NCBI GenBank assembly: GCA_020060845.1 | Contig: JAGUZK010000027.1 | Location: 1 to 42,239, forward strand | Length of the DNA: 42,239 bases | DNA from: Candidatus Woesebacteria bacterium | GTDB lineage: Bacteria > Patescibacteriota > Microgenomatia > UBA8517 | Reading direction: 5' to 3' | In this document: one piece after another, positions 1 through 42,239 of the stretch | How the letters are laid out: each line of letters starts with the position of its first letter | How positions within the stretch are numbered: position 1 is the stretch's first letter | Notes under the pieces: model-generated | Seen by the model: only the letters and a program-made list of their open reading frames with translations | What the model was told of the DNA's origin: nothing | Database searches by the model: none | Position numbers and translations under genes: made by a program

Positions 1-611
1 ATGTAACTTCCTTCAATGCTCTTACTCATCTTTCCCTCCCCCGTTAATGATGGTACATAATGTCCCTTTGTCCTAAATTGCTCCGGCTCTGGGAAGTTTG
101 TCCCAAACCTTTCATTCATCTTTCTGGCAACTTCCCGCGTCACCTCAAGGTGTGGGAGCTGGTCATCCCCAACTGGGACAGCATCTGCTTTATAAAGCAA
201 AATATCCGAAGCCATCAAAACCGGATAGTAAAGCATAGCCATGTTGGCACTTTCCAGGCTTTCTTTTATTTTGTCTTTGTAGGTTGGCAAATGAAGCATC
301 CTTGCAACTGTCAGCACTGTTGAGAAAAGATATGAAAGCTCTATATGCTCAGGGATTTGAGACTGGATAAAAATTGTAGATTTTTTGGGGTCCAACCCTG
401 CCGAAAGATAATCTAAAACCACCCCGTAGACTGATTCTTGAAAGGTTTTGGGATCGTATGGGCTGTTAATCGAGTGCAGGTCAGCAACCATATAAAAAGT
501 CTCATATTCTGGATCCTCTTGAAGCGCAATCATTCCCTTAACCGCACCCAAATAATTTCCAATGTGCAGCCTCCCTGTTGCCCTAACGCCTGATAGAACT
601 CGTTTTTTCAT
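1..611 (-). CDS. trpS: Tryptophanyl-tRNA synthetase, N-terminal part (runs off the window edge)
   Basis: Reverse-strand translation from ATG at 611: MKKRVLSGVRATGRLHIGNYLGAVKGMIALQ...MLYYPVLMASDILLYKADAVPVGDDQLPHLEVTREVARKMNERFG...GKMSKS; class I aaRS HIGN and KMSKS motifs, TrpRS-type GDDQ. Not in the ORF track because it is open at the edge. Confidence 0.93.
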   Translation of the reverse strand, partial: MKKRVLSGVRATGRLHIGNYLGAVKGMIALQEDPEYETFYMVADLHSINSPYDPKTFQESVYGVVLDYLSAGLDPKKSTIFIQSQIPEHIELSYLFSTVLTVARMLHLPTYKDKIKESLESANMAMLYYPVLMASDILLYKADAVPVGDDQLPHLEVTREVARKMNERFGTNFPEPEQFRTKGHYVPSLTGEGKMSKSIEGSY

Positions 612-650
612 AAACTCAATTATATCCTAAATTAAACAAAAAGGATTTTT

Positions 651-809
651 TTAGATTTCTTTCGTAATATCAATTCCATATTTTCGTTTATATTCGTTAG
701 CTGCTTTACGAAAATCATCTTCTTGACACTCTGGACACCAGACTGTCAATTCATGCCAGGTTTGTATAATATCTACCACCCCCCTGCCACCACAAATCCT
801 ACACTCCAC
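651..809 (-). CDS. Small zinc-ribbon-like protein, 52 aa, GTG start
   Basis: Manual translation: (V)ECRICGGRGVVDIIQTWHELTVWCPECQEDDFRKAANEYKRKYGIDITKEI*; two CxxC pairs; GAGGGG upstream of GTG. Confidence 0.5.
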   Translation of the reverse strand: MECRICGGRGVVDIIQTWHELTVWCPECQEDDFRKAANEYKRKYGIDITKEI

Positions 810-923
810 GCCAAACTATCCCCTCGCCCAAATTTGGCGCAGGGGACACTCCTCTTTTTAATCCTTTGGCGCTTCTTTCTCGCCTTTGCCCTTCTTGTAA
901 AATTCCCATACTTTATCCTCAAT

Positions 924-951
924 CACTTAATTACTATATAGTAATTAAGTG
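924..951. repeat. 28-bp perfect palindrome
   Basis: CACTTAATTACTATATAGTAATTAAGTG equals its own reverse complement. Confidence 0.9.
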
Positions 952-961
952 CCATACTAAT

Positions 962-1240
962 TACATTAAAAAACCGCCCTCAGAAAACTATCTACACTCC
1001 CAAAAATCATCTTTTAGGGTTTTAAGATAGTCTTCCAAGGACGGTTTTGACCGTGGTGCCACCTTGTTTCGTCGCCTGCCAATTTCGGCAGGAAACCTCA
1101 TTACTAACAAGCTCCGCAGTTAAAAACTATGCGACACTCGTTCCTGTCTTTTTACGGTTTTGGCTCCGTCGCATACTTTTGCGCTCCTCCCCAGTCCCAA
1201 CCATACTGGATCAGCGGGTTTATTAGCTTATTAATAAGGT
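962..1240 (-). promoter_or_regulatory. T-box-type tRNA-sensing leader (antiterminator at ~1035-1070, stem III-like hairpin upstream, Stem I not confidently resolved)
   Basis: Reverse-strand RNA CAAGG-UGGCACC-ACGGU-CAAA-ACCGU-CCUUG: 5-bp helix, 7-nt bulge matching T-box consensus UGGNACC, 5-bp helix; preceded by CCUGCC...GGCAGG hairpin; the 3' half of the antiterminator is also the 5' half of a long terminator. Confidence 0.8.
968..1046 (-). terminator. Intrinsic terminator of the T-box leader
   Basis: AACCGUCCUUGGAAGACUAUCU pairs with AGAUAGUUUUCUGAGGGCGGUU (22 bp including G-U), followed by a U run. Confidence 0.85.
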
Positions 1241-1433
1241 ATTATAATAAATTAAATTCCAAAAAGCAAATTCGGTACAAATAAAAGAATTATAGCCTGC
1301 GACTTCTTGTTTTTTACAAATTCGCTAGACAATGTGGGTTTGTTTGACGAAATCCGAACCTTTTTTGAACAGAAACGATGGCGGGCTTCGCCCGGCTGAA
1401 TCGTTCGGCAAAATTCCTGAAAGTTTTATCTTG

Positions 1434-1507
1434 TGCCAAGGGTGGGATTCGAACCCACGACCGCAGCGTTATGAATGCTGTGCTCTAACCAGCTGAGCTA
1501 CCTTGGC
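1434..1507 (-). tRNA. tRNA-Met (CAU)
   Basis: Cloverleaf GCCAAGG-TA-GCTC..GAGC-A-CAGCA-TTCATAA-CGCTG-..-GTGGG-TTCGAAT-CCCAC-CCTTGGC-A; anticodon CAT; A31/C39 mismatch. Elongator Met versus Ile2 not resolved. Confidence 0.88.
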
Positions 1508-1663
1508 TTGCAAAAATTACTCACCAATAAGAAAGGTAACACTCTTTTTATATCCCCATCGTCTCTCCTGTCAAAATCACTGGCAACAGTATAAATTCAA
1601 CCCAAATTTTACATCAATCTTGAACTAATCTCAATATAAGTGTACAATTACTTGTTATTTACA

Positions 1664-1733
1664 TGCGGGGTAGTGTACGGCTGCACGGGAGGCTCATAAT
1701 CTCCCAGACTGGGTTCAACTCCCAGCCCCGCAA
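1664..1733 (+). tRNA. tRNA-Met (CAU), initiator-like
   Basis: TGCGGGG/CCCCGCA acceptor, loop CTCATAA, T arm CTGGG-TTCAACT-CCCAG; resembles bacterial fMet at the ends, anticodon loop and T loop, but is atypical in the anticodon stem and D arm. Confidence 0.75.
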
Positions 1734-1749
1734 CAAACTGCTCCAGCCC

Positions 1750-2148
1750 TCACCAGAAATGAAAAAATTTCATCCACTTTATCCAATTAGGGTCATTAGA
1801 TTCATCGGCCCCGCTACTTATATTTGGTGAAAATTTCTTAACTATCTCCGCATCTGGAAGAACTACCACTATTTCTCCCTCCTTAACCATTCCGAGATTG
1901 TTTCTTATCTGAAACTCTCTGAATTCATCACTTTCAACCATCTCTATTCTTTTTGCTAATTCGTCATTCTCTTTTCTTAGTGCTTCTACCCTCATTTGCG
2001 CTTCAGCAATTCGCAAGCTGGTTTTTTGTAGAGATCTTATACTCCTTACTGTCGAAACAGCACCGCCAACCACCACTAAAAGGAATATAAGCGATATCAC
2101 TTTTCCAATTTTTTCCTTGAGGACTCTAGCCCTATAGTTTTTTTTCAT
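1750..2148 (-). CDS. FtsB/DivIC-like septum formation initiator family protein
   Basis: N-terminal TM followed by short coiled coil (EAQMRVEALRKENDELAKRIEMVES...FREFQIRNNLGMVKEGEIVVVLP), typical DivIC/FtsB layout. Confidence 0.75.
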   Translation of the reverse strand: MKKNYRARVLKEKIGKVISLIFLLVVVGGAVSTVRSIRSLQKTSLRIAEAQMRVEALRKENDELAKRIEMVESDEFREFQIRNNLGMVKEGEIVVVLPDAEIVKKFSPNISSGADESNDPNWIKWMKFFHFW

Positions 2149-2228
2149 CTTGCCTAGTAAAGCTACAAAAAAGCCTTCAATGCAGCTTAATTGTCTTGAC
2201 CTTTTTTGTTATACTATGTTAATATAGC

Positions 2229-3107
2229 TTGAACAAAATTATGACCTCCCAAGACTCACTTAAAGTTATCTTACCAAAGTTTATCAAAAACTTGGAAGAC
2301 AAAGGTCGCTCACCATCTACTATACTTGCCTATAGAGCAGACCTTGAACAGCTAATTAATTTTTTAGCAAAAAATAATAAATCTGTTCCGACCGAAATCA
2401 CTCAATCAGATATTGAAGCATTTAGGGATAGTCTAGCAACAGAAAAATATACCCCCAAATCAGTCTCTAGAAAGCTCAATGCAATAAAGACATTCTTTCG
2501 CTGGCTTATGTCAAGTGGATTTATACATTCAAACCCAGCAGAAAATGTATCACATCCAAAACTTACCATGGCAATGCCGAAGTTTCTCTCATCCTTAGAA
2601 TATAGAGCTCTAAGAGATGTCGCCCGCACAGATATCCGCATATCCACAATTGTTGAGCTTTTCTTACAAACTGGATTAAGAATCTCAGAAGTTGCAAACC
2701 TAAAACTAGAAGATATATCAGCCAATCAAATTACTGTAAAAGCTTATGCCGCTCAACCCCAACGTACAGTTCCATTAAACAGATCAGCCCGGGAAGCTCT
2801 AGACAACTATCTAAGACAAAGACCAAAGACCGATTCCCCCTTTGTCTTCGTAAGCAAAAGTGGAAAACCGCTAGCTGTCAGAAACATAAGGGCAGCAATT
2901 GATAGGTACATGCAAAAAGCAGACATTCCCAGATATTCTGTTAACGACCTTCGTACAACATTTGTCGTCGAAAACTTAAAGGCTGGCGTGGACTTAATCT
3001 TAATTTCTCAAGTGTCCGGACACAAAAGAATTTCAACAACTGAGCGCTATCTGAAACTCGCGGGAATTAAAGAACCCGGCAAAAAACAGCAACTTGCAGA
3101 GCTTTAG
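2229..3107 (+). CDS. Tyrosine recombinase, XerC/XerD-like (ATG at 2241 may be the true start)
   Basis: N-terminal SAM-like domain (SPSTILAYRADLEQLINFL), TGLRISEVANL, NDLRTTF, SGHKRISTTERYLK. Confidence 0.9.
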   Translation: MNKIMTSQDSLKVILPKFIKNLEDKGRSPSTILAYRADLEQLINFLAKNNKSVPTEITQSDIEAFRDSLATEKYTPKSVSRKLNAIKTFFRWLMSSGFIHSNPAENVSHPKLTMAMPKFLSSLEYRALRDVARTDIRISTIVELFLQTGLRISEVANLKLEDISANQITVKAYAAQPQRTVPLNRSAREALDNYLRQRPKTDSPFVFVSKSGKPLAVRNIRAAIDRYMQKADIPRYSVNDLRTTFVVENLKAGVDLILISQVSGHKRISTTERYLKLAGIKEPGKKQQLAEL

Positions 3108-3277
3108 GCTGGGAAATACCCTTAAAGAGACCACTTCCACCCAAAGATATAGGCACTCACAAAGCGGACAATAATCTCAAGCAAGCGGATATATCCAGAT
3201 AACGGACTAGCTACCAAGGGTAAACCATCTTCCACCTCTCTACTGCTACTTCCTACAGCCTGCAAAATCTATCTCTG

Positions 3278-3349
3278 TGGGCCGAGATGGATTCGAACCA
3301 TCGACTCCTACTTTATAAGAGTAGTACTCTACCGCTGAGTTATCGGCCC
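3278..3349 (-). tRNA. tRNA-Ile (UAU)
   Basis: GGGCCGA-TA-ACTC..GAGT-A-CTACT-CTTATAA-AGTAG-GAGTC-GATGG-TTCGAAT-CCATC-TCGGCCC-A; all stems fully paired; anticodon TAT. Confidence 0.9.
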
Positions 3350-3540
3350 TGGTTTACAGTCGTGCAAAACTACAATCCCGGATCCTGGTACAAGGGAAAC
3401 ATCTTCTCCATCTTGAGTCACACTCCAAAACTGCACATCAGTCAAGACAGATTAGTAAGAAAAGCACTGCTTTGCCCTATTATATCAAAAAAATAAAACA
3501 GCTTTGGTTTAAGGCAATAAATTCCCCTCTTAGAACTTAT

Positions 3541-5871
3541 TTATAACCTTGCTCTCTTTGTAATTTCCTCCTCAACTAGTCTTATATCTCGACCATACTT
3601 AAGCCTGCTCATTTCCTTAATGATCTCTGCGACCTTGGGGTTTTTTTGAGACCTCCACTCCTGCATATCTTTTTCAATGCTCATTGAAAAAGGAGGAACG
3701 GGTTCGTTTCTAACGATAGTCTTTATATAAACGTGATATCTTTCAATATTAAGTAGGTCATCCTCAGAAAAAACTGGAGCAAACTCATGAGCAAGGTACT
3801 GTGCATCCGATACACCAACACGATAAGTAATTAGTGTTCCAACATTGCCAAAAATTGCATTTCTTACCTCATCATCAATCTGTCCAATAAACTGGTTGGC
3901 AACACAAAGCGCCAAGCGGTACTTTCTTGCTTCTGACAGTATCTGAGCAAAATCTGGGGTAGCAAAATTCTGAAACTCATCTACGTAAAGATAAAAGTCG
4001 CGTCTTTGTTCTTCAGGTATATCAGTACGACTCATTGCAGCCATCAAAATTCTGGGGACCAAAATTAATCCCAAAAAGCTTGAATTTTCCTCACCCAGCT
4101 CCCCCTTTGAAAGATTAATAAATAGAAGTTTGCCCTGATCCATAACTTCTCTAAAAGAAAATGACGATTTAGATTGACCGATAATATTTCTAATCATCTT
4201 GTTGGTGACAAATCGGCCAAACTTACTGGTAATGTAGTCCAAAACCTCCGATTTATGAAAATCAGATGTCTGGGCAATCTGATCAGTCCAATAGCGCCTG
4301 ACAATTGGGTCCTCAACCTTGGGTAAAAGCTCCTGGACATAGCGGGAGTCAGTTAGTGCTCTCATTACCTCAACAAATGTTGTCCCTTCCTCACTCATAA
4401 CAGTAAGCATTGCATTTCTTACAGCATGCTCAAATCTAGGACCAACAATACCAGTTTTATAGGGATCAAAAAGCTTATACATCATATTGATTACAGCTGT
4501 AGCTACAAAATGTTTTTGAAAATCTCCCTTCGCCTCAAGAAGATTAAGCCCCATAGGGCGTTCTGTATCGGAGGGCCTAAAGTAGATCACATCCTCCGCT
4601 CTTTCCGGAGGGACAAGCTCTAATATCTCCTCTACAGCATCTCCGTGAGGATCTATAAAGCAAAGGCCTTTGCCAGATTTCATGTCTTGGAGAATCCAAT
4701 CTTCCAAAAGCTTGGATTTACCTGTACCAGTTTTACCAACCAGATAAATGTGCCTTAACCTATCCTCATCAGACAAATAGACTGGTCTTTCCAATCCTCT
4801 GTAAACACTTTTTCCAAGATAAAGACCTTCCGTCGGGATCTCAGCCGGCGCCGGAGCAGACTTTGAGTACAGCCAATAAATATGGGGGGTAGTGATCTGG
4901 TTATTGGGAAAGTGAAAGATTGTAGCCAACTCCTCAGAATTTAATATCGATACCCTGTTTCCCCAAAAATGAAAAAGTGATTGATAACGATAAAGAAAAT
5001 TTTCCATAAATGCACCCTTCCTTCTTATCTTTCTTGATCCCAGTGAATTTAATTCTCCGTTAAACTGAGAAAACGCACCCATTATATTGGTAAGGTGTGC
5101 TTTGGCAGATGGCTCGTCCTCAGAGACTACAACAATTCTGATGTTTGTTTCAAAACCAGGTTTTGAAATCTTATTTTCTACAGCTTCCAGTGTTTTTGCA
5201 GAAACTGAAAATTTTGCCTTGCTAGGATCTGCCTCACGCTTGCGTGTCGCTGAAATAAACGAGGAGCCCGCCTTTTTCCAATCATTTTCTGCAGGGGATA
5301 TCAAAACCTGGATAGCAGCTGCTTCACCGTCACGCATCTTTGCCAATGCTGCGGTCAGAGCAGCCAAGGGGTCTGTTACTAGCTCCTTAAAAGTCTTAAT
5401 CGGATAATAATTTTCTTTTTTTAATTGAAGAGACTTATAAGCAACTTTTCCATCCTCTGTAAAAATATTATATTCATCAACAACCACTATCTCAGCATCA
5501 GGATATGCACCATGTACCTGCTTTTCAATTAAATCTTGATATTTAATTGGCGTCCAAATATAAAACCTAATGTCTTCCTTGCGAGCAACTATCTCAAAGG
5601 AGACTGCTGGTTGCATTCTAAATTTTTGTTTCCAGCCCCCTTTTTTGATGGAGTATAAAGAGGAAAAAAATTGTTCCATCGCATCAATTTTGATCTCATT
5701 ATTTTTAGGGACTGCAACTTGCAAAAGAACGGAATTGATTGACTCTTCCTCCCTTCCCAGACTGCGGACCCATATTAATACCAATACTGCAACACCAACA
5801 ACACCAAGCAAGAAAAAGCCTGAGAAAAATATTGTCAAGAAAAATATTGTTAAGTCAAATTGTAAAGGCAT
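3541..5871 (-). CDS. VirD4/TraG/HerA-like ATPase with N-terminal TM (type IV secretion-type DNA transfer family)
   Basis: N-terminal TM, Walker A GKTGTGKS, Walker B-like LYVDEFQNFA, ANQFIGQI, FIDPHGDAVEEIL. Confidence 0.85.
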   Translation of the reverse strand: MPLQFDLTIFFLTIFFSGFFLLGVVGVAVLVLIWVRSLGREEESINSVLLQVAVPKNNEIKIDAMEQFFSSLYSIKKGGWKQKFRMQPAVSFEIVARKEDIRFYIWTPIKYQDLIEKQVHGAYPDAEIVVVDEYNIFTEDGKVAYKSLQLKKENYYPIKTFKELVTDPLAALTAALAKMRDGEAAAIQVLISPAENDWKKAGSSFISATRKREADPSKAKFSVSAKTLEAVENKISKPGFETNIRIVVVSEDEPSAKAHLTNIMGAFSQFNGELNSLGSRKIRRKGAFMENFLYRYQSLFHFWGNRVSILNSEELATIFHFPNNQITTPHIYWLYSKSAPAPAEIPTEGLYLGKSVYRGLERPVYLSDEDRLRHIYLVGKTGTGKSKLLEDWILQDMKSGKGLCFIDPHGDAVEEILELVPPERAEDVIYFRPSDTERPMGLNLLEAKGDFQKHFVATAVINMMYKLFDPYKTGIVGPRFEHAVRNAMLTVMSEEGTTFVEVMRALTDSRYVQELLPKVEDPIVRRYWTDQIAQTSDFHKSEVLDYITSKFGRFVTNKMIRNIIGQSKSSFSFREVMDQGKLLFINLSKGELGEENSSFLGLILVPRILMAAMSRTDIPEEQRRDFYLYVDEFQNFATPDFAQILSEARKYRLALCVANQFIGQIDDEVRNAIFGNVGTLITYRVGVSDAQYLAHEFAPVFSEDDLLNIERYHVYIKTIVRNEPVPPFSMSIEKDMQEWRSQKNPKVAEIIKEMSRLKYGRDIRLVEEEITKRARL

Positions 5872-5942
5872 AAATTAATTATATACTTTCCTGTGTACTC
5901 TAAGAAGGTTTAGTACTTATATACCTCAACCCAAAAGAAGGC

Positions 5943-6392
5943 TTATCTGACATCAACAGGCGTTGTCCCAGATTTATTTCCTTCTTCATGCTTGTCTAGT
6001 TCAGGCTGTGTTTCAAGAGATGACTGTTCCAATCCTGACGTAGAGCTATCAGAAACTGGAATTTTAATTGACTGGGCAGTTATTATCCTTGCTCCGATAC
6101 TTAAAGCCTTCTTGATAATTCTTAGCCAAAAATTAGCAAGCCAAGTCAAAGCATTAACAGGATTTCCTTTTGCCCAGATTGAAAGCTGGGCAGGATCAGC
6201 AGGAATGGTGACAGTTTGAGCTTGGCTGCCCTTATCAGCTGACACAAATGTTCCAACTGGTTGCCTCACCTGCACCGGGGGCTTGGTCTGAGTCGATTGA
6301 CTACCCAAACCAGTGGGGGGGTTTTCTCCCGTCTCCACCAGAGGAGGAGCTTCTATACTGCTTAATGATTCGGTAGCTTCAACATTTGCCAT
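5943..6392 (-). CDS. Hypothetical protein with low-complexity Pro/Thr/Ser segments
   Basis: ORF in operon orientation; no recognised domain. Confidence 0.55.
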   Translation of the reverse strand: MANVEATESLSSIEAPPLVETGENPPTGLGSQSTQTKPPVQVRQPVGTFVSADKGSQAQTVTIPADPAQLSIWAKGNPVNALTWLANFWLRIIKKALSIGARIITAQSIKIPVSDSSTSGLEQSSLETQPELDKHEEGNKSGTTPVDVR

Positions 6393-6452
6393 GCCATAAA
6401 CATTCTATCATCCAAAAAGTAAATAAGAATAGGCCAAAGTGGTCATCAGAGA

Positions 6453-7004
6453 TCAACGCTTGCGACTATTGTCTTTCCAGATAATATCCGAGACCCCGTT
6501 TTTGAAGTTCTCATACCTCGCTAAAGTGTAGATATAGTCCGAAAGTCTATTCAAATACTGCATGATAAGACCAAGAGCCTTGTCTTGATTATAAACACGT
6601 AGCCTAACGACACTCCTTTCAGCCCGACGCACGAGAGACCTCAAATACTGCAAGTTTGCAGCTGTAGGAGTACCTCCAGGAAGGATAAAATTCTTAAGCA
6701 AAGGAAGCTGGCTTTCCATCTTATCTATCTCCTTCTCAAAGAAATTTACCCTTCTTTGATCTAACCTAAGATCGGACCCGGCAATTATCGAACCAATGGC
6801 AAGCAAATCTGACTGAATTCCCTGAAGAGTCTTTATTAGATTTCTATCTTCTGTAATGGAGGCAACTAACCCAATAAAACTGTTGACTTCATCAATTGTT
6901 CCAATTACAGAAATGACACGAGACGTTTTTGAAACTCTTTTCTCTTTAGCTTGCGAATAAAGACTTGTCTCTCCCGAATCACCCCTTTTAGTATAAACTG
7001 CCAT
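6453..7004 (-). CDS. pduO: Cob(I)alamin adenosyltransferase, PduO type
   Basis: MAVYTKRGDSGETSLYSQ...RVSKTSRVISVIGTIDEVNSFIGL...FILPGGTPTAANLQYLRSLVRRAERSVV...YLNRLSDYIYTLAR; PduO-family motifs. Confidence 0.92.
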   Translation of the reverse strand: MAVYTKRGDSGETSLYSQAKEKRVSKTSRVISVIGTIDEVNSFIGLVASITEDRNLIKTLQGIQSDLLAIGSIIAGSDLRLDQRRVNFFEKEIDKMESQLPLLKNFILPGGTPTAANLQYLRSLVRRAERSVVRLRVYNQDKALGLIMQYLNRLSDYIYTLARYENFKNGVSDIIWKDNSRKR

Positions 7005-7235
7005 AAAGCCAGTAAACGTTTGCTACTAGTTACCTTAAAACATAGATGGGCTTCAGAAAGATTCAGCCGAAGCCATTGTGTGGTCATTAGCTCCGAGAGG
7101 AGCCAATTTCCAATCCTTTCCAGATTTGGGCAGCCAACATAACAGCTCCAGCCGAATCTTACTAAAGCCCAATACTCATCTAAAAATACTAAAAAAAAGG
7201 CCAAAACTCAATGTATCAATCTGAAAACTTGTATA

Positions 7236-8957
7236 TCAATTTTTACCTAAAAAATTTTTGCCCTTACCTAGCAATAAAATATGCTCTACAAACGAAAGGA
7301 AAATTGGGTGAGGAGCAAGAGGACGGCTTGCATACTCAGGGTGGAATTGCGTACCTACAAAGAATGGGTGATCCTTAAGCTCTATCGCCTCAACTAGGGT
7401 TCTATCGGGTGACATACCAGAAAAAACCATACCTCTTTTTTCAAAAGCCGCCTTGTATTTGTTGCTAAATTCATAACGGTGTCTGTGACGTTCGTAAACC
7501 ACTCTGGCAGAGGTATGTTTAGCATTATAGCGCGGGTTTGGTTTATACCAAACATTTTTTAAACTACCCCCATACTTCTTGTAGACCGCGGAAAGCAGGC
7601 TCCCCTCTTTCAACAAGCACGGCCACGCACCAAGCCTAATCGTCCCGCCAAATTCCTTATGTGCAATATTCTTTTTTTGATCAGGTAAGATGTCGACCAC
7701 TGGGTGACGTGTCATTGGGTCAACTTCGGTGGAATTCGCACCTTCAAGCCCTAAAACATTTCTTGCAAATTCTATAACAGCCATCTGCATACCAAAACAA
7801 AGACCTAGATAAGGAATCTTGTTTTCTCTTGAAAACTCAACCGCTTTTATCTTTCCCTCAACACCCCGCGATCCCCATCCCTGCGGCACAATTATCCCCC
7901 AAGCGCCCCCCAGAACCTTTCCAATTTTATCATAACTGAGACCCTCAACCTGCTGGGAATCAACCCATAAAAGCTCTGGAGTTACCCCAAATTGCCAACC
8001 CGCGTGCTTTAGCGCCTCAACAACACAAACATAGCTATCCTCCAAAATATAATCGCCGGTCTTTTGATACTTCCCAACAATAGCTATTGGAACTTTTTTT
8101 GTTGACCTTGATATCCTCCCAACCATCTTTTCCCACCCAGAGATTACCGTGGATCTTGGTTTCAGTCCTAATCTAGCCACTATTTTCTTGTCCATTCCCT
8201 GCTTTCTAAGTACATTGGGGACCATGTAGACACTGTCCACATCAGGTGCAGAAAAAATATTATCTGGTGAAAGCCCTGACGCGAGAGCAATCTTTTCCTT
8301 ACGTTTTTGGTCAATTTCCCTTTCCGCACGTCCAACTATAAAATCTGGTTGCAACCCTAAAGAGTTTAGAAAACTAACAGACTGCTGAAGAGGCTTTGAC
8401 TTCAACTCTCCAATTGAGGGTGGCAAAGGCAAATATCCAACATGCACAAGGCAAACATCGTTGGGTCTTGATAACTTAAGCCTCCTTAACGCTTCAAAAA
8501 AAAGCATTCCCTCGTATTCGCCAACTGTCCCTCCCAATTCAACAATCACAATTTCAGCTTTATTCTCCTTACCGGCTAGCTTCCATCTATCAATTATCTC
8601 CGGGGGAATGTGATGGTATGGTTCTACACACTTTCCTCCATACTCCAAAGCCCTCTCCTTATCTAAAACACTTTTGTATATTTGCCCACTGGTTAAGTAA
8701 TTTGACCTGGTCAATGTTTCTCCCAGAAACCTTTCATAATGACCAAGATCCTGATCAGTCTCCAGTCCGTCATGGGTAACAAATACCTCTCCATGTTCCA
8801 GAGGATTCATTGTCCCTGCATCAATATTTAAATACATATCACACTTTACAGCAGTAACTCGAAAACCTCGTGATTTAAGGAGCAATCCAATTGAGGCAGC
8901 GGTAACTCCCTTTCCTAAGCCAGACAAAACTCCTCCCGATACTAGAATAAACTTCAT
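7236..8957 (-). CDS. pyrG: CTP synthase
   Basis: MKFILVSGGVLSGLGKGVTAASIGLLLKSRG...; glutaminase motif YLGLCFGMQMAVIEFARN; GTQFHPEYASRP. Confidence 0.97.
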   Translation of the reverse strand: MKFILVSGGVLSGLGKGVTAASIGLLLKSRGFRVTAVKCDMYLNIDAGTMNPLEHGEVFVTHDGLETDQDLGHYERFLGETLTRSNYLTSGQIYKSVLDKERALEYGGKCVEPYHHIPPEIIDRWKLAGKENKAEIVIVELGGTVGEYEGMLFFEALRRLKLSRPNDVCLVHVGYLPLPPSIGELKSKPLQQSVSFLNSLGLQPDFIVGRAEREIDQKRKEKIALASGLSPDNIFSAPDVDSVYMVPNVLRKQGMDKKIVARLGLKPRSTVISGWEKMVGRISRSTKKVPIAIVGKYQKTGDYILEDSYVCVVEALKHAGWQFGVTPELLWVDSQQVEGLSYDKIGKVLGGAWGIIVPQGWGSRGVEGKIKAVEFSRENKIPYLGLCFGMQMAVIEFARNVLGLEGANSTEVDPMTRHPVVDILPDQKKNIAHKEFGGTIRLGAWPCLLKEGSLLSAVYKKYGGSLKNVWYKPNPRYNAKHTSARVVYERHRHRYEFSNKYKAAFEKRGMVFSGMSPDRTLVEAIELKDHPFFVGTQFHPEYASRPLAPHPIFLSFVEHILLLGKGKNFLGKN

Positions 8958-8963
8958 ATTACT

Positions 8964-9530
8964 TCATTTCCTCTTAAAATCTTCCCATATCTTACTCGAG
9001 GTCGCATCCGCCTGATTCTGATATTTGCTTCCAAGGGATTTACTGCCATACACCCTCTCAACCTCAGAAGACATGAGATAAAAAGCAATCTGAGCTATTC
9101 TCATCCCTGCATACAGCTTAATCGGCAGCTTGGAGATATTTGATATCTCAAAAGTCAGCCTACCGCTAAAGCCAGGGTCAACATATCCGGCCGTTGCATG
9201 GATAATAAGCCCAATCCTCCCTAGCGAGCTTCTCCCCTCCAGTTTAGCAGCAATATTTGCAGGTAAAGAAATCTTTTCAACACTTGACCCAAGGATAAAA
9301 TCCCCGGGATGAAGAATAAACCAACCTTTCTTCCCCATATCAACCAACACTGATATATCCTGCTTCTTCTTGATATCCACAATTCCTACCGTATGATTTT
9401 CAAAGATCCTTATCTTAGAGTCCAGGGTCAGGTCAACAGTGGATGGCTGGACATTCGACCTGATAAATGGTTCGATCTTGATAAGATTGTCCTTGATCTT
9501 TTTTACAATGTCTTTATCCGACAATATCAT
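8964..9530 (-). CDS. dcd: dCTP deaminase (dUTPase fold)
   Basis: MILSDKDIVKKI...QPSTVDLTL...GRSSLGRIGLIIHATAGYVDPGFSGRLTFEISN. Confidence 0.93.
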   Translation of the reverse strand: MILSDKDIVKKIKDNLIKIEPFIRSNVQPSTVDLTLDSKIRIFENHTVGIVDIKKKQDISVLVDMGKKGWFILHPGDFILGSSVEKISLPANIAAKLEGRSSLGRIGLIIHATAGYVDPGFSGRLTFEISNISKLPIKLYAGMRIAQIAFYLMSSEVERVYGSKSLGSKYQNQADATSSKIWEDFKRK

Positions 9531-9596
9531 GTAAGTATTACAAATTGACAGTCAAAAGCCAGAATTTCTCCGCAACTACTGGAGTAAGAAAATGTG

Positions 9597-12146
9597 TTAA
9601 CATTCTGAGTAACCACATGAGTAGCATTTATTACAACCCTCCTGGAAGACTAATGAGGTTGCTCCACAAGATGGGCAGATATCTCCTAACCCCTCTTTTT
9701 GTAGTAATTCGCCGGCAATGCCAATATCCATCCCTGGATTGCCAAGTCCAGCATAGTTTTTCTGAGAAGTATCCACCCGACCATTGTTCCTCTCAGTTGC
9801 TACAAAGAAACTCTTTCCGTTCCCAGAACCATCATATGCCAAACTCTCTTGAACTTCTTTGTTTAAAAAACCATTAACGCGAAAACCAAAATGATTTGAA
9901 AGTGCATATGCAACAGCATCGGGCAGAGAAAGAATCTTATTTGGTCCAAATCCTACTGATCTTCTACCACCGATTCCCGCCAACTGTAGGGCAATCTCCT
10001 TTGCTCTATCCAACGGGCTTAGACTTCCCCGAAAACGAAGTGTGGCCGAGATTGTACGAGCAAGAGCATCGGCCATAGCAGTAACATCACTTCCGGCCTT
10101 CCCCACATTTATAAAAACTTCCATCGGCTGCCCATGACTATCCTGATTTATGGTGACAAAAGCTGTTCCGACTGGCGTCTTTACCCTATACGTTGCCCCC
10201 TCCACAACTTCAGGCCTTTCTTTGAGCGGTTCGCCCGTCTCCAACCCAATAGCATTTGGGGTAGAAACCTTCTTGTCATTATTTACCCCCAAATTCAGAA
10301 CCTGAGAGTCTTTACAGCCATCCCTAAATACTGTGATTCCATTACAGTTCATTTTCCATGCCAACATATAAGCCTTCTTTATATCATCAACAGTAACACT
10401 ATTTCTCATGTTTATAGTTTTACTTACCGCATTTTCAGTATGTTTTTGGAACGCAGCCTGCATCCTGATATGCCAGTCGTGATGAATCTCATGCGCAGTG
10501 CCAAAAACTTTTCTTACGTCCTCTGGGACCTCTAAGACATCTCTAACATGACCCTGCTCAGTCACAATTTTTTCCACCCTCTCATTCCAGAAACCGCCTC
10601 TCTTAGCAGCTTCGACAAACCTGGGGTTAATAAAAGTAAGCGTCCGATCCAAGCTTTTATCCTTCACTATATGTTGGTATGCAATTGCAAAGATTGGCTC
10701 TATCCCACTTGAGGCATTAGCAATAATTGATATTGAGCCGGTTGGAGCAATTGTAGTCACAGTAGAGTTTCGTCTGAGTTTGCCATCTTTGTAGATACTC
10801 TGACGCCACAGCGGAAATGCCCCTCTTTCTTTGGCAAGCTCTTGACTAGTCTCTTCCGCAGTTTCTCTAATTACCTTCATTATCTTCTCCCCCAGATCTA
10901 GCGCATCTTCACTATCGTATGGAATTCCCAAATCGATAAGCATATCCGCAAAGCCCCCAACCCCAATCCCAATTCTTCTAATTGCTAACGATGTCTGGCG
11001 AATTTGAGCAAGCGGGTACGGGTTCATCTCAATGACATTATCCATAAACCTAGTGGCAACTCTGACCACCCTTTTGATCTTTTCCCAATCAACATCTTTT
11101 CTGCCTCCCTTATCAACCACAAAATAATTAAGAAATACACTTCCCAAATTACAAGAATCAAATGGATAAAGAGGCTGCTCTCCGCACGGATTAGTGGATT
11201 CAATCGGCCCCAGTGACGGAACCGGATTTGATGTCCCCTGATTAATCCTATCAATGAAAATAAGCCCTGGATCCCCTGTTTTCCAAGCACTTTGGGCTAT
11301 CTCATCCCAGACCTTTCTTGCCGAAAGCTTGCCCACCACTTCCCTTCTTGTCCCCGCGCTATCGGTGCGAGGAGCAAATAGATCATAATCTCCATCGTTC
11401 TCTAAAGCCTGCATAAAATCATCGGTTACCGCAACAGAGATGTTAAAATTTGTAATTCCACCGCTATCTTTGCAGTGAATAAACTCCATAATATCTGGGT
11501 GGTCAATTCTTAAAATACCCATATTAGCACCTCTTCTTTTTCCACCTTGTTTAATCTCATTTGTAGCAGCATCAAAAATTCTCATAAAAGAAACAGGTCC
11601 CGATGCAACTCCTCTACTCGACTTGACGATGGAACCGCTCGGGCGCAATCTGCTAAATGAAAATCCTGTTCCTCCCCCCGTCTGATGAATTAGTGCCTGA
11701 TACTTAATCGCATCAAAAATTCCCACCAAGGAATCATCAACTGGAATTACAAAGCAAGCTGAATATTGAAGGTTGTTGCCCGTACCTGCATTCATAAGCG
11801 TTGGGGAGTTTGGTAAAAACTCGCAAGAAACAATCATTTTGTAAAATTCCTGAGCTTTCAACTCAACATCTTTCTTTGTTGCTCCCCAAATAACCTCGGC
11901 TGAAGCCATTTCCCATGCAACTCTCCAACACATTTGCTCCGGTGTTTCAACAACGTTACCATCTTCATCTTTCATCAAGTATCTCTCAGAAAGAACTTTT
12001 AGTGATTGCTCGCTCCACGATCCTTTCGGGAGACCTGGAATAGATGGTCTTCTGCCTGCTTTTTCTGCTACAGTCTTCCTAACCTCATCATAGGGAGTAA
12101 ACTGCAAGTCCTCCAACTTAATTTGTTTTTTATTTTTTATTTTCAT
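9597..12146 (-). CDS. nrdJ: Adenosylcobalamin-dependent (class II) ribonucleotide reductase
   Basis: 849 aa; LPNSPTLMNAG, TGGGTGFSFSRLRP, STNPCGEQPLYPFDSCNLGS, IAPTGSISIIANASSGIEP, C-terminal CPSCG...CYSCGYSEC. Confidence 0.95.
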   Translation of the reverse strand: MKIKNKKQIKLEDLQFTPYDEVRKTVAEKAGRRPSIPGLPKGSWSEQSLKVLSERYLMKDEDGNVVETPEQMCWRVAWEMASAEVIWGATKKDVELKAQEFYKMIVSCEFLPNSPTLMNAGTGNNLQYSACFVIPVDDSLVGIFDAIKYQALIHQTGGGTGFSFSRLRPSGSIVKSSRGVASGPVSFMRIFDAATNEIKQGGKRRGANMGILRIDHPDIMEFIHCKDSGGITNFNISVAVTDDFMQALENDGDYDLFAPRTDSAGTRREVVGKLSARKVWDEIAQSAWKTGDPGLIFIDRINQGTSNPVPSLGPIESTNPCGEQPLYPFDSCNLGSVFLNYFVVDKGGRKDVDWEKIKRVVRVATRFMDNVIEMNPYPLAQIRQTSLAIRRIGIGVGGFADMLIDLGIPYDSEDALDLGEKIMKVIRETAEETSQELAKERGAFPLWRQSIYKDGKLRRNSTVTTIAPTGSISIIANASSGIEPIFAIAYQHIVKDKSLDRTLTFINPRFVEAAKRGGFWNERVEKIVTEQGHVRDVLEVPEDVRKVFGTAHEIHHDWHIRMQAAFQKHTENAVSKTINMRNSVTVDDIKKAYMLAWKMNCNGITVFRDGCKDSQVLNLGVNNDKKVSTPNAIGLETGEPLKERPEVVEGATYRVKTPVGTAFVTINQDSHGQPMEVFINVGKAGSDVTAMADALARTISATLRFRGSLSPLDRAKEIALQLAGIGGRRSVGFGPNKILSLPDAVAYALSNHFGFRVNGFLNKEVQESLAYDGSGNGKSFFVATERNNGRVDTSQKNYAGLGNPGMDIGIAGELLQKEGLGDICPSCGATSLVFQEGCNKCYSCGYSEC

Positions 12147-12154
12147 CTTGTCTT

Positions 12155-12598
12155 TTAACGTATTAGCCTTTCAAAATCCTTCAAATCTTCAAACTCAAGA
12201 TAAACGCTAGCAAATCTCAGCCATGCAACTTTATCAATTTTCTTAAGCTTAGCTAAAACTGACCTTCCAATTTCCTTTGACGATACCTCTTCTGTCTGCT
12301 TTTTTAATATGTCTCTTTCAACGTCATCTACAATTCGGTTCACCAACTCCATCGATATTGGTCTTTTCTCAACCGACCTCAAGATCCCCCTTTTTATTTT
12401 CTCTTTATCAAATGCCTCGCGTCTTCCATCCTTCTTCACCACCATGATTGTACTTCCGCGAACTGATTCATAAGTTGTAAAGCGCCTCTTGCACTTGGTA
12501 CAAATCCTACGTCTTCTTATCTCTTTCCCTCCATCTGCAACTCTGGATTCAAGAACTTCGGTTCCACCCTTGCCACAAAAAGGACATTTCATAACCAC
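12155..12598 (-). CDS. nrdR: Transcriptional repressor NrdR
   Basis: MKCPFCGKGGTEVLESRVADGGKEIRRRRICTKCKRRFTTYESV: NrdR zinc ribbon plus ATP-cone. Confidence 0.96.
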   Translation of the reverse strand: MVMKCPFCGKGGTEVLESRVADGGKEIRRRRICTKCKRRFTTYESVRGSTIMVVKKDGRREAFDKEKIKRGILRSVEKRPISMELVNRIVDDVERDILKKQTEEVSSKEIGRSVLAKLKKIDKVAWLRFASVYLEFEDLKDFERLIR

Positions 12599-12640
12599 CT
12601 AAAGATCATAATTACAAATTTTCACTCGTGTAAATAAAAA

Positions 12641-12656
12641 ACACTACCAATAGTGA
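12641..12656 (-). promoter_or_regulatory. NrdR box 1 (ACACTACCAATAGTGA on +)
   Basis: Matches the 16-bp NrdR-box palindrome (acaCwAtATaTwGtgt-like); upstream of nrdR-nrdJ. Confidence 0.75.
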
Positions 12657-12672
12657 CAGATGTAATAATTAA

Positions 12673-12688
12673 ACGCTACAAATAGTTT
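12673..12688 (-). promoter_or_regulatory. NrdR box 2 (ACGCTACAAATAGTTT on +)
   Basis: Second box starting exactly 32 bp from box 1; lies between the -35 (TTGACA, 12688-12693) and the presumed -10 of the nrd promoter. Confidence 0.72.
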
Positions 12689-12839
12689 GTCAACTGCTAG
12701 AAAATAACACAAAATATATCAACCCAATCTCCTTCAAGATCACTTAAATTTTGCTCGCGGAATATTTACGGTAAACAGCTTAACTAAACAAATTGCCTAA
12801 TGGAAACGGCATCAAGCTAAATTGCACAATTTGAGCAAA

Positions 12840-13469
12840 TTACTGCCAATTAAAGGGGTTCTCTGGGGGTTGCTCGCCCATCTCTAAAAGCCTGTTTCTT
12901 ACGTCTTCAAATACTTTTCTGGGTACGTTCTGCAACTTAATAATTTCTGGCTTTGCATCATCTGGTACCTTTGATATTAGGCTACCCATAACCTGGTAAT
13001 GCTTTAGAGATGCCTTAGCAAGACGCGAATTAAATTCTCTGGTATCAAGCTGTTTCTCTTTGTTTTTCTTAGCCTGTAAGCTTGCCTCTGAAAGATACAT
13101 CTGAGACTTCTCAAGGCTCGCGTAAGCTATTTCGAACTTCCCCTTATCAAACAATTCCAGGCTTCCAGCTAACCTTTTATCAGCAAAAAGAAGAAGAAGG
13201 TCAGCCTTCCTATTTCCATCTGTAGTAATCCACAGCCACAGTCTATCCCTTAGTGCTTTAAGTGGCCAAAGTACCGAGTCCGGTAGCACCTTTCCCGGAT
13301 AAGCAAGATAATAATCAATAAATATTTCGTCTGTCACCCGTGTTGGGGTAATAGCACGGCTGAATTCGTATCTGACAGCTGCTGTTCTTAATATTGAAAC
13401 AAGAAGTATTGAGCCAGCAAAAATGACAATTGCAATACCAAAAGCTATTTTTCTTAACATCTGGGCCAT
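12840..13469 (-). CDS. DUF5667-like membrane-anchored protein
   Basis: YYLAYPGKVLPDSVLWPLKALRDRLWLWITTDGNRKADLLLLFADKRL..., DUF5667-type signature. Confidence 0.7.
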   Translation of the reverse strand: MAQMLRKIAFGIAIVIFAGSILLVSILRTAAVRYEFSRAITPTRVTDEIFIDYYLAYPGKVLPDSVLWPLKALRDRLWLWITTDGNRKADLLLLFADKRLAGSLELFDKGKFEIAYASLEKSQMYLSEASLQAKKNKEKQLDTREFNSRLAKASLKHYQVMGSLISKVPDDAKPEIIKLQNVPRKVFEDVRNRLLEMGEQPPENPFNWQ

Positions 13470-13507
13470 TAAATAGTAAATTCAAGCCAAGAAAATGTCA
13501 AACAAAC

Positions 13508-14170
13508 CTATCTAAACAATGCTATTGGCCACTGCCACATAACATGAAGCAAAATTGATGAGATGATATTTGAAGTCCTCGCAAAAATAAAAGATGATCC
13601 CACCCCAAATATTGAAGTTAGTGTCAAATATCCAATTGTCTCAGAAAATGAAAGTTTCCACCAAAAGACAGTAATTGGAATATGTATTAATGCCCAAATA
13701 AAACTAGAAAGCAAATTGGCTGTCATTTCGTTTCCAAGCACATGTTTAATCCTTCCAAAGACATACCCCCTAAATGATATTTCCTCGGATACTGCTGTGG
13801 CAAATGACAGGCCCAACCCAATAACAAAGGGGTTGGAACCTATGTTTGCAGAAAAATCTCCTCCCTTATACTTCAAAAAATTGATCAAAAAACCCTCAAA
13901 AGCAAAAAGAATACCCAATCCAAGCGAGTAATAAATGGCAGGAAAAAGATTTTTCCCTGTTATTCCAAGTGACGCCAATCCCTTTCGTTCTTTTCTAAGA
14001 AGAAACACCAAAGGAGCAAGCCATATAAAAGGTTTGATAAACAGTTCTTCTACCTCGTCGGGAAGTTTGAGTAAAGACCTATAAAGTCCCCAGACTATAA
14101 AAAGAAAGCAGACGTAAACACTGACGTTTTTAATAATTTCCACCTTACTTGCATCTTTTTGTTTAGACAT
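13508..14170 (-). CDS. CPBP-family intramembrane metalloprotease
   Basis: Multi-TM; EEISFRGYVFGRI and SSFIWALIHIP motifs. Confidence 0.85.
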   Translation of the reverse strand: MSKQKDASKVEIIKNVSVYVCFLFIVWGLYRSLLKLPDEVEELFIKPFIWLAPLVFLLRKERKGLASLGITGKNLFPAIYYSLGLGILFAFEGFLINFLKYKGGDFSANIGSNPFVIGLGLSFATAVSEEISFRGYVFGRIKHVLGNEMTANLLSSFIWALIHIPITVFWWKLSFSETIGYLTLTSIFGVGSSFIFARTSNIISSILLHVMWQWPIALFR

Positions 14171-14175
14171 GATTT

Positions 14176-14670
14176 CTATCTTATTCTACACACTCGGTAG
14201 GAGTTGTCAAAAGCATCAACAATCTTCTGCAACCGCTCAATGGCCTCATTGTAATTCAAATTATTTTTCTCATCTGGAAACCAATGAAAGATTAAATTCC
14301 TTGAATTCTTCCATACATCCCAAAGTTCGTCCGCAAGCCTAGAATCTCCGCAAAACTCGACAATCTTATCATAGACACTTTCTTTGCGACGAAGTCTTTT
14401 TTCCAGTGATGGATTAAGCGCTTTTCCTATTCTAAATCTCTTTCCCCAGTAGTCTTCTTTTGTGATAAACCCCATATCAAGAAACAACTTCTTAAGATAT
14501 CCTTCGTACGCTTTTGCGGCAGGAAAGACAATAAATGAATAATCATGAAATTCATCCTTCCATTTACTGGACATCTGTGCCAGTCGATAAGACTCCAAAA
14601 GCAACTCCCTGATATCTTGATCAAGAATACTCCAACACTCAAGTTTCTCTAGATTTCTATCAATTTGCAT
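14176..14670 (-). CDS. HEPN-like protein resembling the C-terminal domain of RnlA-family RNases
   Basis: FIVFPAAKAYEGYLKKLFLDMGFI...WDVWKNSRNLIFHWFP with RNxxxH (RNLIFH) HEPN-type motif. Confidence 0.5.
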   Translation of the reverse strand: MQIDRNLEKLECWSILDQDIRELLLESYRLAQMSSKWKDEFHDYSFIVFPAAKAYEGYLKKLFLDMGFITKEDYWGKRFRIGKALNPSLEKRLRRKESVYDKIVEFCGDSRLADELWDVWKNSRNLIFHWFPDEKNNLNYNEAIERLQKIVDAFDNSYRVCRIR

Positions 14671-15211
14671 TTTTGATCCCCAATGTCACCGATATTGAAG
14701 TTTCTCCGTCTGATTCAGAAATACCCACAAAACCACTTACATTGTCCTTAAGAAATGAGAGAGTACTGGAAGTCTTCGTCTTCGACAATACTTCAACCTT
14801 AAATCCCTTGGAACTAAGCTCTGTAAAGTAAAAATTAAATACCTTAAGGAAGGGCTCGTTTGTTAGCCAAACCACGGAAACTCCCGTGATACCCGCGCTT
14901 TGGGTGGTCCAGCTATCCTGCAAGGTTGCAGTGTCATAGATCGGAAACTCGGTAGGAAAAGAGGCAGGCAATTTCTTCTGTAATGGATAATTTGTTGGCT
15001 GGATATCTATGCCTTCAGTTTTGCCCCTCCCACCTTCTATAAAACTACCAGTTATCCAAACCAAATAAGAAAAAAATGAAAGGGCCACAAGTAAAATGAT
15101 TGTCCCCGCAATTACGGCACTTCTGGCTGATGCCACCCCCCATCCTTCAGTCAAAGTTGCTGCCAGCCTAATTTTGGAGGTATTTTTGCTAGACTTTTTA
15201 GTGTTTGGCAT
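14660..15211 (-). CDS. Hypothetical single-TM secreted/anchored protein (start corrected to MPNTKKSSKN)
   Basis: Cytoplasmic basic N-term, TM (AVIAGTIILLVALSFFSYLVWI), extracytoplasmic domain; -10 box at 15219-15224 places the start at 15211 rather than 15229. Confidence 0.6.
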   Translation of the reverse strand: MPNTKKSSKNTSKIRLAATLTEGWGVASARSAVIAGTIILLVALSFFSYLVWITGSFIEGGRGKTEGIDIQPTNYPLQKKLPASFPTEFPIYDTATLQDSWTTQSAGITGVSVVWLTNEPFLKVFNFYFTELSSKGFKVEVLSKTKTSSTLSFLKDNVSGFVGISESDGETSISVTLGIKNAN

Positions 15212-15355
15212 CCGACTAATTATATGCACCTAACAAACAAGTTATTGCAGTTACCAATGTACAATATTAGCTGGTATAATTGCAATACACCCTCAGCCAC
15301 GAAAAGCAATCCCAGATAACTTTTTAATAGGCTCAAGGCTGTTGGGTGTAAGAAG

Positions 15356-17683
15356 ATGACCAGAAAAAGTACTTACCTCAAGAAACCTTCAAAAAAGGCG
15401 GCAAATAACCTTTTGGTATCAATTTTCAAGTTGACATACAAGAAAACCAATAAAAAGGTACGCCGTCAGAAAAACAGGAGCCAAAGTCCTGTTGAGAAAA
15501 AAATCCGTATAATCAAGAAAATACTATATTTTGGAACCTTACTTTTAATTTCAACATGGCTATTCTGGGATATGCCCTTGCCTACAAAACTTAGCGAAGA
15601 AGGGGTACCAATATCCACAAAAATATTTGACCGAAACGGAAATTTGCTATACGAGATTTATGCAGACAAGAGAAGTACACCAATTGAAATCAGTCGTCTG
15701 CCCGTCTATGTCAAACAAGCAACCATCTCCATTGAGGACAAAGACTTCTACAAACACTATGGTGTCTCAATAACAGGCATATCACGGGCTATATATAAAA
15801 CCATCTTCAAAGGAAAACTTGAAGGAGGTTCCACGCTAACTCAACAGCTTGTCAAAAATACACTCCTGACTCCAGAAAGGACAATCAAAAGGAAAATTCG
15901 GGAATTTGTGCTTACCTTAATCGTCGAATCCATATACAATAAAGATCAGATACTCCAACTATATCTAAATCAGATTCCTTATGGATCAACAGCCTATGGA
16001 ATCGGGGCTGCAAGCGAACTATACTTTGGCAAAAGCGCTTATGACCTAAGTCTTGCAGAAGCAGCACTTTTAGCGGGTCTTCCGGCCGCTCCATCTACAT
16101 ATTCCCCATTTGGCGCACACCCTGAATATGCAAAAGAAAGGCAAAGGCTAGTTCTTCAGAGGATGGTAGAAGACAAATACATTTCCCAAGAAGATGCAAA
16201 AAAGGCGGAAGAGGAGCCTCTCACCTACTCCAAGCAAAAAGGGTTGCTGGCACCACATTTCTCTCTCTGGGTACGTCAGATCTTATCCGAAGAATACGGG
16301 GAGGAAACCGTTGAGCGGGGAGGACTTAGAGTAACTACCACTTTAGATCTTGAGCTTCAGAATTTTGCCCAAGATGCTGTGGCCACTGAGGTGGCAAAGC
16401 TCAAAAAATACTCAGTCGGTAATGGTGCAGCTTTAGTTGTGAGACCAAAAAGTGGCGAGATCCTTGCAATGGTTGGTTCAAAAGACTACGATGCAACCGA
16501 CGAGGACGGAAAGGTAAATATTATCTTCGCAAACCGCCAGCCAGGATCCTCGATAAAGCCAATCAATTATGCTTTAGCAATCCAGGATAAAAAGATCACT
16601 GCCTCTACTGTTTTGGCTGATATTCCAACCTGCTTTAAGGTTGCTGGACAAAAGGAATATTGCCCAAGAAATTACGATGGACAGTACAGAGGTGCAATCC
16701 AAGCAAGATATGCCCTAGCAAACTCCCTTAATGTGCCAGCTGTCCGGGTTCTGGCTCTAAATGGCATTGATAATTTTATAAGCTTTGCAAATAAACTGGG
16801 GATCTCATCCTTCAAGGACCCAAATAACTATGGTCTGTCTCTTACTCTTGGAGGAGGCGAAGTCAAACCCTTTGAAATGGCAACTGCATTTACCGTCCTT
16901 GCAAATAGTGGCATTCGCCAGGACCTAAACCCAATAATCAAGATCGAGGACTGGAGAGGAAATGTATTAAAAGAGAATAACTTTCAAGAAATGGAGCTAT
17001 CTGGTGAAAGAGTCGTTGATTCAGATGTAGCCTACATCGTGTCCCACATCTTGTCCGACAACGGTTCAAGATCTATGGTTTTTGGAGAAAGCTCATATCT
17101 CAATGTCAAAGGACACAGTGAAGTATCAGTAAAGACAGGTACCACAAATGACTTCAAGGATAACTGGACAATAGGTTATACTCCACATATTCTTGTTCTC
17201 ACCTGGGTCGGCAACAATGATAATACCCCAATGAGAGGAGCTGTGTCAGGAGTATCCGGAGCTTCCCCCATTTGGAACAAGATAATAAAATATGCATTAG
17301 ATGCTGCCGAAAAGGGGAAATATAGCCCCAAAGACTCAGGGCACGCTTATCCTTCCCAGCCTAAAAGTGTGGTAGGTGCACAAATTTGTACAACCACCGG
17401 AACAATACCTATCGCAGGAGTAAGCGATAATTGCCCGACAAGATATGAATATTTCCTCGCAGGCACCGTTCCATCAGAACCTAACACCTCACGAGTAGAT
17501 ATCAAGTTTGATAAAACAACTGGAGCTTTTGCCTCAGATTCGACACCTCCAGAAAACATAGAGACAAGATCTCAAAACGTCATTTTTGACCCTCTGGGGT
17601 CAATGGTCTGTCTTGACTGTCAAATACCAATTGCATCTCAATCTGCCACAATAAGCTATCCAATTAAGAAGGACCAACCATAA
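15356..17683 (+). CDS. Class A penicillin-binding protein 1A (GT51 + transpeptidase)
   Basis: EDKDFYKHYGVS, GGSTLTQQLVKN, QPGSSIKPINYA (SxxK), VSVKTGTTNDFKDNWTIGY. Confidence 0.95.
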   Translation: MTRKSTYLKKPSKKAANNLLVSIFKLTYKKTNKKVRRQKNRSQSPVEKKIRIIKKILYFGTLLLISTWLFWDMPLPTKLSEEGVPISTKIFDRNGNLLYEIYADKRSTPIEISRLPVYVKQATISIEDKDFYKHYGVSITGISRAIYKTIFKGKLEGGSTLTQQLVKNTLLTPERTIKRKIREFVLTLIVESIYNKDQILQLYLNQIPYGSTAYGIGAASELYFGKSAYDLSLAEAALLAGLPAAPSTYSPFGAHPEYAKERQRLVLQRMVEDKYISQEDAKKAEEEPLTYSKQKGLLAPHFSLWVRQILSEEYGEETVERGGLRVTTTLDLELQNFAQDAVATEVAKLKKYSVGNGAALVVRPKSGEILAMVGSKDYDATDEDGKVNIIFANRQPGSSIKPINYALAIQDKKITASTVLADIPTCFKVAGQKEYCPRNYDGQYRGAIQARYALANSLNVPAVRVLALNGIDNFISFANKLGISSFKDPNNYGLSLTLGGGEVKPFEMATAFTVLANSGIRQDLNPIIKIEDWRGNVLKENNFQEMELSGERVVDSDVAYIVSHILSDNGSRSMVFGESSYLNVKGHSEVSVKTGTTNDFKDNWTIGYTPHILVLTWVGNNDNTPMRGAVSGVSGASPIWNKIIKYALDAAEKGKYSPKDSGHAYPSQPKSVVGAQICTTTGTIPIAGVSDNCPTRYEYFLAGTVPSEPNTSRVDIKFDKTTGAFASDSTPPENIETRSQNVIFDPLGSMVCLDCQIPIASQSATISYPIKKDQP

Positions 17684-17698
17684 GTGTGTTAATATAGG

Positions 17699-18442
17699 TT
17701 GATGGATAAAGATGCTAGAGATATGCCGCAACCTTTAGAAGATTCCACGGCCCCAGCGATTAAAAAACAAAGAATAAGACCTATCATAAAGGCAGAAAAT
17801 TCAACCACAACTCCCCAGAAACTAGAAAGAGGTAAATTAAAAGTACTTTTCTTTGTCGTCGCTGTAATAATTATCCTTGCCGTCTTTTTTGCCTATTTAA
17901 GGCTGAAAATGAGGAAAAACAATCCCCCCAGTATCCAAACGGTAGTTCAAGAACCACCCCTTACAGGGCAGGCCATCCAACAAAGCCAAATATACACCAA
18001 TAAAAAATACTTTTATAGTATCGAGGTTCCAAACGATTATTCAAGAATTACCCTTGGTACTGATGAAAATGTCAAATTCCAAAAGATTTCCGGTGAAGAT
18101 GTATCAACTCTACAAATAGATTTAGTAGATGTTAGGTCAATGCAGGAGGTGCTTGCTTATTACCAAACAAAAACAAAAGATATCTCCCCTAATGAGACGG
18201 TAGCATTAGACCAAAATACTAAGCTAAAGAAGACCCACATTTCAAACTTCGCGGCTTTTGAGATTGAGTCCAAGACTCAAGACCAGGTGATAACCACCAT
18301 TCTTGTAAAAAAAGGCGGTTGGCTATATAAGCTTGTTGCTACAACTAGCCTGCCAGAAGAGGTCAATAATTTAAACAAAATGATATCAAGCCTAAAAATT
18401 TACGATTCTGAGGCAGAGTTTTATATAGATAACCCTAATTAG
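17699..18442 (+). CDS. Hypothetical membrane-anchored protein (ATG at 17702 likely)
   Basis: N-terminal cytoplasmic tail, TM, extracellular domain KKYFYSIEVPNDYSRITLG.... Confidence 0.6.
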   Translation: MMDKDARDMPQPLEDSTAPAIKKQRIRPIIKAENSTTTPQKLERGKLKVLFFVVAVIIILAVFFAYLRLKMRKNNPPSIQTVVQEPPLTGQAIQQSQIYTNKKYFYSIEVPNDYSRITLGTDENVKFQKISGEDVSTLQIDLVDVRSMQEVLAYYQTKTKDISPNETVALDQNTKLKKTHISNFAAFEIESKTQDQVITTILVKKGGWLYKLVATTSLPEEVNNLNKMISSLKIYDSEAEFYIDNPN

Positions 18443-18509
18443 AAATACTGTCAATAATACTTCTTAATAATAGTCTCGCTCTCTGATAAAATATAGGTAT
18501 ATAAAATCA

Positions 18510-21104
18510 GTGACTGCAAGTAAGACAAATGAATACCTGACCCTAAAAAAAATCTTTCAAGGCCTTAAATTTATACTAAGGCTGATCTCGCTTATTGGAA
18601 AGCCATTCTATTTTCTTCTTGTTGCCTTAGTATTTGCATCATTTATTACAGGATACTTTGTGAGAACGGTTGCCAAAAACCTCATAAACTATACAATAAG
18701 TCTCTTTCTAACAATAACACTTGATCTCCCCAAACACCTAATCAGGCGCTTCAAAATTACGATTAGTCTCCTCAAACAAGGAAAACAAAAAATATTCTCT
18801 CGGGCAACCAGAACCATCGGCTTTGTGCGGAAAGTAACTGAAATTCTGCTAGCTTACCTACTAAGAATCCTAATCTTTCCCGCCAGAATTGCCAAAAAAA
18901 TTTACAAAACCCTGCAAGATGCGGCTATCCGACCAAAAAAAGGAGGTCGAGCCAAAAAATTAAAAGTCATAAAGAAAGTAAAAATTCGCCCCTACTTTAT
19001 TCTTCTTTTGTTACTAGCTACCTTACTGCTTATGCCTTCTTTCCTATTTTGGAAACTTATCCTCAAAGACCTCCCTACCGCCGAAAATCTTAATACTCGA
19101 AAACCCCCCTCCTCCACAAAGATCTATGATAGAAATGGAATACTTTTATACACAGTTTACAAGGATTACAACAGAACTCCAATACAACTGTCTGAAATCC
19201 CCCGGCACGTTATCCTAGCAACTTTAGCCATTGAAGATGCAGAGTTTTACAATCATCATGGTTTTTCTTTAAGGGGAATCCTAAGGGCAATATACAAAAA
19301 CATCAAAAAGGGTGAACTAACAGGTGGTTCAACAATAACTCAACAGCTTATAAAAAACACCCTTTTGACCCCCGAAAAAACGCTTACCAGAAAGTTAAAG
19401 GAGATTGTCCTTGCAGTAAGAATCGAAAAGGCATTTTCCAAAGATAAGATCCTAGAAATGTATTTGAATGAAGTTGGATATGGATCTACAGCGTATGGAA
19501 TCCAGGAAGGAGCAAGGCTCTACTTTGGGAAGGATGTCAAAAATCTCACACTTGCTGAGGCGGCTATTCTTGCCGGAATTCCAAAAAGTCCCACTCAATA
19601 TTCTCCCTTTGGGCCAACTCCCCAAAAAGCTATCGAACGCCAACGTGAGGTACTAAGACTAATGGAAGAAAATAAGTTCATTACTAAAAAACAGAAAGAA
19701 GAAGCTGAAAGCCAGCCAATAAAATATGCACCAAACAAAGTTGATATCAAGGCCCCTCACTTTGTAATGTTTGTAAGAGACATCCTTGAGAAAAAATACG
19801 GGCAGGAGATGATTCTGCGCGGTGGGTTAGAAGTGATAACAACCCTGGATTACAATATCCAAAAACTTGCCGAGTCTGTAGTTAAAGAAGAAGTCGAAAA
19901 GCTAAAAAAGCTCAATGTAACAAACGGTGCAGCTGTAGTACTAGATCCTCAAACTGGAGAGATACTCGCAATGGTCGGCTCAAAAGACTACTTTGACCAG
20001 GAAAATGATGGGAACGTAAATGTTACAGTGTCACTGCGGCAACCGGGTTCATCAATAAAAATTGTAAACTACGCCTACGCTCTCTCAAATGGCTACACCC
20101 CAGCAAGCATCCTTGACGACAGCCCGGTAACTTTTATCATACCAAACCAGCAGCCCTATACACCAAAAAATTATGAAGGAGGCTATCGCGGCAAGCTGAC
20201 ACTCAGAAGCGCTTTCGCTGAATCAAGAAACATTCCTGCTGTTAGGGTGCTAAACAGCTACGGCGTGAAAAATATGATAGAAATGGGCAGAAAAATGGGA
20301 ATTACCACCTGGAATGACCCCAAGAAATATGGACTTTCGCTAACATTGGGTGGAGGTGAGGTTAAGCTCTTAGACCTTGCTTATGTCTACGCAACTGTCG
20401 CCAACTACGGAAAAAAACCAGAAATGATAACAATCCTAAAGATTAAAACCCCCGATGGCAAAATTATTGAGAATTTCAGTTGCCCTGAAGAAAATATTCC
20501 TTTTACTCAAATCGCAAGTGCCACTAGCTCATCCTTGTCATTAAACACTACTTCAAGCTGTAGACAGGATCAAGTTATCTCAGCCGCAGTTGCCTTTATA
20601 ATCACAGACATACTAAAAGATAACAACGCCCGGGCACCCGCATTTGGAATCAACTCCCAACTGGTAATCCCCAAACATCCTGAGGTGGCTGTCAAGACCG
20701 GAACCAGCAATGACCTGAGGGATAACTTGACAATTGGGTATAACCAAAAGTATGTGGTTGCAGTCTGGGTTGGCAATAACAATAACACCCCAATGAGCAG
20801 AATTGCTTCAGGAGTAACTGGCGCCTCACCAATATTTAATAAAATAATGAGCGCACTACTACTAGATCAAGAAAGTATCGAATGGTCAGTGCCCTCAGGA
20901 CTTGTAAGGCTACCAATTTGCCCCTATACGGGAACGCTTGCATGTAATGGATGCCCGATAAGAATGGAGTGGTTTCTAGAAAACAACAAGCCTAGCTATA
21001 CTTGCACCAAGGAACAAGTAGAAAAGATAATCTCCCAAAACAAAAAGCCGCAAATATTGGATGAAGCCTGGAGTAGTTTTGACAGCCAAAAACCAATCCC
21101 CTAG
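18510..21104 (+). CDS. Class A penicillin-binding protein 1A paralogue with long hydrophobic N-terminal extension
   Basis: EDAEFYNHHGFS, GGSTITQQLIKN, QPGSSIKIVNYA, VAVKTGTSNDLRDNLTIGY; ~185 aa before the GT51 domain. Confidence 0.94.
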   Translation: MTASKTNEYLTLKKIFQGLKFILRLISLIGKPFYFLLVALVFASFITGYFVRTVAKNLINYTISLFLTITLDLPKHLIRRFKITISLLKQGKQKIFSRATRTIGFVRKVTEILLAYLLRILIFPARIAKKIYKTLQDAAIRPKKGGRAKKLKVIKKVKIRPYFILLLLLATLLLMPSFLFWKLILKDLPTAENLNTRKPPSSTKIYDRNGILLYTVYKDYNRTPIQLSEIPRHVILATLAIEDAEFYNHHGFSLRGILRAIYKNIKKGELTGGSTITQQLIKNTLLTPEKTLTRKLKEIVLAVRIEKAFSKDKILEMYLNEVGYGSTAYGIQEGARLYFGKDVKNLTLAEAAILAGIPKSPTQYSPFGPTPQKAIERQREVLRLMEENKFITKKQKEEAESQPIKYAPNKVDIKAPHFVMFVRDILEKKYGQEMILRGGLEVITTLDYNIQKLAESVVKEEVEKLKKLNVTNGAAVVLDPQTGEILAMVGSKDYFDQENDGNVNVTVSLRQPGSSIKIVNYAYALSNGYTPASILDDSPVTFIIPNQQPYTPKNYEGGYRGKLTLRSAFAESRNIPAVRVLNSYGVKNMIEMGRKMGITTWNDPKKYGLSLTLGGGEVKLLDLAYVYATVANYGKKPEMITILKIKTPDGKIIENFSCPEENIPFTQIASATSSSLSLNTTSSCRQDQVISAAVAFIITDILKDNNARAPAFGINSQLVIPKHPEVAVKTGTSNDLRDNLTIGYNQKYVVAVWVGNNNNTPMSRIASGVTGASPIFNKIMSALLLDQESIEWSVPSGLVRLPICPYTGTLACNGCPIRMEWFLENNKPSYTCTKEQVEKIISQNKKPQILDEAWSSFDSQKPIP

Positions 21105-21127
21105 TTTGCATACAAAAAAGGAAGATA

Positions 21128-22222
21128 CTATTTTTCTACTTCGTAGATTAACTTTGCAATCTTGGGGAAAACTTCATCTGCCTGTTTATCAATGACTCCT
21201 TCACTTAGTACTACCATCACAAACGGATGTTCACCCCTTACTATACCAGCATCATTTACAACATGAACTTCTCGACCGTATTTATGTGGAAAGGGAATAT
21301 TTTCAGGAATTCCCGCAGCCAACCAACTTTCAAAAAGTGTATCGGTAAGATAACCTAGCATCTCCTCTTTAGACTTCTCGGAGATTAGATTTCCCTTCCA
21401 AAGACTTTCAAAAAATCGGGAAATATCAGATGCAGTGGTTATATTTTTAGAAAGTGATGTCGAAGCCATTCCAGCTTTTGTGATGAGTGCATTAATTTTC
21501 TCATCCCCAAGTGTCCTCCTAACTATATTATAGGCCGTGTTGTCCGATTGCTTTCCCATCAAAGAGATGAGATTGCGGTAAGTAATCTCATAACCAGCTG
21601 GCTTCCTTGATAAACTCCCAGATCCACCAACTTTATCATCATTTTTGAGTACATATTTTTGATCCAGGTCAAATCCTTTTTCGGCTTCAACATATAGGCT
21701 AACCATAACAGGTAGCTTAATCAAAGAGGCAGCAGTAATTTTCGTATCTTCATTTACCCCATAAGTAAAGCCATTATCCAGCCGAACAACACTGAGGGCA
21801 TAAATACCAGTAAGACTTGATGTTAAATTAAGAAACTCTTCCTTTGCTTTTTTAGCCGTTTTAAGATCTTCATTTTTCTCATCCATAACAATTTTTCTAT
21901 CGCTTACAAATTTGGGGATCTTAAAGCTTCCGGGCGTAATTGCAGGAAAACCCCCCACCTTCCACCTACGGGACGACAAACCTAAAACCGCCGATATCAA
22001 AGACAAGACCACAAATGGTACCAAAACAATAAATCTTTCCCTCCTCCCCCATGGTTTTAGCAAAAGTTTCCTAGATCGGCGATTCTCTGATCTTAAATCC
22101 TTGAAGTCTTTGTCATCAGGCTTCCTCCGCCTATCCAATACAATGGAAGCGGATTCCTCTTGATCATCTTCATAGTCATCCACATCACCTAGGCGAGATC
22201 TTTTTTTAAATGAAAGACGCAT
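21128..22222 (-). CDS. Class A beta-lactamase-like serine hydrolase, membrane anchored (start at MRLSFKK)
   Basis: SLIK (SxxK), SDN, KYG in place of KTG; N-terminal TM; -10 box TATAAT at 22229-22234. Confidence 0.82.
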   Translation of the reverse strand: MRLSFKKRSRLGDVDDYEDDQEESASIVLDRRRKPDDKDFKDLRSENRRSRKLLLKPWGRRERFIVLVPFVVLSLISAVLGLSSRRWKVGGFPAITPGSFKIPKFVSDRKIVMDEKNEDLKTAKKAKEEFLNLTSSLTGIYALSVVRLDNGFTYGVNEDTKITAASLIKLPVMVSLYVEAEKGFDLDQKYVLKNDDKVGGSGSLSRKPAGYEITYRNLISLMGKQSDNTAYNIVRRTLGDEKINALITKAGMASTSLSKNITTASDISRFFESLWKGNLISEKSKEEMLGYLTDTLFESWLAAGIPENIPFPHKYGREVHVVNDAGIVRGEHPFVMVVLSEGVIDKQADEVFPKIAKLIYEVEK

Positions 22223-22268
22223 GAAGATATTATAACCTCTAGGCAATTTCTACTAAATCAGGGAAAAA

Positions 22269-23255
22269 TTACTGCCTTCTATGATCCCATACTTCAGGAT
22301 TGACCAGATTGCTAGGCTTCTCCCCTCGCAGAGTAAGCAGGATCGCATCCACCGCAAGTCTGCCCATTTCTATCCTGGCTTCCCATGTTGCACTAGCAAT
22401 ATGAGGTGTCAGGATCACATTTTCCATATTAATAAGCTCGGGGTTTACATTTGGCTCATTATCAAAAACATCAAGTGCAGCACCTCCCAACTGTCCGCTT
22501 CTTAAGGCGTCAACAAGATCATGTTCGTCAACCACGGGTCCCCTTGCAGTATTCACAAGAAGTGCACCTTTCTTCATCTTATTAAAAGCTTCTTTATTCA
22601 TCATATGACGGGTTTCGTCTGTCAACGGAACATGCAGTGATATAAAGTCGCTTTCCCCAAGAAGCCTATCCATGTCAGCATATTCGGCACCAGTTTCTTT
22701 CTCGGCTTCAAGATCTCTAGTACGCTTAAAATACAACACCCTTACATTAAATCCTCGTGCCATTCTAGCTACCATCGAACCTATCCTACCCATACCCACA
22801 ACCCCCAATACCTTCCCAGATATGTTATGACCCAAGAAAATTGATGGTTCCCATCCAGAGTATGCCCCCCGCTTGACAGACTCATCAGCTTCCACAATCC
22901 TTCTTGACAAGGCAAGAACCATTGCCCAAGAAAGCTCTGCAACCGCCTCATTTACCTGATCGGAGGGAGTATTGGCAACCACAATACCTCTTTCGGTTAA
23001 CTCCGGGACGTTTATATTGTCAAATCCCACAGCATAATTGCTGACAATCCTAAGCTGTGGTCCTATTGCGTCAACAACCTCGCCATTAATTTTGTCAGTA
23101 AGGAGAGATATCACCCCGTCAGCTCCCTTTGCCATTTGCAAAAACTCCTCTTGCGTGAGTGGACGATCAAATTCAGAGCAAACTACCTCATGTCCAGAAG
23201 AATCAAGGACGGACAAAACACCACCAGGCAGTTTTCTAGATACAAAAATTTTCAT
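22269..23255 (-). CDS. D-2-hydroxyacid dehydrogenase (glycerate/phosphoglycerate dehydrogenase-like); start corrected to MKIFVSRK
   Basis: GKVLGVVGMGRIGSMVARMARG, NTARGPVVDEHDLVDAL, ILTPHIASAT. Confidence 0.9.
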   Translation of the reverse strand: MKIFVSRKLPGGVLSVLDSSGHEVVCSEFDRPLTQEEFLQMAKGADGVISLLTDKINGEVVDAIGPQLRIVSNYAVGFDNINVPELTERGIVVANTPSDQVNEAVAELSWAMVLALSRRIVEADESVKRGAYSGWEPSIFLGHNISGKVLGVVGMGRIGSMVARMARGFNVRVLYFKRTRDLEAEKETGAEYADMDRLLGESDFISLHVPLTDETRHMMNKEAFNKMKKGALLVNTARGPVVDEHDLVDALRSGQLGGAALDVFDNEPNVNPELINMENVILTPHIASATWEARIEMGRLAVDAILLTLRGEKPSNLVNPEVWDHRRQ

Positions 23256-23309
23256 ACTAAAAAAATAGTAGCACACTTGACAAAGAAGAAGAAGAAGAAA
23301 ATATGAGCA

Positions 23310-23762
23310 ATGGAAAGTGGTGATAATAATGAGCAAAATATAGCTCTTCTTTTAGAACAATTAAGAAGATCTCAAGATTCAATTAGCAATGAGGAAGAGC
23401 CAAGGTATATGACGCAAGAAGAATTAATACATGATATTCAAAATATAAGCCTAGAACTCAGAATGCAAATGGTAGAAAAACAATGGAAAAGAACATTTCC
23501 ATACACTGAACTCCAGGTATATTTGCCAACAGGAGAAGGTAAGTCGGTTGGTGAACATAAGCCAAAAGGGATATTGCTTCTAACCCTCGATGTCAGGGAT
23601 GATGGTCTTTGCGAAATTCCCGGTGGATCTATTAAAGAAACCCTCAAAGCCGCCATCAAACAAAGATTAGAACTTATAGAAAAAGGAGAAATACCCCCTA
23701 GCCCAGATGTATCTACTTCTGCATCAGATGCAGATCCCAAGATCAAAGTTTGGGATATATAA
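23310..23762 (+). CDS. Hypothetical protein
   Basis: 150-aa ORF on the opposite strand to its neighbours, preceded by TTGACA (23277-23282). Confidence 0.5.
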   Translation: MESGDNNEQNIALLLEQLRRSQDSISNEEEPRYMTQEELIHDIQNISLELRMQMVEKQWKRTFPYTELQVYLPTGEGKSVGEHKPKGILLLTLDVRDDGLCEIPGGSIKETLKAAIKQRLELIEKGEIPPSPDVSTSASDADPKIKVWDI

Positions 23763-23788
23763 AAACAAGGGAAGAATTAATCTTGTCT

Positions 23789-24787
23789 CTAGAAACTTTT
23801 CACCTTAACCCCACTTGATATTGCTCTGTCTATCCAGATCCCAATGTCATCCAACCTAAGAAGGCCTTTTTGAGAGCCTACATAACCTATGACTGAGGCT
23901 GAATTCACTGTGCCCCAGAGAAGTGCATCTTCAATAGACTTTCCCTTAATTAGCGCTGATAAACACCCAGCACCAAACGCATCTCCTGCACCGGTCCTTT
24001 CATAAGCATCAACAGGTAAAATACCACAGCGGTAGTAACTATCCCTAACTTTATCATAAAGAAAAGATCCTGCTGCTCCATCAGTGATTATTACCATCTT
24101 TGGACCAAGACCCGAAAGGGCCGTAAGTAATTCCTTTTCCTTCCCATGAGAATCACCAAATCCAGTAATCCTTTCAGCTTCTTCTCGGTTTAGATAGATA
24201 ATATACGTCAAATCAAGAATTGGCTTTATGACAGAGATTTCTGACCTTAATTGATAGCTCCCCGGATTGAAAGCTAACTTAATTGATGGATTTTTGCGCA
24301 TAAACTCGCTGAAATGATTGTAAAACGGCAGGAAAGATTCTCCCATAGAAGTTAAATAGACCCAAGGTGCAGCAACCATTGCCAAAGGAAACTCATAAGA
24401 CCTGGGGGCATGGTAACTAAAAATCGTTCTTTCCCCGCCGTAATTGATGACAGTAGAAAAGTTACTACGTGCCTCCGGTTGCTGGACAACAAAGGTCATG
24501 TCAACACCCTCTTGTTCAAGTTTCTCCACAATTTGATTGCCAACACTATCTCCGCCAAGGGTCGATACCAACCCAGCTCTGACCCCCAGTCTTCTGCACC
24601 CAACCACGTTATTTGCCGCATTGCCTCCAACAGAGTATTCCAAACTTTTTACCGGAATTTTCTCTCCATAGGAAAAACAAATAAGACAGTCCTTGCTGTC
24701 AAGCCGACAAACAGCCTCTGATTCACTAGGAACCAAAAAGACATCCATTGCAACATCTCCTATGGTCAAAAGTTCAAGTCCATCCAT
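23789..24787 (-). CDS. PfkB-family carbohydrate kinase
   Basis: YSVGGNAANNVVGCRRLG..., RTGAGDAFGAGCLSAL. Confidence 0.88.
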   Translation of the reverse strand: MDGLELLTIGDVAMDVFLVPSESEAVCRLDSKDCLICFSYGEKIPVKSLEYSVGGNAANNVVGCRRLGVRAGLVSTLGGDSVGNQIVEKLEQEGVDMTFVVQQPEARSNFSTVINYGGERTIFSYHAPRSYEFPLAMVAAPWVYLTSMGESFLPFYNHFSEFMRKNPSIKLAFNPGSYQLRSEISVIKPILDLTYIIYLNREEAERITGFGDSHGKEKELLTALSGLGPKMVIITDGAAGSFLYDKVRDSYYRCGILPVDAYERTGAGDAFGAGCLSALIKGKSIEDALLWGTVNSASVIGYVGSQKGLLRLDDIGIWIDRAISSGVKVKSF

Positions 24788-24824
24788 GGCGGGTCAATCA
24801 AAGACAAGTTCTTACTGCCTTAAT

Positions 24825-25844
24825 TTATGAATTATCTCTTTCCATCTGTAAATCATATCTTCCAGCTAGCGCCAAAGAGTTAAGCCTTGCTCTTTTAAGA
24901 AACTCGTTTCTCGCGAGATCTACATTTGATTCCAATCCTTTCCAGATCTCAAGGGACGGCCCTTCCAATGCCCTCTCATAAGAAAAAGATATCTTCCAAG
25001 GAAAGCCTCCAATTTTTGCCATCTCGTTAAGCCTTGAGGTTGCAGAAACGGGGCTCTGTCCCCCTGATAAGAAAACCACTACAGGCAAGATTTCGGGGAC
25101 CTTTCTTTTTAATACTTCTAGAGTGGTGATTGCAACCTCTTTATCTGACACATCCATTCCGCTATCCTTACCAGGCAAAATCATGTTTGATTTGAGTATC
25201 ATCCCAGATATGTCAACTCTATGTTTTTGCAAGTAAAAAAACACATTCTGAAGCACAGCTGAAGTTACTTGCATACACCTCTCCATTGGATGACTGCCAT
25301 CCATGACCACTTCGGGTTCAACAATGGGTACAATTTCTGATTCCTGACTTAGGGCTGCATACCTAGCTAGCACCTCGGCATTTGATTCAATACAAGCTTG
25401 TGTAGGTATTCCCTCTCCTATTCTTATTACCGCACGAAACTTGGAAAACGAGGCTCCCAAGTCTTTATATTTTTTGAATCTATCACGCAGACCGTCCAAA
25501 CCCTCGGCTATTTTCTCACCGGGAAAGTTTGCAAAATCATGAGTCTTTCTGTCAACTTTAATTCCCACTTTAATCCCCTGTTGGCTAAGTAATTCAACAA
25601 ACGAAATACCTCCTGAAGTCTCAGATGAAATAATCTCATCATTAAGAATCACTCCCCCAATAAATTCTGATATCCCAGGTGTTGTTAGCAATATTTCCCG
25701 AAATCTAACCCTAAGCTCGGGAGTAGGGACAATGCCTACATCAGACATTCTTTTGTCCATTGTATCCTCAGTAGCATCAGTAGCTAAGATGCCACGGCTG
25801 TTTTTGAATATCTCCAGAATCGTATCTTTTAGAAGTGCACTCAT
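24825..25844 (-). CDS. Class I fructose-bisphosphate aldolase
   Basis: GILATDATEDTMDKRM, IVPIVEPEVVMDG, MILKSNMILPGK (Schiff-base Lys), FLSGGQSPVSAT. Confidence 0.93.
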   Translation of the reverse strand: MSALLKDTILEIFKNSRGILATDATEDTMDKRMSDVGIVPTPELRVRFREILLTTPGISEFIGGVILNDEIISSETSGGISFVELLSQQGIKVGIKVDRKTHDFANFPGEKIAEGLDGLRDRFKKYKDLGASFSKFRAVIRIGEGIPTQACIESNAEVLARYAALSQESEIVPIVEPEVVMDGSHPMERCMQVTSAVLQNVFFYLQKHRVDISGMILKSNMILPGKDSGMDVSDKEVAITTLEVLKRKVPEILPVVVFLSGGQSPVSATSRLNEMAKIGGFPWKISFSYERALEGPSLEIWKGLESNVDLARNEFLKRARLNSLALAGRYDLQMERDNS

Positions 25845-25935
25845 CTTTCTAATTTAGCACCCAAATATCACAACAACAACACCAAAATCAATACTTCCAG
25901 TATTACAACCCATCCAAATTAAGTATAATATTTGT

Positions 25936-26364
25936 ATGGAAACTACTGCCCAAGACACAATCACCAACCAAACATCAAAATACGAAAGGTACTTGTCCGA
26001 AATAGAGAACCTAAAGAAAATAGCAAAAAAAACAAGACCAAAAAAGTACAGTTCATTTGCAATTATAAATATTCTCCTTACAATCATACTATTTTGTGCC
26101 ATTTTCCTAATTGGATTTTTCATCTCCTATTTCAATACAAAACGTAAAATTGCAATGGAATCGGCAAAATATACTCCAAAGGCAAAAATAAGCCTCCCAA
26201 CAATTAATAGATGTTTGCCCGCAGACACAAATGCCGAAGATGAAAACCTAACGAAAAACTGCCTTTCAGCAATGTCCCAACAGGAGTGCATATCAATAGA
26301 TAACTATGATAAGCAAACTCACAGTCAATCGCCCGACGGCGTTCCAGACTGCAATTGGAAATAG
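25936..26364 (+). CDS. Hypothetical single-TM protein
   Basis: ORF with TM (INILLTIILFCAIFLIGFFISYF); TATAAT 25924-25929. Confidence 0.6.
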   Translation: METTAQDTITNQTSKYERYLSEIENLKKIAKKTRPKKYSSFAIINILLTIILFCAIFLIGFFISYFNTKRKIAMESAKYTPKAKISLPTINRCLPADTNAEDENLTKNCLSAMSQQECISIDNYDKQTHSQSPDGVPDCNWK

Positions 26365-26370
26365 TCAATA

Positions 26371-27441
26371 ATGAATAATCTACTGCAAATAATTTCTGGT
26401 CTTAGCAAAAAAATCTCAGATCACACTAGATTATCCAAAAAGGCAACTTTAATTTTTCTTCTTCTTGCCACGATAATTGCTATATCAACCTTAATTTCTG
26501 AACTTAGGATTCAAAAGGACAATTCTCAACCCTATACAATTTCCCCAACACCCTCTCCCACACAATCAAAAGATAGCTACCCTACCCCTTTTACTAACTC
26601 AACTGTTATTGCATCCGACAATCTTACAAACAAATACACAAACAGCCTACTTGGATTCTCCTTCGAGTTTCCAAAAGATGTTGCTCTGATCACAGAAGAT
26701 GGGATTGGGAGGCCCTCAACTTTCTCAATATTTGTAAAAGTAGATGATCTAACAGATCCAGATACTAGCAATATAAAAGCTTTGCTCCAGGACCAGGAAA
26801 TGCTCTCCCGCGGGGATTTTGGGATCGAAGAAGACTCCTTCTACCTGAAAAGTACAATCAAGAAGGGTTCTACCAATGTCAAAATATTTGCACAGCTCAA
26901 AGATGAGGCATGTGGATCTGCGGTGCTTGAAAGAGTGGCCCAATTTTATCGCTTTGACAGAAGAATTACATTAACACTTAAAGGTCCAAAATCTGCACTG
27001 ATAAATGAGCATCCTAATTTCTTCACCAAAGGAGAGGGCCAGTGCGAAGGCGAGACTTTGTGGACAGAGGTTGGAATCCAATCCTTTTTGTCTTCCCTCA
27101 AGGCAGAGACTATCGCCAAATATGTTATCAAGTGGGACAAGACTTTTGCCCAAATCATATCAACACTAGAAATCACCTCGCCTACTGATCCAGACCTTTT
27201 TAAGGCAGATCTAAAGGCTTATCGGCAAGGAGAAAATATGGTAATTGCCCCAATTGCTAGCAGTAAACTTGGGGAGGTTGTAGAGATGAAACTCTGGTAT
27301 GGAAATTCAGAGGAAGGATCTTGGGAGCCCATAAAAACTTTCGTAACTGTCCCCACAAAGGAAAGGGTAAACATAAGATACAAGGATAAATATGGAAATG
27401 TCTCGAAAATATACTCGGTCACGCCAGAAATAATGTGGTAA
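26371..27441 (+). CDS. Hypothetical membrane-anchored extracellular protein
   Basis: N-terminal TM and S/P/T linker, follows 25936-26364 as an operon. Confidence 0.6.
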   Translation: MNNLLQIISGLSKKISDHTRLSKKATLIFLLLATIIAISTLISELRIQKDNSQPYTISPTPSPTQSKDSYPTPFTNSTVIASDNLTNKYTNSLLGFSFEFPKDVALITEDGIGRPSTFSIFVKVDDLTDPDTSNIKALLQDQEMLSRGDFGIEEDSFYLKSTIKKGSTNVKIFAQLKDEACGSAVLERVAQFYRFDRRITLTLKGPKSALINEHPNFFTKGEGQCEGETLWTEVGIQSFLSSLKAETIAKYVIKWDKTFAQIISTLEITSPTDPDLFKADLKAYRQGENMVIAPIASSKLGEVVEMKLWYGNSEEGSWEPIKTFVTVPTKERVNIRYKDKYGNVSKIYSVTPEIMW

Positions 27442-27488
27442 GATAGCCCAAGAAAGTGTAAACAAAATAGACAAGCCCTACTTCAAAA

Positions 27489-28001
27489 CTAAAATCGATC
27501 CAACATAAATCTCCACTTTTTCTTTGCCCATTCCCCTGCATAATCCACTCCCACACGGGGCAATCTCAATATTTTTCCATCTATTTTACCGCTGATTTCT
27601 TCAATCCAAATTCTTTCACTTTTGGTTAGATCCTCTCCATAGAAACTTTTGTCAATCCCAAGTAACTTTCCTACCCTTCCAGGACCTTTTATTCCATCTA
27701 ATCCCCTTATGAGCACCGCTTGAGGATCCCCCTTCTGACCAGTAACCACATTTAACATCCAATAAATCCCGTATACCAGGTAGACATAGATAACCCCAGC
27801 TGTAGCATACATAATTTGATTCCTCTTGGTCTTTCCAAACCTCGCATGAGAAGCCAAGTCTTCTTCTCCTCTGTAGGCTTCAACTTCTGTTATTAACCTC
27901 TTCTCCAACTTGCCAGCCTTTCTGACAACAAGCAGCTTGCCCAGCATACTAGGCGCTACTTTAAGTACGTCTCTTTCGAAAAAGCCCCTAGTCAAGCGCA
28001 T
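27489..28001 (-). CDS. DNA-3-methyladenine glycosylase (AAG/Mpg family); start corrected to MRLTRGFF
   Basis: LGKLLVVRK...ITEVEAYRGEEDLASHARFGKTKRNQIMYATAGVIYVYLVYGIYWMLNVVTG...AVLIRG. Confidence 0.92.
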   Translation of the reverse strand: MRLTRGFFERDVLKVAPSMLGKLLVVRKAGKLEKRLITEVEAYRGEEDLASHARFGKTKRNQIMYATAGVIYVYLVYGIYWMLNVVTGQKGDPQAVLIRGLDGIKGPGRVGKLLGIDKSFYGEDLTKSERIWIEEISGKIDGKILRLPRVGVDYAGEWAKKKWRFMLDRF

Positions 28002-28146
28002 TGATGAATTATATCCACAAAACCTACTGCCAAAAAAGGCAAAATCTCTAAGACCAAATATGGATAGGAAAACAAAAAAATTTAGAAGAGTGAAATCAAT
28101 ATAGGAAGTTAACTCGTAGATGCAAGGCAGGCTAAAACGATTTTTT

Positions 28147-29160
28147 CTAGCTACTTGACTCACCTGCAGCAGCCTTACGAGCAATTACTTTTTTTACCGA
28201 TTCAACTATATCTTTTGATTTAAGCCTAAAATGACCCAGGAGTTCATCTGGATTACCAGACTCTCCAAACCTATCTTGTACCCCAATAAATTCCATCGGG
28301 ACAGGATAATTTTTTGCAAAAAGCTCGGCTAATGCTCCTCCCAAGCCAGCATTGACCTGATGTTCCTCGACTGACACCACCGCTTTGCACATCCTAGCAA
28401 CATCAACTAGCGTCTGCTGGTCAAGCGGCTTTATAGTTGGATTATTAACTACCACCACACCCACACCAATCTCATCCAACTGCCTGGCGGCAACCAATGC
28501 CTCATAAAGAAGAGGTCCAGAGGCAATAATTGCAACTTGAGGGTTCTTGCTCTCCCAATAAATGTAGGCTTTACCTATCTCAAAAGGAGTCTTTTCTGTT
28601 GTTATTACAGTCGTAGCCTCTCTTGCAAGCCTTATGTAACTTGGCTTTCCATTGTCTACTACTGCTAGAGTTGCTTTCCTGGCTTCATAAAAATCACTGG
28701 GGTAAATTACTACCATATTAGGCATCGCTCTCATCAGAGCGATATCTTCTAGCGCCTGGTGTGTTCCCCCGTCAGGACCTACTGATACCCCTGCATGGGC
28801 TCCAACAATTTTTACAGCAACATCGTTGAGAGCTATGGTCGTTCTTATTTGTTCCCAATTGCGCCCGGGTGAGAAAGCTGCATAACTTGCAATAAATGGT
28901 ATCTTCCCATAAGAGGCCATTCCAGATGCAATTGTCGCCAGAGCCTGCTCTGCAACTCCCACTTCAATAAACCTGTTAGGAAATTCTTTTTTGAAATCAA
29001 TGATGCGGGTTGACTCAGTAAGATCAGCGCACAAAGCAACAACTCTTTCATTAATTCTCCCTGCCTCCACTAAACCCTCTCCAAAACCATGCCTGGTTGG
29101 CTTTTGCTCAGCACCATCTTCAAACATCTTTTCATTTAAGTGCAAAGATTTATTTAACAT
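28147..29160 (-). CDS. Transketolase, C-terminal subunit
   Basis: Pyr domain and C-terminal domain: FIEVGVAEQALATIASGMASYGKIPFIASYAAF, DGGTHQALEDIALMRAMPNM. Confidence 0.93.
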   Translation of the reverse strand: MLNKSLHLNEKMFEDGAEQKPTRHGFGEGLVEAGRINERVVALCADLTESTRIIDFKKEFPNRFIEVGVAEQALATIASGMASYGKIPFIASYAAFSPGRNWEQIRTTIALNDVAVKIVGAHAGVSVGPDGGTHQALEDIALMRAMPNMVVIYPSDFYEARKATLAVVDNGKPSYIRLAREATTVITTEKTPFEIGKAYIYWESKNPQVAIIASGPLLYEALVAARQLDEIGVGVVVVNNPTIKPLDQQTLVDVARMCKAVVSVEEHQVNAGLGGALAELFAKNYPVPMEFIGVQDRFGESGNPDELLGHFRLKSKDIVESVKKVIARKAAAGESSS

Positions 29161-29171
29161 ACGCGTTAAAT

Positions 29172-30014
29172 TTACTCATGCTCACTTTTAATCTTTCCCC
29201 CCAACGTTCTTAACTGGCTTAAGGCTTCAACTGCCTCACTTGTGTTGGGAGGCTTTCCATGCCATTCAAACTTTCCTTCCATAAAACCAACACCCTTACC
29301 GGGAATTGTATGGCAGACAACCACCGTGGGATTTTCAAATATTGCCCTGGCGTGACTACAGGCGTTCGCAATCTCTTCAATATTATGGCCATCAACTTCC
29401 AATACGCTCCAATTAAACGACCTATATTTGTCCGCCAAGGGCTCAAGCGGCATTACTTCCTCAGTGTAACCGTCAATTTGAATGTTATTCCTGTCTATAA
29501 GAAGTGTTAAGTTTGAGAGATTATTTTTTCCTGCAAACATTACCGCCTCCCAGTGATTTCCCTCCTGATGCTCTCCATCTGAGGAAACACAATAAATCCT
29601 AAATTTTCTACCGTCCATTCGAGCAGCATAGGCATAACCACAAGCTTGAGCAAGACCCGAACCAAGAGGTCCTGATGTAGACTCTATACCTGGAAGCCTT
29701 TTGCGCTCTGGATGACCCTGAAGACGCGAACCAAACTTCCGAAGTGTAGATAGCTCTTCAAGGGGAAAAAAACCCCGATGGGCCAAAGTAGCATAAAGCA
29801 CCGGTGCAATATGGCCACAGGATAAAAACAACCTGTCTCTCTCTTCCCAATTTGGATTTTTTGGATCTATATTCATCACCAAAAAATAAAGTGCTGTGAA
29901 TATATCGGCAGCACCCAATGGACCAGCAGAGTGGCCACTCCCAGCCTCAATAAGCATCTTGATGATATCCTGCCTTATCTTGTTTGCTTTATTTTGGAGA
30001 TCGTCAAAAGTCAT
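29172..30014 (-). CDS. Transketolase, N-terminal subunit
   Basis: GSGHSAGPLGAADIFTALYF, GPLGSGLAQACGYAYA, SSDGEHQEGNHWEA (TPP binding). Confidence 0.94.
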   Translation of the reverse strand: MTFDDLQNKANKIRQDIIKMLIEAGSGHSAGPLGAADIFTALYFLVMNIDPKNPNWEERDRLFLSCGHIAPVLYATLAHRGFFPLEELSTLRKFGSRLQGHPERKRLPGIESTSGPLGSGLAQACGYAYAARMDGRKFRIYCVSSDGEHQEGNHWEAVMFAGKNNLSNLTLLIDRNNIQIDGYTEEVMPLEPLADKYRSFNWSVLEVDGHNIEEIANACSHARAIFENPTVVVCHTIPGKGVGFMEGKFEWHGKPPNTSEAVEALSQLRTLGGKIKSEHE

Positions 30015-30091
30015 CTGTTGTCTATTCCAATTACTAAATACATTTTTAAGTCTAATTTAGATTACTTCAACTATCCATCATCAACCCAACC

Positions 30092-30739
30092 TTATCTTAC
30101 AAATGCACACTCCTCGCCATTGCAAACACTGCATCTGCTATGATCATGTCGCCATATCTTTTTCTCAAGCATTCTCACAGTCGAAAGAATATCATCTTTT
30201 TTCTCCACAATCTCAAAGACATCCAATTCGTCCCGATCAATATTCATATTCCTTTTGAGCACATCAATTATCTCATGCCAAAAGTCGCCATAAAGGATAA
30301 ATGGCTTGTGGTGTCTGTAGTAAAGCTTTGCCAATACCCATGCAGTCCCAAACTCAGAGATTGTACCCGTCCCACCTTTGAATATGATAAACATATCTGC
30401 ATGCTCCAAAAGCTTAAACATTCGTTCAATATAGTTATTGGTTTTAATTTCTTTATCAACTCTATTGCCTACATACCGGCCCTCAAAACCTGGAGCATTC
30501 TTCGGATAGAAAGTTACAGCTAAAGTCTCACCACCTACAGATTCTGCCCCTAAGGTTGCAGCCTGCATAACCCCAGGCCCACCTCCGTTCACTATAGTAA
30601 ATCCCTCTTTTGCTAGGACTGAAGCAATCTCAAATGCGTCCTTATACACAGGATCGGAAGATGCTATGGCAGCATCTCCAAAAAAGGCTATATTCTTAAT
30701 CAAAGGGCGTGGAAAATATCCTATTTTCTTCTTTTTCAT
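30092..30739 (-). CDS. LOG/TIGR00730-like Rossmann protein with Cys-rich C-terminal tail
   Basis: VNGGGPGVMQAATLGAESVGGETLAV, FKGGTGTISEFGTAWVLAK; tail HSRCSVCNGEECAFVR. Confidence 0.82.
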   Translation of the reverse strand: MKKKKIGYFPRPLIKNIAFFGDAAIASSDPVYKDAFEIASVLAKEGFTIVNGGGPGVMQAATLGAESVGGETLAVTFYPKNAPGFEGRYVGNRVDKEIKTNNYIERMFKLLEHADMFIIFKGGTGTISEFGTAWVLAKLYYRHHKPFILYGDFWHEIIDVLKRNMNIDRDELDVFEIVEKKDDILSTVRMLEKKIWRHDHSRCSVCNGEECAFVR

Positions 30740-30748
30740 ACTTACTGG

Positions 30749-31393
30749 TCAGCTTAGATAATTACTAATCTCCTTTAAATTATAAGATGGATTTCCAACA
30801 AAAATATTTGAAGCCATAGACACTTCATCTACCCCCATTTCTTGGAGTTTCTTAGCAATTTCTTTGTTGACTCCCCCATCTACATGTATTAGGTAGCTAA
30901 AGCTATTCATCACTCTTGCCTGGATTGCTTGGGTAATTTTCTTATATGCTCTATCCTCAAAAGCAAGCCCGCTTGCCCCCGACTTGTGGGTCATAAGAAG
31001 AACAACATCCAGTCTTGAAAGAACCTCCAATGGAACTTTCTCAAATTCAGTATCAATATCCAATCCCAACCCCACACCAACGCCCTTTTCCTTTACTGCC
31101 ACTATAAATCCCTTAATATCATTCATAAATTCAACATGCCCAATTATTCTATCCGCCCTTGCTACCAGACACTTGTCAACCCAAGAAACCGGATCAAAAA
31201 CCATTAACTGAAAATCAATTTTCAAAGTCGTTTGGATGCCCGCAAGTTCTACAGGATCAATAGTCTTAACCTTGGCGAAAACCCCATCGACAATGTCGAT
31301 AGAAACTCTCTCTACCAATCCATCAACTAGCGCTATCTTTTCCTTAGCCACTTGAACATCACTTGTTAAAATCGCCGGTACTATCTTAATCAT
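30749..31393 (-). CDS. Divergent ribulose-phosphate 3-epimerase homolog; start corrected to MIKIVPAIL
   Basis: KIVPAILTSD...SIDIVDGVF...DFQLMVFDP...DVVLLMTHKSG...HVDGGVNKE; TIM barrel aligned by eye to E. coli Rpe. Confidence 0.75.
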   Translation of the reverse strand: MIKIVPAILTSDVQVAKEKIALVDGLVERVSIDIVDGVFAKVKTIDPVELAGIQTTLKIDFQLMVFDPVSWVDKCLVARADRIIGHVEFMNDIKGFIVAVKEKGVGVGLGLDIDTEFEKVPLEVLSRLDVVLLMTHKSGASGLAFEDRAYKKITQAIQARVMNSFSYLIHVDGGVNKEIAKKLQEMGVDEVSMASNIFVGNPSYNLKEISNYLS

Positions 31394-31907
31394 AATAATT
31401 AGGCTCTGTCTTGAGTCTCTGATTGAACTCCTCAAGGGCCTTAATCTGGTAATCTTCGATATGCACTTCGTGGCGAATATTCTTAATCATCGACACTGCA
31501 TCAGAGACACTATATCCCTTGTAACGAATGTAGTAAGCCGCAATAAGGGTTGGGCTTCTCCCATGTCCATTCTTACAATGCACATAAACAGTATTCCTAT
31601 TTACAATTGCCTCATTCATCACAGCTGTACCTAAAAAGAGCTGATCTATTGTTGGGGCATACCCATCCACTACCGGTATCCATGCGTAAATGTCTATATC
31701 ATCGGGAGGAAATTCCTTTTTTTCGGCACTGAGATTAATTTCAACACATACTCCAAGCTTCTTGAACTGCTGCGAGTGCAGGACACATTTTCCCCCCCTG
31801 CAAAAGTCAGAGCCCAAGTAAATAAAATCGTCTATCTTCGAATAATCAAAGACGTGGTCATCATTTCTTCCTTTGGGATTTTGTCTTTGCAAAGCTTTAT
31901 CATCCAT
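31386..31907 (-). CDS. Dual-specificity/tyrosine protein phosphatase-like; start corrected to MDDKALQ
   Basis: VYVHCKNGHGRSPTLIAAYYI (HCX5R[S/T]), upstream general acid region DIDIYAWIPVVD. Confidence 0.87.
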   Translation of the reverse strand: MDDKALQRQNPKGRNDDHVFDYSKIDDFIYLGSDFCRGGKCVLHSQQFKKLGVCVEINLSAEKKEFPPDDIDIYAWIPVVDGYAPTIDQLFLGTAVMNEAIVNRNTVYVHCKNGHGRSPTLIAAYYIRYKGYSVSDAVSMIKNIRHEVHIEDYQIKALEEFNQRLKTEPNYYD

Positions 31908-31908
31908 A

Positions 31909-33024
31909 CTAAATTTGTGGCTTAAAAGAAAGAGTAATCGGGTCGGTTGGGATGGCATTTCCTTCTAGGGTCTTTCCAACCCGAATCACCTGCTCAACTA
32001 ACCTATTAGCATACCCCCACTCATTATCATACCAAGCAAAGATTTTGACCAGATTACCCCCAACAACTTGTGTCAATGACAGGTCAACTATTGCCGACTC
32101 GCTCCTACCAATGATATCAGACGACACCAATGGGATGTCTGAAACAGCAAGAATTCCTCTATAGATAGCGTTTCTTTCGGCAGCTTCGCGTAAGGCGCTA
32201 TTAACCTCATCGACAGTAACATTTCTTTTTAGAAGTAGGGTAAAATCAGTAATTGAACCCGTGGCAGTAGGGACCCGCAATGCCATACCATCAAAAAGAC
32301 CCTTCAGCTCTGGAATAGTCTCCGTTACAGCAATTGCAGCGCCTGTTGAGGTTGGAATGATATTTTCTGCAGCAGCTCTAGCACGCCGCAAGTCTTTATG
32401 AGAATTGTCCTGCAAATTCTGGTCATCTGTGTAAGAGTGGATTGTTGTCATCATTGCCTTCTCAATCCCAAAGACACTATGAATTACTGCCGCAACGGGG
32501 GCAATACAATTAGTTGTACAACTGGCATTTGAGATCACTTCAGCATCTTTCCTGACTTCATTTACTCCAATCACAAAAGTGCCAACATTTCCTCCCTTGG
32601 CTGGAGCAGAAATTACAACTCTTTTTGCCCCACCTATAGCATGTTTTTTAGCATCATCCTCGCTTACAAACTTACCAGTCGCCTCAATGACAATATCAAC
32701 ACCATACTTTCCCCATGGAATTTTAGCCGGATCCCTCTGGGCCATAACGGGGACCCTTTTATCCTTGCCCTTAATAACAAGATAGCCAATTAGTGGGTCT
32801 TCATCTGTAGCGTCTTTGGCTTCCTTGACCTTTTCTGATCCTATCTCAACTTCAAACTTTCTATACATAGTGTCATAATTTACAAGATGCGCCCAGCCAT
32901 CAACATTCATACTGCCCGAAGTGTTTACCGCAACAATATCAATATCGCCTGCATGTTTAAGAAGCCAAATTCTAAACGCAATTCGCCCAATCCTTCCAAA
33001 ACCATTTATTCCCACTTTAACCAT
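31909..33024 (-). CDS. gap: Glyceraldehyde-3-phosphate dehydrogenase
   Basis: VKVGINGFGRIGRIAFR, ISNASCTTNCIAPVAAV, WYDNEWGYANRLVEQ. Confidence 0.97.
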   Translation of the reverse strand: MVKVGINGFGRIGRIAFRIWLLKHAGDIDIVAVNTSGSMNVDGWAHLVNYDTMYRKFEVEIGSEKVKEAKDATDEDPLIGYLVIKGKDKRVPVMAQRDPAKIPWGKYGVDIVIEATGKFVSEDDAKKHAIGGAKRVVISAPAKGGNVGTFVIGVNEVRKDAEVISNASCTTNCIAPVAAVIHSVFGIEKAMMTTIHSYTDDQNLQDNSHKDLRRARAAAENIIPTSTGAAIAVTETIPELKGLFDGMALRVPTATGSITDFTLLLKRNVTVDEVNSALREAAERNAIYRGILAVSDIPLVSSDIIGRSESAIVDLSLTQVVGGNLVKIFAWYDNEWGYANRLVEQVIRVGKTLEGNAIPTDPITLSFKPQI

Positions 33025-33085
33025 TAAAAATAGTATAATCTTTACTGCTAAAGCATTACAAGATCAGAAATAACAAAATAAAACT

Positions 33086-33982
33086 ATGTCAAAGCCATAT
33101 TTCTCAATAGTAATACCCACGCTCAATGAGGAAAAGTACCTACCATACCTTTTAGATGACCTCACCAATCAAACATTTTCTGATTTCGAGGTAATTATAG
33201 TCGATGGACATTCAGAAGATAAGACTGTGCAAAAAGCCATGACTTACACGAAAAGACTGAATATACGAGTAATTGAGAGTAAAAAAAGAAATGTGTGCCA
33301 TCAAAGAAATTTAGGAGCAAAAAACTCTCTTGGAGACTGGATTATTTTCTTTGACGCTGACAATAGGTTGCCTAATTATTTTTTGCAAGGAATTAAATTT
33401 TATACGGAGATGCTTCCAACAAACCTTATCACCACCCACATCAAACCCGACACCCAGAACAAAAAAGATATGGCTTTGGCTAAAATTACCAACCTGTCAT
33501 TCGAGATTGGAAAAAATTCAGCCCATCCGTCAGTCCTTGAGTCAATGATAGCAGTCAAAAAAGATGTTTTTTTGAAAATTGGTGGATTTAATGAAAAGAT
33601 CCACTGGGGAGAAGGAACGGACCTCTTGTCACGAATGAGGAAAAAGGGGCTAAGGTTTGACTTCCTAAAAGAGCCAAAATACACATACTCCCTACGAAGG
33701 TTAAGGAAACAATCTGTATTCTCTGTGTTAAGAAATATTGCAGAACACGAAATAGCAAGGATGGCAAGAATTCATTTGCCTAAAGAATATCAGAAAAAAC
33801 TATATCCGCTTGAGGGGGGCAAATTCTACGAGGTTGATTCCAAATCCCGCATGAAAATTGAGGACCTGTTTAGGAAAATACTTGAGCTTGATAGACCTCC
33901 CAGAAATAGGGCAAACCAGAAAAACAAAGATTTGACAGTAAGGAAAATCATTAGTTCCATCCTCAAAAAAGGCGCGTCTTAA
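33086..33982 (+). CDS. Family 2 glycosyltransferase
   Basis: FSIVIPTLNEEKYLPYLLDDLTNQTFSDFEVIIVDGHSEDKT...IIFFDADN. Confidence 0.92.
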   Translation: MSKPYFSIVIPTLNEEKYLPYLLDDLTNQTFSDFEVIIVDGHSEDKTVQKAMTYTKRLNIRVIESKKRNVCHQRNLGAKNSLGDWIIFFDADNRLPNYFLQGIKFYTEMLPTNLITTHIKPDTQNKKDMALAKITNLSFEIGKNSAHPSVLESMIAVKKDVFLKIGGFNEKIHWGEGTDLLSRMRKKGLRFDFLKEPKYTYSLRRLRKQSVFSVLRNIAEHEIARMARIHLPKEYQKKLYPLEGGKFYEVDSKSRMKIEDLFRKILELDRPPRNRANQKNKDLTVRKIISSILKKGAS

Positions 33983-33989
33983 AAAGTTT

Positions 33990-34883
33990 CTACCGAAGTG
34001 CGTCAATTCCGGGCAGGGTGCCTTCTGCCAAAAAAGTAAGCATCGCTCCTCCCCCAACTGAAATCCAGTCAAACTTTTCGGTCAAACCATATCTTGAAAT
34101 TGCCATCTCTATATCTCCTCCTCCTGCAATCTTGTAAGCATTTGTATTATCTGCTATCGCTTGCAGAACCATCCTTGTGCCTTTACTGGCGCTCTCATCT
34201 TCATATTTTCCCACCACACCTGCAGCAAGAATCATATCCGCCTCTTTTATCTTCTTGGTATAGTCTCTGATCGCCTCATCCGAAATATCAAGCCCATCTT
34301 CCCGCAAAGGGGTACCAGGCAGAAGACCGCCTACCAAAATATGAGAAAACTTATCTTTCATTTGCTGGGCAAATCTTTGTTTATCTTCTACTTTTACCCC
34401 TCCAATGACCAATACCCGCTTGCCCCCTTTCTCCCAGAATTTAGAAAGCATTTCAATTTCCTTCTCAAAACGAAGTCCTGCACAAACCCTTCTTCCGCTT
34501 GACTTAAAATAGATTGGTAAGGCAACTATTGAAGTATGGATTCTATGAGAAGTGGCAAAAGATTCATTGATATAGATATCCCACCCTTCTGCCAATTCCT
34601 GAGCAAAACCGGTATCGTTTTCTTTTTCTCTTGGGTCTTTTCTTAAGTCCGAATCAAACTCCACCTCCGGAAACTCGCTCTTAAGCTCCCGAGCAAGATC
34701 ATATGAAGTCTCACTGTGCCCAATAACTTTAATCTTTGATACGCCCTTACCCAAAAGAAATCTCACCATTTCCCTAATGGAATTGGCCCTTGGATTGTCC
34801 CCATCGTCCACATCAAAATCCCCCCTGACCAAGACTTTCTTACTATCAAAATCAAGGTCTGAAATTCTAGGAAAATTAATCAT
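33990..34883 (-). CDS. pgk: Phosphoglycerate kinase, markedly shortened (297 aa)
   Basis: VLVRGDFDV, INESFATSHRIHTSIV, LRFEKEIEML, LVIGGVKVEDK, ISVGGGAMLTFLAEGTLPGIDAL; PGK motif order preserved. Confidence 0.87.
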   Translation of the reverse strand: MINFPRISDLDFDSKKVLVRGDFDVDDGDNPRANSIREMVRFLLGKGVSKIKVIGHSETSYDLARELKSEFPEVEFDSDLRKDPREKENDTGFAQELAEGWDIYINESFATSHRIHTSIVALPIYFKSSGRRVCAGLRFEKEIEMLSKFWEKGGKRVLVIGGVKVEDKQRFAQQMKDKFSHILVGGLLPGTPLREDGLDISDEAIRDYTKKIKEADMILAAGVVGKYEDESASKGTRMVLQAIADNTNAYKIAGGGDIEMAISRYGLTEKFDWISVGGGAMLTFLAEGTLPGIDALR

Positions 34884-34957
34884 TTTTTATTTAGAATCCT
34901 AAATATCCACTACTTACATCTTACATCTTACTGTTCACCACTTACAACCAGGTCCTC

Positions 34958-35260
34958 TTGACACCAAAATACAAAATACATGTCTTTTATACTATCGGCA
35001 ATATACCCATGGTGGACAGGAGAGTAAGAGAATTGGTAGGCTTCTATCCTTGCGCACGCCGATACCCCTATGGCACTCAAATAAACGAAGAAGATCTAGA
35101 GGAGGGAAAAATCGAATATATCAACACGCTTGGCAGACCACTGTATGATGCATGGCAACGGATAATACAATGCAACCAAGATTACGGTGGCTGTCCACAA
35201 CAGTGTCCTGTAAGAAAATTAATATTTAAATTGCAAATGTTTTTACCTGACAGGACCTAA
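34958..35260 (+). CDS. Hypothetical Cys-containing protein (TTG start)
   Basis: 100-aa ORF, HVFYTIGNIPMVDRRVREL...CNQDYGGCPQQCPVRKL. Confidence 0.45.
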   Translation: MTPKYKIHVFYTIGNIPMVDRRVRELVGFYPCARRYPYGTQINEEDLEEGKIEYINTLGRPLYDAWQRIIQCNQDYGGCPQQCPVRKLIFKLQMFLPDRT

Positions 35261-35292
35261 TAAAACAAAAACAATAATCTGTCTTTCCAGTT

Positions 35293-35742
35293 CTAATTAT
35301 TCCCCTCAATTCTCTTTATATCCTCCAGCCTTCTTAGATGCCTTGATTTCTTATCAAATTTTGTCTCTAGAAAAGCCTTTACCATCTTTTTGGCTTCCTC
35401 TTCATTTGTAAAATCGGCAGCAATAATAAGTACATTCATATCATCGTCCCTTCTGCCTGCCTTAACCTGGTCAACTGATTTCCCTAAAGAAGCACGAATC
35501 CCATCAAATTTATTAGCGGCAACATCCATTCCTACACCACTCCCACAAAGTAAAATCCCCTTTGAACCTTTTTCCCTGGACACTAAAGAGGCAACTTCGG
35601 AAGCATAGAAAGTATAGTCATCCTCCGGGTCAAGCCTGTCTGCCCCAATATCAAAAAACTTAAATCCTTCCTCAAAAAGAAACCTAGCTATTTTTTCCTT
35701 TAAGACAAAACCCCTATGATCCGCTCCCAAAAATACCTTCAT
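35293..35742 (-). CDS. rpiB: Ribose-5-phosphate isomerase B; start corrected to MKVFLGADHRG
   Basis: FLGADHRGFVLKE, GILLCGSGVGMDVAANKFDGIRAS. Confidence 0.93.
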   Translation of the reverse strand: MKVFLGADHRGFVLKEKIARFLFEEGFKFFDIGADRLDPEDDYTFYASEVASLVSREKGSKGILLCGSGVGMDVAANKFDGIRASLGKSVDQVKAGRRDDDMNVLIIAADFTNEEEAKKMVKAFLETKFDKKSRHLRRLEDIKRIEGNN

Positions 35743-35749
35743 TTTTTTC

Positions 35750-36409
35750 CTAATTAAACCCCTCAACTAAATTAAGAACTTCTTTTTTGGGGTCCTGAGA
35801 TTTAACAATATCCGAAGACACTGCAACTCCTACAGCACCTAGCTCTAAACTTCTTTTAACATCTTCCATTGAATGTATTCCTGCTCCAACAATAAGGGGG
35901 ATCCCAAATCCAAAACAAATATCCGAAGCCTCCTTTATTATATCCGGATAGCTAGAGGATACAGAGGCATCGGTTGACCCAACAAGCTCCGGGGGTTCAT
36001 AGGAGACAAAACTTGGTCTTAAATTTACTACCTTTTTGATTTCATCAATTCCATCTGCAAATATCAACGTCTTCAATCCAACCGCCAGTGCCCTCTCATT
36101 TGCCTTTTTTAATTGATCGATGCTTGAGAACTTATGCTCTGAATGGTTTAGGAAAGTTCCCATCGCTCCATCCTCCAAGACAGCTTCAGGAAGTATAAAA
36201 CCTGTATGGGCTCCCGGCTCTACCGGATCAACATGCTGACTCCAAATCTCCAATGTCGTTGCAAGAGCAGCCTCCTTGATATCAGTAGCTTGAAGAACAG
36301 GAATTATCTTAACTTGTGATTCATGCGAAACCTCCTCAAGAATCTTGACTAGCATCAAAGCTTTAACTCCCGTCCCTTGAGGATATGTCTTGAAATTTAC
36401 AAATAACAT
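35750..36409 (-). CDS. tpiA: Triosephosphate isomerase, archaeal-type (219 aa)
   Basis: VNFKTYPQGTG, TFLNHSEHK, VSYEPPELVGS, GAGIHSMEDVKRSLELGAVGVAVSS: archaeal TIM motifs. Confidence 0.88.
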   Translation of the reverse strand: MLFVNFKTYPQGTGVKALMLVKILEEVSHESQVKIIPVLQATDIKEAALATTLEIWSQHVDPVEPGAHTGFILPEAVLEDGAMGTFLNHSEHKFSSIDQLKKANERALAVGLKTLIFADGIDEIKKVVNLRPSFVSYEPPELVGSTDASVSSSYPDIIKEASDICFGFGIPLIVGAGIHSMEDVKRSLELGAVGVAVSSDIVKSQDPKKEVLNLVEGFN

Positions 36410-36448
36410 TTTTTCTTCAACCTCCTTTTTTCAGGCATTGTGTACTTC

Positions 36449-36706
36449 CTAGTCCTTTTTATAACCAAGGACATGATCCAGCTCCTCAATGTCAAATCCA
36501 ATAATTTTCTCCTTCTCTCCATCCTCTTTGACAATCACTGTAAATGGTACACCGAGAAACCCTCCAGATTCAGCCAGCATCTCGTCTTTTGCGTTATCAT
36601 CTAAATCTACCAGTTTCTCTTCAAACGGAAGGGATCTTCGTGCCAAATAATCCTTTAACATCTTACAGTAGGGGCAGGTTGTAGTTGAATAAAGTGTTAT
36701 TTGCAT
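36449..36706 (-). CDS. Glutaredoxin-like protein (CPYC)
   Basis: ITLYSTTTCPYCKMLKDYLARRSLPFEEKLVD...GVPFTVI. Confidence 0.88.
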   Translation of the reverse strand: MQITLYSTTTCPYCKMLKDYLARRSLPFEEKLVDLDDNAKDEMLAESGGFLGVPFTVIVKEDGEKEKIIGFDIEELDHVLGYKKD

Positions 36707-37431
36707 CAGGAAAAGAGAAACCCAACAATCTTATACCAAACAGGTGCTTCAATCAAAATGACCTCTCCGGTTGAGGCTGAGACAAATGCTGAGACAGCTA
36801 CCGGGTAATAATAGATATTTAATAGATTTAAGACTTTTGTCCCCTTCGCCAAATAGGCTAATTCGCTTCCTTTCTCAACCAAAAAAAGTTTATTCCCATC
36901 AAGGCTCGAGATTGTCTTAGCCCGAAGGAGCGATTCAATAGCCCCATAGGGAGTGATTGAAACTATTCTCTCGCCTCTATCAGTAGATAGGGTTATCCTT
37001 GCCGATTTTGGGTCTATGGTAACTGGGTATTCCGTAAGAGCAATCATCCCTTTGTGCTCAATGCTAAATTTCTCATCCCTGACACCAATTTGCATGCGCT
37101 GAACCTCGGGTCTTTCTTCAATCTCAACAATAGTGTCATTATAATTAGTAAAATCAAACTCTTTCTTGCTCGCGTCATTTTCAATTACCATGCTTATCTT
37201 TCCATCTTTCTTTATTAAGGAAACCGTGCCATCCTCCAACGATCCTTCATCATTAGGAGCTTTGACTTGAAGATCCTCTGACCTTGGCACCTCCAGAGTC
37301 AACCCACCTTCTGCCGAAAGAACATTATACTCAATCTTCCCATCTCTTCTTATCTTCAGAAAACCAGCATCAACCTTCTCTGGAAAAGTAAATAGTAAGG
37401 CAACAAAAAGAATAAACAGCCAACGCCTCAT
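36706..37431 (-). CDS. Hypothetical exported/membrane protein
   Basis: Signal sequence (MRRWLFILFVALLFTFPEKVDA) and C-terminal hydrophobic segment. Confidence 0.6.
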   Translation of the reverse strand: MRRWLFILFVALLFTFPEKVDAGFLKIRRDGKIEYNVLSAEGGLTLEVPRSEDLQVKAPNDEGSLEDGTVSLIKKDGKISMVIENDASKKEFDFTNYNDTIVEIEERPEVQRMQIGVRDEKFSIEHKGMIALTEYPVTIDPKSARITLSTDRGERIVSITPYGAIESLLRAKTISSLDGNKLFLVEKGSELAYLAKGTKVLNLLNIYYYPVAVSAFVSASTGEVILIEAPVWYKIVGFLFS

Positions 37432-37482
37432 ACCAAAAGGATAACACAAATCGGCTATTCTTATAAAGCTTTACAAAGCTGA

Positions 37483-37983
37483 TTAGAAGCGCCCTTCAAG
37501 AATCTTTTTCTCGGGAGTATTATCAAAAACCTTCTCAAGAGTGACAACAACCCTGTCAAAGTCCGAATAATCATTGTTTGAAGAATAATCAAGCATCCAC
37601 CCTCCTTTTGCAATTGTCAATTTACCCAAAGAGATTACACTATATCCTTCCTTTCCTTCTTCACCCTTCACAAGCCATCCCTGATAGAACATTCCGGAAG
37701 CAGGATCCTCAAGATCTGCAAGAATAGTGCTTGAATATTTTCCTCCCTCAAATTTCCTTGTTGCTATGGCTGAGGCGTTGCCACCGCTTACGTCTTTCAA
37801 TTCCGCCTTATCAACATCTTCTGGTATATCGTACTTAAACTTATCTTCCAGCTTGTCCTCAACCGAAAGTGTCTCCGGAGCAGGCACCTCTGATATTTCC
37901 TCCTTTGAAGATTGCCTCCAGTAGATTATTCCAACAATTGCAAGAAGCACTGCAGCCCCAATTACTATATCGCGTCTATTCAT
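37483..37983 (-). CDS. Hypothetical anchored protein; start corrected to MNRRDIV
   Basis: N-terminal TM; TAATAT at 37991-37996, 7 nt before ATG. Confidence 0.58.
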   Translation of the reverse strand: MNRRDIVIGAAVLLAIVGIIYWRQSSKEEISEVPAPETLSVEDKLEDKFKYDIPEDVDKAELKDVSGGNASAIATRKFEGGKYSSTILADLEDPASGMFYQGWLVKGEEGKEGYSVISLGKLTIAKGGWMLDYSSNNDYSDFDRVVVTLEKVFDNTPEKKILEGRF

Positions 37984-38075
37984 TGCAAAGATATTAGCAC
38001 CCAAAATTCAAATTGTCAAATATTTTAGCAATAGTAATTAATTATAGTGCTACTCAATCAAACTAAGGAATGTAT

Positions 38076-38264
38076 TCACTCGCAACAAGGGTCCTTATAA
38101 CCACAATTTGTGCAAACTGCATCCTTGCTTCCTGCTAAAACTCCTATCAAAAAGCCACAAAGGGGACAATTTTGCTTTTTATAATCCGCTTCATCACTGT
38201 CAATTCCTCTTTGCGAATGAGCGGAGGAATTAAGAATAATTCTAGAAATTTGATATTTCCGCAT
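38076..38264 (-). CDS. Small zinc-ribbon-like protein (CPLC...CTNC...CC)
   Basis: 62 aa, two CxxC-type pairs. Confidence 0.5.
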   Translation of the reverse strand: MRKYQISRIILNSSAHSQRGIDSDEADYKKQNCPLCGFLIGVLAGSKDAVCTNCGYKDPCCE

Positions 38265-38306
38265 ATTAAGCGCAATATTTCCGCAATACCCTATAATGTA
38301 TGAAAC

Positions 38307-38498
38307 TTATAACTTTAGGTAAACTCCAAACAAAGCCAAAACTGCTGCAACCAAAAGCCACTGAGTCGAAGCCAGCCAAATATCTGTTCCCATGTAACCG
38401 ATCCCAGAAAGGATAACACTAGCTACAGATCCCCACATCAGCATTTTTGATATCATGCCAATATCTTTCTTTTTCATCTCTCTCACCCCCTCTCCCAA
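38307..38498 (-). CDS. Small two-TM membrane protein
   Basis: Two hydrophobic segments; the internal ATG (MKKKD) is preceded by GGGGGTGAGAG. Confidence 0.5.
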   Translation of the reverse strand: MGEGVREMKKKDIGMISKMLMWGSVASVILSGIGYMGTDIWLASTQWLLVAAVLALFGVYLKL

Positions 38499-38508
38499 TC
38501 AATCCACA

Positions 38509-39090
38509 TCACAAAATATATCTGTCAATTAAGTATCCTACAATAAACGCGACAAAAGCAGCAAGCATCCCAACCGCCAACGTCTCCAAACCACCCAACA
38601 AAATCCCCTTTCGACTAAATTTACTTCTCAAGGCACCAACAAAAAACATGCTTGCGAAGACCAGGATCGATGACAAAACAAATTTGTTCGAAAACGGGAA
38701 AATATACGGTATTAATGGGATAATTCCTGCAAGGACAAAGGTGAAAAAAGTAACAACACCCTGGGTTATTGCTGCATGTTCTGTTAGATGATTGTGACCT
38801 TTTTCCTCCTCAAAATCAATTTCACTTCTTACTCCCAAATACGCTCCAGCCGCCATCGAAAATCCATCAGCAAGTAGATTGGCAAATCCCATAATTATTA
38901 CCACTGACGGTGCTAGCAGCGCTCCATTAGCACCAGCAACTACTGCAAAAGTAGTTATCAGTCCATCGCTTGCCGCAAAGACGCAACTCCCTAAAAGAGC
39001 TGCTTCTTCGTGAATTCTAAACTTTCTTAATACCACTAACTCAATCATAGAATCTTTGGATGCTTGTTGCAAATCGGTCGACTCTATCAC
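38509..39090 (-). CDS. VIT1/CCC1-family membrane transporter-like protein
   Basis: LGSCVFAASDGLITTFAVVAGANGALL...GFANLLADGFSMAAGAYLGVRSE. Confidence 0.88.
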   Translation of the reverse strand: MIESTDLQQASKDSMIELVVLRKFRIHEEAALLGSCVFAASDGLITTFAVVAGANGALLAPSVVIIMGFANLLADGFSMAAGAYLGVRSEIDFEEEKGHNHLTEHAAITQGVVTFFTFVLAGIIPLIPYIFPFSNKFVLSSILVFASMFFVGALRSKFSRKGILLGGLETLAVGMLAAFVAFIVGYLIDRYIL

Positions 39091-39151
39091 CTAAGACAAA
39101 TAGGGGTTTGAATAATGGAAACCAAAAATATTCAAGAAAGCCTCGCATAAG

Positions 39152-39173
39152 AGATCTATCGGAAGATAGATCT
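39152..39173. repeat. 9-bp perfect stem with GGAA loop (AGATCTATC-GGAA-GATAGATCT)
   Basis: Direct reading; lies in the 39091-39183 intergenic region. Confidence 0.75.
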
Positions 39174-39183
39174 TAAAAGAAGT

Positions 39184-39441
39184 TTACACTCCTTTTTTCA
39201 AATTCACTAACGTTCCCAAAGACCCACCCAACGAGTAAGAGATAAAAACCGGCCAGTTATTCTGCAAGTTATTGATGAGTTGGTATAGGACAATAAAATA
39301 TAAAACGTTCTCAAGAAATACAATCGCGGAAGCACTAACTCCCTTCCCCTTTGCAATTAAAGAGGTTCTGGCTGTTGCCAAAAACATTTCTATAAAACCC
39401 ACAAAAAGGTAAACTATCGCTTGTAAAATTGTAGCCAACAT
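39184..39441 (-). CDS. DUF5698-like small membrane protein
   Basis: LVGFIEMFLATARTSLIAKGKGVSASAIVFLENVLYFIVLYQL. Confidence 0.65.
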   Translation of the reverse strand: MLATILQAIVYLFVGFIEMFLATARTSLIAKGKGVSASAIVFLENVLYFIVLYQLINNLQNNWPVFISYSLGGSLGTLVNLKKGV

Positions 39442-39625
39442 AATCTCTCACCCTCCCCAAAGGATCAATATCTTCAAGCAACAAAAAATCAGTTTTTTTC
39501 ATAGGATGACAAAAGGCGAAAGCAATACCTTTTGAAATCATATTTTAACTCAAAAGCTTGACGTTGGCAATACCGTATTTGGTAAGATAAAACACGCAAC
39601 AAACGTCTTCGTTGAAAACAATCTA

Positions 39626-39654
39626 TTGACAAGCATAATATCCCTTTTTACTAT
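39626..39654 (+). promoter_or_regulatory. Sigma70-type promoter TTGACA-17-TACTAT
   Basis: -35 TTGACA 39626-39631, 17-bp spacer, -10 TACTAT 39649-39654, GTG start at 39664. Confidence 0.75.
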
Positions 39655-39663
39655 ATTTCTAGA

Positions 39664-40557
39664 GTGGCTAAAAGACCTCTTAAGGATTTATCATTCGCGG
39701 CTTTCTTATCTTTTCTTCTTCTTACTATTTTCTTTTTGCGGAAAGCCCAAACAGCTTTTTCAGCGACCAACCATCCAGTTATATCAGAAGTCCAAATTGC
39801 AGGAGCAGGTGGTGTCAACGAGGATTTTATTGAAATTTATAACCCAACAGACACTCCCTACGACCTAAACGGCCACAGGCTAGTGAAGCGAAGCGCATCT
39901 GGAACAAGCGATTCTCCAATCAAAGCCTGGGATTCTGAAACTATAATCCCGGCACATGGATATTATCTTTGGGCTAATAGTTCTTGGACTCCAAGCGTTT
40001 CTCCAGATACAGCAACTTCAGCAACTCTGGCAGCAAATAACGGAATTGCACTTCGCCACGGACCAGAAGACACAGGGACAATAATAGATAGTGTTGCCTG
40101 GGGGTCGGCCACAAACGCCTTCGTTGAAAACGCCCCTTTCCCAACAAATCCTGATGCCGGAAAAAGCATAGAGCGGGTTGGAGATGACACTGATAACAAC
40201 AGTGTTGACTTTGTATTACAGAACAACCCCAATCCTCAAAATCTCAATTTTTCTCCCTCTCCAACACCAACTACACAAATAACTCCGACTCCCACCGAAG
40301 AACCGACCCCAACACCAACGGAAGAAATTACCCCCACACCAACCAGTGAATCAACAGTTACCCCTACTGAAACACCAATTCCAACCACAACACCAACCAC
40401 ACAAATAACTCCTTCGCCATCTCCTATCCCCACCCCAGAGGGAGGGGTTATTGGACACTTTTGGCTCCCAGGAAAAATTATAACTTGCACACTAAATTTC
40501 AGAATAAAGACCACAAAACTTTTTACAATCTTCTTCCCCATCATAAGCTGTAAGTAA
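39664..40557 (+). CDS. Lamin-tail-domain (LTD) surface protein with Thr/Pro linker
   Basis: Signal peptide; ISEVQIAGAGGVNEDFIEIYNPTDTPYDLNGHRLVKRSASG...AWGSATNAFVENAPFPTNPDAGKSIERVGDDTDNN; PTPTEEPTPT repeats. Confidence 0.85.
   Translation: MAKRPLKDLSFAAFLSFLLLTIFFLRKAQTAFSATNHPVISEVQIAGAGGVNEDFIEIYNPTDTPYDLNGHRLVKRSASGTSDSPIKAWDSETIIPAHGYYLWANSSWTPSVSPDTATSATLAANNGIALRHGPEDTGTIIDSVAWGSATNAFVENAPFPTNPDAGKSIERVGDDTDNNSVDFVLQNNPNPQNLNFSPSPTPTTQITPTPTEEPTPTPTEEITPTPTSESTVTPTETPIPTTTPTTQITPSPSPIPTPEGGVIGHFWLPGKIITCTLNFRIKTTKLFTIFFPIISCK
40261..40440 (+). repeat. Pro/Thr-coding low-complexity repeat tract
   Basis: Near-identical copies AACACCAACTACACAAATAACTCC (~40263) and AACACCAACCACACAAATAACTCC (40389). 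Confidence 0.8.
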
Positions 40558-40614
40558 ACTTCCAATCTAGAACAGATCTTGCATGGATGCTATAATTCAG
40601 CTAGAAACTATCAT

Positions 40615-40686
40615 TCCTCGGTAGCTCAGCGGTAGAGCGGGCCCCTGTTAAGGGCAAGGTCGTAGGTTCGAATCCTACCCGAGGAG
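40615..40686 (+). tRNA. tRNA-Asn (GUU)
   Basis: TCCTCGG-TA-GCTC..GAGC-G-GGCCC-CTGTTAA-GGGCA-AGGTC-GTAGG-TTCGAAT-CCTAC-CCGAGGA-G; anticodon GTT. Confidence 0.93.
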
Positions 40687-42239
40687 CAGAGTAGGATTTT
40701 GAGAATAATAAGCTTCTAATTGGAGCATATTTTCGAATTTTTCTTCAGGTTCGAACTCGGGTCTAATTTCGACAACTTCATCTTTTGTTTCCTCTATCCA
40801 TTCAAGCGGTTTTGCCAGTTCTATACGCACAATTTTATCTTTTAGAGTTAGGTTCGAACCAAGGCTCTGAAATATCTGCCTTTTAGTAGTCATATCGCCG
40901 TTTGCAAACCAATATCTTGCATGGCAGGCGAAGTCAAAAGTCTTTTCAGAAAGTTCAATCCATTTACTAATTCTGTTACCTGTATCATTTAGTTTCTCTT
41001 CAAGACTGGCCTTTTCCCTAATAAGAGCTTCTTTTTGACTCTTGAACTCTTCATCTGAAAGTAAGTTTCCATCTGTGTTTTGGGGCGATATTTTAAGCCT
41101 TACTAGATTATCTATTCTCTTGACCACATCGTCGTATGCCTCTTCTAGGGAGGTTAGAACTGCGTTTCTATCTTCAACCTCCTCCTCATTTAGCTCGTTG
41201 AGGTATTTGACTGCCCAATCTCTAAACTTCTCCGAAATCTGTATTTTTGAAAGAAGGCTGTCAATCTGTTTTTCGAGGTCTTTCGCCTGAATACTTCCTT
41301 GGGTACAGTTTGGGTTTTTACTCTTAGTACAATGGTAATAGATGTAATGAAGCAGGGTTGGGTTAACCATGTTCTCGATGGAAATACTACAGTTCAGGCA
41401 CTTAATTGTAAGCTTGCCTTTATGAAACTTCGTTTTGCATTCGGGGAAGATTATCTGCCACCTCTCCTCGGCTGTAATCATGGCTCCACATTCTCCACAG
41501 CGCATAGTTCCGGTGTAAGGAAACTCTTTAGTTCGAGACCTGGGAGAGCCTTTTCTGCCCAAGAGCATCTGAACTCTGTCGAACTCTTCTTTGGTTATTG
41601 TGGGTTCATGTTTACCCTTAAACCAATTACCAGAACCTTCGGGGTATTCAAATTCGCCATAATAAAATGGGTCAGTAAAGATTTTGTAAATCATACTTCT
41701 TGACATGGGTTTACCCCCGATTCTTCTATGTTTTGGCGTTCTGTAGCCCCACTCGTTATTAAGTTTTTCTAAAATCTGGGGTGGGGTGTAAGCCCCGGTA
41801 AGCATCAAATCCCAGGCCTTTCTTATTAGGGGAAATCTTTTAGGGTCTTTCTTAACTGTTTTGTTGCCTTTCTCAGCATATTTATCATTCATATATCCTG
41901 GTTTGGCCCCAGATGGGAGCCATCCTTTTTCAGCTTTTTGTTTGAGGCCCCGCTTTACATTTCTCGATAAATCATCAATCACCTTCTGGGCCATCCCAAA
42001 TTCTACATACATCATGAATGCATTCTCGCTTTCTTGTTTGTACGTTTGAGAAGGAGTGACTATCTCGATTCCGTTTTGTTTAAGTGCCCAAATAATAGCT
42101 CCACCGTCCACCGGATTCCTTGCTAATCTATCGAGCTTCCAGCAAAGAATGCCCCCTGCAACCCCAATTGGATTGGAAATCTTATTGCCTCAGACCAAAA
42201 CCTTGTAGGTTTGCTTCCCTGCTCTGTTGCGATCCTAAC
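40675..42239 (-). CDS. Large serine recombinase (site-specific integrase/resolvase family), 5' part apparently frameshifted and cut by window edge
   Basis: GILCWKLDRLARNPVDGGAIIW, recombinase domain (GYRTPKHRRIGGKPMSRSMIYKIFTDPFYYGEFEY), zinc beta-ribbon CGECGAMITAEE...YYHCTK, C-terminal coiled coil. Confidence 0.9.

Follow-up and report, generated by a model that had tools for sequence, protein, structure and literature searches.

Introduction

Most tabulated T-boxes belong to Firmicutes; a few come from Actinobacteria, Chloroflexi, Deinococcus-Thermus and Proteobacteria (PMC2494555). For T-boxes acting on transcription, a long Stem I that carries the elbow-binding module is generally required (PMC7583486). 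The ileS leader of Nocardia farcinica is the type of the class III T-boxes (PMC10482949, PMC7583486), while class I transcriptional T-boxes are represented by the Bacillus subtilis tyrS type and by the Rfam model RF00230. The leader of B. subtilis rtpA (anti-TRAP) is a tRNA-Trp T-box in front of a small zinc protein (PMC11255114). No paper joining T-boxes to the CPR was found in the literature searched, which misses most subscription journals.

Here we describe a leader in a window of 42,239 nucleotides, i.e., the whole stretch of DNA analyzed, from a Candidatus Woesebacteria bacterium, which is ultrasmall and uncultured. Like the N. farcinica ileS leader, it has a short K-turn Stem I lacking the distal interdigitated T-loop module, an apical-loop specifier followed by a purine, a predicted Stem II S-turn and a Stem IIA/B pseudoknot. 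Unlike that leader, it is Trp-specific, its apical loop has 9–11 nt instead of 5–6, and its host belongs to the Patescibacteria rather than the Actinobacteria; whereas class III is described as mostly translational, it carries a terminator with U6 and no start site close by. With the class I type it shares a UGGN-bulge antiterminator set against an overlapping terminator, the Stem II domain and Stem III, but it lacks the long Stem I with a distal T-loop module, and its specifier lies outside an internal loop. According to the literature, a transcription terminator is unusual in combination with so small a tRNA-reading stem.

Results

The minus strand of the window carries a complete tRNA-Trp T-box leader at approximately 1234–968, upstream of a 52-aa ORF and trpS. 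The leader fits the span of 962–1240 for which a first-pass annotation, made from the sequence, had proposed a T-box-type attenuator. The features of the locus are as follows:

1241–1246, minus strand: candidate –10 box TATAAT, found by inspection; the transcript would start near 1234
1186–1218, minus strand: ultrashort Stem I with a K-turn (CC/GG C-stem, GCU, tandem G.A), the stem CCAG/CUGG and the apical loop UAUGGUUGGGA
1197–1199, minus strand: specifier codon UGG (Trp) in the Stem I apical loop, read from the sequence, with a purine next to it
1170–1183, minus strand: Stem II with the loop AAAAGUA, S-turn-like in its predicted geometry; 4/4 pairs changed on both sides
1143–1169, minus strand: Stem IIA/B, ACGG/CCGU helix (1169–1154) and 2-bp pseudoknot to 1144–1143
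1107–1141, minus strand: Stem III with a conserved internal loop, showing covariation
1075–1092, minus strand: hairpin CCUGCC/GGCAGG at the nested-hairpin position of most relatives, in the window without a U-run
1036–1066, minus strand: antiterminator with the T-box bulge UGGCACC at 1061–1055
968–1048, minus strand: intrinsic terminator overlapping the 3' half of the antiterminator, U6 at 973–968
799–909, minus strand: 36-aa ORF (MGILQEGQ...WRGV) that shares bases with the start of the following ORF; not at this place in locus L043
651–809, minus strand: 52-aa Cys-rich small protein, zinc-ribbon-like, with a homologue at the corresponding place in L043
3–611, minus strand: trpS, tryptophan–tRNA ligase (TIGR00233), first 203 codons, open at the window end

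A consensus promoter scan of the window reported none, the TATAAT at 1246–1241 included. The trpS product matches TIGR00233 with 207.6 bits, above the cut-off, and the order of the small ORF and trpS behind the leader is that of the first-pass annotation. The nearest sequences of TrpS come from Candidatus Woesebacteria (84% identity for L035), Blackburnbacteria and Levybacteria, all Microgenomates within the Patescibacteria, in agreement with the CPR host that had been assumed. By inspection, a CCCC/GGGG-type hairpin within 651–909 could mask the ribosome site of the 52-aa ORF; together with the overlap of the 36-aa ORF, it suggests coupled translation of the two. As in the rtpA leader, the tRNA-Trp T-box is followed by a Cys-rich protein of ∼50 aa. 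The analogy to anti-TRAP was nevertheless rejected as coincidence, as the product shows weak, sub-threshold Pfam matches (Lar, Zn_ribbon_8), and the ORF was detected in 2 of the 144 relatives and shows no connection with TRAP. A different small Cys/His-rich protein is encoded directly upstream of trpS in L035 (2659–2937) and L038.

The first-pass annotation had left the UGG specifier unplaced and considered Stem I divergent or reduced. We found an ultrashort Stem I of ∼33 nt, in which four pairs (CCAG/CUGG) close the loop UAUGGU-UGG-GA, and located the specifier at 1199–1197 within this loop, an arrangement that is class III by the definition of PMC10482949. UGG occupies the same place of the apical loop in 33 aligned leaders. 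The loop comprises 11 nt, or 9 if a U-A pair forms; Trp relatives have 8–10 nt and several Ile, Asp and Asn relatives 6 nt.

Stem I, Stem II, the IIA/B pseudoknot and Stem III all covary. In Stem I, covariation extends to both the C-stem and the loop-closing stem, the latter being unpaired in the model, variable between leaders and pairable in 33/33. One pair of the pseudoknot is C-G in the window, G-C in four relatives and G-U in one. Across six Trp leaders, 98% of the cells are paired and 14 of 25 pairs changed on both sides; this pairing was reached by 0 of 500 shuffles, and slid registers were 23–42% paired. When 33 leaders were aligned by fitting them to the structure of model R1 (see below), 97.2% of the cells were paired, with 91 double-changed cells compared with 27 in shuffles.

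A search with RF00230, as proposed in the first-pass annotation, gave an end-to-end match (model positions 1–219) to 1034–1223 with an E-value of 2.9e-9; its score of 47.7 bits lies below the Rfam gathering score of 93. The window leader is the better of two matches in the whole genome, the other one preceding thrS. For a second model (R1) we took five Trp leaders, restricted to their 5' domains, and left out the window and all antiterminators. This leave-one-out model has its sole match in the 42 kb at the leader, with 91.4 bits and an E-value of 1.3e-23 (E-values of such models are rough).

Counting matches with E ≤ 1e-3 and strict filters, RF00230 is matched in 24 of 57 near relatives, 153 of 286 genomes of the class and 97 of 288 of the phylum; matches above the Rfam cut-off occur in 17 of the class and 9 of the phylum genomes. 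R1 has matches in 87 of the 286 class genomes. It had none in 151 genomes of the Chloroflexi phylum and 11 assorted ones, which says little, the positive controls being CPR only. The outcome named beforehand as refuting the T-box, no CM hit and no conservation in relatives, did not arise. The T-box core GGTGGNA, which is absent from R1, lies 3' of 29 of the 30 best R1 matches, and the helices covary as described above. UGG is present in the apical loop of all 30, which is not independent evidence because R1 itself contains the UGG positions. The element is kept upstream of trp genes across many genera: the 30 best matches are followed by trpE (10), trpS (7, window included) or a TrpD-like family (3), 20 of 30 in total. 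The last family recurs and matches glycosyl-transferase-3 weakly; it was first seen in L014. Such proteins lie behind UGG T-boxes in L014, L242, L243 and L246, and the family is probably tied to tryptophan because of this position.

The tRNA-Trp of the window genome (C49:8721–8793) has the discriminator G73, complementary to the bulge UGGC, and G73 tRNA-Trp also occurs in four further genomes with UGGC leaders. Together with the UGG specifier and the trp genes behind the element in relatives, this bears out the tRNA-Trp specificity that the first-pass annotation had judged compatible with the bulge. In L029, a tRNA-Trp gene with A73 lies directly behind a leader with the bulge UGGU, a single case that suggests compensation between discriminator and bulge. 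The genome of L029 (G032) has two G73 tRNA-Trp genes besides the A73 one. Misbinning or transfer of the L029 contig is possible, since the same leader recurs in a second genome (L224). Since tRNA genes directly follow T-box leaders in L029 (446–518, Trp), L008 (1883–1968, Tyr) and L022 (1815–1888, Phe), the switch may there control the very tRNA that it senses.

The antiterminator reads CAAGG (1066–1062), UGGCACC (1061–1055), ACGGU, CAAA, ACCGU and CCUUG (1040–1036) on the minus strand, exactly as first described. Folded by itself it gave no stable fold, which is expected because the tRNA is absent and counts as no support. The competing terminator with its U-run is also present; its stem was first given as 22 bp and consists of an outer part of 24 bp and an inner one. 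This hairpin (1048–970) has a minimum free energy of –42 kcal/mol (z = –9.8; 0 of 200 shuffles as stable) and shares bases 1048–1036 with the antiterminator, which makes the two folds mutually exclusive. A consensus terminator scan found nothing, stem and loop exceeding its limits.

Judged from these elements, the output at the window leader is transcriptional. Most short-Stem-I T-boxes are described as acting on translation through an antisequestrator, and a few relatives, two ileS and two thrS leaders (one of them from the window's own genome), do lack a U-run. We consider such an output very unlikely here, because the 24-bp hairpin with U6 overlaps the 3' half of the antiterminator, the first start codon follows ∼60 nt past the terminator, and a crude test found a U-run 3' of 9/9 Trp leaders checked. 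The thrS leaders with a T-box match and no U-run (L002, own genome C43:23416–23569, and L033) are perhaps translational.

Apical-loop T-boxes also precede proS, ileS, aspS, argH, hisS, valS, serS, glyS and tyrS. At 39 loci, Trp loci included, the codon at a fixed loop position is cognate to the downstream gene in 25 (permutations: mean 6.0, maximum 15 in 50,000); when the whole loop and its two closing pairs are considered, 34 of the loci have a cognate codon (mean 15.6, maximum 27). The contrast with the permutations is the safer figure because examples had in part guided the choice of the codon-position rule; specifier calling was anchored on Stem I, and in a few loci the wrong hairpin is still chosen. 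CGC (Arg) apical-loop T-boxes are found in L010, L012, L025 and L030, and the proteins behind them may serve arginine metabolism or uptake. L011 has a tandem pair of T-boxes upstream of glyS.

Of the 29 Trp leaders found with R1, 24 contain a second, terminator-like hairpin with a U-run, situated between Stem III and the antiterminator; ∼0.3 were expected. In a wider set, this applies to 15 of 76 leaders (∼0.3 expected from shuffles). The loci of the two sets taken together are L222–L251, L004, L006, L007, L008, L012, L014, L021 and L022. An AAURAGG-like motif lies 5' of this region in 27 of the 29 Trp leaders. By inspection, an outer helix often encloses the nested hairpin. RNAalifold gave no consensus for the nested-terminator region.

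Discussion

The leader is a genuine apical-loop, transcriptional variant of the tRNA-Trp T-box, one of many in Patescibacteria, and it almost certainly acts as a tRNA-Trp-responsive riboswitch that controls trpS and the small ORF upstream of it by transcription attenuation. While the sequence elements, the conserved structure, the specifier, the discriminator match and the gene context are observed, tRNA binding, sensing of charging and the direction of the switch are modelled on the known family. The anticodon CCA of tRNA-Trp would pair with UGG in the ultrashort Stem I, and the Stem II S-turn and the IIA/B pseudoknot are expected to clamp the codon–anticodon duplex because the distal elbow-binding module is absent. 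With uncharged tRNA, the GCCA end would pair with UGGC and stabilize the antiterminator, and RNA polymerase would continue into trpS; with charged tRNA, the terminator would win.

A decayed T-box that has inherited the structure and lost tRNA sensing might account for the RF00230 score below the cut-off and for retention of an R1-detectable element in only 87/286 class genomes. This reading is even less probable than a translational output: no element is lost among specifier, K-turn, predicted S-turn, pseudoknot, bulge, discriminator match and terminator, and changes at variable positions come in pairs. An ordinary constitutive terminator or a tRNA-derived sequence with mere T-box resemblance, to which two nearby tRNA genes (1434–1507 and 1664–1733) might point, is already contradicted by the leave-one-out match and the conserved position before trp genes in many genera, and can be virtually dismissed.

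Our favored guess for the nested hairpin is a pause site. It is possible, if somewhat doubtful, that Patescibacteria possess their own large lineage of transcriptional apical-loop T-boxes for many amino acids, and that most Trp leaders work in two stages, with the nested hairpin and its U-run first pausing or partly stopping the polymerase and thereby leaving time for the tRNA to engage a Stem I devoid of an elbow-binding module.

The finding puts to the test the idea that a long Stem I is generally required of T-boxes acting on transcription (PMC7583486). It would also put native inducible elements on offer, riboswitch-based expression tools being asked for in a review on Patescibacteria (PMC11665869). 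If it is true, a radiation that ranks among the largest in Bacteria, and whose gene regulation is hardly known, would sense amino-acid starvation via tRNA in about one-third of the sampled genomes.
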